In this document: positions 1 through 64,000 of the stretch, piece after piece
Position numbering within the stretch: the stretch's first letter is position 1
Layout: each line of letters opens with the position of its first letter
NCBI GenBank assembly: GCA_037951105.1
Contig: JBAMJV010009330.1
Coordinates: forward strand, 1-64,000
Length of the DNA: 64,000 bases
Direction: 5' to 3'
Source: Echinarachnius parma
Taxonomy: Eukaryota > Echinodermata > Echinoidea > Clypeasteroida > Echinarachniidae
The notes under the pieces: model-generated
Seen by the model: only the letters and a program-made list of their open reading frames with translations
What the model was told of the DNA's origin: nothing
Databases searched by the model: none
Program-made: the position numbers and the translations under genes

Positions 1-1111
1 GCATGACCCCTACGTGACCCGCGCTAGCTACGTGACCCGCGCATAAGAACTAATGTGTGAGCGTTTACCAAGCAAAATACCCAAACATCGCTTAAACTGA
101 CTACATGTAATTATATTATATTCTTTATTTTTGAGATCTTTTTCCGTGACATACGTTAACAAATGTCGGCTTCACAATACATTTACGAGAATTAGTACTA
201 TATTGTTGTAATATTATGCTAAATCAGTTGAACTCCTTTATTGACCGATATATAGTTTAAATGGAGGGACGCATTCGTTTTTCATTCGTAGAATCCAAAT
301 TAGAGGGCTGTTCGCTCTGATTTTTTTTTTTGCGTGTTACATTGCTCCCCATCCGTCATCCGTCAAAGCTGTTCAGACGTTTTGTAAAAGTGGACCTGTC
401 CCTTTAAGATAGAAGACAAGAGAAATGTTTACTAAAAGAAAACACGCTGAAAAATAATTACTGTGATTGTGTTATAAAGTGCTGACTGCATCTCAATTTC
501 CAGATTATTTATTAGATTTGTTTGAGGGTTGCGTATCAAGGTCGGGCAGAATCCTGGTTTAACCATCTGTGTACATCCAGGGCATACTAACTATTTGGTA
601 AACTGTTCAGGCCTTATTAATTTGGTTGTGATCGCGGTTATTTTGTATGAAAGCCATTAAGCCCAAACCATGAAACCCCCAACATACGCGATGGTGAGCA
701 CGTACTATACTTGATAAGACAGAGTGACAACCACAACACAAGCAGATCTCGCAGGAAGAACATTACTCCAGTTTATTCTACGCCTAATAGGGTTTTCTTT
801 TTTTGGTCGCGTTTGGTTTTGCGTTGAGAATATCGAAATGGGGTATGATATCAACAGTTGTATGTGTAATATTGATTGTTTTTAGATGAGAAATAGGCCA
901 TTAGTGTGGAATAAATGGGCATCGTTATCAATGCTCTAATCATTATAGGATATTCCGATCCTTTTCGATGCTAGCTTGTAAAGCTTGCAAATCGCGTGTC
1001 ATCGTTTGAGACATTGAACACATTATGGATTATATTAAGCAACAACATTTGATTTAGATAATATTATAGAGGATAAACATGTTTTTATTTTGTTTCGTTA
1101 TTTTCACCTAG
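1..1111. other. upstream non-coding DNA
   Basis: No coding or repeat structure is recognised. It is AT-rich sequence upstream of the signal-peptide exon of the LamG-like gene. The true promoter and first exon of that gene should lie here. Confidence 0.5.
838..842 (+). CDS. possible start mini-exon of LamG-like gene
   Basis: ATGGG is followed at once by GTATGA, a usable donor. The two trailing bases would complete the codon begun by the A at 1112, giving a Met-Gly start joined in frame to the hydrophobic signal sequence. The phase fits, but a five-base coding exon is weak evidence and another start may exist. Confidence 0.2.
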
Positions 1112-1218
1112 ACCTCTGAGCGTTTCAACCGCAGTTGCTGCGATACTGGCCGTCACCGCCATCCTGATCCCATCAACCTTGGCATCATGCTCATCTTGCC
1201 CGCATGACTGCCTACTAG
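1112..1218 (+). CDS. LamG-like gene, signal-peptide exon
   Basis: The acceptor is TTCACCTAG at 1111 and the donor is GTGAGT at 1219. One base completes a split codon, then 35 codons encode a Leu/Ile/Val/Ala-rich segment followed by SCSSCPHDCLL. The exon ends in phase 1, joining to CC at 2345 to form an Ala codon. There is no in-frame Met, so the start lies in an upstream exon. Confidence 0.72.
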
Positions 1219-4200
1219 GTGAGTTATGAATGGCAATAATGTTTGCCAGTTTGTTTGTTTGTGTGTTAGTTTGATTGTTTGTGTTTTCTGCTGTTTGTTT
1301 GTTTGTTTGTGGCTTCATGTTCATTTTGTTCACATGGCTGCCTTCTCTGTGTGTTGTGGTTTGACATGATTCGTATATTTGTTTGTTTACTCTAGTTATT
1401 TATTCGTCTGTAGTACGCTAGTTTCTTTGTTTGTTTGTCGCCACTACACTGTAAAAACGTGGGTGTTACATTAACACCACTGACATTATGTCAATAGCTT
1501 ATCAGTGCTTGTCTTGTCCTCATGATGGTTGAGATTTTCTGACATAGCAGCTGCTATTGAAATTGAAAGTGTATGAGTTGGTATATATAGTGTATTCAAA
1601 GATGTGATACTATTGTGAGCAGTCGCTCATCCTGGGCGAAGGTGCATTGTCCATCTTATAAGTAACTGAGTTGTGATTGACAGGTGAGGTCACAAACAGA
1701 ATTTCACTCTGGAAAGTTTTCTTAAGAGGTGGGGCTTTAGCAAGATGAACACAATAGTTGCAAAAATGTTAATTAACAACACATATTTAGGTAAAAGAGT
1801 TTACAAATATTTGATGTATACACTAATACAGATATACAGAAGTCAACATGTATTTGCATTACATTGGACCTTTAATGTTCGTTTGAGAAATTGCATTGCC
1901 CCAAACTTTTCGAAATTTAATTTTCCGTTACAGAAATGTTCGCTTGCAATGGAAATGAATCATAAACTGATGACTAAATAGTTGCGCGCGAAGCACGCGG
2001 AAAACCCGGATTTACGCAGTGTTTTACAAAGTAAAACTTCTTCTTTTTAAAGAATGATTTGGTTTTTCAGTTTGTTTTTCCTTGGGGGGGGGGGGGGGGG
2101 GGAGGGGGGCATTGCACCCCTTACCCCCATGATTGACGCTTCTGTAAACATGATAAACTTTAGATTGCTGTTTATCCCCTCTTATAAAGTAAAACATTTT
2201 TTTTTAGAGGATGATTCGGTTTTTCATTTTGTTTTTCCTTGCGGGCGGGGGGGGGGGGGGGGGGGGCATTGCACCCCTTACCCCTAGGATCGACGCCTCT
2301 GTGAACATGATAAACTTGATATTGCTGTTTATCCCCTCTTCCAGCCTACTTCCCATTTGAGGGTGATCTCATCGATAGTTCGGGTAACAACCGTCACGGT
2401 GTAACAAGCAACGATGTGACATACAGTCCCGGGATATGCGGCAGTGCGGCCTCTTTCGACGGTGAATCAAAGGTTTGTTTGTTATAAATTATTTGTTCAT
2501 ATGTGTTCATACTATTCTTCATGGGCGTAGGAGCTCATCTTTCACAAGGGGGCTGAGTTATTTTGCCCGAAAAATTATCCTTTCCATTTTTCACCTGACA
2601 AGCCCCCCTAAAAATGTCTTCGCCAATTTGGAATGCCCGAAAATTGTGTTTTGATTATTTTGAGTCCGAAAATAATATAATTCTCCCGAATATGGGACGA
2701 GTTTTTGTCCGACGTTGCTTTGCTCTAAAAGAGTGTGCCTGAATGTAACATGAGTTTGCCCGAATCTTTATTTTGCCATGTTATGTCACATAGTTTTGCC
2801 CGAATATGACATGATTTTTCCCGAATGTGACATGGCTTTGCCCGTACTTGGCGACACGTTTTGCCCGAATTTAAGGTGCTTTTTGCCCGAATGTGGCTGT
2901 TTTCAAAATTCCAGGGGGGGGGGGGGCGGGGGGGGGGGAGGGGGCTGCAGCCCCAGCACCCCACCTCCTATAATATGCATATATATGTTACTATATACAT
3001 GTCCAATGATCTGGTATTACAACCTTTATTATGGTAAATTTTTAATGTAGAACTGTGATATTCTTGTAATTCTGTTGAATTGCATGGACCATTCCGCCGT
3101 TACACAATAATTATGTTTGTATCATATAATAGGGTTATGTGATTTCGAAAAAAACACGGTGTATAATATTATTGTATTTTTATTAGTCACTATTAACCAG
3201 CAACTGCTATTATACTAAAACGTCATCATTGTTTTCCAAATCTCTCATCATATACCAATATGATTGTAAGATTCTCTTAAAGGGGAAGTTTTTTTTTGTG
3301 AGGAAATGAAAAACTGATTGTCAAATTTGAAAGAGCATTTTAATTTCGGTTCAGAAATAGCTGAAATATTAATAAATATATCCGATCTGAATAAACCTTG
3401 GGCCCCAGGCTTTTCGATAATTTAAGAAACAAAAATGAAATGCTTACACTTTTTGAAAATTTTACAAAAGAGGTTTTTACAAGTTGTTGGTGATCTCTCT
3501 ATTTAAACATTATTTCAACAAAACATCACATGCACAATTTTTTTTATAAAATATGGTTTAAAGTTTTGTAATCCAATGCATTTTTAGAGAGCGCCCTCTT
3601 GTGTTTTAAAAGCTTTTTTTGAATGATAACAGGCTTTTTACTCAGTGTTAATTGTTCACCCCGTTCGAGCAAGGTGGAGTTAAAACTATTAGCTTGTAAT
3701 GTTATGGTGCAGGTTTTGGTTCAGTTTGACCACAGACGTAACAACCATATGGTTGTACGGTCTATGGTTTGACCAAAACTGTATGATCCCTTTAAATATG
3801 TTTAAACATTTTCAGGAAAACGGAACACTTTATACCCATGTATACTGTATATACCCTCGTAAATTTCTTTTTTGGTCAACTATTGTACACCTAATGCCCA
3901 TTGACTTTTACAATCGAAAAGCATAAATATATATACATGTATATAATTATACATTTCAAAAATCGAAAACCCAATTGATTCGTCTGTACCATATCCATAA
4001 TACAAGGTACATGACAAATGTTAAATCCCTACCAGTATGTGATTTTAAATTTGTCAAAGTTTATTGATCACTTTAAAATATATGTTGAAGTTTGAAATTT
4101 TACGGGTTGTCCAATCAGGTGACTGTTGAATCTTTCGTGGACTTTGCCTGGGGGTCAGAGTTCAGTGTCAGCGTGTGGTTCAAGCGCACCGGTCAGTTTG

Positions 4201-6085
4201 GAAAACTTCAAGGTTTGTATATCGCTGTTTAATTCTCTAGTATAGCGTAGCTCGAATACCCTACCACTATAGATTTGCTAAACCAAGGGTGACATACAGT
4301 TATACAGGGTGGCCCCAAACAAACGGAACGGGGCACTTCCCAAAATATACTACCAACATGTTTATATGATAGGGTGTCTTTTCCAATGAAAAACGATACC
4401 AAGAACAGTAATTTTGGTCGTGTAGTTTTTGTTTTAGGACGCTGTGAGTGAGACCATGTCAGGTGCTAATTTTTGTCAATTTGTACCTAGTCAATGCTAG
4501 TTAAATTGCACTCCCTGCCCGTAATACCATTGACCGACCATGCCCATTATCTCGGTACACGGCTGAGTGCACACTAACAATGGCGCGCCTTGTTAAACGC
4601 TATGAAAGTGCGATTTATCAAGCACTGGCTCAGTATAAATTAACAAAAAAGAGAACCCTAAAACAAAAACTACTCGACCAAATTGAGTGTTCTTGCCTGC
4701 CCTCTAGATGTTAATGAAACCCTAACTGAATTCAATCAACGCCAATTGTCTAGAAGAGAGAGAGGGCCCGGGGGGGGGGGGCATGTGCTCTCTGTATAAT
4801 TATACAGGGTGGCCCCAAAAAAACGGAACGGGGCACTTCCCAAAATATAGTAACAAATGTATTGTGTCTATCGGATAGGGTGTCTTTTCAAATGAACAAC
4901 GGTACCAAGAACTTCTTGGTACCTCTTCTAATAAGAGCGCGGCGGAATTGATTTCCTCGATAGGCGTAATTATATAGGAGCTTCTTGTGAACTCGTATAA
5001 CCTCTACCGTGCGTATACAAAAAAAAAACGTTACACTTTTGAAAAATTTGTCACAATTACATTTCAAAATGTATAGAAGATGTTTTCATGTTGATAGATG
5101 CCCAATAGTCTCTTCTATCAAGTGCCACTAACTAAAACGAATGTTTGTTCACGCTTGGGTGAGCACTGACCGTTTTTGTCCAGAGTGTGAAAAATGACCT
5201 GCACCAATCTGAATAAGTACTCCCATTCAAAAAAATTGCTCTTTTGCATAAATTTAGGATTATGTTATGATAGTCTAGGAATTTTCTGGCATAAAACAAT
5301 GAAATCATTAAAATTATGGCAAAGAGCAATTTGTTTGAATGGGAGTACTTATTCGGACTGCTGGTTTAATTTTCCCTCTTCTTTCAATTTGGCGCAAGTC
5401 ATTCTTCACACTCTGGACAAAAACAGTCAGTGTTTGCCCAAGCGTGAACGAAAATTTGTTTTGTTAGTGGCACTTGATAGATGAGACTATTGGGCATCTA
5501 TCGACATGAAAAAATCTTCTAAATATGTTGAAATGTAATTTTGACAGATTTTTCAAAAGTGTAACGTTTTTTTTTAAATGCACTGTATAAAGCGATGAAG
5601 CAGTTCTCACATGTCGCTAACAAAAATTCATTGAAAGATGACGATTAATATCGATTATGTTTGATTCATTTTTCATGTGTCAAGGTATCGTCAACAATGG
5701 TCACTACGCGACCGGGAGCTGGGAGATCAGAATGGGGTCACAAAACAGCGGGCAAATGCTGGGCGGCGGCATCCTCACCCTCCCAGAGGATGATCGCACG
5801 TGGGACTACATCAACCTGGTTGCCGCGCAGAACACGTGGAATCACGTGGTCATGACGTATGACGGCACTGCGCTTCGCTATTACCAGAACGGCGCGCAAC
5901 GTCCGCTGAGTTCGGAGATCCACAACAGCCCGATCCTGACGCGCAACACACCGGTGACCATCGGGCAGTCGGGACCGGGGACAAGCAACCAATTCTTTTA
6001 CGGTTTGATCGACGAGGTGAAGATCTATTCGCGCGCCCTCTCGGGCGTCGAAGTACAGAATATGGCCAACCATCCTTGTCTGTGA
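1112..6085 (+). CDS. secreted LamG-like jellyroll (concanavalin A-like) domain protein
   Basis: Four coding exons are joined at 1112..1218, 2345..2472, 4119..4212 and 5685..6085. Every junction is GT-AG and phase-consistent. The product has about 242 residues plus a start exon. It has a hydrophobic signal segment ending near Leu-Ala-Ser-Cys, a short Cys-rich linker (SCSSCPHDC), then one jellyroll domain. Hallmarks are YFPFEGDLIDSSGN, ASFDGES, FSVSVWFK, WNHVVMTYDGTALRYYQNG and GLIDEVKIYSRALS, the strand signatures of the Laminin_G_3 family of concanavalin A-like domains. These usually bind carbohydrate or protein outside the cell; the ligand cannot be read here. There is no membrane segment after the signal, so secretion is inferred. 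The introns are crowded with transposons. The start exon is uncertain; the other exons are well supported. Confidence 0.82.
1230..1445 (+). repeat. GTTT-rich simple sequence
   Basis: Imperfect GTTT/TGTT runs in intron 1 of the LamG-like gene. No other feature is seen. Confidence 0.7.
1672..1890 (+). mobile_element. half copy of the 58 kb long-inverted-repeat element
   Basis: It matches one arm of the element at 58000..58661: TTTCACTCTGGAAAGT, then a GGGGCTTTAGCAAGATGAA stretch, then the GATGTATACACTAATACA segment. Only one arm is recognised, so it is a truncated copy. Confidence 0.6.
2028..2341 (+). repeat. two ~157 bp tandem units with poly(G), abutting an exon acceptor
   Basis: Units at 2028..2186 and 2187..2341 share AAAGTAAAAC, a GTTTTTC segment, a poly(G) run of about 20, GCATTGCACCCCTTACCCC and a final TATCCCCTCTT. 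The second unit ends in the functional acceptor CCAG; the first ends in ATAAAG. The end of intron 1 has therefore been duplicated. Confidence 0.8.
2345..2472 (+). CDS. LamG-like gene, exon encoding first jellyroll strands
   Basis: The acceptor is CCTCTTCCAG and the donor is AG|GTTTGT. The exon encodes YFPFEGDLIDSSGNNRHG and then the FDG motif, the typical N-terminal block of this domain. It ends in phase 0. The two repeats just upstream duplicate the intron end. Confidence 0.85.
2735..2945 (+). repeat. degenerate TTTTGCCCGAAT minisatellite ending in poly(G)
   Basis: About eight variants of a 22-30 bp unit built on TTTTGCCCGAATNTGACATG run into a poly(G) tract from about 2914. The unit spacing varies. 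It lies in intron 2 of the LamG-like gene. Confidence 0.7.
3277..3795. mobile_element. TTAA-flanked MITE, family B, copy 1
   Basis: Bounded by TTAA at both ends. It shares the family-B interior (GAAAAACTGANTGTCAAATT, TTCAGAAATAGCTGAAATAT, GAGAGCGCCCTCTTGTGTTT) and the right end GACCAAAACTGTATGATCCC. The left terminus is diverged. It lies in intron 2 of the LamG-like gene and has no coding capacity. Confidence 0.75.
4119..4212 (+). CDS. LamG-like gene, third coding exon
   Basis: The acceptor is CCAATCAG and the donor is CAAG|GTTTGT. Thirty-one codons read VTVESFVDFAWG then FSVSVWFKRTG, the expected central strands. It ends in phase 1 and joins GT at 5685 to give Gly. Confidence 0.85.
4301..4925. 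mobile_element. mariner-like non-autonomous element(s)
   Basis: Two direct copies of TATACAGGGTGGCCCC followed by ACGGAACGGGGCACTTCCC lie at 4301 and about 4801. Internal inverted segments occur at about 4395-4440 and 4655-4695 (CGACCAAA/TTTGGTCG and the AGTTTTTGTTTTAGG block). TA before CAGGG suits a Tc1/mariner-type end. The short open frame from 4580 (about 44 codons) shows no transposase motif. A partial third end is near 12733. Confidence 0.55.
5010..5590. mobile_element. ~570 bp fold-back element, arms ~200 bp or more
   Basis: The left arm begins near AACGTTACACTTTTGAAAAA and the right arm ends TTTTTCAAAAGTGTAACGTT. Matching internal blocks include GATAGATGCCCAATAGTCTC against GAGACTATTGGGCATCTATC, and GAATAAGTACTCCCATTCAA against its complement near 5340. 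It lies in intron 3 of the LamG-like gene and has no coding sequence. Confidence 0.85.
5685..6085 (+). CDS. LamG-like gene, terminal coding exon
   Basis: The acceptor is CATGTGTCAAG and the stop is TGA at 6083-6085. It encodes 132 residues with the WNHVVMTYDG and LIDEVKIYSRALS signatures and ends in HPCL. It is much richer in G+C than its flanks. An ATG further upstream in the same open frame (5657) is intronic and is not the start. Confidence 0.88.
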
Positions 6086-6680
6086 TCCATGAGCGGAGAT
6101 CACGGAATATAATTCCGTGACGGAGATGTGGCAGCAACCAAATTAATATTTTTTATTTCGGGGGCTGCTTTTCGGGGGCTACTTTTCCAACTTTTGGGGG
6201 CTACTTTTATCATCTCGGGGGCTACAAATTTCCGGGCTTTTTTCGAATTTCAGGGGCTACTATTAAGCTCTAATGCTGTAAGTGATTATCTTATAAGCAT
6301 TTGATCACGATCCAAGCAGAAAATCCAACAACAATCCCCCCCCCCCCCCCCCAAAAAAAGAAAAAAATTCGCCCCCCGCCCCAGTGTATTTTTTTCGCTG
6401 ACTGATGTGGTAATAGCCAGGGCGGTTCACATAGGGTGGGGCCGGGAAGGGTGGGGGGGGGGGGGTATCCCTATCAGGAAAGAAGCCTGTGTCAAACGTA
6501 CAATTAATGTATATAAAATGGTCCCTTTTCTTAACCACGACACTGAGGATATGAAAGCCTTTGTAGAAAATATACCACAATCATTCAAGGTAGTATTTTT
6601 ATTTACAAAATAGCCCATCTTCATCTGCTATCACTCTGGCTACAGTTCATTGCAGGATGTGATTTTGAGCGACAATTTAG
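6086..6680 (+). other. 3' flank of LamG-like gene with GGGGGCTACTTTT repeats
   Basis: After the stop there are about five spaced copies of GGGGGCTACTTTT or close variants (6160-6255), then poly(C) near 6338 and poly(G) near 6455. No conventional AATAAA is seen close to the stop codon. Confidence 0.5.
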
Positions 6681-7070
6681 TTAAAGGGACTGATAACATT
6701 GTCAAAACCTTCGTAATCCAGTTGGAATTCTAGCGGTTCCCTCATGCTCATACCTTTTTTTATTCGTATTAACAATAAATGCATGGGACAGGTTTCGGTT
6801 TTTCAAATTTCCATTTCGTTCAAAAGATATTTACGATTGAAGTGTTCGGATATGAAATTAACTACTGGACCTGTTCAGCCGTGTGCAATGTAAGTGCAAT
6901 GAGTAAGTGAATATCACTTTGCATTTTCGCTCATTTCTCGGCCAAATAACATCCAATTAACTTGAAATTTTCACACATTACTTTTTGGACATATCAGATC
7001 ACATCAATACACATTTTATTAATCACGCATCACGTTTTGCACTTATCATCAAAGTTACTAGATCCCTATA
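6681..7070. mobile_element. TTAA MITE family A, copy 1
   Basis: Starts TTAAAGGGACTGATAACATT and ends GTTACTAGATCCCT. The interior has the family-A blocks GGACAGGTTTCGGTTTTTCA, AAAAGATATTTACGATTGAA and TTTTTGGACATATCAGATCA. Confidence 0.8.
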
Positions 7071-7074
7071 AAAT

Positions 7075-7894
7075 AAAGGGATAGTTGAGTTTTGGTACTG
7101 AGAGTACAGTTTTGGTCAAACTGAATTTTAGTAACCAAAACCTGCACCATTACATTACAAACTAATAGTTGTAACTCCACCATGCACAAGAGGAATATAA
7201 AATTACAAACGACAAAGTAAAAAGCCTATTATCATTTTAAAATAGCCGTTAAAACTCAAGAGGGCGCTCTCTAAAAAGTAATTGGTTTCAACCATTTTAA
7301 ATACAATATTGTGTATGTGATGCTTTGTTGCAATAGTGATTATATTCAGAGATAATCATCAACTATTTAAAAACCTCTTTTGTATATTTTTGGAAAGAGG
7401 AAACATTTAACAAAGATTTCTAACGGCTGGTTGAAAATTATCGAATAATTGCGGGGCCCCACAATTATTACAAATCGTTATGTTTATGGATATTTCAGTC
7501 GTTTCTGAACCGATTTTGATCAGATAAAGTTTATTCTTTCATTAAAATTGTATGCTCTTTCGAATTTGACACTCAGTTTTTCATTATCTCACAAACGATT
7601 ATTTTGTGTAGCGCCCTCTCTACCAAAATTCTCTTTAACAATACTAAGGTTCAGATTTTTTTCACACAAGCCCTTTTTTATTCTATTTCAACAATACTGA
7701 TCAATTCTTTTGGCCAATAAAGATACTTTCTGTAACTTTCCAGTACTGTTGATATTTGGCTTTAAATAATGTGTATTTAAACAAATTTTGCTTAAATATT
7801 GTTTAAAACTTCATTTTTGTCGAGCCCACCTAGGTGGAGGAAGACTGAGGGATCCAAATTGCGCCCTCTATACCAAAACTCAACTATCCCTATA
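7075..7894. mobile_element. TTAA MITE family B, copy 2 (inverted)
   Basis: Begins AGGGATAGTTGAGTTTTGGT and ends ACCAAAACTCAACTATCCCT, a near-perfect terminal inverted repeat. The internal GAGGGCGCTCTCTAAAAAGT is the reverse complement of the corresponding block in other copies. The flanks read ATAA rather than clean TTAA. Confidence 0.78.
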
Positions 7895-8492
7895 AATGGA
7901 TAGTTCAGTTTCGTTTAAAGGGCGCAGCAAGAACATCTTTTTGTGAGGTAATGCAATTGAAACAGCACATAACTTTGTAAACAGAATCACCTTTCTTTTA
8001 TCAAACTCAGTCCAGAAACAGCTGAAATGTTCATAAATATACTGTATCCGATCGGAATAAACTCTTGGGAACAACATTTTTCAATAATTGACAAAATTAT
8101 TTATAAATCCTAAATATTCTTTTTAAAGTACCAAAAAGGTTTCAAAATGGCTTTTTAAGCGATCTCTTTATTGAAAAAAAATATGATAACCACACATCAC
8201 AATCACGTTTTTTTAATGAAAACAAATATGTAACATTGGGTGTCTAGAGGACGCCCTCTTGTGTTAACGGCTGCATTTTGAATGAAAACAGCCCTCTAAG
8301 TAAGTCGTTTAATATATGTTATCCCTACCAATCAAGTTTGAGTTACTACAATTCTATTTGACCAAAGCTGTATTTTGAATCAATGTATTTAATAGAGTCA
8401 TTTAATAAGCACACCTTCAGTTTGGTATTAGCAGTTCTTTACACGGTGTACCGTATAATTATAACAGATATATCATACCGAACGGCTCTTGC
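7895..8492. mobile_element. diverged family-B copy and flank shared with 37.9 kb
   Basis: Starts GGATAGTTCAGTTTCG and carries the family interior (GGACGCCCTCTTGTGTTAAC). From about 8325 to 8492 it matches 37885..38096, including ACACGGTGTACCGTATAATT, so part of the flank was duplicated. Confidence 0.65.
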
Positions 8493-8889
8493 TTAAAGGG
8501 ACTTAGTAACATTGTCCAAATCCTCAAAATCCAATCGGAATTCTAGCGGTTCCCTCATACCTTGCTGTATTCGTATTACTATATTAGCAATAAAATCATG
8601 GGATAGGTTTCGGTTTTTCAAATTTCCCTTTCGTTAAAAAGATATTTACGATGGAAGTTTTCATATGTTAAACAATCCAACGGATCGTCAAAACCGTGTA
8701 CAAAGTGAGTGCAATGAGTTAGTGAATATCACTTTGCATTTTTGCTCATTACTCGGCCATATAACTTCCATTTGACTTGACATTTTCACACAACACCTAG
8801 TGGACATATCAGATAACAACAATATACATTGTATCAACCTCAGACTCGTCACTTTTTGCACATGTAAAGAAAGTTACTAGATCCTTTAA
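8493..8889. mobile_element. TTAA MITE family A, copy 2
   Basis: TTAAAGGGACTTAGTAACAT at the left, GTTACTAGATCCTTTAA at the right, with the shared interior. Non-coding. Confidence 0.85.
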
Positions 8890-9255
8890 AGGTGCACCTG
8901 TTAAGTGTCAACTTCAATCCTATGCCAAACTCATTGTAAGATATGTCCAAATGATGTGTGAAAGTTTGATTGAAAAAGAACACTACTTTCCTGGTTAAAA
9001 TAGCGAAAATTTGCGTCAGCTTTTGCAACGAATTACTGTATGACGTGTATGAGGTTTAAGACCGTTCATTAACACACTTGAGCTGAATGATTAATGATAG
9101 ATATCGTCATACTAAAGGGGCATTTTAAAAAATCTAACCCTATTTCATTCTTCTCTTACCATAAGCCCAAACAACATGGTAGAAGAGAAATGTGGAAGCT
9201 CCAAGTAATTTTCGTGGAGTTAGACACTTTACTGGTTTCACTTTAATGTTACTCG
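8890..9255. other. non-coding repeat remnant
   Basis: No gene. The stretch around 9140-9180 (ATTCTTCTCTTACCATAAGC) resembles, in reverse, part of the element at about 62.9 kb. Confidence 0.4.
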
Positions 9256-9466
9256 GATTGTCATGAGGGAGTACGGTTTTTCGCCTGACAAGAAAAACAA
9301 AAAAAAGGTCCTCACTAGTTTAGATGGCCTATAATCGTCATTTATAATGGCTCATAAATTATCGAATTTACTATTTTACAGTTTCATTATATGTTTTGGG
9401 CGATATTTGTTGTTCATTTTCCGCCTGGAAGTATGATTCTTTTCACGGGGGCACCTAGGGGCACAG

Positions 9467-9468
<2 letters not shown>

Positions 9469-9504
<36 letters not shown>
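9469..9504 (+). repeat. poly(C) run of ~35
   Basis: One of the longest homopolymer runs in the window. The matching site in the other duplicate (about 40169) has only about 14 C. Confidence 0.9.
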
Positions 9505-9884
9505 ATTGCTAGGCCCATGTTAGGGGAAACCAGTACAATCATTTAAAAATTAAGTATGTTGTTCACATTTTTTTTTGGGGGGGGGGGGGGGGTGGTGAAT
9601 AACGAGCATCACATAAATACGCAGTGTGAGGTCAGTTAAAGTGGAGTAAATAAGAATTTTAATATACACCAAATACTTTATACAGTACTTTACAAAACAT
9701 GGCATCACAATTTCAGGTAACAATAATAACGAGAATCCTCCATAATCATCATCATATACAAATAAATGTTGTTACCGTACCGTGATTATAACCCTATATT
9801 AGCGTTCCATCTTCTGATTTGTAATCTAAACCATACAACTATGTATTATCTTGATGTCATATTTTATTATAATTTTCCGTGAAG

Positions 9885-10181
9885 TTAAAGGGACTTAGTA
9901 AAAATTGTAACAAATCACACAATTTACTTGGAACTCTAGTGGTTCCTCTCATACACTTATCATATTCATATTAACAATAAAAGCACTGGACAGGTTTCGG
10001 TTTTTCAAATTTCCATTTCGTTTGCTTTTTTTACTCACATCTCAGCAAAAAATATCCAATTAACGTCAAAATTTTCACACATTACTTTGTGGACATATCA
10101 GATCACACTAATACACATTTTGTATTAATCATTCATCACCTTTTTCGCTTCTGTCAAACAAAGTTACTAGAGTCCCTTTAA
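9885..10181. mobile_element. TTAA MITE family A, copy 3
   Basis: TTAAAGGGACTTAGTAAAAA at the left and GTTACTAGAGTCCCTTTAA at the right. Shared with the duplicate at 40573..40959, so it inserted before the segmental duplication. The interior is internally deleted compared with other copies. Confidence 0.85.
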
Positions 10182-10641
10182 TTCATATTATTTACTTCTT
10201 AATTTTGTATTCATTATTTCACCGTTCAAAATACATGTAAGCCTCATTAATATGTACATCAAACTTATAAATATGTTGAGTTATAAAAAGGATAATAAAT
10301 TTTCACTATGCAGATTCGCTTTTCATATGTATGTTCTGTTCTTTTTTTCGAAACAGTTTCAAAATGTTCTTAATGTCATAGTCAAATCGATAGCTAAAAA
10401 AGGAAAAAAGAAACAAAAAAGATTATTGTTAACATTTACACCATGTGATAACGGATTGGGACACGAACAAACATTTGTGTAATACAGTTAAGGAAGCTAA
10501 AAACAGAATAAATAAGGTACACGGAATACAACTTTAAAAAACAATATTTAGTCCATACGTAAACAATCGCGAATCAAGATATACAACCTGTTAATGTACA
10601 AATGTCTTTCTTATAAATTATGCTATCGATAGACTATCACA

Positions 10642-11035
10642 TTAAAAGGGACTTAGTAACATTGTCCAAATCCTCAAAATATTTTTTTCATTCTAGCGGT
10701 TCCCTCATACCTTGATGTTGTATTCGTATTAACAATAAAAATCATGGGACAGGTTTCGGTTTTTTCAAATTTCCCTTTCGTTACAAAGATATGTACGATC
10801 GAAGTATTCAGATAAGAAAAACTCCGGGCGAGTTTTTCGTTCTGTGTACAAAGTGAGTGCAGTAGTTATTGAATATCACTTTGAATTTTCGCTCATTACT
10901 TGGCCATGCAATGTCCATTTGACTTGAAATTTTCACACAATACCCTGTGGACATATGAGATAACAATAATTATACATTGCATCAACCATTCATCACTTTT
11001 TGCACATGTCAACACAAGTTACTAGATCCCTTTAA
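10642..11035. mobile_element. TTAA MITE family A, copy 4 (absent from the duplicate)
   Basis: Flanked by TTAA on both sides. The other duplicate reads CACATAGATAACACATAA at this point with no insertion. The element therefore arrived after duplication, or left the other copy with a two-base change. Confidence 0.88.
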
Positions 11036-11355
11036 GATAACACATAACACAAAAACGTACGAGAAATAGAAAGGTGCAAATATACACAAATAACATTAAA
11101 TATATTATAATTGACATTACAGTTACACTTATGATAAGCTTTACACCCACGTACATGTGTACAATGAATACAATGTGATAGCTAAAAACGTTTTCCAAAC
11201 GTTGTCATCGTACGGGCAGTTTTTTTTACAAATGAATTGGGACATAAATTTTTGTCTATTTTATTGAAGAAATATATATATACATACAGAGCCATTACAC
11301 ACAGTTGGTAAAACCGTACAAGGAGGGTCACATAAACGGATTTTAAATCGATGTA

Positions 11356-11538
11356 CAGTCAAACCTGTCTATAGTGGCCACCCAAGGGAGACAAGAAATG
11401 TGGCCACTGTAGACAGGTGACCTCTATAGACAGGTTCAATCACAGCAGTTTTTCTCTGCAAGGGAATCACTTTGAGTGGCCACTATATGCAGGTTGGCTG
11501 CTATAGGACAGGTGGCCCACTAAGACAGGTTTGACCTG
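11356..11538. mobile_element. TA-flanked mariner-like MITE, copy 1
   Basis: Begins CAGTCAAACCTGTCTATAGT, ends AGACAGGTTTGACCTG and is flanked by TA. The duplicate at about 41733 lacks it and has a single TA. A relative lies at 20935..21107. Confidence 0.85.
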
Positions 11539-11883
11539 TAATTCTCGATATAGCGTAATTGTGGGCACCAAAAATTCACGTAAATAAATTTAGATTTGCA
11601 ATCAAAATTACTTAACTGATTACAAGTGTTGAGTACAAGTCAGTTACTTGTTATTTAAACCGTTTTAATGAAATTTAAAAAACTGTTGTGGTAGTTGAGA
11701 TTAGTAGTTTGAAACCAGTTAAATTAAATAACACAATGTAGTGTTTTGAATGTGTCAATCAGTGCATGTTTATTAAAAATGTAATCACAGTTTAGATATG
11801 AGGTAGAAAGTAAGCGTTGCTTGTGTTTTATGTAAGTGTTGTGTGTAGTCTATGTATGTATGTACACAGAAAAACAAAATCTG

Positions 11884-12088
11884 AGTCCAATGGACTCACT
11901 TCAGTGAGTCTTTAGTTTGTCCGTGTAGCGACACGTTTTTTTCTTTTACTGAGTCTTCTTACCCACACATACCGAGTCAATTGACTCAATAAAAGTCCAA
12001 TGACTCACTTCAGTGAGTCTTTAGTTTGTCCGTGTGTAGCGACACGTTATTTTCTTTTACTGAGTCTTCTTACCCACACTATACCGTG
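11884..12088 (+). repeat. two ~105 bp tandem units rich in GAGTC/GACTC
   Basis: Each unit runs through GGACTCACTTCAGTGAGTCT (or a close variant) and TTAGTTTGTCCGTGT to TACTGAGTCTTCTTACCCAC. Two perfect TGACTCA heptamers are present (11982, 12001). Confidence 0.8.
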
Positions 12089-12159
12089 TTTTTGTGGGTG
12101 AAAAGGGGTGGGAAATAAAAATAATTATGTATGTTAATTTGAAACAGTTGCTTATATGG

Positions 12160-12235
12160 GATTGATCATATCTAAACCTACCCCTAAGCCTACTCCTAAT
12201 CCTAACCCTTAACCTAAACCTGTCACCCTATCATC
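12160..12235 (+). repeat. degenerate CCTAA telomere-like repeats
   Basis: A run of CCTAAACC, CCTAAGCC, CCTAATCC, CCTAACCC and similar, resembling degenerate vertebrate-type telomere repeat (CCCTAA). Interstitial and short. Confidence 0.6.
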
Positions 12236-12279
12236 CTACCAACAATTGCTATTATCGTTTCAATATGTATATATACACA

Positions 12280-12740
12280 TCTTCTTGATATGCTTGTTTA
12301 AATAATGGTAAGTGTTTGATAGGGAGGTGATATTGAAATAATAAGCCCTCTTCAATTGCATATTCATTACACTATACACAGGTGTTTATTTATATTTGGT
12401 ATATATTATATACAACATCAAAGACACGATAACAATGTTTTCCATATGACATAATTACAAAAAGAAAGAAACAAATTTATATTTTACATTTCACTAAGCA
12501 TCTAACCATTGTTTATGATCGATCATACATAGGCCAATGAGCAATGGGGAAAGCGTGGGGATCGATTAAGGAGCCAGCATGGGCTGTCCAGATGGGACCC
12601 ACATGGGCCCGGCCCCATCGGTTCACTATTATCTAACACCTCTTCTTGATATGCGTGATTTATAATGGTTAGTGTTTGCAGGGAGTTGATTCCGAAATAA
12701 TTAGCCTTGAATTCATAGTCATAACACTATACAGGGTGGC
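12280..12740 (+). repeat. direct repeat pair (12280..12385, 12640..12740)
   Basis: Both contain CTTCTTGATATGC, TAATGGTNAGTGTTTG and ACACTATACA in order, about 360 bp apart. The second runs into the partial GGTGGCCCC transposon end at 12733, broken by poly(C). Confidence 0.65.
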
Positions 12741-12827
12741 CCCCCCCCCCCCCCAAAAAAAAAAAGGAACGAGGCACTTCCCAAAACAAAGTTCAAAGAC
12801 TCACTAAAAATGAGACATTCGTTATTG

Positions 12828-13135
12828 TGAGTCATTTGACTCAGTAAAAGATGTGAGTCAGAAGACTCTCCGCAAGTGAGTCAGATGACTCAAAATTAAT
12901 GCAAAATGTGTCACAATATCGAGCTGTGCTTCTGACTCATCATAAGCATAAATTGAGTCAAAACTTTAAGCTGACTCGTTTATAACACAATACCGTGTCA
13001 CATAGTTATGATGTCAAGTGAGTCATCTGTTGTGTGACTCATTTGTTTTAATTAAGGTGAGTCATTTGTGACTCATGAGGTCTAAAAGTGAGTCAGAATG
13101 GCAATGACTCACAAAATATTGCGTTTAATGAGTCA
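12828..13135. promoter_or_regulatory. dense cluster of 14 perfect AP-1 (TGASTCA) heptamers
   Basis: Perfect sites start at 12828, 12837, 12854, 12877, 12886, 12933, 12954, 13019, 13035, 13058, 13069, 13089, 13105 and 13129: eight TGAGTCA and six TGACTCA. Spacing is irregular (9-65 bp), unlike a simple tandem repeat. TGASTCA is the consensus of Jun/Fos-type bZIP dimers. Regulatory use is inferred. The cluster lies about 1.5 kb beyond the 3' end of the NLR gene and may instead be the interior of a transposon whose unit includes GAGTC. Confidence 0.5.
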
Positions 13136-13159
13136 AAGTACTCGGCATTATTTGTGTGT

Positions 13160-13210
13160 GTATGTGTATGTATGTATGTATGTATGTATGTATGTATGTA
13201 TGTATGTATA
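13160..13210 (+). repeat. (TATG)n microsatellite
   Basis: About eleven TATG units next to the Tc1-like left end. A second TATG/CATG tract occurs at 14535-14570. Confidence 0.9.
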
Positions 13211-13217
13211 CTTTGTA

Positions 13218-13868
13218 TGTACACTGTTGCTCATAAAGTTGTAATTTTTTTTTTAGATCCAATTTCATTTTTGTTCCTGTTTTTTGCGCCTAATAAATAA
13301 TTTTACACTAAAAATAATGATTATATGATGTTTCCAAACTACCAATGTTCAATAAATGGTTGCATGAATTTGCATTAATTAATTCAGCCTTTTGTGTTGA
13401 GCTTTGAAAGGAAGGACCTTTAATGATTGGACCCTCTCCCTCTCTAAAGCGTATATTCAACAAGTCATCGTTATATATAAATGCAAAGTGAAAATCGTAT
13501 TATGGTACCTCCTGACGACACACTAGCGCATCATCCCAGTATAGTTTTGCAGCTGCATCAAGGGATTACCTCATCAAGTATCAAGTATGGGTCATTTCTC
13601 AGAGTTGGCTATACAATTTTCAACCAAAATTGGCACAGAGGCTCTCTAGGCCATACTCCGTCCAACGCCATTGGCTACACGCCAAACGATGCTTGCGCTC
13701 CACCAGGAAGGGGTGTCAATAAGCAGTGTCCACTATTTCGTTGGAACATCGCAGTTTACGGTCTGTAAAATCCTCAGACGTCATCGAGAGGAGGGTCAAT
13801 TAAAGCTACGGGAATCTCTAGGACATCCACGATTGACCACCAGGATAGATAGGGTGGAAGGGTGGTAA
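13218..13868 (+). mobile_element. Tc1-like transposon, 5' fragment with transposase N-terminus
   Basis: A Tc1-type end (TACACTGTTGCTCATAAAGT) is followed about 450 bp later by an open frame at about 13671..13868 that starts TTG in this copy. It encodes an HTH of the Tc1 kind: RQTMLALHQEGVSISSV, FTVCKILRRHREEGQLK and GHPRLTTR. The DDE catalytic part is missing and the frame ends in unrelated sequence. It is a dead 5' fragment. The overlapping open frame from 13481 is its out-of-frame shadow. Confidence 0.75.
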
Positions 13869-13869
13869 G

Positions 13870-14686
13870 GGCAGGGGCGTATTAGGGAAGGGGATATGTT
13901 TTTAAGTTAACTGTAAAATCTTTCCTTTTCCTCCACCTTTCATAATTGGTAAATGAGACTTGTAAATTTAAATGATTCTATTTAAGAACGCACTGTTTGC
14001 TGTGTTTGGTTAGGATTTATGACGATCATATATGACATCTAATTATTCACTTTGACAAATTATGATTGTATTTGTTTTTAAATATTGATACTATGTATTA
14101 TTCTTACACGTGTTGAAGTCTTGTTCATTTACATTATTTTTTTTAATTATTTAAAAAAAGAAAAGAAAGGAGAGGAAGAGGAAAAAGGAAAACAAATCAG
14201 TGCTTGGGCGGGGATGTGGTTTCTCTTAGGCTAAAGGAGGGGGGGGGGGGGGGGGGGGGGAAAGAGACGTGAGGAAGTAGCATGTCTTAGTTCTTTTTAT
14301 CTTTTGTTATAACCTCCATTATGTTTATTTCATGGGTTCTGTGAATTTAATATACCGGTACACTTGATTTGTATTTTTTGTATGTAAGATAATAATTTCC
14401 ACTTTATCTTTCATTAAACTGTAATTGTTCTATTCCTTATTTATGAATATGATGTTAATATTGGACATGTTTCATTCAATTGTAAATGTTATATGCTTAT
14501 AATTTGGAGGAATAAAAATCACTTTAAAAAAAAGGTATGTATGTATGTATGCATGCATGCATGTGTGTCTATAATAATTTTTAAAATGTTCCTAATTTAT
14601 TTTTTTGTGCAATAAAAATCTGTAACAACACCGTTATGTAACGTCTGAAACAAGCTCACAATACCATACAATAGATTCTGTTAATG
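13870..14686 (+). mobile_element. probable 3' tail of a polyadenylated retroelement
   Basis: AT-rich sequence with a poly(G) run near 14239, ending GGAATAAAAATCACTTTAAA and then A-rich sequence into a TATG/CATG tract at 14535. This looks like a poly(A)-tailed insertion. On the minus strand, AATAAA near 14597 could serve the NLR gene. Confidence 0.4.
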
Positions 14687-14783
14687 CTAAACAAAGTACA
14701 GGATTCGTAGCAGCCCACCGTCCTTCGCATCCCTAACCGGTTTTCGCACTTCATCGTCCGCCGGAATACACGATGACGAGAAT
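14687..14783 (-). CDS. NLR terminal coding exon (31 residues)
   Basis: The acceptor TTTCTCTTAG at 14784 is followed by one base completing Arg, then an open frame FSSSCIPADDEVRKPVRDAK through GGLLRILYFV to TAG at 14689-14687. Phase and base composition fit coding sequence. A plausible minus-strand AATAAA lies near 14597. No homology is recognised for so short a tail, so this exon is inferred from splice signals. Confidence 0.6.
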
Positions 14784-17700
14784 CTAAGAGAAATCAGGAC
14801 AAAAAAACAGATATGGTATACGTATAATCCTTATAATTACTATTGGGCTTTTACAACTTTGAACCGTTTAGTTATACTCTGTTATCCAGACGGAATATAA
14901 TGGAATGGGGAAGTTTAATCCACTGTGTGTGATATACTGAGATGAGCCGAATGGTAAAGTAGAGGAGTTCATATGCAAACACCGATATAACCGATTTGTT
15001 TTCCTTCTCATTTTTGGTACAAGGCGGATTTTAAGATATTATTAAATCCATTACCTTATTTCTTCTAGAATTGGAAAAAGTGTATTTAACGTGTTTGTTT
15101 TCTTCATTATAAACCCTTCATGGAGACTCTGTTATCCGTAGTGAGTGACGAACTGGCACGTATTTAATCATCTTTTCTGATGTTCATATCAATGTAGTAA
15201 GTGTTTTGTTTTCATAAAACAAATCTACCTTTATATTACTCTTCGTGTATCTATTAAACATGAGATCAACAATATGATAAAGTTCCCATAAAACAAACAC
15301 GATTTAATTTGTGGGTATTCCCGCTTAAGTTTCAATATCTATTTTAATCTAATTATGTTTTCTTTCAGTTCGATTATCAGAACTAAGCTGACTTATGCGT
15401 TTCACAAAATAAATAACAGAAACCAAAACTTGTACATTACTAAGCAATAGTTGGGGAAATAGTTAACGGTAAAAATGATAAATAACTGGTTATTTCAGAT
15501 AGGGAAATGATGTACATGGAATGATGGAATCAAAGTACAAACATATTTTCAAAACGCTATTATCTACAACACTTAAAGGACAATGAAACTATGGCTTTCG
15601 GCTACTATCATCATTTAGAGGGTGAACAGACATTTAATTTGATACATGACTTTGCAATTTTGGCCTGCTGGATCCCATGAAATCCTTCTGTGAACATACC
15701 CAAATTTTACTAATTGTTACAGCGGCAAAAGATGATGGGAGCGGCCATCATGTTCGTGTAACTACCCGACATGCTTTGCAAATTCTGACGTATGTGCGGA
15801 TTGCCGAACAAAAAGAAAAAAAAAGTTTTTCACTGATTTACAGACTCATCAAAGAGTCTACAAGTATTCAAACAATGGTTTCAATTGGTGTTATTGAATT
15901 GAGTTCAGTGCAGGAATGCATCATTGTTCGATCACAGTGGTGTACGTCCGCACAGACCTAATAACAAGTGGCGACCTCCAGCGTTCGCGTGAATAGTGGT
16001 GTACCCGATAGTGTTTTCACATTTTTCTTCCAAAGCAGAAATCTGAGTCGGGGTAATGTTATGCGAAATAAACAAGCATATTACGATGTATAAAGTAGGA
16101 TAAACTCTTTTCTAGACTTGCATTGGCCTTTAAAGATGGATATCTCCTGAAAGAATGGGGAATCGATATTAAAATAAACACATAAAACTAACCTCAGCGT
16201 TGCTAATGCAGCTGCTTCCTTCGCCTCGGTGCATCGCTGAAGAAGATGGATGAAGCTCTCTGCTCCAAACGTGATGTAGAGAAAGCTGAGGAACCCGAGA
16301 GAGGGCGTCCTGGTGAGTACATCTGAGAAACTGACGGCGACATTATGGTCGACCTGGCCCGCATACATTTGTTGCTTGGTCTTGGCTGGCGGTGTTGCTG
16401 AGATCATCAGGTTCTGGAGTCGACGCATACTTGGCAAGATAGATGTGGCACAATTGATGACGTCGTTGGGTCTAGGAGTGTGAACGAGATGAAGTTCTTC
16501 CAGTTGGCTTAGGAAGTCCACCTTTTCGAGCAGTCTTCCAAGTCCTTTGTCGGTGACTCCATGAAGAGACATCTTAAGACACCTCAGATTATTGCAGTTA
16601 TGGAGATTGTCAAGAATGCTGATGATAGCCGTGTCGTCCGACCCTTCGTTTCTTCGAATATCTAAGGTCGTCAGTCCTGGGAATTTTCCGAGCAGATCTC
16701 CAAGCTGTTCGATGGACTCTGAATCCATGTCGGTCTTGTCGAGGATAAGTATTTCTAGGTTGTCCATAGGAGGATACTTGCTGAGAGCGTCAAGGAAGGG
16801 TTCCCCAATATAATTTCCGGATAACTTCAGATACCTGAGATTCGACTGGGCGCTGAGAGCTGGTACAAGTTTTGCAAGGCAGTCTTCTTTAATGTCAGTC
16901 ATGCTAAGCGTAAGTTTGTGTAAGCTTGCTGATGCCGGGTTGGACAGTATTTCGAACAAACTTTCCCAGTCCTTCTCGTGTTCCGCTTTCACTCCGTTCA
17001 GTGTCAATGTTTCGATGGAACAATGTCTCAAACCTTCTATGACGGGACAAAAGTTACATTCACTCATCTGGATCTTGCTGAGCTCCTCCCAGAGAGGTAG
17101 TACCGCAAGGAAAGTGTCGTCTGTTCGCTGTAGAAGGTATTTTGGTATCTGCTTGCCTGCTTCGACGCCTTTCCGTAGTTTCTCTCTTCGCTGGTCTTCT
17201 GTGAGAGGAATTTCATTAGCCCTCTTCTTCTTCTTTCTCCGCTTGGTAACCATTGAGTTGGTGGCTTCCTCTTTCACACCATGAAACGTGTTGAGGAATT
17301 CTCGGAATTCAGAACTAGAGTTCAGGTAGAGTCTAACAAGTTCCAAGGATTTGACCGGAAGTCCTTCTCCGCATTGGCTGTACTCGAGAAAATACCCCAG
17401 CGACTTCGTGACGTAGCTTGAGATCCCCACGAGGCGAAGTTGAGTGCATCCGCAAAGAATTGGTTTCAAGACATCATTAAGGGAACCCTTACATTGACTT
17501 TCGTAGTTAAGTTGGAGGCAGAATTCGATCTGACGCTGAATTTGCTGGCATTTTGAGTAGTGCAACTTTCCCTTCATGAACATCGCGACACTTTCAGTTT
17601 CCACTAGAAGATGTTCTACGACACGACCGGTGATAGCGCGGGCAGCAGAGATGCTGGCGCCACAAGCAAACATGAGGACATTACCAAGATCCATGGCACG

Positions 17701-20700
17701 TTGAAGGGATGTCAGACCTTGCACATGTGCTAAAAACTGATCCCTTTCTTCTGGTGTTCCATTAGACAGATGCCCAAGGTGCATCCCGCCAAGCTTCTCC
17801 TGGAATATCTTCAAGACAAACGTGATGTTGCGTACGTCGAAATCTTCGCCCTCGTTTTGGTTGATGTCAAGATCTTCGTATCGGGTGGGTCTGTACTCAG
17901 CATCTCCATCTCGAAGAAGAATACCTGCCTTGCACGCTTGGCTGATGATATGCTGGGGCTCTACATCGCAGTCCAGGAAATCTGTATTGCAGAAGATGAG
18001 TTCCTCTTCTTGTGACCGTGTAAAACCCATCAATGCGACCTTCCCCAGGGCTCGTATCACGTCATCGCTTGCGTACACTCTTGATGGACCACGGTTTTCT
18101 TGTTCTACGCTGTCACTTTCATCTGGCAATACTTCCGAAATAGATGTGGTAGTTTCAAGGATAGGTGTCTCCTCCTCTGGTTGTCTCTGCTCTCTTGCCC
18201 TGGGGTGATATTTCAGGAGACATGCGACGAGTTTGTCGAACAAGGTGCTAATGGTGTTCATATCTTTGAAATCCTTACCATCTGTGAATTTGGTCAGCTG
18301 ACAGAAGGCGCAGCACATGAGAGGAAGGGAGGCGAGTTCGGTTTTCAGATTATTTTCTGCCAGGTAGTTCAAGAGCTTTTTTGCAAGATCCGGTGAGGTT
18401 TGAAAGATCTTCTCGACGTACTTGTCTATGTCTGATGACGAAAATCCCGTGATTTCAAGGTGACGATATTCATCGGTGATGTCATCGCCAAGTTCCATGA
18501 AATCTACCACTCTTCCTGGGCGAGTTGTGACTAATAGCCGGACGTCTGGAAGGTACTCATTTCGCATCATCTTCACGATATTTCCAGAGTCTCCTTGCAG
18601 AAGTCCCTTCCCTTTGAACTCATCGTAGCCGTCTAGCAGTACAGCAACATCCTTCTGGTTCTTCTGAATGAACTCCTCGATAAACTGCGGTGTGAAACCC
18701 TTCTTTGGGAAGAAGTGTTCGACGATGGCCGCCCCAAGATTGCTTATATGGTCGAGCTTCTTCAGTGGGAGAAGAAACACCGCTTTTGCGCCCTTTAACG
18801 GACCTCCTTTTCCATTAGCCCAATCATTGGAAAGCTTCATGAGAAACGTGGTCTTACCACTCCCAGTTCTCCCCCTGGCAACTACTCGATTGGAAGACAT
18901 CATCATCCATTCCCCTTCTCCATCATCATCCTCCATCCCATCCATCTGGCAGTTGCCACCATTCATCTCTGGTGCTCCGCACCTGCTAGCTGTTTTGATG
19001 TCGCTGAAGAGCTGTTCCGGTCGCTTTAGAGGATAGCGTATGGGTAAGTACGAGCTGTCGATGTCAACAAGCAGTTCCAGGTTTGTATATACACTCTGGA
19101 GGTTTACAGTCACTATCCTCCCGCTCTTCCCGGCCCACGGGACCATTGGTACTTTATTTCGCTTTCTGTAGAAGGACCTCAGCTCCTTAATCATCTGTTG
19201 CGCAACCATGGTAACGTCAACTACTCTCGGTGTTACTCCTTGCGATGTACACGACATCGTAGGATTCGCGCTCTGCAATTTCTCTGATTGGATTGTATGA
19301 AAGGTAGAAGGTGGCAAACTATAATTAAATGTTATACTTATTATGCAATCTTTAATAGGCGTGTACTAAACAACTATATATCCGCATAAATGTGAGTGAA
19401 ATAAATACTGTTGATCATTTATTAAATGATATAAATATTAGATCGGAATTAAAGTTGAAAGTTTTCCATAAGAGAATTAAAGGGATAGTTGAGTATTGGT
19501 CAAACTTAACTTTAGTAACCAAAACCTGCACGATTACGATACAAACTAATAGTTATAACTTCACCATGCTCGAAAAGTATACACAATTACAAACGACAAA
19601 GTAAAACCCCTGTTATCATTCAAAAAGAGCCGTTACAACTCGAAGTGTCAAATTAACTCGGCGCGAAGCACTAGCGTTGTAGGTCCTAATACGGGACTGT
19701 ATAGTGCAGTGTGCGGTAATACGGGACTGTAGTGCAGTCACTGTGTGCGGTAATACTATACAGTAGTACGTGTATATTATGTATCGCAACCATAGAAGTA
19801 TGACTCCAACACTGCCGTTGACGCAACTCGCAAGCCCTATTCGCATTCGTTCGCCTTTCGTTCACAGTCGCGCTAACACACGGAGAGACTGGTCCATGAG
19901 GCGCATATATCACTGATTTTTTGCGGAATGGAAGGAAAAATCATAATCTTAATCCACCCGGTAGTTGGATCACATATTGGAGAGTAAATTGCTGGTAAGT
20001 ACCGTATCATATGTATAGTTTTAAGCACAATTAGCGTGCACACAAATATTTGGTTTCAGTCTTTTATTAGGAGAACATAGAACGCTAGTGCCTCGCACTA
20101 GCGGTTCTAAAAAGTGATACCCGGGCGTCAACCACTTTTATATGATATTTTGAAAGCAAATTTCACAACAATTAGAGCATTTGAATGGAAATTATTATTA
20201 TTTCCCATGTTTTTTTCGATGATCTTTCATATGGAATTTAAATCAACCAAATCCGTTACAATCGATGTTGGGGGGGCACTTTGGAAATTACCAAAACTCA
20301 ACTTGGCCTTTAAAGGCTCTATCTGCGCCCACTTGTTACGGATCTGTAAACATTCCACCTAGAATTGATATGCAATGCATTAGTTCATGAAAAAAGTATA
20401 TTAAAGAGTGTAATGTGCGTTTCGTCAAAATCGACCTTCTTACCATGCGGAGTGCATCGTCCAGCCTCTTGACTGCACCAACCGCACCTGTTATCTATTC
20501 CTACTTGTTGAGGGTCTGTAAACAACTCTACCTAGATCTGATGCTCTGAAATACAACGCATTTCCTTATATAATACAACAAATCAAAATCCTTACCGTAT
20601 GTGCTCTTGAAGAGAGGAATGTGCTTGTCGACAAGGTCGACCCTCTTAGCCTTTCTGAGCGCTTCATCCAGCCTCTGGACTGCATCCAATACACCTGTAG

Positions 20701-20893
20701 TCTGCTCCTAGTTGATGAGGACTTGGTGACCCCGTTCCCTCTGGTACTGATGGTCTGCTTCGATGTTCTCCAGCATGGCATCACTGAGACCAAGTCCACG
20801 ACCGATGATCCTCCAGTCCTTCCCGAACTCCTCGGACAAGTCCAGGAACAGACTGTTCTTATCGGCCCGGGTATGTCTGACGTCTGACCCCAT
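14687..20893 (-). CDS. NOD-like receptor: Death-NACHT-LRR, with nonsense codon in Death exon
   Basis: Three coding exons are joined at 20893..20596, 19283..16193 and 14783..14687; all junctions fit in phase. The product would have about 1161 residues. A Death fold occupies residues 10-95. The NACHT follows with Walker A GRTGSGKTT (18873-18847), Walker B VAVLLDGYDEF, sensor LLVTTRPGR and the FVLKIFQEKLGG helix. A Lys/Arg-rich insert (KRRKKKKR) precedes C-terminal LRRs such as LRYLKLSGNYIGEPFLDAL. The family senses microbes or danger in the cytosol and oligomerises through NACHT; Death domains recruit adaptors. Such genes are greatly expanded in echinoderms and amphioxus. Codon 62 of the Death exon is TAG (20710-20708), so the full product cannot be made from this allele unless it is a polymorphism, an error or bypassed. 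The remaining exons are open, suggesting a recent loss. Confidence 0.88.
14784..16192. other. last intron of NLR gene
   Basis: AT-rich sequence; I see no further LRR exon. A 94-codon plus-strand open frame at 15677 shows no recognisable motif. Confidence 0.5.
16193..19283 (-). CDS. NLR exon 2: NACHT and most LRRs
   Basis: The acceptor CCAATCAG after a C/T-rich stretch gives the phase needed by the Death exon. An alternative acceptor at 19320 keeps the frame open but does not match that phase. The exon holds 1029 open codons with no break. The donor CTGAG|GTTAGT at 16192 leaves phase 2. Reading through it instead adds about 37 residues before a stop at 16081. Confidence 0.9.
19477..19640. mobile_element. 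truncated TTAA MITE family B, copy 4
   Basis: Begins TTAAAGGGATAGTTGAGTAT and continues through AACCAAAACCTGCACGATTA, breaking off after GAGCCGTTACAACTCG. It lies in intron 1 of the NLR gene. Confidence 0.75.
19684..19760 (+). repeat. ~34 bp tandem repeat (TACGGGACTGTA..GTGTGCGGTAA)
   Basis: Two full units and a partial one, each with AATACGGGACTGTA and a GTGTGCGGTAATAC tail. It lies in intron 1 of the NLR gene. Confidence 0.7.
20420..20545 (-). pseudogene. decayed copy of Death-exon 3' half
   Basis: On the minus strand the frame reads TGAVGAVKRLDDALRMVRRS, matching TGVLDAVQRLDEALRKAKR of the intact Death exon. The flanks also match: CTGTAAACAACTCTACCTAG at 20517 resembles CTGTAAACATTCCACCTAGA at 20345. 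A segment of about 175 bp covering the exon end and donor side was therefore tandemly duplicated and has decayed. Confidence 0.75.
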
Positions 20894-20912
20894 GGCTGAT
20901 CAATCGTTTTCT
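20596..20912 (-). CDS. NLR exon 1: start codon and Death domain, interrupted by TAG
   Basis: The acceptor (poly-T, CAG) puts the exon start at 20912. ATG is at 20893..20891, with an in-frame TGA two codons upstream, which fixes the start. The frame reads FLDLSEEFGKDWRIIGRGLG and HQYQRERGHQVLIN, then TAG, then EQTTGVLDAVQRLDEALRKA. One base (20709, T instead of C on the plus strand) separates TAG from TGG; Death domains usually have Trp here. The donor GTAAGG leaves phase 1. Confidence 0.85.
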
Positions 20913-20934
20913 CTGAAAAAAAAACAACACATAT

Positions 20935-21107
20935 ACCGCCAAACCTGTCTTAGTGGCTACTTGTCTATAGCAACCAAACCGCCCAACGTGGCCACCAACA
21001 AAGATCCCCAGCAAGAAAAACACCTGTCTGTATAGGCCGTCTGTCTACAGTGACCACTTGTTTCACCTAGGTCATTAGGTGGTTTCTACACATAGGTTTG
21101 ACTGTAA
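20935..21107. mobile_element. TA-flanked mariner-like MITE, copy 2
   Basis: Starts near CCGCCAAACCTGTCTTAGTG and ends ATAGGTTTGACTGTAATA; related to 11356..11538. It lies just upstream of the Death exon of the NLR gene. Confidence 0.7.
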
Positions 21108-21319
21108 TATATGTTTCATACATATGTATCAATACGCGAACCCATATGACCTCCTAACATCGTACTAGGCAGAAAACGGGTGTCATGAACACTATGGAAC
21201 ACCGGCAACCGAAATAGTATTTTTATGTCTAAAGATTTGTGAACACCCAATGTCATGATTGTGAATTATCATCAATACTAATGTCCATTTTACAACTTTT
21301 GCAAACATTTAAACCAACT

Positions 21320-21850
21320 GGATCAAATAGTTCAGTTTTGGTTAAGAGGGCGCTATGAGAAATAATTTGTGAATGAGGAGGTAATGCAAATCAAAGTGCA
21401 ATATTTGAAAGGGCACACTATAAAAAAAAATATTTAACTTTGTTTGATCAAACTCGGTTCAGAACCAGCTGAAATATCCATCAATAATATCTTTTTTTAA
21501 TCGGAATTGATGTTGGGGACAATATTTTATTAAATAATTTATAAAAATATTTAAACCTTCCTACACGTTTTTGAAAATATACCAAAACTTTTTAATAATA
21601 GTGTTTAATGATCTATATTGAATCATTATTTAAACTAAACGTCACATTCGCATTTTTGGATTTCAATTGTTTTAAACTTGTGGTACCTGGAGGGCGCTAT
21701 CTCGTTCTAACGTTCGCTTTTTTTAATTAAAAAAGCCCTGTAACTTAACCGTTTATATGTTTTACTACCATTCATGCATAATTTATATATAACTGGTACA
21801 CGTTTTAGTAATTACAATTCTGTTTGACCAAAACTGTACTATCCCTTTAA
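21320..21850. mobile_element. TTAA MITE family B, copy 5
   Basis: Left part TAGTTCAGTTTTGG with AAGAGGGCGCTATGAGAAAT; right end GACCAAAACTGTACTATCCCT then TTAA. It lies upstream of the NLR gene. Confidence 0.78.
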
Positions 21851-23394
21851 ATAAGAGAAAAGTTCAGGAGAGAAGTCCAAAGTATGTGTGTGTTATTTAA
21901 AGTTCTAAGGTTAAAGTCCATTGATTTTGTCAAATTTAACAAATATCACTTGTCGAGTGATATTTGTTTTTCTTCACGTTTTCTTCACGTTTTCTTCACT
22001 CTATGATGCAGATTACGCTATCCACGTCGAAGGTTGAAGAAAATGTATATCCACTATGAGATATGGATAACGTTTACTGTAATTTTTCATATCAATATTG
22101 AATAATGATCATGCTCATTTGTTCGTAGTTTCCAATGTTATAAGAGAGTTCAAATAAATTTTGAACATCTGTATTTGTTCTTTATGCAAATATTATTCAG
22201 TAAATATGACCATTTACCTTGTACATATTAAAGAATGACTAGTTCAAATGACTGATAATTGAAACGTTTGTCTTATAGTAGTTTGACCTAGTATTTATGT
22301 TTTTTTTTTAATATATCATGATTCAATGAATACAACTTATTTTTGATGATGAGTGAATGATGAGAAGTGGTAATACGAGAGACTTGTGTTTGATATTATG
22401 TCAAATAGTGTAAAATATTAAAGGATTGCCAACTATTCAATGATTGAAACATGAGAAAGGAACAATTTTGTGACTTTTAGATATCATCAAAACTGTGCGC
22501 AAAATTAAAACCCATTATTTCATACAAAAATTGCCCCTTCATAATAAAGGAAAATTAAACCAAAAATGAAAAAAATTGTGTTAATTTTGAAATGTTTTAC
22601 TGTTATGAAACTTTCATTTGATTTCTCTTGTACCTATTTTTTGGCTTATGCAACCGAAGAAAGAACAGGTTTTGGGATGTTCCCAATGTGTCAGGAATTA
22701 CAGAGATTTCTATGATTGAATAAAAAGCGTTCTGGAACGCCTATTTGATTGTATTACAAATCAATAGGCAGTAGGACATAAAAGCTGACATCAATTGTCA
22801 CGTTTTGCACTAGATAAACAGCGTTCCTTTTTTTCCTCGAACTTTGACACATAATGCAGAAGATTCTTACAATGATGATTGAAGTCTCAAATATATCTTT
22901 TGAAACAAATCTTATCAAGTTGATAGATCACTTTAATTCGTCTGTTGTTGTAAATTTACCTTGACATATAGATGAGTCATGAAGTCAGTAGTACTCGTAT
23001 TGTTGGTAGCGGTGCTGATATGAAGAGTAGGTCAATCAGCCATTCTACTGTTGAGTCACCAATCTAAGAAATGTAGAAACAAATAATGATATATTTATTC
23101 GGTTAGGAATAATTTCCCGGTCATTTTTGTTGTTTCAATTAAATTACATGTCATCTATTGAGTGTCATCTGTTTGATTATAATCTAGTAATTATTAACAA
23201 CAATTACAAGACGGTAAAGGTAAAACAAGAACTTATACAACAAACCATTAGATTTGTAACGCTGAATGACTGAAATACTATTAATAGTCGGGGCAATTAG
23301 GGAGATATAGAGGCTGTTTGTTGTAGTTTCTTCTAAAAGCACTAAATTTGGCCCAGAGGTAGCCCATACTATACTATTACGATTTCTGGTGGAT
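21851..23394. other. AT-rich intergenic DNA, no gene seen
   Basis: No open frame of interest. Short direct repeat TTCTTCACGTTTTC occurs twice at 21970-21998. Terminal-like motifs resembling TTAAAGTGATC occur near 21912 and 22930 but do not form a convincing element. Confidence 0.4.
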
Positions 23395-23790
23395 GCCAAG
23401 AATGGCGGCGCCTGGGACCGCCATATTGGTAAAAATTCAAAATGGCCGCCATCGGAGGTAGGTCAAATGTAGTTTTAAGCCAAAAGGGGCTACACAAAAC
23501 AAAGTTAATGTAAAGTTTCTAGGGTCAGGGAATCTGATTATGATGATATTTGTTTGATTAAACATAAATGCCGCCCCTTTGGACCGCCATAATTATTGGT
23601 CAAAATTCAAAATGGCCGTCCTTGTAGGTGAGGTCAAACGTAGTTACCATGGTAACAAGCCAAAAGGGGCTAAACAAAAAGTTGATGCAATTAGGGGGTT
23701 TCTAGGGTCAGAGAATCCGATCCTGAAAATATTTATTCGATTAAACATGAAGGGGCCCCATATGGGACCGTCATATTTACCATACTCGTT
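23395..23790 (+). repeat. two ~185 bp tandem units containing AAAATGGCCGCC
   Basis: Both units carry GACCGCCATA, CAAAATGGCCG, GGTCAAA, GCCAAAAGGGGCTA, AAAGTTNATG and TTTCTAGGGTCAG in the same order. An unrelated tandem repeat at 37.66 kb also contains TTCAAAATGGCCGCCAT. Confidence 0.8.
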
Positions 23791-23864
23791 TTCTGGGAGA
23801 ATATGACATACGTTATCGCAATGAATCGAAACGAATAGGGACTTTTACGGTAGAATCCACAACA

Positions 23865-24808
23865 TTAAAGGGATTTATTAACATTGTAAAAATCCTCAAA
23901 ACTTACTTGAAACTCTAGTGGTTCGCTCATACCTTGTCATATTCATATTAAAGGGATAGTTGAGTTTTGGTAGAGAGGGCGCTAGACTACTTATTTTTTT
24001 GTGAGGTAATGAAAAACTGAGTGTAAAATTTGAAAGAGCATAATATTTAAATAATAAAATCATCTTTGTTTGATCAAAATCGGTTCAGAGACGGCTGAAA
24101 TATCCATAAATATAACAATTTGTAATAAAGCTGGGGCCCCAGGTTTATTAGAGAATTTTGAACCAGCCGTTAAAAATTCAAAAATGTGCTTCCTCTTTTC
24201 AAAAAGTTACAAAATAGGTATTTAAATAGTTGTTGGTTATTTCTCTATCTAACCATTATTTCAACAAAACATCACATGCACAATATTTTATTCAAAATGG
24301 TTGAAACCGATGAGTGTTTAGAGAGCGCCCTCTTACGTTTTAACGGCTCTTTTTGAATGATAACATGATCTTTACTACGTCATTTGTAATTTTGTGTTCC
24401 TTTCTAGTTATAACTATTAGTTTGAAATGTAATGATGCAGGTTTTGGTTACTAACATTCAGTTTCACCAAAACTGTACTCTCCTTACCAGAACTCAACTA
24501 TTCCTTTAACACTAAAAGCACTGTACAGGTTTCGTTTTTTTAAATTTCCATTTCGTTCAAAAGATATTTACGATTGAAGTGTTCAGATGCTATTACTGTC
24601 TACGGGATAATTCAAGCCTTGTACAAAGTAAGTTCAATGATTTAGTGAATATTACATGCATTTTTGCTAATTTCTCGGCCAAAAAACATCCAATTAACGT
24701 GAAATTTTCTCACATTACTTTGTGGACATATCAGATTACACCAATACACATGTTATTAATCACTCATCAATTTTTGTACTTTTCAACAAAGTTACTAGAT
24801 CCCTTTAA
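23865..24808. mobile_element. TTAA MITE family A, copy 5, split by a family-B insertion
   Basis: The left part TTAAAGGGATTTATTAACAT runs to CATATTCATATTAA; the right part resumes at AACACTAAAAGCACTGTACA and ends GTTACTAGATCCCTTTAA. The family-B element at 23948..24509 sits between, with TTAA at both of its edges. Confidence 0.9.
23948..24509. mobile_element. TTAA MITE family B, copy 6 (nested)
   Basis: Begins TTAAAGGGATAGTTGAGTTT and ends AGAACTCAACTATTCCTTTAA, inside a family-A copy whose uninterrupted relatives define the target as a single TTAA. Direct evidence of TTAA target duplication. Confidence 0.92.
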
Positions 24809-24991
24809 AATGTTTCTTTCATTTTTGCTTTGATCTGTTGGTGGCTTTATGTTCTTTTGTCCGAACAATAATCATGTTTCATTGCCCTCGTAAAAATGCG
24901 TTGCTTTAGAAATCGCTGCAAAGCATTGCTAAAAATGCCAAACCAGTATTGACTTTGGTTACCCAACTGTGCTATGCAAATATTACAATGA

Positions 24992-25522
24992 CGCTACACT
25001 GTAAACAAAACTTGTATTTTTACATATACAGTACTCGTTTTCGTACTATTTTCTTTACATTCATTCTTGTGTAGGTGCACCTATTACACAGAAGGCACAC
25101 GGTAAAATACTGAAGGGATGACAAAAAAGTACACGGTAATATATTGTTTAGATGTTGTCACCTATCACCTGGGTGACGAGGTACTCAGTCAAGTACCGTC
25201 TGAGGGGTTAGGGTTAGGGTTAGGGTTAGGGTTAGGGATAGGATCACTGTACAGATTATCCCACCGTGTCCATCAGATTACAGAAGATGTCATCCCTTCA
25301 GTATTTTACCGTGTGCCTTTCTTTTTTTTTTTACGGTGGCTTACTGTGTGCTTTTTGTGAATCGGGTGGTAATTCTAATCAACATACAATTTGTAACAAC
25401 AAATACATGAAATGTTTGTAGAAGAAAATAACAACCAACCTGTATTTTTACATCAGAATTTATGGCGACTCTGCTGACGCCAGATTTGCTGTAAAATTAC
25501 AGAGATTTTGTTTACAGTGTAT
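24992..25522. mobile_element. nested inverted-repeat element carrying TTAGGG array
   Basis: The outer inverted ends are TACACTGTAAACAAAA (left) and TTTTGTTTACAGTGTA (right). An inner perfect 31 bp inverted pair lies at 25093..25123 and 25288..25318 (AGGCACACGGTAAAATACTG at its outer edge). No coding sequence. Confidence 0.8.
25208..25237 (+). repeat. interstitial telomeric repeat (TTAGGG)5
   Basis: Five uninterrupted TTAGGG units, placed between the inner inverted repeats. Internal to the chromosome, not an end. Confidence 0.95.
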
Positions 25523-25810
25523 GTATGAATATTTAGAAAATACTAATAGTTTAAAGCATTTATAGAGAACCGTGTATCTAGGTAAACTCTTCAGAGGCTC
25601 ATTATTACCATTGGTCATCTTGTTTATTAACCCAACACTGCTCTACAAGCTAGCCCTACATTACACTTGATGTCATTATTACCCGATGGCCTGGCTAAAA
25701 TGCAGTAGGTACCGTTGATGAAATGGTCTGTGGTCTGTGTATCGCATACAGCAGGCGCTATTCTTGGCTTACCAGCGCGCTTTGGGCGAAAATGGCTAAA
25801 ACAAATATAT

Positions 25811-25880
25811 ACGCGGTTCGGCGTTCGAATTCACGACCTCCCGTGCATGAGACGGACGATACCGTTGTGCCACAAAACAT
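25811..25880 (-). tRNA. tRNA-Met(CAT)-like sequence, probably SINE head or pseudogene
   Basis: On the minus strand an anticodon arm CCGT-CTCATGC-ACGG has CAT in the anticodon place. It is followed by GGAGGTCGTGAATTCGAACG, very like the variable and T-arm of elongator tRNA-Met. The acceptor stem does not pair well, so a working tRNA is unlikely. Confidence 0.45.
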
Positions 25881-25952
25881 TGTATTCCTCTTAAGTTGCG
25901 TTGAGCCCACCGCACACAGAGCCGACTGATAAGCCCTATCATGTCTTAAGTT

Positions 25953-26132
25953 GCGTTCCCATTAGAGCGAATTTCCGCGGCGAATTTTTTTTTTCGCAGC
26001 GAATTATTTAAAAAAATCGCTTGCAAATATTCGCCATGTAATATGAATAATATATATATGAATAATATATGAATAACACTGATTTGGTCCGTGCGAATGT
26101 TCGCCGCGAACATTCGCTCTAGTGGAAACGCC
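25953..26132. mobile_element. ~180 bp MITE with ~30 bp inverted ends
   Basis: Left end GTTCCCATTAGAGCGAATTT then CCGCGGCGAA; right end TTCGCCGCGAACATTCGCTC then TAGTGGAAAC. AT-rich interior. Superfamily not assigned. Confidence 0.8.
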
Positions 26133-26417
26133 AATTTTTCAATTTTACAATCATAAGTGTTTTACACAAATTATATGCCCATTTCTTCAAACATGAATTA
26201 CCAAGAAGTGCAGGGTTTTGCTAAAGCTGGTCACATATAATAAATCTATATTGAATTGTTTCTGATATATTTTTACCCTATCACTGTGCTGAATAAGAAT
26301 GTAAGTTATTTGAGATTGCCAGAAATTATCAGTTATCACTGTACAGAAACTAAAGTTATGAATAATAATCTCAAAATATTCACTCCTAAAAAAGCACACA
26401 TGTCGCAGCAATTTTGT

Positions 26418-26905
26418 AATTCGGTGTTATCGATGAGATGAAGGCAGCATCTAGAGGAAATACAGTAGCTCGAACCTCTCTAGCAGAGCTCACAGACGGT
26501 TGTGTGGAGCAGACGTGTGCTGCTTGGAATCCCAGTGAATAGTGGCTGTAATATTTAAAAAAAGGGAACAAGAGGAAAAATGGTTAGGTTTGGAACTATT
26601 AACTTCTTACCTTACAAGCACTGAGAGCTTGAGATGCACTAAATGTGTTTTTATAATGTGTAGCATATAATTTGCCTAAAAGCATGCATAATGCATAATG
26701 CATGCACTTGTTGCTGAAAAAAATAAATTTGTAGTTCATCCCAAAATAAAGAAGGTAAACCTTTCAAATAAACCTCTGATTGTAGCTTATTAGAAGTGAA
26801 GTTTGTCTAACTCCAAAAACAAAGAGAAGCAAATGTAGATGGAAAAAACAGTTCCAAAGTTTCTCATAGGTGGTTGCACGAAACAAAGATAAGCATTCCC
26901 CTGGC
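26418..26905 (+). repeat. direct duplication, copy 1 (pairs with 27738..28135)
   Basis: Contains ATTCGGTGTTATCGATGAGA to AATCCCAGTGAATAGTGGCT, nearly identical to the second copy. Similarity fades through CCTAAAAGCA and AGTGAAGTTTGTC. The well-kept 130 bp core can be read on the plus strand as FGVIDEMKAASRGNTVARTS, but no family is recognised. Confidence 0.8.
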
Positions 26906-27227
26906 TTTGTATCATATAATCATACATACATTATTTTGATATAATATGCAATACTTTATTATTACAGTCAACACAAACAAAATCTACCTTAGTTACAGCT
27001 ATGCAATCCAAATACCAAGCCTCCACCAGTTTTCCCATTTGCTGATTCAGGCAAGTGTAAACATGATTTTCAAATTAAAGTGACAAAACTGATTGTCCTA
27101 GATCTACTTGACTATTGATCATGAAGATGCGATTCATCTTTTAATCAATATCTAGATCAGACTGACAAAAGATACATGCATTATAACATACACGAAAAGG
27201 GGATTTCTGCCAGATTCAACCTAGAGA

Positions 27228-27640
27228 CCTACTGACTGCTAGACCACTGCTCTATCGACCGAGCTATAGGAAGACCCTGGTGCTGTGCTTCATCCCTGAA
27301 ACTCGTTAGTTTTCAATGCTTGTGACTTGTGTTGTCAAGACCTGGTTATAAACCTGAAGCTATTATAAACCTAAAACCTCTAGAAATCCTATTTTCTTTG
27401 TATTATACTTCTCTGGTCAGTTTTATCTATATGATTTAATTAAACAAATAAGTTGCATCACTTCAGTTATCCCTTACATTATTCGTCCCAAAGTTGATTT
27501 CTATGCTTCAAGACTTATGTCAAGTTTGTAATAATTTCTGACATCATTGAAACCCAAGGGACGAGCACAGCACTGATGCTTTTTATAGTTCAGTCGCTAG
27601 AGTGCCGGTCTAACAGTCCGAGTTCTGAAATTTAGGTTTA
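27228..27640. repeat. inverted pair of tRNA-like heads
   Basis: On the minus strand near 27290-27225, TAGCTCGGTCGATAGAGCAG and then AGGTTGAATCTGG look like tRNA A- and B-box regions. On the plus strand at 27590-27640, TAGTTCAGTCGCTAGAGTGC and GAGTTCTGAAAT are similar. Their flanks also pair: GGTGCTGTGCTTCATCCCTG near 27280 against GGGACGAGCACAGCACTG near 27559. Probably two SINE copies in opposite orientation. Confidence 0.5.
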
Positions 27641-27737
27641 CATGGAAGGAATTACCTTTTATGTGACAAGGTGTTGCCAGCATCTAGATGAAAAAATAGG
27701 AGTTCACAGAAGGTTGTGTGGAGCAGACGTGTGCTGC

Positions 27738-28135
27738 TTATTCGGTGTTATCGATGAGATGAAGGCAGCATCTAGAGGAAATACAGTAGCTCGAACCTCT
27801 CTAGCAGAGCTCACAGACGGTTGTGTGGAGCAGACGTGTGCTGCTTGGAATCCCAGTGAATAGTGGCTGTAATATAAGAAAAGGAACAAGAGACATGGTT
27901 AGGTTCGTTACTGTTATTTTTTCTTCGCAAGCACTGAGGGCTTGTGTTGTGTTTTGATAATGTGTAGAATATTTGCCTAAAAGCACACTATACAATATTA
28001 GTGGTGCAGTTGTCCCTGGTCAAATTTGGTTTTGGGGGAAAATAAATTTGCAGTTCATCCCAAAGTAAACCTTTCAAATAAAACTATTGGAAGTGAAGTT
28101 TGTTGGTCTCACAAAACAAGGAAAGCATTCCCACA
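27738..28135 (+). repeat. direct duplication, copy 2, with partial third copy at 27665
   Basis: Matches 26418..26905. A partial third copy (CCAGCATCTAGATGA to AGCAGACGTGTGCTGCTTA) directly precedes it. Function unknown; it may be a decayed exon or an unclassified repeat. Confidence 0.8.
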
Positions 28136-28883
28136 CGTGCACACTACGGCAAATATCCATGGAACAATGTATTTTACTCATGACAGAACAGGTATGGATG
28201 GGCTCAGGGGGGACATAGCCCCCGAAAAGCCTGTATATAAAGATCCCCCGAAAACCATCTTACTATTCAGAGACCTGGTAAATTTTCATACACTTTTACA
28301 GTTCAATGGAACAATGCCCAAGCCACACATAGCTACATTACAAATATAATAATAGTGTTGTGTGACTGTGGAGGTAAGGCTAGGCCTAAGCCTCTCCCGA
28401 TTGCTGCACATATGGCCAATTCCTCCCTCCATTACTAGCAAATGCAAACAAAATAATTTAATTTATGTGATCCACAATTCATATGAATCAAAAATAATTA
28501 CTAACTCTGTTATTTTGATTACGAAAGTGGGCAAAATAGAGAAAAAAGGATAAAAGTCTGTTTTCCTTATATTAGCAAGGCGTCCAAACACAGAAGTCAA
28601 GGTTCAACTGTTGAAATTGAAATTTGAGTATATGTTGATATGGCCTATGCTAGTAATTATGGGCAATTACAAAAGGCAGGTAGCTACATGTATCTACAAA
28701 TAGCGTGTGTAGATGCGGCGCGCGGCCAAGACCAAACTGCCAAAGCAAAAACGAATATCAAATTTAATTTCATGCAGACAAGCTTTCACTTCAGAGTTCA
28801 GTCAAAATTAGTAACTAACACTAACAGTACACTAGTAGTAGTAGCAAGTGTTATTTACAGTAAGTCGTTACATAACTATGATC
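28136..28883. other. non-coding interval
   Basis: No convincing exon or repeat seen, apart from a short GGGGGGACATAGCCCCCGAA palindromic stretch near 28208. Confidence 0.4.
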
Positions 28884-29067
28884 AGCTCTGTGCGTAGCAC
28901 AGAGCTGTGAATTACTGACGATCGAAATGGTGTAGCGTTTTTGCGATGAGGTGTTTTTATCACCTTTAATTATAATTTTTTTGTATTTGGTTAACCTTTT
29001 CTAGAGAACAAAAGTGCGTTTTATCTGCGCGCTACATAGAAATTATATGAAAAGAATAATAACTTAC

Positions 29068-29156
29068 CTCAAATTGATGATTAATCCCAAACGGCTTCGC
29101 ACAAATATTCGAAATTGTCCTGTCGCCTCCAAAGTCATCGGCAATGCATGCTGGGA
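29068..29156 (-). promoter_or_regulatory. exon-like start with ZNF143-like motif and splice donor
   Basis: On the minus strand, TATATATCCCAGCATGCATT then GC resembles the ZNF143/Staf promoter element. It is followed closely by ATG at 29138 and 23 open codons (MTLEATGQFRIFVRSRLGLI and on), then the donor TTGAG|GTAAGT at 29067. The donor context recurs in the palindrome arms to the right. No downstream exon is recognised, so a gene is only suspected. Confidence 0.35.
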
Positions 29157-29241
29157 TATATAGGCGAGGTTTTATTCCGGTTCCGCGCGTAAGTGGCGAT
29201 CGGTTGACTGCCTTTGACTAATACATATAAGCCAGGCCACT

Positions 29242-29748
29242 GTACTCAATGTTAACCTAACCGCCTGGCATATACATCGCTCGAAATCTTGCAGGAACAT
29301 GTTTGTAGATGGGCGATGAGGTGTTTTATCCTCTTTAAGCAGATTTTTTTTAAATTTTGTTTACTTGTACTGCACCCTAAAATACCTATGTACGACGGCG
29401 CTACACAAAATTGCTATAAAAAGAATGATAACTTACCTCAAATTGATTATTTATGTCGATCGTCCTTATTAGAATCCGGCTTTTTTTTTCGATCCGTCGG
29501 CATCGCACAGCGGGATTCTAACAAGGACAATCGACATAAATAATCAATTTGAGGTAGGTTATCATTGTTTTTATAGCAATTTTGTGTAGCGCCGTCGTAC
29601 ATAGGTATTTTAGGGTGCAGTACAAGTAAACAAAATTTAAAAAAAATCTGCTTAAAGAGGATAAAACACCTCATCGCCCATCTACAAACATGTCCCTGCA
29701 AGATTTCGAGCGATGTATATGCCAGGCGGTTAGGTTAACATTGAGTAC
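29242..29748. repeat. ~236 bp-arm near-perfect palindrome
   Basis: The left arm 29242..29478 and right arm 29512..29748 are nearly identical in inverse orientation around a ~32 bp loop. The outer ends are GTACTCAATGTTAACCTAAC and its complement. The arms contain a splice-donor-like GAG|GTAAGT block. Confidence 0.92.
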
Positions 29749-29916
29749 ATCTTGGCTCGTACGCCAAAGTTTGACCTGCGACCTCACGCATGCGCACTGT
29801 GGACACAAATTCGGATACCATTTTGGAATTTTTGCTTCTTACCACAATCTGGACGATAAAAACCTAATTACCCACGCCGATGAAATCGGCAGGGGGTTAT
29901 GTAAAGGGTTCCGTAT

Positions 29917-29990
29917 GTTTGTTTGTTTGTTTGTTTGTTTGTTTGTTTGTTTGTTTGTTTGTTTTTTTTTTTTTTTGTTTGTTTGTGTAC
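29917..29990 (+). repeat. (GTTT)n and poly(T) microsatellite
   Basis: About ten GTTT units, a poly(T) run, and two more units. Confidence 0.9.
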
Positions 29991-30749
29991 AAGATAACTA
30001 GAGAACGGGTGAACGGATTTGCACCAAATTTTCAGGGAATGTTTGGATAGTGACATGGAAGAATCGATTAGATTTTGGTGATGATTGGTTGACCCCTGCA
30101 AATTCTGTGGAACCTTGAAGTTTGAGTATGTATTTAATTAGGCATCGTCATTCGGCGTTACATGGCGTGCGCGCATGGGCCATATTTTTGTACACGTAGT
30201 TTGCGCGATGTTTGGCTGTGGGCAATGCAACTTCGCTATTGCAAGGGTGGAGGGATATACTATTTTTCCAAATGTAATGCGGTCAAACAGCTGATTGAAC
30301 CACGTAATATGCATGTGAAGTATACACAAGAGATGCTTGCGATGATTATAGATCCGGTTCGTGTTTTGAATCGAGAAACTCGACCAATTTCAACCTCCGT
30401 AAGTCATTTTTTGCCGCATTTTCGCAGTGAACTTTGTTGAAATCTCAAATTTTCGAGCAATCGGAAGTAGGGTGCACTTTGGAAACTTACATTTTTGGAT
30501 GATTCAGGTGTTTTTATTGTCAATAATTTTGTACACTGCCTCGCCATGGGGCTGCCGCGCCGCAAGCAAGCGGCCTACACCCTGGCCTAGGCATTTTCAC
30601 CAAATCGTGCCTAAAACGCGCTGGTTAGCCTGCGGTAAGCAAAACAGGGTTGAGGCCGACGAAGGGGTAGAACAGGGCTAATGGGAGGCGTGGGTATGCT
30701 GACTTTGTCGGCCTTCTAGTTTTGTGAATAAATACACCGAATGGAGCCT

Positions 30750-30796
30750 CATGTATCAAGACAGTGGACCATTGATGTCCATGGATAACATCCGTC
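30750..30796 (+). CDS. possible first coding exon
   Basis: ATTGATGTCCATGGATAACA runs into CCGTC|GTAAGTAT, a strong donor, giving an in-frame MSMDNIR. Upstream (30540-30720) is CpG-richer than its surroundings. No later exon is identified. Confidence 0.2.
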
Positions 30797-31360
30797 GTAA
30801 GTATAAAACCAGATATAAATTGTATAGTATCTTATATACTATTTTTACCAATAATTGTTACGAGCGATACACCTAACACACACTTCAATATGCCAGGCTC
30901 TGTGCTACGCACAGAGCCTGGTTAGGTTAGTCGTTACACTGCCACGGCGCCACTGCACTGGTACTGGCACTACTAGTACTAGCCTGGTAGTGGTACCATA
31001 CAGAGGTTGCTGAATGAGCGCTGAGCCGACCAATAAATCTGTAATTTTCTTAGAAAGGTCAACGATATAATTTAGTGCAATGTACATGTAAAAGATGCCC
31101 TGAAAACGATGTGTATTGGCAATAACTAAATAACTATAACGAACTGGAGCCTGCCGGGCCCACATCTACAATGTATTGTAAATGGTCCTGATAGGACCAT
31201 TTACTGCTCACAGTGGTAAAAATCTACGGGACACAATTTGAACTACAAACAGAGAGAAAAGAACAGCATATCTAAAGTTAAAAATTGCATACCTAGATAG
31301 AAGCTGATTTTATGATTTATTGTACAAAATTTCATTTTCAAAATGATAAGTCATACTTAC

Positions 31361-31411
31361 AAAAATCGTCATATAAGTTCCATTTCTTTCTCTTCCTGCT
31401 CGATGTCCCAT
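31361..31411 (-). CDS. possible first coding exon (MGHRAGRERNGTYMTIF)
   Basis: An ATG at 31411 opens 17 codons ending at the good donor GTAAGT (31360). The upstream sequence (31420-31500) is GC-rich and exon-like. No partner exon or homology is recognised. Confidence 0.25.
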
Positions 31412-32149
31412 CGTAAACAAAGAAAGCCCGCCCGCAACATGCGGAGGCCGCTTATTATTGTCCAAAACAAGCCAACTCGCGATCTGCAAGCATGCCCGCC
31501 GTATCCGATTTCGGATACGCCGTGTCAGAATTCGGATACGGTAACACGTGTGGTGTGGGAAGCTTGCGGGAAATACATGACAGTCATCCAGATAGCAGCA
31601 ACACTTTCGAGAGGGATCACGACTGAGATTTTCTCAGTCTTTTTATTTTCCAAAACTGCAGATTTTCCATTTTTTTCGACATTTGAAGAATAATTTGGAC
31701 CATTTTGGTAAGTTCATATAACACTTGTATCATTTTTAGGGCCAGTCATGATTGATTTTGTTGAATTTAAGATAAGAATTTTGTGTGAAATTTTGACAAA
31801 CTTTGTTTGTACTGTCCCACATTGTTCCCGTATAGCGCAGCATTACAATGTAGTGTTGTGTGGCCGGGCCGAGGTTGAACCGCTGATTATTCCCCTGTCG
31901 GATCACTGCAGCAGCTCATCCCCGCCGGCGCGGCGGCGGACCTAGGCCTCGCAACTGCTGCACAGCGCATGCCTTCTGCCACTGAGAGTGAGAATTACAC
32001 TTGCAGTGCAGTGGATACCTCCTTATATTTATCTTGGGGGTATTTCTCACAATTACATTGTAAATCAAGAACTCATAATAGACGTAACGGTTCATACTTA
32101 CTCGATAAGCAAACAAACAAATCCAATGTGGAAAATTGCGATGTCAAGG
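31412..32149. other. interval with GTATCCGA palindromes and GC-rich patch
   Basis: TATCCGATTTCGGATA at 31501 and a second GAATTCGGATACGG nearby resemble GTATCCGAATTCGGATA in the element at 63.08 kb. CCCGCCGGCGCGGCGGCGG at 31920 begins a GC-rich patch. Confidence 0.4.
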
Positions 32150-32360
32150 CAAGTCAATCGGTGACACGACGACAGGAGTTCAGAGTTGCTCGATCTAGTC
32201 GAGTCTCAGCAGCCAGATCATCGTCGATCGATCGATCGACGACGGGCCGGCCGGGCGGCCGCGGCGCTCGCGCGCCTCGCGTAGCCAGCTCAGCTCAGCT
32301 AGCTACGGTAGAGATCAGTAGGCTACAGTCAGCTACCTGCGCTGTACCGTACCGTCCCAT
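32150..32360. promoter_or_regulatory. CpG-rich block, candidate promoter
   Basis: Dense CpG sequence in otherwise AT-rich DNA: GGGCCGGCCGGGCGGCCGCG followed by GCTCGCGCGCCTCGCG. A perfect 22 bp palindrome of ATCG repeats (32221..32242) and GCTCAGCTCAGCTAGCTAC repeats flank it. Neither strand shows a convincing adjacent exon. Confidence 0.4.
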
Positions 32361-33774
32361 AGAGCAGCGATTGCCGCGTGAATAACATCGAAAGGTGGAT
32401 ATTATAAAGGCAATAAATCGCAAATACAGCCAACGAAACCACGAACGTCGTGTGATGGCGCTGTTCGAAATTAACGGCACAGAAATACAATATAAATACT
32501 AGAACCCCAACTGAATAAGCGTATAGCGTTTTAACCACAGAGATAGGCCACACCTTTATCAGCAAGTTTTTGAAAATACGCACCGAATGTCATGCAAATG
32601 AGGTAGTACGTCAGATTTTTTTCATTTGAATAAATTATCAGACGTGGATTCATTGGATAAATTAACACATTACGCAAAAAGCTAAAGTAATTACGCATTG
32701 CGCACTTGCAGTTGCCATGTCATTTAAACACGCACTTCTCAGCAAAATTGCGCTTCATAATACCAAAGACGCTTAAGTATTCTAATTCATCTCTATTATT
32801 TTAATTACGCGCAGTACTAACAGTTACGCGATGTCATGTATTTAATTGCGCACAGTCAAGAAACAGGGGATTTCCCTACTAGGATCAAAATATTGTTTTT
32901 CATTGTGACGTCATAACAGAGGCATACCATGAATTCGTGCGTGATAATTGTGAAGTTCGCGCCCGCGCATTATTATGAATGAATTTACGCTAATATTACC
33001 ATGGCAGCCAGTCGAATTAACATAACAATCGGTGGTTCTCTTCATTAAACATTTGACCAACTTCCATTTTGAGTTGGGGGATTAACGGTCACCGTATTTT
33101 TTTGAAAGTGGCGCTGAATTTCCAAAAAATTGGATGATTGGATTTAATCTGTATTTCACACATTTTAGGGTCTAAAATTACCTTCATAGCAATTTTATGT
33201 TCTGAAAGGGCACTAAAAATGTCACAAATAATAATAAGAGCAAAAACCATGCACTTTGAAGGCCGTTGCACTCTTAAACAAGAACTCATCTTGACCTTTA
33301 AAGCAGAATTGAATGGAATTACGATATAATTATAATACTAAATAGTGTCAATGTGCCATGTGTGTGGTTCTATGAATATGGGTCCGGGTTTTACTACCAG
33401 CGTGATGACGATGTCCATTTATTCATGTGGCACTGTTCATACAAATTATAACCAAACTTTAACATACATGTTAATTTTCTGACTCGGATTAGAGTCTTGT
33501 AAATAAATTAACTTGTTATTCATTGTTACATTCAACAATTTGGACTCTACATTGATTTATTTAACTAGTCTGGTAAAACACAGCGGGCGTCAATCAGAGC
33601 GTCTAGCGCTAGAATGCCGACAGTAAAATATGTCAGTAATAATGTGAAAGAGACCATGAAAGCGCTAGATTTTTCGATCTAGCCAATATGATGATAGCGA
33701 AGCCAAATTAGAATTGGGGTGATTATTGTGCTTATTGATAGTTATAAATAAGACAATAGTGGAAGGTCACTCAC
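32361..33774. other. AT-rich intergenic DNA
   Basis: No coding or repeat structure recognised. Confidence 0.4.
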
Positions 33775-33990
33775 CGATATTCTGAAAGTAGTTGACTCTC
33801 CTTGGTGCAGCTGACATGTTGATTAGCCAGTAAAATACTCGTATTTCGTAGGTGAAAATTAGAACACTCCAGTTTCGTAGCTCTCGGTTATATATATATA
33901 TTAAGACCATCGATATACACCACTGGATACAGCGTGCTGTACACTGCCGCATTTACCACGGCGCTGAAGCCGCCGCACAAAACCGGAAGT
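33775..33990 (-). CDS. probable first exon of a housekeeping-type gene (MSAAPRRVNYFQNIG..)
   Basis: On the minus strand an ETS motif ACTTCCGG (33990-33983) lies about 170 bp upstream of ATG at 33817. Fourteen codons MSAAPRRVNYFQNI follow, then a Gly codon split by the strong donor G|GTGAGT (33774). The ETS-to-ATG distance, GC-rich leader and donor suit a short first exon. Later exons should lie at lower coordinates but are not recognised, and I do not know the protein. Without them this could still be chance. Confidence 0.45.
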
Positions 33991-34420
33991 AGTTAAAAGT
34001 ACTCTCATCCATTGCGCATGTCGATATACGCGTGTATTGTAAATGTGTGTAAATAGTGCGAGCAGATTGAATTGTTTATGTTCGTACACAAAAAATAACT
34101 GTCAATTTAATTTGTAATTATCAGGGATGCCAGTTTTAAGATAGTTGTATGAATACAGACCCTGGTCACTTTAAATACCAGGCTCATTCCGAGTCATTTT
34201 ACACACAAATGTGGTACTATTAATTCAATATTCTATGCCCAGCGCCTTGCTTATTATTTTGTTTTCTTTTTGTATTAATTACCCCTCTTTTTGGCGGGGG
34301 ATAGGGGAGGAGGGGGATGGGTTGAGACAAAACTATTACAACGAATGTCGTAATAATAATACTAATAATATTTTTTATACATGTTATACAGAAGGGAGGA
34401 AAATGTTTGAATACTTTAGT

Positions 34421-34626
34421 ACCGTAAACCAGGGTGACTTTGGCCGCAGGGGTGACTTAGGCCACTTTTTGAGATGAATGTATTTTCATCAAGCCTCACT
34501 TTATAGAACAAATTTCAAATGTATTCTTATAGGGTTATGTATAGAATCAGAAATTAGTTCTAAACAGTAAGACTTGATGAAAATACATCCTTCTCAAAAA
34601 ATGGCAAAAGTCACCCTGGTTTACGG
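34421..34626. mobile_element. ~206 bp MITE with ~60 bp inverted ends, TA-flanked
   Basis: Left end ACCGTAAACCAGGGTGACTT, right end AAGTCACCCTGGTTTACGGT (a few mismatches), with further pairing of TGTATTTTCATCAAG against CTTGATGAAAATACA. TA borders both ends. Confidence 0.85.
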
Positions 34627-34859
34627 TAGCATGTATTATACATGATTCATGTTGCTCCTCAATAATTGACTGAACATTGGGCAATATGTGTGTGTTTTTT
34701 TTTTTTACCAATTGTTATTCTAAAATCACAATCAATCATATTATATATCATCACATTTCTCATTTCCCCATCCCCCATTTTTATTCTCAATTGATCTAAT
34801 TCCCTCTTTTCACTTGGCAAAGCTGACTTAATTACCAAATCGCACACATGACACCAAAG

Positions 34860-34930
34860 TACACATGACACACACACACACACACGCAGAAACATGCAAG
34901 CAAATACAAATGATACAATATAAACAAACA
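34860..34930 (+). repeat. (CA)n stretch
   Basis: Short imperfect ACAC microsatellite. Confidence 0.7.
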
Positions 34931-34942
34931 CATATAGGTCCC

Positions 34943-35100
34943 GTTGCAGAAAGAGATCAATTCAAATGTAATTTACAATGGATTGTAAGTCAGAACTTTG
35001 CACGTTTCAACCAATCAGATTTGTGCATTGCTGCATATTCAGAATACATGATCTGACTTACAATTAATTGTAACAGACAATCGATAGCATCTCTTTACAA
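34943..35100. mobile_element. fold-back MITE (GTTGCAGAAAG family), copy 1
   Basis: Begins GTTGCAGAAAGAGATC and ends GATAGCATCTCTTTACAA, with an internal inverted pair TTGTAAGTCAGA/TCTGACTTACAA. Related in layout and motifs (GTTGCAGAAA, CATCTGATTGG-like centre) to 47679..47839. Confidence 0.6.
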
Positions 35101-36511
35101 ATAAAGAAGCAATTCGCACTGTCATATAAAATATAATTACAACTGTTGTTGTTTTCTATTTCTGAGTCAATAAATATGCATATGTTAATTTCATATAACA
35201 TATAATGCAGCAGCCAAAGCCAGTTATACAATTCGATACATGTACTTTATATACACGTTCATGTAATTAATACTTGATCTTCAAAAGCTTAATTTCCCTG
35301 TATTGAAACTCCAAAGAATAAAGAAACCTAGATCTTGATTTCACATAATACATGGCATAAAAATAGACACACATCTTCCCTTTACCATGTTTACAAATCT
35401 CCCGAAACTCCTTTCTGGTTCAAAACATAGTGATGGCTGATGCTACTTTTGAGGTTTGACAGATGTCTAATGTGTCGATAAGCCATAAGGTATAGGTTAC
35501 ATGTGCTCGCTTTCATGCATTTGATCAGAAAATCCAGCAATAAATAATATGTCAAATAGTTCTTTCACTACATTTTAACATTGTACATACACAATGAAGT
35601 GGTTTGAGCTTTCAGGTACACAAACTTCAACTAACTTTTACAATATAAATACATTTACTAGGAATTATAAAAAACAAAAAACAAAACGATTTTTATAAAT
35701 TCTCCTAACATGAAATATTTCATGGCAAAACAAAATTAACACATGTAGTAGGGTGTCTTACTACACTATTTTGCTCTATAGCTCGATCACTGTAAAACTG
35801 TTTTGAGGAGTCAATCATACACACTTTGAGCGTTATTTAATTATGCTATTATCATTGAGCTGTATTTATAGAAGTTGATGGCGATGAAACGCTAATCTAA
35901 AAGACTCAGAATGCAATTAATTACAGTACACAATATCTTTTACGCCCATACACGGCCTCACGGTGTGGCGCTTGGGCACGCTTAGAGACTTAAATGTATT
36001 GTTTGTGATTATGCGCTATATAAAAACGGTTTATTATTATTGTACTATTGGGCACGAGTTCAACTATTACTATAATATTATATAAATGTCTCCATTCAAT
36101 TAAGGAAACTTTTTAAAATCATTTTTCATTACCCTGTTACCATAAGCTGGCATGATGATTGTTACGATATACGTCTATGACACGCCATGAAAAGGTACGC
36201 AATTGCACATAAATGAACCCCGGAGTTGAGCTGATGCGAGTTGAATTTATGCTGCTGCCTGGCTTCAACTTCAAGTCAAATATATCTGGCGCTGCTGCTG
36301 TATCCATCCTAGAATGCAGTCGATGGCTAGTGAGAAGAGGCATCTCATCAGGAATCTAAGTAAGAGAGAAAAGAACAGATCAGATGTTTAGTTTTACATG
36401 CAAGGCCAGCCAAGGAAAAGGACAAGTAAGCTGAGCACTTTTGACAAAATGTGTATTTAATTTCAGAATTTATAGACCAAACTATCAATACCAAACTATG
36501 ATTTTAAAATC
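35101..36511. other. AT-rich intergenic DNA, no gene seen
   Basis: No convincing exon. Around 35945-36030 is GCCTCACGGTGTGGCGCTTGGGCACG then TTATGCGCTATATAAAAACG, a phrase typical of dispersed repeats, but its limits are unclear. Confidence 0.4.
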
Positions 36512-37077
36512 TTAAAGGGATAGTTGAGTTTTGGTATAGAGGGCGCTATACAAAATAATTGTTGAGATAATGAAAAACTGAGTGTCAAATTTAAAAGAGC
36601 ATACAATTTTAATGGCAGAATAAACTTTATTTGATCAAAATCGGTTCAGAAACGGCTGAAATATCCATAAACATTTGTAATAAATGTGGGGCCCCACAAG
36701 TATTAAATGATTTTGAACCAGCCGTTAAAATTCGTTTTAAAATGCTTCCTCTTTTCAAAAATGTTCAAAAGAGGTTTTTAGATAGTTGTTGATTATCTCT
36801 CTATCTAATCACTATTTCAATTAAACATCACATGCACCATATTTTCTTTAAAATGGTTTAAACAAATGCGTGTTTTGAAAGCGCCCTCTTTAGTTTAAAC
36901 AGCTCTTTTTGAATGATAACATGCTTTTTACTTAGTCGTTTGTAATGTTTTTATTCCTTTTGAGCATGATGGAGTTCTAACTATTAGTTTGTAGTGTAAT
37001 GGTGCAGGTTTTGGTTACTAAAATTCAGTTTGACTAAAAACTGTACTCTCTCTACCAGAACTCAACTATCCCTTTAA
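36512..37077. mobile_element. TTAA MITE family B, copy 7
   Basis: TTAAAGGGATAGTTGAGTTT at the left, CAGAACTCAACTATCCCTTTAA at the right. Complete 566 bp copy and a good reference for the family. Confidence 0.92.
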
Positions 37078-37659
37078 AATTAGATTTAGCCACAATGACA
37101 TTGTCATTGATAGATGCAATATGCGCTATATGCCTACTAGTACTGTAGTAAGCTTTAATTTACATACAGTACTATGTATGACTCGAGGAAGGCTATCTAG
37201 AATGTAGATATAATCATTTGATATGCATACATTTATTTTGAATTTAAAAAATCAAATTCATGTGTTTGTAAAGTTAACTTGCCCTTTAACTTAGTTCGTA
37301 ACGTAGACAGATTGCGAAATAATTTATTAATTAATAATTGATACAAAATAACACCAAATGTTACATTGTAAAACATGCGACAAATAACAGAATTGATTCG
37401 TGAGAGCTTAAATAGAAATAAACGAGAGTTAAAACTCATATGTAAATTGTATACCACACAAGTGAAGAAATCTGCGTGATTCGCCAGTAAATTGCCCAGG
37501 TGCTTGAAAACATGACACAATTAATATAGTGGGGGCTCTTAGGTCATGGGGTGTGCACTTCCGGAAGAAAGTGTGAATTTTGGCACACAGATAGTTTAGA
37601 CCTTCCTCTACAAGAAATTTGATGGAATCAATTTTGCACGGCCCATTCTTGGCCCCCAT

Positions 37660-37890
37660 CTTGAATTTCAAAATGGCCGCCATATGGCACCCGTTTTCAT
37701 CAATATCTCAGCAACTAAAACAGCTAGAAAGTTATTTTGAGTGGCTTTACCCACATAATGGGGGCCAACGAATCACCTGAATCGAATATCAAGACTTCAA
37801 ATGGCAGCCATCTTGAATTTCAAAATGGCCGCCATCTGGCACCTGTTTTCATCAATATCTCAGCAACTAAAACAGCTAGAGAGTTACCAA
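37660..37890 (+). repeat. two ~150 bp tandem units with TTCAAAATGGCCGCCAT
   Basis: Both contain TTGAATTTCAAAATGGCCGC, TCATCAATATCTCAGCAACT and AAAACAGCTAGA. The shared TTCAAAATGGCCGCCAT also occurs at 23.43 kb. Confidence 0.8.
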
Positions 37891-38096
37891 TCAAGTATCA
37901 TTCAATTATAACTGTTAGTTTTTAATGATGACTGACAAGTTTTAGTTACTACAATTCTGCTTGACCAAAGCTGTATTTTGAATCAATGTATTTAATATAG
38001 TCATTTAATAAGCACACCTTCAGTTTGGTATTAGCAGTTCTGTACACGGTGTACCGTATAATTATAACAGATACATCATACTGAACGGCTCTTGCT
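37885..38096. repeat. copy of 8325..8492
   Basis: Matches from TTGACCAAAGCTGTATTTTG through ACACGGTGTACCGTATAATT to GAACGGCTCTTGCTTAA. At that point the first copy carries a family-A MITE and this one a different insertion. Confidence 0.85.
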
Positions 38097-38099
38097 TAA

Positions 38100-39299
38100 G
38101 CCCATAGGCGCCGGAAGTGGGGGGCAGGGGGGCGGCCGCCCCCCCCCCCCCCCCCAATCCAAAAAGTGGGGGGGCAAAACACAATTTTGCCCCCCAAAAA
38201 GCCCCCCCCCCCCTCCCCCAAAAATAAAAAAGAGTGGGAAAGACACAATCAAATGTATGAGCTAACGTTCAATTTTCGCTGCGCGCTTCGCGCGCGAACA
38301 TATTATCTCAGTTTGTTGTAAACACCTGATGAGAGTATAGACATTTTATTAATTTTTTGTTTAACTCTGATTCTAAATTTCCTTCACAGGAATGGCATGT
38401 AGTGCATCAAATTGCACCATTTCAAGTATATAAATGCAAAATCTTCCCCATGGGAGGGGGATATCTCCTCCCAAACCCTCCCCCTCTGGCTCTGCCCAAG
38501 CCCTCGGTCGCTTCGCTCCCTCGGGATTCATTATTGGCTGTAGGCCATGTTGTTGGATCATACATGCGCCATATGGTTTATGTTGGAACTGTGTATGACA
38601 CTAAATACAATATTTATGTGTGAGTTTGGGTGCGTCAATTATTTGTTTTCTTCGTGAAAAATATATAAAATCATAACACACTCCCCCAGATACAGTTAAT
38701 CTTGAGCCCGAATTTCCTATCTAGGTATGCACCAGATTGCACAATTTCAAGTCCATTAATGCAAAATCTTTCTTACCGTGGGAGGGGGATACCCCCTCCA
38801 AAACCCTCCCCCTCCCTTCCTGCCCCAGCCCTCAGGCGCTTCGCTCCCTCGGGACTCATTATTGGTGGTGTGTTGTTGGATCATACATAATGTTGCATAA
38901 TTATGGTTTATGTTGTTGTGTGTGTGTTTTGGGGGTACATATTTATTAGTGTGTCAATTATTTGTTTTCTACGTGAAAAATATATACAAATCATATCATG
39001 CTTTCCCAAATACAGCCGAATTTTCTATCTAGGTATGCACCAGATTGCACAATTTCAAGTCCAAAAATGCAAAAAAGCTCCCTACCGTGGGAGGGTGTCC
39101 CCCCTCCCCACCCCCCCCCCCCCCCCCCCGCTCAGTCGCTTCGCTCCCTCGCAATGTCTCACTCTCACATCTGGCTCAAAGTTGGCAACCCAGAGTGTGG
39201 TTGGGCATGAGCCCCTACACACACAAATTGTGAGCCCCCTTAGGGTTATGCCCCCCCCCCCCCCCCCCAATCCAAAACTGCTTCCGGCGCGCCTGCTTA
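38100..39299. mobile_element. ~1.2 kb C/G-rich element with GGCGCCGGAAG ends
   Basis: TGCTTAAGCC occurs at both borders (about 38093 and 39293) and could be a 10 bp target duplication. The inner edges are inverted: ATAGGCGCCGGAAGTGGGG against CTGCTTCCGGCGCGCC. Long poly(C) runs lie inside each end. No transposase. Not assigned to a superfamily. Confidence 0.6.
38370..39190 (+). repeat. ~310 bp tandem repeat, 2.7 units
   Basis: Units at about 38385, 38725 and 39030 share GCACCAGATTGCACAATTTC (or a variant), TGCAAAATCTTNC, GGGAGGGGGATA, CCTCCCC and CGCTTCGCTCCCTCGGGA. The third unit is truncated in poly(C). Confidence 0.85.
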
Positions 39300-39305
39300 A
39301 GCCTG

Positions 39306-39957
39306 CGTCACAAATCAAACGGAGTCCGGCCGAATTTGTAGATCGTCCGAGAGTCGCCGAAATTCAAATCCGCCAGGGAGTCGAACGTATGTTTCGCTTG
39401 ACATCTACGCTGTCACATATTGGACGGGGCTCGGGAGGCGCCCATTGAACATAAGTGATTATAAATCGAACGGGGCCCGTAGAAGCCGCCCGACGGCCGC
39501 CCGACGGCAGCCCGGCACCAGCACGGATCGCGCCTATAGCGCCTAATATGATTGATAATCATCTCTAAGCGCTTTACAATGATAATATTACCCCCGGTCA
39601 TATGATACAATGCAAACCTGCACACATTGTGTGCACCATCTCCACTCCCTGGGGAGCATTCCTTCCAAGTGGCTCATGGGCATTGAGAAGATCCTTCACA
39701 TTATAGGCGTTCACGTCCTACCGGGTCCCCATTTCTACACCTGGGTAGAGAGCAGCAATTGTGGATAAATTGTCTTGCTGAAGGACAAAGAGAGTGGGCA
39801 CTGATCACTGATGATCACTGATGTCCATAAGGGTTCGCCCTAGCTCCGTCCAATATGTGACAGGGAGCGAAACATACGCTCGACTTCCTGGCGGATTGAA
39901 ATTCGGCGACTCTCTGGAGATCTTTAAATTCGGGCGGAGTCCGTTTGATTTGTGACG
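39306..39957. mobile_element. ~650 bp element with ~120 bp terminal inverted repeats
   Basis: Left arm 39306..39431 and right arm 39841..39957 pair through CGTCACAAATCAAACGGA, GAGAGTCGCCGAA, ATCCGCCAGG, GTATGTTTCGCT and TCACATATTGGACGG. The interior contains TAGAGAGCAGCAATTGTGGA, a phrase common in dispersed repeats. It abuts the segmental duplication. Confidence 0.88.
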
Positions 39958-42040
39958 ATTGTCATGAGGGAGTACGGGTTTTTCGCCTGACAAGAAAAAA
40001 AAAATGGTCCTCACTAGTTTAGATGGCCTATAATCATCATTTATAATAGCCCATACATTATCTAATTTACTATTTTATGGTATCATTATATGTTTTGGGG
40101 CGATATTTGTTGTTCATTTTTCGCCTGGAAGTATGATTCTTTTCACGGGGGCACCTAGGGGCACAGCCCCCCCCCCCCCCCCATTGCTACGCCCCTGTTA
40201 GGGAAACCAGTACAATCATTTTAAAAATTGAGTATGTTGTTCACATTTTTTTTTGGGGGGGGGGGGGGGGGGTGGTGAATACGAGCATCACATAAATACG
40301 CAGTGTGAGGTCAGTTTAAGTGGAGTAAATAAGAATTTTAATATACACCAAATACTTTATACAGTACTTTACAAAACATTGTATCACAGTTTCAGGTAAC
40401 AATATTAACGATAATCCTCCATTGTCATCATAATATACAAATAAATGTTGTTACCGAGCCGTCGTTATTATACCATATTTATAATATATGCGTTCCATCA
40501 TCTGATTCGTAATCTAAACCATACAACTATGTATTATCTTGATGTTATATTTATTCAAAATTTTCCGTGAAGTTAAAGGGACTTAGTAAAATTGTCCAAA
40601 TCCACATAATTTACTTGTAACTCTCGTGGTTCTCTCATACCTCATCATATTCATATTAACAATAAAAGCACTGGACAGGTTTCGGTTTTTCAAATTTCCA
40701 TTTCGTTCAAAAGATAGTTATGATTGAAGTGTGTCTGTATGGAGTTGTCGACGGAATACTTTCATCCGTGTACAAAGTAAGTGCAATGATTTAGTGAATA
40801 TCACTTTGCTTTTTTGCTCACATCTCAGCCATAAAACATCCAATTAACGTCAAAATTTCACACATTACTTTGTGGACATATCAAATCACACTAGTACACA
40901 TTTTGATTAATCATTCATCTCCTTTTGCGCTTGTCAACAAATTTACTAGATCCCTTTAATTCATATGATTTACTTCTTAATTTTGTATTCATTATTTCAC
41001 CGTTCAAAATACATGGAAGCCTCATTAATATGTACATAAAACTTATATAAATATGTTGAGTTATACAAATGATAATAAATCGTCAATATGCAGATTCGCT
41101 TTTCATATTTATGTTCTGTTTTCGAAACAGTTTCAAAATGTTCTTAATGTCATAGTTAAATCGATGGTTAAAAAAGGAAAAAAGAATAAACAATTTATTG
41201 TTAACATTTACACCATTGTAAGGGTTGTGACACGAAACTACATTTTGTGGAATACAGTATAAACAAAAACAAAAGTTAAAAGGAAGCTAAAAACAGAATA
41301 AATAAGGTACACATAATACCATATTAAACAACAATATTTAGTCCATACGTGAACAATCGCGAATCAAGATATACAACCTGTTAATGTACAAAATGTCTTT
41401 CTTAAAAATGTATGCTATCGATAGACTGTCACATAGATAACACATAACACAAAACGTACGAAAATAGAAATGCAAATATACACAAATACATTAAATATAT
41501 TATAATTGACATAAACTTACACTTATGATAAGCATTACACCACGTACATGTGTACAATGAATACAATGTGATAGCTAAAAACGTTTTCCAAACGTTGTCA
41601 TCGTACGACAGTTTTCTTAAAATGAATTGGGATAAATTTTGTCTATTTTATTGAAGAAATATATATATATACAGAGTCATTACACACAGTTGTAAAACCG
41701 TACCGGGTTGCAGAAACCGATTTTAAATCGACATATAATTCTCAATATAGCCTAATCATAGATGCCAAATTTTCAACGTAAATTAATTTAAAGTTGCAAT
41801 CCAATTACTTAACTGATTACAAGTGTTGAGTACAAGTCAGTTACTTGTTATTAAACCGTTTTAATAAACACAAAATTAAAAAAAACTGTTTTGGGTAGTT
41901 GAGTTAGTAGTTTGAACCAGTTTAATTTTGTTTAAATAACACAATGTAGTGTTTGAATGTGTCAATCAGTGCATGTTTAAAATGTAATCACAGTTTAGAT
42001 ATGAGGTAGAAAAGTATTAAAGCGTTGCTTGTGTTTTATG
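39957..42040. repeat. segmental duplication, copy 2 (pairs with 9256..11833)
   Basis: Direct orientation, about 30.7 kb from copy 1. It lacks the two insertions seen there. The left boundary falls exactly at the end of the 39306..39957 element. Confidence 0.9.
40573..40959. mobile_element. TTAA MITE family A, copy 6
   Basis: Counterpart of 9885..10181 inside the segmental duplication but about 90 bp longer, so the other copy has an internal deletion. Confidence 0.88.
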
Positions 42041-42155
42041 AATGTGTGTGTGTATGTATGTGTGTGTGTATGTATGTATACATGTATGTGTGTGTCTATA
42101 TTTATGTATGCATGTGTGAATGTGTGTGTGTGTGTGTGCGTGCGTGTGTGTGATT
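42041..42155 (+). repeat. (TG)n / (TATG)n microsatellite
   Basis: Mixed TGTG and TATG repeats at the right edge of the segmental duplication. Confidence 0.9.
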
Positions 42156-43152
42156 CGATTTAATTTTATTTTAAAAGTTTGCCGGTGACTTATTTACCCA
42201 ATCATTACCCGGAAAATCATACCTATATTTTTGGTCAAATAATGCTAAGAAAAAGTACAATGATATAATTAATTATATCATTCTTTACACTGAAAGTTCC
42301 CAAAATACGGTACAAGAACATAAATACACGTACATGACAAAACAAAAACGATGTTCTTCGGGTAATTTATACGTGGGTTAATATGTTTCTATTGTCATAC
42401 GTTACAAAAAGACGTCTATCCATCACGGGTTTATCCAGTATTTATTTTCTTGTTTCTTTGCTTTCTTTCTTTTTGAGCATCGAAATAATGCCACAGTTTA
42501 GAAATAAAATGCAAATGCACATCTTAAAAATTTATTGTTTAGAAATTGTCAATTCCAAAACCTAGTATATATATATTTAGTCAGATATCATATACTAGCT
42601 GATTTTGGCCATACTAATCGGTCTATATTGGAAGGTCAAAATAGTTTGTAACTATAACTAGTGAACATTACAATAATACAAACATAATGTTGTAGGTTCG
42701 TTTACATATATAATAATATTATACACTGTCATATAAAACCCATCATATGATTTGAGAGAAACTCATAATATAATGTACAACAGCGAAAATATAATTTACA
42801 ACACTAATAACCTTATTTCAGACTTGGCTCGAATCGCCAATACACTTAGCTTGGGCGGGCTTGAACTTTATGGCCCATTTATATAGAACGGTTTAGAGCT
42901 TGTTCTAAAAAAAGGATTTTCAGGGGTTATCACAACTTGAACCGTTATAGATAAGATGTAGACAGGGATATTTAGTTATGTAAATAGTATTAGGTACCAT
43001 GGGTACGTAACGGGCCTATAGTCTGAAATGTACAAACTCATTTTCCTCTGGACAGTAGTATAATTGTTGTTCGTTGGCATGTACCATTTTTATATAGTGC
43101 ACCATTCACAACAGTATAAAGATGAGGTTGTCGGAAATGCACGTTCACTAAT
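42156..43152. other. non-coding interval
   Basis: AT-rich, with no exon or repeat recognised. Confidence 0.4.
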
Positions 43153-43386
43153 TAGTCAAGATTATTGGCTATTTCATCGTTTGTTGTATCCCCAATACCA
43201 TGGAATACCATGAAAACTATCGCTGGTTTGCTTTGCTCGAGAGAGGGCGCACAATTTATCAGCCGAACCAGCGATAATAATTATAGTTTCGCTGATAAAT
43301 TGTACGCCCTCTCTTGAGCTTAGCACAGCAGTCGGATTTACGTATTGGGGATATAAACAAACGATACAATGACCGAATCTTGACTA
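43153..43386. mobile_element. ~234 bp hairpin element
   Basis: Ends TAGTCAAGATT and AATCTTGACTA. Inner pairing includes TATCCCCAATA/TATTGGGGATA and GAGAGAGGGCGCACAATTTA against TAAATTGTACGCCCTCTC. It lies downstream of the TGF-beta gene. Confidence 0.88.
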
Positions 43387-43746
43387 GTCCATAACTCTTT
43401 AAAGTCGGTTTATAACATGAAAAGCCGCACATGTTGATCCGTCTATACCGTAAGAGTGATGTCGCTTTTCTGCTTCTTTTGCAGCAGCGAACGCTATAGT
43501 AAGCTACCGGTCTGTATTCTACGATCCCGCAATATAAAGGTCAAAGTTACGTCGCTTATCTGCTTCCAGTTCGCTGAAATGCTCTCTCCGCCAAGCTGGG
43601 ATATCGAGGGCTACCACTGAAGAGAAGACCATAGTACAAATACTTGGAGGTTAATCCATTACTCCATCCATTCTTGTTCAGAGCACATGTCCATATTTCG
43701 TTCCTTCGCTAGTTTGTTTGTTTTATTGTTTTGTAATTTAAAGGAC

Positions 43747-43935
43747 TCATAGGCAGTAGCACGACTTGACGATCATGTCGTTGAACTTCTTCAGGATGAC
43801 GTCATTGTCTTTGTTCTGGTAGAGGATGTTGAGGGGTTCCATCTTCTCCGGGACGCAGCAGGGACTCGGGACCTTCTGGACCCTGAGTGCCTGGATGACG
43901 CTCTGGACGATGGCGTGATTCGATGGTCGCAGATC
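43747..43935 (-). CDS. BMP3/GDF10-like gene, functional terminal exon
   Basis: The acceptor TTGTTCAAACAG precedes GATCTGCGACCATCGAAT, in phase 0 with the upstream exon. Sixty-two codons encode the C-terminal half of the cystine knot and end with Cys-Tyr-Cys-Leu and TGA. It is the only one of nine related copies that keeps the CC and CxC cysteines. Confidence 0.92.
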   Translation of the reverse strand, partial: DLRPSNHAIVQSVIQALRVQKVPSPCCVPEKMEPLNILYQNKDNDVILKKFNDMIVKSCYCL

Positions 43936-46531
43936 CTGTTTGAACAAGAAGGAACGAAGAGAACAAACGTAAGTATATTTAATGTTCAGGTTACGAAAAC
44001 AATTTGAAGACATTGTGTGACACATGTGTCCGGAAGGTTGCAGCGACTCGTCAACCAATTCTGGATTCGGAGTGCCTTCGCGATTGCTTTGGACAATGGC
44101 GTGATTGTATGGTTGCGGTTCCCGTTTGGAAAAAGAAACAGAATGACGGTTTAATCTTCCGTTTACAATAAACAATGTCAGAAATACAAATATATGACCT
44201 TCTGCACTCTGAGTGCCTGGATGACGCTCTGGATAATGTCGTGATTCGATGGTCGCAGATCCTGTTTGAACAAGAAAGAAGGGAGATTAACAGAAGAAAG
44301 TCTTTCATTTTCAGGTTACGACAAACAATTTGAAGACATTTTGTGACGCATGTGTCCGGAAGTTTGCAGCCACACATCAGCCAGCTCTGGATTCGGAGTG
44401 TCTTGATGATGCGTTAGACAATGGCGTGATTCGATGGTCGCAGGTCCTGTTTGAACAAGAAAGAACGGAGATTAACAGACATAAGTATTTAATTTTCAGG
44501 TTACGAAAATAATTTGAAGACATTTTGTGACGCGTGTGTCCGGAAGGTTGCAGCGACGCGTCAACCAATTCTTGACTCGGCATGCCTTGATCATGCTCTG
44601 GACAATGGCGTGATTCGATGGTCGCAGGTCCTGTTTGAACAAAAAAGAACGGAGATTAACATACGTAAGTATTTCATTTTCAGGTTACGACAAACAATTT
44701 GAAGACACTTTGTGAGGCGTGTGTCCGGAAGGTTGCAGCGACTCGTCAACCAATTCTGCACTCTGAGATCCTTGCTGACGCTCTTGAGAATGGCGTGATT
44801 CGATGGTCGCAGATCCTGTTTGAAAAAGAAAGAACGAAGAGAACAGACGTAAGTAAAAAATTCATAAGTCAGAAATACACATATATGGTATACTTTCTTC
44901 CTGACGAAGTTCGGACTTGGGGGCCTTCTGCACACTCTGAGGGCCTTGATGACGTTTTGTACAAAGACGTGTTTCGACGGTCACAGATCCTGGTTGGAAA
45001 AAGAAACGGAGTGACGGCATCAATCTTCAGGTTACGAGAAACAATGTAAGACATAATTATTGCTCGTATAGGTTGCAGGGACATGTCAACAATTTATGCC
45101 TTGATGACGCTCTGGACAACGGCGTGATTTGATGTCCTGTTTGGAATACGAACAACAAAAACGAATGATTAATCTGCCAATTGTATTAAATGTCAGAGAT
45201 ACAAGTATAGGGCACAATTTCTTCCAGACGAATTTCGGACTCGGGACCTTCTGCACCCTCGAGTGCCTTGATGACGCTGTGGACAATGGCGTGATTCGAT
45301 GGTCGGAGATCCTGTTTGGATAAGGAACAACCCCACAATAAAGACGTATTAATCTACCGATCGCAATAAACACAATTAGGACACCTTTTTTCTGGTGCGC
45401 AGAACGGACAAGGTGCTTAATTGTGCTAAGCACGCCTAATGTCAACTGTCTTCTGGAGCGTAGTAAAATAAATTATATTTAATCGTCGAATATTTGTTGC
45501 TAGTGAGCTATACTTCCTGATCATGTTGGCCTATCGATTCATTATGAATATCGTTTAATTGTACAGTCCTACAAATTATATTGTACTCACCTCGTCAATT
45601 GGGAATGAGCACTGGCCTGTGCAATAGTACGATTCGAACTCTGTTGGCGCTATGATGTACTCTCCCCACTTGATCGCTTCGAAGTCGACTCTCATCGCAT
45701 GTCGGGCGCAGGGGTTCGCCTCGAGGTCATCCGACTTCTCGATGTCGAGATGTTTGGGGCGTGGCTTGTTCAGCTTCTTTTTCCGAGATCGTGATCTGTC
45801 GTCATCCACCGCGTCCAGCATCACGTTCTTGTTGTTCGCTTTCCTTCGCTGGTTCCGCGCCCGCCTCCTGCTCGACTTGATCCGCCGCATGTTCTGCTCC
45901 GCGAAAAATGTGAAGGCTGTGTGCGTGGAAGCGGGGTGTGGGACCCCGACGGGATGTAGTGGGTATTCGTTACTGCGCCCGGTTGTGTCGTTGGTCTCGT
46001 TAAACATTGCTTCCCTGCGTTGACGTGATGGGGCGTCGGCATGCTCGGGGACCAGCGAATCGGCTGCATTCTTGACGACGCTTTCCGCAAGCCACTCCCA
46101 ATTCGATTGGGCGTGGCCTTTCTTCGTCGCTGCGTCATCCGTGTAGACGAACGCGTATGGCTTGACTAGCTTCTCCTGCGAGGTGTCGTGGTGCGGTGAA
46201 GTGTGACTGACCCCGCCCTGCCCGATGTACATCGCTATGGTAACGCGGGAAGGATCGTCCAATAGCACGTGGCTGAGGATTGACGTCACGTTCGTCACCA
46301 ACCAACCGTTCTGCGGGATTTTCAGGTTCTGGATGCCGATTGGTATGCAGCCAGCGGAGGCGGCGTGGTAGAACACGATGGGGATTTCGTCGTACTCGTA
46401 ACCCGCGATATCCAGGAAGTTCTTGGCGTAGAAGTGCAGCTCGGCGTACTTAAGATCTTCCGGGTCACGGAGGTCGTTCATGGATTGCATGGTGAACACG
46501 TAGGCATCGCCGAGACCAAGACAAGCTTCCT
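43747..46531 (-). CDS. BMP3/GDF10-like TGF-beta family ligand (last two coding exons)
   Basis: The exons at 46531..45591 and 43935..43747 give about 375 residues lacking the N-terminus. The first carries most of the prodomain (including PYAFVYTDDAATKK), a basic spacer with possible proprotein-convertase sites (RRRAR, RNQRRK, RSRSRKKK), and the start of the cystine-knot domain (CARHAMRVDFEAIKWGEYII, YYCTGQCSFPIDE). The second begins DLRPSNHAIVQSVIQALRVQ and ends CCVPEKMEPLNILYQ and SCYCL. Seven mature cysteines are present. PSNHAxxQS, the prodomain phrase and the two-exon layout match BMP3/GDF10 rather than BMP2/4. Secreted ligands of this branch act in TGF-beta/activin/BMP signalling, often against BMPs. 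The exon with the signal peptide is not found. Confidence 0.88.
43936..45320 (-). repeat. intronic ~185 bp tandem array of decayed final-exon copies
   Basis: Eight copies of the acceptor plus the first ~65 bp of the final exon start at about 44121, 44261, 44446, 44630, 44815, 44989, 45136 and 45311; the spacing is mostly 174-186 bp. Most keep TTCAAACAG|GA(T/C)CT and frames reading DLRPSNHA. All lose the later cysteines. Defects seen are an early stop at 44446 (after NHAIV), a stop as third codon at 44989, a frameshift at 45311, a deletion at 45136 and a lost acceptor at 44121. Units also share CGGAAGGTTGCAGCGACTCG and AGGTTACGA blocks. A working exon was partly amplified inside its own intron. 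Confidence 0.93.
44591..44815 (-). pseudogene. final-exon copy with longest open frame (74 codons)
   Basis: Starts DLRPSNHAILKSVSKDLRVQ after an intact acceptor and stays open into the next unit before stopping at 44591. If spliced, the ligand would lose the conserved CC and CxC cysteines. Coding use is doubtful. Confidence 0.6.
45591..46531 (-). CDS. BMP3/GDF10-like gene, prodomain and mature N-terminal exon
   Basis: The acceptor TTTCTTTGCAG precedes two bases and then 313 codons starting EACLGLGDAYVFTMQS. The donor GACGAG|GTGAGT is at 45590. The exon is GC-rich against an AT-rich background. The frame is open upstream, so no start codon is expected here. Confidence 0.9.
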
Positions 46532-47678
46532 CTGCAAAGAAAGGAATAGATAAACGTCAATGAGAAACAGTCCATAATGATTAACATCATATTTCATGCA
46601 ATACTTCAAAATAGCACTATGTATTTTCCTGTAAGTGCATGTACACGTCTTGTATACTGTATGGTCGGGTATGTTGTTTTCTTTTTAACCCACCTCCAAT
46701 TAAAACTTCTGTGGAATATATAAGAGGCTTAAACTACCAAGTACCAAGTACCAAGTATTGACACAAAGGACTGCATTATTTGCTAATTTATTGCAGTATG
46801 TCCTTTAATTAAATCTTTATAGGACAACATGTAGTTAATGAGCATCAAATTAAACCAATACAACATGTGCATGTCCTGCGCCGGCATGTAGTGACTTGGG
46901 TTATATAATTAAATGTTGCTGATGATTGACAAAGAATAATTCTTCTTTCCCAGTCATGTTCTGCGCACTTGACCAACACATATATAAACACACAACATTA
47001 CTGATTCGATCAATATTTAGGGCATCAATTATTGTTTATTTATGTGTTTTTGGTTCAAAACAACTATTATGTACAATGATTTTAAACAAACAAAATACAA
47101 CTATATGTCTCTGTATTATTAAAATGTAGTACGTTATAGGCACAAAATATTTCCTTAGAAGAACTCGAGGGCCCTTATCATTATGCATAGTACATGCCCA
47201 TTTATTAAAATGTGAATTTAATTTTGTATTCTTCTCTGCTATCTTATATGCATGCCAATAGTTTGCTTTATTTTCACCAGAGCATCAATACTTGTGTTAT
47301 TGTATGTTCGCTATTGATTGCATCGTCGACAGACAAACAAATCTGGCGCTCTATGATGCGAATGGGAATAAGGGTCAGACGCCATCTTTTGACAGAAAAC
47401 GAACATGTTGTAGCAATGGTCTCGGACTTTTGAGCATGTTGGTGGTTGAATGTGATGGCGTACCGTGGCGATGGATGGACGTTCGATTATGTGACTTACG
47501 AATGAGAGACTTCGCATGGATATTCTAGAACAATAAACATTTATTCGTTTCAAAGGCTTAAAAAAGATAACCTACTTAATAATGCTTACAAACATGAATA
47601 GAAGAAGAAAGGCATATCAATGATGAGAAAGATTTGCATTAACACAAAAATGGTATAGAATGATAAACATGGGCCTGT
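46532..47678. other. 5'-side intron of TGF-beta gene, no exon seen
   Basis: AT-rich. CCAAGTACCAAGTA repeats near 46738. A GC-moderate patch at 47335-47530 has short open frames on both strands but no recognisable motif. Confidence 0.4.
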
Positions 47679-47839
47679 GTTGCAGAAATGGATGCAGTCG
47701 ATTGTTACAAGTTGCAATTAATTGCATGTCAGATCATGTGACTAAAATGCGCTCATCTGATTGGGTCAAATGTGCATAATTATTTTTCTGACTTGCAATT
47801 AGTTGCAACTTTACAATCTATTGCAAGTCTTTCTGCAAC
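47679..47839. mobile_element. fold-back MITE (GTTGCAGAAA family), copy 2
   Basis: Ends GTTGCAGAAA and TTTCTGCAAC. Inner pairing TTACAAGTTGCAATTAATTG against CAATTAGTTGCAACTTTACA. Confidence 0.75.
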
Positions 47840-49333
47840 GGTAACCGGGTATATTATAGAGTCCATTTGGTCAAGAAGCACGCCATATATTTGGGAGAGA
47901 AATGTACATGTATATCCAAAAATAAAGCAAAACAAAAGTAGGTCTTATTTTGTACGGTGACGATGAAAACTAACGTGACCGACGGACAATGCCTGTACGT
48001 CATCTTCTATTCTATTGTGACGTGAGAAAGACTCCCTCATCAATCATACACAAAGCTGACAATTGAAGAAGGATTGACTCGTAATAAATACAGAATCGGG
48101 GAGTCGACCCCTATATAGCCTGTTTGCAAGACGCATCAAATTATATATATGGTCTAACACAACATACTTGAATTTTATTTGCCTCAAATTGCTTTCTCAG
48201 ATTTTCAATTGATATATCTTAATGTCATTCATTTATGCATTTCCTCATTTCTCTATGTTGTCGGTGGGAAAGTAGCGATTTCGGCTTAATGTTGTTGTTG
48301 TTGTTGTTGTGTGTTTTTTTTTTGGAGGGGGGTGTATCAACGAGTGTATGTCTTTCATTCAGAGGCAGTATACAGGCTCCACAATTGTATTTCATGTCTA
48401 AATCATAATTAACAAATATTATGAAATGAAGTGTTACAAAAGTAAGGTAGTCTACATAATTGGTAATGTTATAATCATCGCTGTATATACCTTGATACTT
48501 GATACTTGAAGAAAATATCTCCTTAAAAGCGCCATTCGGTGCTTTCCTGGAGAGGCAGTGCAGTGCAGTGCAGTGCCAGTGAATTGTGTGAATGTGATGT
48601 TTTATAACATTTGTGACGTTTGTCCCATGTATGACATGAATTGCTTTTCAATTTGTATTTGTCATTTCTACCCTATATTAATTGTAATTATAATGTTGAA
48701 TAATTGTTCCGTATTATGATACTCTATACTCCCTTTATATTGCGGAAATATTACTTATAACCTGAAAGCTAGACTATGCACCACCACCTTGCGTTGGTAT
48801 GCAATAATTACGATCCACCCCTCTGGCCTTGGGATTGGCACCGAGAAGATGAACAACGTGATCTATAATTTGGTAGAAAATAAAGGAAGTTTTCACGATG
48901 GAATGAAAAGAGAGAAAATAGAATTCCTATAGCTTTGCAAAACCATCCATCATCGCTCACCTGTCGAGAATATTTTGATTTTAGTCAATTGCAAACCTTC
49001 TCACACATTACGTTGGTCCCACATACCTATTTTACGGTGTCATAAGTCCCATTTACCGATAGTAAAATTTAATCTGAAAGGACATTATATTTTAACCAAC
49101 AAGTTCAGAATAATAATAATATGTGTGGTTTAATGCTATTATTTTTTTCTCGAACGTTATGTGAAAGTGACCAATAAAAATGACGTGTACCAAAAACGCA
49201 AATGTATTTATTACTTTGTGCGGATGAAAAGATGTTTGTATTTCTACCACATACTGTAACTGGAATATGCTCGCATTTTCTACTTTGGTACGGTAGATAA
49301 TGATTCAACAAACATGTTACTCCTTTATTCACA
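47840..49333. other. non-coding interval
   Basis: A GTT-repeat run at about 48290 and GCAGTGCAGTGCAGTGCAGT at 48556 are the only simple repeats seen. No exon recognised. Confidence 0.4.
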
Positions 49334-49693
49334 TTAAAGGGACTTAGTAACATTGTCAAAATCCTCAAAACTTACTTGAAACATACCTTATCAACAATAA
49401 AAGCACGGGACATGTTTCGGTTGTTCAAATTTCCATTTCGTTCAAAAGATATTTACAATTGAAGTGTTCAGATATGAAATTGTCTACGGGATAATTTCAT
49501 GCCGTGTACAAAATAAGTACAATGAGTTAGTGAATATCACTTTGCACTTTTGCTCGTATTTCAGCCAAAAAACATCCAATTAACGTGAATTTTTCAAACC
49601 TTACTTTTTGGACATATCAGATCACCCCAATACAATTTTATTAATCACTCATCACTTTTCTCACTTGCCAACAAAGTTACTACATCCCTTTAA
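49334..49693. mobile_element. TTAA MITE family A, copy 7
   Basis: TTAAAGGGACTTAGTAACAT at the left, GTTACTACATCCCTTTAA at the right. Confidence 0.88.
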
Positions 49694-50456
49694 CATGTTA
49701 ACGTAAGAAAGAAAACTGGTAACGTTTTACAAACGAATGTCTAAAGCTCTACAAAAAGAAATCTCTCCCTCAGGCCACCATTGCATCCACTCAAGCTCCA
49801 TGATTATGATGGTTGGTCTACTGCATATATTTATATTATAATGATATCGATAATTTGTTGCCACATTTATAAACTATTATTGCATTACTATTCTAATATC
49901 ATTGTTTTCATAGTATGAACAAAATATTTTGTGTATTTTTCTTTTCTTTTATTGTTAATTTTTTTTTTTAATACAATACTATGCCTTGAAAAAAAATGTA
50001 TGCCTCTGGCCACTCTGTTAGCGGAGGCATAACAAATATTATCCTTGATCGGTAAGTACCATCGATGTGAATCATACTTAGGTGTATATTATAATTGTTA
50101 CCCAAATCTGAATGGGAATCCGTCAACATTCCGAGACTTCGTAAATCCAAGAAATAATAAACCGATAATATGTTGATAAGAGCTAAAGAACCTGTTTAAC
50201 ATCTTGTCCATCATTAAATGGTCAGCTTCGATGAATAACGGAGTTTATTTTACAAACACGAGAAAGAAAACACAAACTTTGCTTGGGACGTACGTATAGT
50301 ATATATCTTCTGAGAAGGGCGCCATGCTTTATCTCGTTGAACTTAATATTTGTGAAAGCTTTACTTCGACGTAGGTGGTATAGATTAGATACACATGTTA
50401 CCATGGTAACGAGATACAGGTCCATCTAAGTTCTGCAGTGATGAATGAAAGTGTAT
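49694..50456. other. non-coding interval
   Basis: No supported feature. Confidence 0.4.
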
Positions 50457-50852
50457 TTAAAGGGATCTAGTAACATTGTCCAAATTACAAAACTTAATTA
50501 GAACTCTAGTGAATCGTGCGTACCGTGGTGTATTCCTATTACCAATAGAAGCATGGAACAGGTTTCTTTTTTTTTCGAATTTCACTCTTGTTAAAAATAT
50601 ATTTACGATTGAAGTGTTGATATTTCTTTTATTATCCACTGGAAAGTTATAGCTGTGTACAAAGTCAGTGCAATGAGTTCGTGAATATCATTTTGCATTT
50701 TCGCTCATTACTCGGCCATATATCAAATTAACGTGAAATTTTCACACATTACTCGTTGGACATATCACTATCAGATCACAAGAACACAAGCACATTCTAT
50801 CACCCATCCATCACTGTGTGCACATGTCAAAAAAGTAACTAGATCCCCTTAA
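50457..50852. mobile_element. TTAA MITE family A, copy 8
   Basis: TTAAAGGGATCTAGTAACAT at the left, GTAACTAGATCCCCTTAA at the right. The left terminus pairs especially well with the right. Confidence 0.88.
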
Positions 50853-51289
50853 TCCATGACCAATTTACTGGTCTACACTAATCACTATGTTGATATTAAT
50901 TTGAATTAAATCATTATATTATTTCCATAGAATACACATCCCACTTTCCATATCATGCTAAATGTATGAATATGAATATCGGTTATTTTTTCAAGGAACT
51001 CTCTGTTATATCTCGTATTACAGATTTTTTTTGTTTTAATAGCGGAATGCCATTAAATCAAACATGCGCATGGAGTCACTAGTGCGTGATGGACACGCAC
51101 GTTCCCGAAATCGCTATAAATTGCCCAAAATGAAATGGTTTATTATTCCAGGAAGAACTAAATAATATATGCCTAGGGATTATCCATAAAGGTCGGCAAT
51201 GAAACGCGATACCTATCATAATCATCCTCTTCTCTTTCTTCTAAAGTACATGTATAGTACTTTAAGCCTGAATAATAATAGGCCTTGAA

Positions 51290-51550
51290 ATGGTGACGGG
51301 TCCGAGCGAGGGGGGCCGGACCAATCATCGGAAGTGTCAAGACCGATCCGCTGATGAACACATCATCCTCATCATCCCACCATCGCATCGTTCTCCAGCC
51401 CAAGGAATGACATCGAAGATGACAACTGATGAAGACCACGGGGTCATTAGCGAGCCGCGGCGTCGCGGAGGGGGGCCCACGCACTCAGGAATTGTTGCAA
51501 ATTAAAGGTACGCTCGGACCTCGTCGACGCGCGGTCAGCGATGGTCGTGG
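51290..51550. other. GC-rich, exon-like patch
   Basis: A CpG-rich block (GAGCGAGGGGGGCCGGACCA; GAGCCGCGGCGTCGCGGAGG; CTCGTCGACGCGCGGTCAGC) in AT-rich DNA. Both strands have open frames of about 70-100 codons with no recognised motif. It could be a promoter or 5' exon, perhaps of the TGF-beta gene, but nothing fixes this. Confidence 0.3.
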
Positions 51551-51977
51551 TTGTACAAACTTGAACAAATAAATAAGGTTGGAAGCTTTATAGCAATTCC
51601 ATTTTCTTTTTTTCTATTTAAATCCTGCTATACCATTTATACTGCAAGCATTTCAGTACTTTTAAAAATAATAATAGGCATAAATATATAAAGGTCTGCC
51701 AAAAAGGGTTAATGTGTGTGGTAACACCGTGACAACTTGCCCAGCTTTATAGTTTGTGGTCGCTTGCGCGATGACAGTGCATGCGTGAGAGTCCATTATT
51801 TTGCTTTTACATGGTAGGGTCAAAACGTCACGGGAACCTAAATCAGTTTAACTTAGATGCATGCATGCTGACATTTAAATATTTTGGTCTAACATTGCCC
51901 ATTTATATTCTCACCTAAAGGCCACATTAGATTAACCATACAACTTATTTGTTGTGCATGACACGTTTTGTTTTGTG

Positions 51978-52830
51978 AGCCCCCCCCCCCCCCCCCCCCC
52001 GCCCCACATAATGGTACATGCAATTTGAATGCGTAACCAACTTTAAACCGATTTGCAGTACACGACTACTTATGTCCAAATAATGATGTTACAATATATC
52101 AGTTTAAACTTTAAAGCAATATACAATAATAACTTTTAAACAAAAACAGATTTCCGTCGAATAGTTTCAAACTCTTTAAACTTGAACCCAAACGCCCCAT
52201 CCTGGGCGCAATGTCGGTCAGGCGTCTCGCGGGAACGCCCCGTGGGATATCCCGCTGATGACCGCTCGACTTGTGCGGTATGAGGTTTGAGAGGTACGTC
52301 ACTATGGACACTCCACCATAAATAACCGTGAGCAGGGGTGTAGATTTGGGGGTGTGATGGGGGCTTTTGACTCCCCGTATATGACTTATCGACACCTCAA
52401 ATCCCCCCCCCCCCCCCCCGTAGAAAATCAATAAAGAAATACGTACATCATCATGTTATGTATTTGGTATAGGGTGCTCTTAGTCTTATTCTGTATACAT
52501 TGTCCATGTTTGCCCCCCTCCACCATGTCCACTACTGCTCAAAGCCCCCCTCCCATTGGGCTCCTCATGTGAGACATCTCGACCCCTTCAATACCCCCCC
52601 CCCCCCCCCCCGCCTCCTCCTCCGCGTCTTTGAGGGAGAAAAATACATAAAGAACAACGTACGTAACATCAGATGCTCCTCTATATACAGCTATACAGGT
52701 TATATATACTGTAGATGCTAATCGATATACTGGTATACTTGCCCCCTCTAAGTCCCCTCCGTGCCCCCATATTTGTACCCCTCCTTGCAACCCCTCTATG
52801 TCCCTGCCCCCATTGCGGTCCGACCCTGGC
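51978..52830. repeat. C-rich region with three poly(C) tracts
   Basis: Poly(C) runs at about 51978, 52403 and 52594, and CCCC-rich phrases from 52740 to 52815. Open frames across them are by-products of homopolymers. Confidence 0.8.
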
Positions 52831-55800
52831 CACGCCACCGCACCCTGGACACACGATAGGGGCTAAGTAACCGTGACCTCATCTGGGGCTAAGCCTAGTT
52901 GGCGACTCTATCAGCCGTGGAACCACGCCATGGATACCTCTGGAGTCATCGGTTGAGTGGATGAAGGTCGTTAACATTTTTGTTTGAATTGTAAAATTAT
53001 TTCACAATGACCTTCTTCTCTTCAACCAGGCAAACATTGCTCCCAGTGTGCAATGAAGTGATTACAGTAATTAATACCCTCTATGATTCACGAGTGTAGT
53101 TTTCCCCTTGCTCATCCCCTTCCCTCAAAGTTTGCAAACTGCCCTAGTAGTTTTGTTCGTGTTTGTAGTCTTCAACCTTTTGATTACGTCAATTTCTCAA
53201 CATAATTGAGTAATTTTAAGAACACAAATGAACGCATGATGGAGACTGGGACAGAAAAGAGGGAGACGAGGGAGTGAGACAGGGAGAAAGAAAGAAAGAA
53301 AGTAAAAGTACACATCGAATCCTTACACTCTTTAAAAATGCAGTGTTTACGAATAAATTATCAAAGGAAATATTACCGTTACTCCGTCAACACAAAATGC
53401 ATGATCAAAGAGGCGTGGGGGGGGGGGGGGGGGGGAGGAGTACTTAGACGTGACTTTCATATACATGCTTAAGAAGCAGTTAGGATGGAAGGAACTCTCC
53501 AAGGAAATATTAGTTTAAACATCATTATTTCTGGGTTGTCGAGAAGTCACTTTGTATGTAGGTGGTCAGCCCTTTGCAAAGACCAGACCACTTTGCTCCG
53601 CACGCTATTAAAGTACACTCCTGCCTTTTGTCACGAAAACCACGAGCGGGGGAATTGGAGAATAACCAAAATTCAAGATTGCCTTCAATATGTTTAACTC
53701 ATTTACTGTACTACTAGATTTTGCAAACCCCATTAAAGAATTAATACAGGGCCCACCAGGCAGCCAGGTTCACGTAAGCAATTGGCTTAGTTCATCTGTT
53801 TCTCAAGTTCCTCAATATTGGGATAATCGTATATCGTAATTAATTATTAACAATACCTAAAGGATGATGGGCGGAATTACTTTGTAAATATCCGATAAAA
53901 CGGTTTGTTTGTTACATGCATGTATATAGAAAATATCCTATAAACAGAAGTATATTTCTTTTGATTAACAAAACACTTTTATTGACGGTTATTTACAGTG
54001 TTGACTTGACTGAGTCATCGACGCAAACAATTTGTACAATTCGTCATGCGTATCAGTATGTTTACCATAATTACATCCAATGGATTTACTTTCATTGTGA
54101 TACACGCAAATTAGAAATACGAACAACGGTCTCCTTCTTTGACTTTAACTATGAGACATAATTTTACCAGATAACCCAAATTGTATGTGTATTTTTTTAT
54201 TTCTATTAATAAAGGTAGATTACGCAATCACGAAAGAGAGGATACAGCCGTGTAGCTCCATGAATGAATAAATCATCTATTTACATCATTTGAAATACAA
54301 GTAACATGTACAATTTTCTCATACAACAAAGAAACAACTAGCTCAGTTAATTAATTTAAGGGAAGAATTGGACAAAGATGTTTAGTACCACAACGCGACA
54401 AGACTTATCTACAATGGCTTGGTCTACGCATCAAAATAATGTTTTTAAAAAGAAGATAACATTTACCACATCGTCGGAAATGAACAGTCGCAAGATACCA
54501 GTGCATGGTGAGGATTAAAAACAAAACACAAAAACAGATTCTCATTTTCTTAAATTGAATGTCGCGTTTGTTGTGACACATACACGAACCATACGCACCG
54601 ACAAAAAGGATCGATGTTTTGTTTTGGATATGTTGGCATTTTTATCACCTGAACACAGACGCCGATGTCAACCAAGTTCAACGGATATCATCAACAAAGA
54701 TTATAGACACCCTCTTATAGTCATTATGCGGTGAAACTTAAGCCAAATGTTAGTTTACTGATAATCAATCTTCTCCCGATTGAGATCTGAATGTTTTGAC
54801 TGGCGAAACAACATTAATAAATCCTTCACTTCTTATTTATTCCACATACCGTATTAAACAATATAAGCGGTGTAACTTTAGGGCCAAGAACATTATAGAG
54901 AACAAAAGTACATACTATAGTGGCTACAGACGTTTTCAATGTTAATATTCTCCCTTTAAAAAGTTACCAAAGGACTGTGAATAATAAGTTTGATTTTCTG
55001 TTGGCAGTTTGATAATCTGTTGTAGTCAGTAAAATAAAGCTACACAGAATATGTTTTACATGTTTTTTACGTGTTTTTGGACACGCCAAATTTGTCACGG
55101 TTGACGTTGTATAGGTCAGTAAATATTTGTAAAATACGAGCCAAAAGCATGTTTTATGGGTCTCCTCCAAAGCGGAAACTTCTGTATCAAAACACATCTT
55201 AAACCAAGTTTGATTGATAACTCGACAAAACCGATGACAGGTTTTTATTTAATTTGGTAGATATTAATGGTAGAATATAACTTTTTCTCTTTCCTTTTTT
55301 TTTTTTGTATTACCATCTGAAGAGAAATGGAGACTTTAGAGAGCTTGACATCATCGATGAAAATATAGTTGCTGTTTTTTTTTCTCTCTTTCAGTTTTCA
55401 ATTTCTATTTCGAAATGAAATAAGCAAAATCATATAAAGCCTAACAATAATAAGCATATGAGAACATAAATTGTGAATTCAAAGCATATGGAGGAATTCA
55501 GATCCCCCGTTTTTAAACGCGATGAGGTAAAACGGGTCAAAATCTACCATGTTGAATATGTAGACTGTTCTGGATGATTTGATTGTATCATGGAATCCGA
55601 CATTGTATTGAATAATTATATGCTGTGTGAAGTACTGGTATGATTTTTTGTTTCTTCATAAATATTTAACTTTTAACTTTGTTGTAGTATCATGCCGAAT
55701 AACAAATTCAAATGGTTGATATAAAATACATTTTATTTAACATACAGTTTACATAAATTAACGAACACATTGTGAATAGTTATAACATAATAATTATGTT

Positions 55801-56684
55801 TTGTGATGGGAAGACGGAAGAACGGATTTTTAAAGTTTATGGGAATGCAGCTAGCTCTAGCTAGAGGGTTTTTCTTCAATAACCGACGGCTCATTAGAGA
55901 ACATAAGACAAACTATTATATTACCGATGATTCAGTATGACAAGGTTAAAGGTGCTATGAAGTCAGCTCATTATGACTGAAGGTGGAACACATTATTGGA
56001 TCTCAAACACGTGAGCACGCATTCTGGTGGTAAATATTAATACACATTACCGAGGTATTCATTCGCATTATCAACAGGAACCTTAGAAATTTCTCGCTCT
56101 GTTGGTATAAACACCACCGCAAATAACACAAATTACCACCAAAAAAAAGAGAGAGAAACATAAACGTAATGTTAACACAAACAGTGATTTGTCATCTGCG
56201 GATTTGTATGGTATTTCGGCTGAAGTAAGCGGAATGATTGAGCGGCCGATTATGCGTGCCGTCAACGGAGACAATGTAAAGCGCACCGTCCAAGGACGAC
56301 GCGGGTGTTTGGGCGGATTTGATTGGGTCGCTAACTTCACCTGACCTCAAAAAGCGCGGGCTCTGAACTTGTAAGATGAAGATGAAGAAGAAAAGAACAT
56401 GATATCTAGAAATACATATTTACACAAAAGGGGGAGCTTACTCGGAGTTATTGAGATGGAATGTGGAAGTATTAGGGACTTTATGGATGACAAATGTGTT
56501 TTTATCGTCGAATAGAAAGCTCCTATAAACATGATAAAAGTTGATGAAATCCACCCAGAAGTTGCGGTGGTAAAGTCATAATCATGATTAAGTGATGTGA
56601 ACTTTGTCAATTGTTGTAGTAACGCACAAACATCGTGGGAACTCCCACAGTAACGTATTCTTTGTAGCCAGTTCCATACAAGAA
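52831..56684. other. non-coding interval
   Basis: Poly(G) near 53417. No exon recognised. A small GC-rich patch at 56225-56345 contains an AGGTCAGGTGAAGTTAG stretch (minus) and GACCCAATCA (minus), loosely promoter-like. Confidence 0.4.
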
Positions 56685-57085
56685 TTAAAGCGATCTAGTA
56701 ACATTACCAACATCCTCAAATCTTACTTGGAACTCTATAGTAGTTCTCTCATAAATTGTTGTTGTAATCGTATTACCAATATAAGCATGGGACAGTGTTG
56801 TGTTTTTCTAATTTTCCTTCCGTTAAAAAGAAATTTACGATTGAAATGTTCAGATTTTTAATTATCCGCTGGAAAGTTATAACTGTGCGCAAAGTCAGTA
56901 CAATGAGTTCGAGAATAGCACTGTGAATTTTCGCCCATTACCCGGTCATATTACTTTCATTTCATGTGAAATCTTCACACATTACTCATGTGACATATCA
57001 TATCACAAACAACCACATTATTTTTTTATCAACCATTCATCAATTTTTGCACATGTCAACAGCGTTAATAGATATCTCCATTTAA
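56685..57085. mobile_element. TTAA MITE family A, copy 9 (diverged)
   Basis: TTAAAGCGATCTAGTAACAT at the left, GCGTTAATAGATATCTCCAT then TTAA at the right. The oldest-looking copy. Confidence 0.8.
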
Positions 57086-57999
57086 CGATTTGTTCTGGAG
57101 AAGACGAGAATTCGGCGCCACGTTATTAGCCTCAAGTTCAACATTATACCCTCAACTAAACATAAAACGGAAAGAACCAACAGGAAAGAACACAGTGTAC
57201 CACATTGTGAACACACCATAATCATGCACGACAATAATTATTTGTAATTTCTTATTATTTTGATTCAGACAAATTAAAATCACATGTTGGTGTAGATAAC
57301 TTCGTTGCATCCCGAAGTACAGACATCGGGAACTACGTGGTCAAATTAACGACGGGACAAGAGGACACGTGATATAGGAAGATGTCTTCATAACACTGTC
57401 AGTCTCGCGGCGCGATATTATGTCAGTGGTGTATATAGCGACTGGGTCCAGTGTTGCAGCCCCCCTCCCCCCCCCTCCCCTGAATTGTTTACTGGCCTTA
57501 CTACCCTGCCCCCCCCCCTCCAATTTGCCATGTTTGTGGAAAATAATAAATCAACAAAGACATAAATAACAACATTTTGTTAATGCTAAAGGGTGCCCCC
57601 AATCAAATGAACCCCCCCCCCCCCCTCTTTGATGTACACCTAGCCCCCTTACCCCTTGTTTGGGTCTCCCGTTGTTCAGATTAATAATATATTGTTCAAT
57701 GTTCGGGACAGAGTGGCTAATATAAAGTGACAGTACATAGGAAAGGGTGAAGAGAGTATTAATGTCACTGGTGGAAACGTCAAATTATCTTGGAGCGTTC
57801 ATTTAATAAGTTAATAATCTCAAATACACAGAAGAAAGGAAATATTTATGGCAATTCCATTTGCTATCGTTTAGTGTGTATCAGTGTAACAAATTCAGCG
57901 TTCTTGCAGTGAAAAGTACGTCATAATTAATCAATATAATACAAAAATTCTAATTCGGGTGAAGGAATAGCATCCCTATACGCTTGACAATGTTTAAAG
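57086..57999. other. non-coding interval with C-rich tracts
   Basis: C-rich runs at 57460-57525 and 57610. No gene. Confidence 0.4.
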
Positions 58000-58661
58000 G
58001 TTCCCTGAAATCCAAATGCAAGTTGCCTTCAACAATTATGTATTATGATTGTATACATCAATTATTTGTTAACTATTTTACCTACATATGGTTTGTATAT
58101 TTTAAAATATTTTAGCAGTTATTTTATTTAGTTTGCTATGCCCCACCTCTATAAACAAACTCTCCAGAGTAAAAATCCACCAGTGACATCATCTGTCAAT
58201 CAATTACTCAATTACTGAAAAGATGAACAATACAGGGCGGAATGTAACTTCTCCCAAGGTGAGGGCTTGCTCACAATAGCATCACATGTTTGAATGCTAT
58301 TCTAACTGACGCAGTTTTAATTCCAATGGCAGTTGCTATGCCAGATAAACTCAAACATGATTAGAACAATAAAGGCATTGATAAGCTATCGTATTGACAC
58401 ATACAGTGCATATTATTGTGAGCATGCTCTTTTGTTCATCTCCGGTTAGCTGACCAATGATTGGCAGGTGATTTCACTTGGGGATTTTTACTCTGGAAGT
58501 CTTTTTTAGAGATAGGGCATAGCAAATTGAAGAAAATAATTGCTAAAATGTTTACAAATATACAAAACATATGTAGGTCAAATAGTTAACAAATACATGT
58601 AGTTGATGTATACACTAATACATAATAGTTGAAGACAAGTTGCATTTGGATTTCAGGGAAC
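58000..58661. mobile_element. ~660 bp element with ~200 bp terminal inverted repeats
   Basis: Ends GTTCCCTGAAATCCAAATGC and GCATTTGGATTTCAGGGAAC. Further pairing: TTTGCTATGCCCCACCTCTA against AGAGATAGGGCATAGCAAA, and AGAGTAAAAATCC against GGATTTTTACTCT. The interior is short. A half copy lies at 1672..1890. Confidence 0.88.
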
Positions 58662-59850
58662 AGGCAAAGAACAACACATAATTGTATGTTTTGGTACCGT
58701 TTTGTGATATCAAATAGATACCCAACATTTTGCAAAGGGTTGTGTAAATTCATAAACAAAGCAATTTAGCATGGTGATGCGTTTTCCAATTATATATTGT
58801 TTTTCTGGAAACATATTTTTGTGAACTTGTTGATGGAATGGACTACTATTAGATGTTACCTTTCATTTATAAGAATATTATTTTTGGGTGGTGGTACCCT
58901 TTAAGCTCAGACGCAATGCCTCGTCTAAAGGCTACAAGCAAGCCGAAAGGGTATCTACTGATAGGGGGGCTTTCGCCCTGGTTGCAGGTGAACCGGTGAG
59001 ACAGAATTAAGGAGAACCTCCCCAAGATTTAAAGGGACATCCGATTGATTTGAAATGTGATCCGTTCATAAATCAGAGATGACTCCGTTAGAGTGGAGGC
59101 AGAAATGTTCTTTAGTTATCATTATAGAACTTGTGATGTTAACATGATTATTTGAAATAACATTATGTTCTTGCAATTGTCTTTAAATAAAACAATTTAT
59201 ATTTATTTATTTTATTCGAATTGTTTTATTTTGGACCAAACAGGAAAGAAAAGTTAATATATAATTCTACTTCAAATCGATTTTTAATTAGATCAAATTA
59301 TCAATATTATAGGATAAATAATATACGTTTTGTCATATTTCGTAATCATATCATAACAAAATTGAATTTTGATTTCAATTGATGTTTTCATTGCATTATA
59401 CAGAAATTGCAAGAAGTGAAATAGCAATATCTCCGCTTATTATTACGCGCGCCGACAAAACGAATAGTCACAAATATAATGTAAAAGAAATTTGAAATCT
59501 GGTATCATGTGACATACTATTTGGTGCAGCTGTGTGCATGCGTGTTTCATTTATTAGTTACCAATCCAAAATATGGAACATAAATGAATAACTACATGGA
59601 AAGAATTATCCAAACAAACTGCAGTAATTTCACAAACACATATATCTGTCTGCATGTTCAATTTACCGCTAAACAAGATAAATTCTATAAAGAACTATCT
59701 CACAAACATCACAAAAGGAAGGCGCAAAACAGACTAGAGTAATCCAAAGATTCACCCGACACTACAATCATGCGCAGCGGTGTGTTTTGCCCAATCATAT
59801 AATACACATGTTCAATCTAATACTCAAACAACAAAAAAATATATACAAAT
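58662..59850. other. AT-rich non-coding interval
   Basis: No supported feature. A GC-richer phrase at 58925-59000 is not recognised. Confidence 0.4.
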
Positions 59851-60180
59851 ATATTAATAAATATAACAAATATATAAATTATAATTTGACGTCACAACTG
59901 AACAGATCTCCCCCGGGGTTAGACATACATCCCATTCATGAATTAATTCCATAATTTGCCGGATTTTGCCGTCTGTGGGACATGCATAGCTTATAGACCC
60001 CGAGCCAGCGGGGTTAAGTCGTTGGCCGCCTTTCGCCCCAATGAAAGTACACTTTAAGTAAATGAGGTGTCGCATCGGTGGCATTCTGTGAGTTAATAGA
60101 CAGTCACCGCATGTGTATTCTATTTTGTCAAACTGCCTGAAGTCGCGGGTTATTGTGGACAACAACGAATTGCCGGGTAA
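59851..60180 (-). promoter_or_regulatory. candidate promoter: CRE, TATA-like and CCAAT-box motifs
   Basis: A perfect TGACGTCA palindrome at 59887, GTCTATAAGC on the minus strand at about 59995-59986, and an inverted CCAAT (60038) about 45 bp upstream of it. A minus-strand open frame of 103 codons spans the block but shows no motif. The arrangement is suggestive only. Confidence 0.25.
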
Positions 60181-61964
60181 ATGAACTTTTCGTGAGAACC
60201 TATTATTTCATGCATGCACTGCTTTCCAGATTCATATTGCGTGTATGAATTATCATTAGAAAGTACATGACACGTCTTATAGACAAACGCGTGTAACTGT
60301 AAACAGATTTAACATTACATAATGATATGTTTCCGACAAAATATAATAAGGTTTAATTGATTGATGGGATAAATGAATCGAGAAATCTGGAAGCCCCAAA
60401 TTTGACGATGCGGAAGTGTTTTGACTTCTCGGTCATAATCGTATAAAAATGTCCGTAAAATTTGGTTTCCTGTTTGGTCGCGAAAACGTTTCAGGGGACG
60501 ACCATCAAATCATAATAATGAATTCATTATTTCATATTCATCTTTGTCATATCTGCGTCATATACCCCCAACAAACAAACAAACTGAGATTGTGGAGCTA
60601 GGAGGTAAGGAAGGAAAAGCCCCGCCCCCACCCCCTTCCGAATTAAATCTGGATTAAAAGTAAATTATGTACGTTGTACTATGCCACTTTTGGCACACCG
60701 TGCTGTGCCCCCTCTCTTACGGCAAATACCCCCCCCCCCCCCTCTTATAGACACTGGCTGCGCCCCTGAAGACTCCGGCTTTTTGACATTTGGGGATGCC
60801 TTAATTGACATCATGTCCCCGCCACACACATACGGTTGTTATAAAATATCAAACCCTCAAACGGTCGACATGTGCTTATTGTGAAGTCATTATTATACTG
60901 AAGTTGATTCGTGAATCATAGGGTATTGTACTGCAGCTTTATCTGATATCAGGCACAGATACGAACTTTGCTATACATAGAATAATTGCCTTCGCATGCT
61001 ACCTATTTTGACAGTTGGACTCTGTAAAGAATACGTCATCATTACGATCTACTTTGTCGAACTATTAACTAGACATATGGGACGACAATCCTATCCATGT
61101 CCACAACATAGATAATAGCCCATGTGGTTATTAGACAAAATAACGCTGAAAGTGAGACGATGTGGACATTATTATACAGACGCGTGCTGCTTTAGGACGA
61201 TATTGCATTAGACCGACTGGCTTTTAGAAGATAGAGTTGTACAAATATCATGTATTAATGATTATTAAATTTTCTTTATTTTTTCTTTCACGGAGGAACA
61301 TGAAATCCCCTTTGGTTTGATTTAGATCCAAAAAGTTTTCGCGTTCTAACATTGAAATACCTTCTTTTGAAGTTCAAATTTGCAGCCGATAAATTTAATT
61401 CTTCTTTGGAAATTTTGTTTAGCTTTGCCAAAACAATGTTTCTCCCTCCGGAGAAATAAAAAAAAAAAAAAATCTAAGCTGAATTATAGTCCCGAAACAG
61501 AATCCAAAGCGTGTTTCAAGCTTATCGTTTTCAACTAAAAGGACAAGCCGGACACGCTAAACATGTATTCATCAAAGCGCTGATTCTGGTTAAAACAACT
61601 TTAGATAAACGCGCCCTCCGAAATATGTTGATTTATTGAATAGTGACAGTGCACCTGTAATCGTTCTATGGATTAAAAAAAGGGCAAGGCAGCATTTGAG
61701 CATATCTCGGTCAAAGTATAATAAAGAGGATTCCAATATTGTTGTCATATTTCTCGCTTATCAGCAGAATTAGATCTCCAGCTTCATGTTAAATTGAGCC
61801 GTTTTTATTAGTAACCCTTTACAGAGCCAGGAGATAACACGGCCGTGTAGATAGAATATGCAGGTACATTGCAAGGGTTGGTTGGTTGTTTGGTTTTTGC
61901 AGACGCGTTCAATTAATTATGATTATTTACGTCTGGGACCGCCCTTTATCGTCACCTTCCGATA
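60181..61964. other. non-coding interval
   Basis: Poly(C) near 60728. No exon recognised. Confidence 0.4.
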
Positions 61965-62040
61965 GACGCGGCCAAGATTCGAACCCGGGCCGTGACATGC
62001 GAAGAGCGGCGCTCTGACCACTGGACTAGAACACCTCTTC
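61965..62040 (-). tRNA. tRNA-like sequence, probably SINE head or pseudogene
   Basis: On the minus strand TCTAGTCCAGTGGTCAGAGC has A-box form and GGCCCGGGTTCGAATCTTGG has a good B-box and T-arm. Acceptor pairing is poor, so a functional tRNA is not supported. Confidence 0.5.
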
Positions 62041-62855
62041 AAGCAAGCAAATGAAGGGTTAATTACCTATACATGTATAACATGGACAGGGATCCTTTTT
62101 TCAGATTGCTATGCCAAATAAGGTCAGCTCTTGAGCAATGTTGATGTTTTATTTAAGAACCGGTATACATCCTCAGGCGTCGACATATTTTTCATATAAT
62201 TATGAATAAAATGAAAACCATTGAATGTAGAATTGCGAGGTCATTGCACTATTGCTTAACCCATTGCATAATATGGTAAATATGGTACCGCGTGTATAAA
62301 CTCCTTTTTTAGTAAGGACATTTTACAATTTAGTAGGGAACGGGTTAGGTTAGGTCTAGAAGGAGTGATATGCATGGGACCAGGAGACCTCATGACAAAG
62401 GGCGCGAGGAATTTCTTATACGTCATGAAATATTTTTGTTTCTTCCTCAATTAAAAAAAAAAATCGTGTCAAATAAAATACCGACCATTATGCCATTATT
62501 ATTTTGTAGGTATATTTTGTAGTGAAAAGAGTTCAACTTGTGTCTGTCTGCACAGAATGGTTATGGATTTGGCAAACACGAACATGTCGGATGGATATAC
62601 TCGTTTTCAAATTCAGATGAAATAGTACCATTTCTCACGCGAGGAATTATTTATTTCCTGTTGTTTAACAATTGCGTTTCTCTTTTCTCAATTTAATCTG
62701 CTCGACTCAAACATCAGATACAATTTGCATAATATGACACCCACCTATCATTAACCTGCATTGGAGACGATTTGATTTTGGTATAACATGCATTCTCCAT
62801 CCCGATTATTTTCGGGACCGGTCCAAAATGTGTACTTTTTTAAAAATAAAATTTA
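62041..62855. other. non-coding interval
   Basis: A CTGTCTGCACAG followed by an open frame NGYGFGKHEHVGWIYSFSNS at about 62557 (plus) looks acceptor-and-exon-like, but has no recognised family or donor. Confidence 0.3.
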
Positions 62856-63278
62856 AGTGATCCATTAACTTTGTAAAGTTCAACCCAAATCACTTGGAGC
62901 TTGTACACTTACATTGTACATGGTTTTGGGGCTTATGGTAACAGAAGAATGAAATGGATTTTGATTTTTCAAATGTCTCCCTAATTATGGAGATATTTAA
63001 AATTGAATTTGAAAGCGGCTATGGACGCATTCGGACCTTAGTCACGAGTATCCGAATACGGATACTCAATTGTCCATAGTATCCGAATTCGGATATACTT
63101 CACCAGAACAATCGGGATAAATAAGACATTGATTTTTTTTCTGTTTTCATTAGGTAAACATTATTCCTTTTTTTTTTTTTTTTTTTTAAGCTCACATATC
63201 ATCCTCAAGAATCTTACAGTGAAATTTAAATAAGATTATAACTTTGGGGGAAATTTGAAGTTGATGAATCACTTTAAT
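62856..63278. mobile_element. TTAA-bounded element with AGTGAT inverted ends
   Basis: Left TTAAGTGATCCATTAACTTT, right AAGTTGATGAATCACTTTAA. It contains the palindromes AGTATCCGAATACGGATACT and AGTATCCGAATTCGGATA and a long poly(T). Confidence 0.6.
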
Positions 63279-64000
63279 ACTTATTGATACAATTATACAC
63301 ATGTATTTCATGACTGGAATGTTATTCTGATCATGTAATTGTACACAGTTAATTTTTGTTATGAGTGAAGGTGAATAGTTCTACAGTCTTGGACATAAAA
63401 CAAAAACTGCTGCATCAAGCACAAACTTTGCTCCCTATTCAAAATGTCCACGATTGCCATCAACATGGCGGTGTGCTCTCTTAGCATCGACTTCAAATCA
63501 GAACATAAAACTAGAACAAACAACATTAATCAAAACAAACTATCGCGCATGAAAATTATATGTTCTACATCATCTGAATCATTTCAGCACAACTTTATTA
63601 GACTGACAGCTGGCCGTATCTCAGTTTTAATGTATCCCGATGATTAATTTACTACGGAGGACTTCTGTTTCACATTCCCTATAACATTCAACACACCGAT
63701 GACAGGGAGTAACATGAACTCTTCAATTAGTGCAGATAAACGAAAGGGGTAAGGCCTAGCATTGTCGGATTTGTCTTCGAACTTTCTTAAAGGGGAGCTA
63801 AACACTGACATTTTCACTTACTGTTACTGATAAGCACATAAGTGCATAATTTCCGTCATTTCTAGTCGTATATTTCCTCTTGGGTATTCAATTTTAGTGT
63901 AACCACTAGGTATATCATAATATGTTTTGACTGAACACTGGAGGCTGACATGTTTTCAACCGGTACCGTATGAAACGTCACTAGACTGGCATTAACAAAA
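63279..64000. other. non-coding window end
   Basis: No supported feature. Confidence 0.4.

Follow-up and report, generated by a model that had tools for sequence, protein, structure and literature searches.

A mirage-like tandem array of intron–exon boundary copies ahead of the terminal exon of a BMP3-like gene

The intron that precedes the final exon of a minus-strand BMP3-like gene holds eight tandem units of 140–186 bp, lying ahead of the real exon, and every one of them spans the intron–exon boundary, joining the 3' end of the intron to 38–95 aligned nt of the final exon (8/8). We consider it very probable that this array is a mirage-like tandem duplication of the boundary, multiplied by unequal exchange, whose copies are decaying mostly as intron. 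The features are collected in Table 1; the window referred to throughout is the whole stretch of DNA that was analysed (64,000 nt).

The mature protein finds its best solved-structure match in BMP3 (2qcq, E 5.9e-34), with a BMP2/BMP6 entry as the runner-up (E 8.6e-30), among the best 60 of 65 matches. This bears out the BMP3/GDF10-like identity proposed in an earlier note on this DNA; GDF10 is absent among the same best 60 of 65 matches, and BMP3 and GDF10 are not told apart by them. BMP3 homologues are reported to have been identified only in deuterostomes, sea urchin and acorn worm among them (PMC3579780), so that this gene probably belongs to a deuterostome. The penultimate exon lies in an open frame (45579–46556), ends ...CSFPIDE in phase 0 and includes cysteines one to three of the seven in the mature domain. 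The donor at 45590 (GAG/GTGAGT, score 11.4 by a rough matrix) and the real acceptor at 43935 (...TTCAAACAG/GATCTG), both read directly in the sequence, are those claimed previously, and the alignment of the spliced protein to BMP3 runs without a gap across the 45590/43935 junction. The authentic final exon stands intact at one end of the array, its frame and TGF_beta domain whole.

Table 1. Features of the BMP3-like locus, and copies of a dispersed repeat. Acceptor scores come from a rough matrix; tails are the phase-0 frames read from each decoy acceptor position.
Feature	Position	Strand	Length (bp)	First exon base	Acceptor score	Phase-0 tail (aa)	Remarks and evidence
Penultimate exon, upstream coding part and start of mature TGF-beta domain	45591..46531	-			12.8		Pfam TGF_beta profile 2-36
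Array-holding intron	43936..45590	-					Both splice sites seen in the sequence; spliced product aligns to BMP3 gap-free
Degraded upstream array edge	45312..45372	-					Weak match to unit tails; BLAST of upstream intron against array, E 0.001 and 0.004
U1, type B	45137..45311	-	175	45311	8.3	41, then stop	Acceptor kept; exonic part 47/51 identical to real exon
U2, type A	44990..45136	-	147	45136	7.0	16	Acceptor kept; 8-nt deletion in exonic part
U3, type B	44816..44989	-	174	44989	11.7	2	Acceptor kept; third codon an in-frame stop
U4, type A	44631..44815	-	185	44815	12.8	74	Top acceptor score of the intron
U5, type A	44447..44630	-	184	44630	11.5	44	Acceptor kept; ATTAAA at 44493
U6, type A	44262..44446	-	185	44446	10.8	10	Acceptor kept; 10 codons, then in-frame stop
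U7, type B	44122..44261	-	140	44261	12.2	27	Acceptor kept; exonic part 48/51 as real exon; ATTAAA at 44155
U8, type A	43936..44121	-	186	44121	2.2	124, open through real exon	AG lost (CGG); 1-nt exonic insertion; ATTAAA at 43983
Real final exon, coding part (DLRPSNHA...CYCL)	43747..43935	-			10.2		Stop TGA 43749-43747; Pfam TGF_beta profile 41-104, BMP3 alignment, frame
AATAAA	43722..43727	-					No other AATAAA between donor and 43300; begins 208 nt beyond real acceptor
Copies of ~390 bp repeat	6678-7066, 8493-8884, 10645-11035, 40573-40959, 49329-49696, 50457-50852, 56685-57073						

BLAST with the real exon recovers all eight units (E 1e-26 to 4e-7), confirming the earlier description of eight repeats of the 3' splice site and the start of the final exon, and Tandem Repeats Finder gives 44200–44855 a score of 953. 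The length of ~185 bp ascribed to the units holds for four of the eight; the others measure 175, 147, 174 and 140 bp. Nor are the acceptor copies near-identical, as had been stated: among the nine copies, the real one included, identity is 66–94% in the first 51 exonic nt and 60–93% in the last 60 intronic nt. Inspected by eye, the aligned unit tails fall into two types, B (U1, U3 and U7) and A (U2, U4, U5, U6 and U8), type B matching the real exon over a longer stretch than type A. Comparison of the array with itself gives two shifts, ~185 and ~325 bp, a pattern consistent with repeated unequal exchange. In a tree of the unit cores, U5 and U6 group together (support 0.73), long branches lead to the inner unit U4 and to U2, U3 and U8, and homogenization of the inner units with divergence at the edges, a sign to be expected of mirages (see below), is not clear-cut; in a tree of the exon parts, U7 joins the real exon (support 0.78).

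Splice sites were scored with rough acceptor and donor matrices, and all scores given here are of that kind. The acceptor AG is present in seven of the eight decoys, U8 alone reading CGG for CAG. Five decoys (U3–U7) equal or exceed the real acceptor in score, each of them falling within the top 0.5% of the 6210 AGs that the two strands of the window contain; the claim that several acceptors look as good as the functional one is upheld for these five and not for the two that score lower or for 44121, which is without AG. A CTTAC motif resembling a branch point occurs 38–39 nt upstream of U4, U5 and the real exon. The intron contains no strong internal donor, its best donor-like site scoring 3.8 as compared with 11.4 for the real one; because the internal donors are weak, the decoys make poor cassette-exon candidates, and that reading of them is unlikely. 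The real acceptor is 208 nt away from AATAAA and the decoys 394–1584 nt, the latter distances being no bar to decoy use. ATTAAA is found upstream of the array at 45559 and 45483 and within it at 44493, 44155 and 43983; each of these last three is followed by T-rich sequence, and they could be candidate signals for short terminal exons.

If the decoys were used, the phase-0 frames of U1–U7 would lose the conserved CC and CxC cysteines, keeping three of the seven. The prediction that any decoy would have this effect therefore applies to seven of the eight frames; U8, the only decoy without AG, adjoins the real exon and its frame reads on into it. The 51-nt exonic part is broken in four of the eight units, by a deletion in U2, in-frame stops in U3 and U6 and an insertion in U8, and the exonic parts differ by 6–34%, in agreement with the earlier suggestion of an exon-derived satellite in decay. 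Variability along the unit was compared in four of the type-A copies (U4, U5, U6 and U8, with U2 left out): 19 of 51 exonic columns are variable as compared with 29 of 132 other columns (p 0.04, the opposite of constraint), and in 6/6 pairs divergence is higher in the exonic part. That the exon part is no better kept than the rest of these four units again supports a decaying satellite. The arrangement of the array matches the mirage class described below.

Against their consensus, six decoys (U2 and U8 being omitted because of their indels) carry 30 changes, distributed 12/6/12 over codon positions (p 0.30), or 27 distributed 11/6/10 when only distinct changes are counted (p 0.46); 10 of the 30 are synonymous, where 26–30% would be expected without selection. 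Measured in this way, no coding selection on these six decoys is seen, and the synonymous count, which the earlier note had proposed as a check, comes out at the neutral level. Nevertheless, the differences of the decoys from the real exon are distributed 16/6/18 (p 0.045), fewest at second positions, although this count takes in the real exon's own changes in several decoys. AG is kept in 7/8 decoys as compared with 6.1 expected from nearby divergence (P(≥7) 0.39). Across all eight decoys, the block from -10 to +51 has the modal base in 6.5–7.4 of 8, as against 5.5–5.75 of 8 in the flanks. Exchange with the real exon, together with the split of the flanks into types A and B, may explain both the better-kept core and the 16/6/18 bias, and both leave room for function through selection on the core; judged from its letters, the array mostly fits decay.

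The closest published parallel that we recognized is the ‘mirage’, a name given to minisatellite-like duplications of intron–exon boundaries in lancelets (PMC3087553). In the globin gene BflGb6, units of 150–160 bp are described that consist of the 3' end of an intron and the 5' part of the next exon, present in six copies in one haplotype and three in the other, with 81–100% identity; many but not all mirage tandem repeats have splice signals, and the authors take their Adh3 and globin data to suggest that regular splicing is undisturbed (PMC3087553). The array described here resembles the BflGb6 mirage in having tandem units of the same make-up, of similar length and in several copies, and in keeping splice signals in many but not all units (AG in 7/8). 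It differs in preceding the terminal exon of a BMP3-like gene, in having eight decoys of two unit types, and in its lower identity, 66–94% in the exon part as compared with 81–100% for whole BflGb6 units. Adh3, troponin C and PGBD5 also have boundary-spanning tandem repeats, described as harmless to splicing (PMC3087553, PMC3902484); those of PGBD5 (60 and 108 bp) are imperfect, as are the units here, while the Adh3 units are of 10–72 bp, and all of these repeats are in other genes. A partial search of the literature, mainly of titles and the openings of abstracts, recognized no report of mirages outside lancelets. The array thus looks like a further case of the mirage kind, a likeness to the lancelet phenomenon in build only; it is set apart by its host gene, its place before a terminal exon, the greater divergence of its copies and, it may be, the species. 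It has been suggested that new introns may arise from boundary repeats of this kind (PMC3087553).

We envisage an initial duplication of a stretch comprising the intron's 3' end and the first part of the final exon, which unequal exchange would then have multiplied and reshuffled, giving rise to types A and B and to the ~185 and ~325 bp shifts. The copies would since have been decaying, mostly as intron. The last copy alone runs on into the full exon, close to AATAAA. Since definition of the terminal exon links the final acceptor with the poly(A) signal, as reported for human cells (PMC3737548), the entire array would probably be excised with the intron and the last acceptor picked.

The main alternative is that the decoys act as terminal exons in their own right, yielding BMP3-like proteins in which cysteines one to three of the seven are all that remain and which would be inert or dominant-negative ligands. 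Clusters of mutually exclusive terminal exons are known, for example in Drosophila pip, where exon copies likewise stand in tandem ahead of the end of the gene (PMC9013439). The acceptors of U3–U7, the open tails of U1, U4, U5 and U7 (41, 74, 44 and 27 aa), the ATTAAA motifs with their T-rich sequence and the scarcity of second-position changes relative to the real exon (16/6/18) are all compatible with such use. However, the tails vary in length and sequence from unit to unit, synonymous changes are as frequent as neutrality would predict, type-A units show no preservation of their exon part, and the authors who described mirages infer regular splicing (PMC3087553, PMC3902484). The decoys are also partial exons: in contrast to pip-type exons (PMC9013439), the array repeats only the first part of the exon, half of its copies (4/8) are broken and AATAAA comes only after the real exon. 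The plausible acceptors that survive, on which a truncated-isoform reading rests, would be about what slow decay leaves behind (7/8 AG as compared with 6.1), and we regard such isoforms as improbable, though use at a low level may occur. It is also improbable that the seven surviving acceptors, which lie in the best-conserved stretch of the units, form a set of regulated, competing 3' splice sites, which would tune the amount of full-length ligand by way of half-domain ligands or slowed removal of the intron, with copy number differing between individuals and acting as dose.

Improbable too, in our estimation, is a role for the array in the unspliced state, in which decoy acceptors would bind splicing factors and delay removal of the intron or cause its retention. 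The precedent is OGT, in which plausible acceptors within an intron belong to decoy exons that promote intron retention, and decoys are reported in other genes as well (PMC12017769); retention of seven acceptors and a core better kept than its flanks across all decoys would fit a role of this type. In OGT, however, the decoy has 5' splice sites of its own that are essential for the effect (PMC12017769), and here no comparably strong donor accompanies the acceptors, those within the intron scoring 3.8 or less as compared with 11.4; moreover, AG is retained no better than decay would predict. An assembly artefact, affecting either the whole array or the number of its copies, would have a precedent in BflGb6 itself, since the mirage of haplotype 1 seemed to have been aberrantly assembled in the genome draft (PMC3087553). 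The units here differ by so many substitutions and indels that collapse or read error is hardly their source, and an artefact is extremely unlikely, while the copy number of the array could differ between haplotypes.

A mirage-like array in this position provides a natural test of splice-site choice, in which a single donor is confronted with seven copies of its acceptor that have survived; five of these match or surpass the real acceptor in score, yet the gene still encodes a complete mature domain. If only the last acceptor is used, the locus would be a clean example of terminal-exon definition prevailing over the strength and order of acceptors. With it, a BMP-family gene, and possibly a species other than a lancelet, joins the few loci with boundary repeats that are named in the papers cited here.

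Several further candidates were considered and rejected. A chance or low-complexity match is ruled out by BLAST and Tandem Repeats Finder, the similarity being far beyond chance. A transposable element carrying the unit finds no counterpart, for BLAST reveals no relative of the array elsewhere in the 64-kb window (best outside match 20 nt, E 0.34). Read-through of U8 as the true start of the exon was dismissed because its AG is lost and BMP3 aligns gap-free at 45590/43935. Matches of array frames to Pfam fell below the curated cut-offs (THH1_TOM1-3_dom, E 0.028; HU-CCDC81_euk_2, E 0.0017) and were set aside. As to pairing of the upstream intron with the units at the RNA level, BLAST matches on the opposite strand were only 8–14 nt long (E at least 2.2). 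The penultimate-exon part had no relative among viral contigs, and neither Rfam (at gathering scores) nor ARAGORN (set to the bacterial code) matched anything in the window.

Elsewhere in the window, an uninterrupted frame of 1094 codons on the minus strand (16084–19365) encodes a NACHT domain (E 2.2e-22) and represents an NLR-like gene; its leucine-rich-repeat matches are below cut-offs. An exon-like frame on the plus strand (5642–6082) encodes a Laminin_G_3 (concanavalin A-like lectin) domain (E 4.5e-20). A dispersed repeat family of ~390 bp has at least seven copies in the 64 kb, pairs of which are ~70–82% alike among the matches listed. The segment 29241–29749 is a near-perfect palindrome, 94% identical to its own reverse complement and possibly a foldback element, and 5020–5575 matches its own reverse complement at 77%. 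At 38403–39151 there are two diverged tandem copies of a repeat (75%, shift 300–325 bp) with GGGAGGGGG- and CGCTTCGCTCCCTCG-like motifs.
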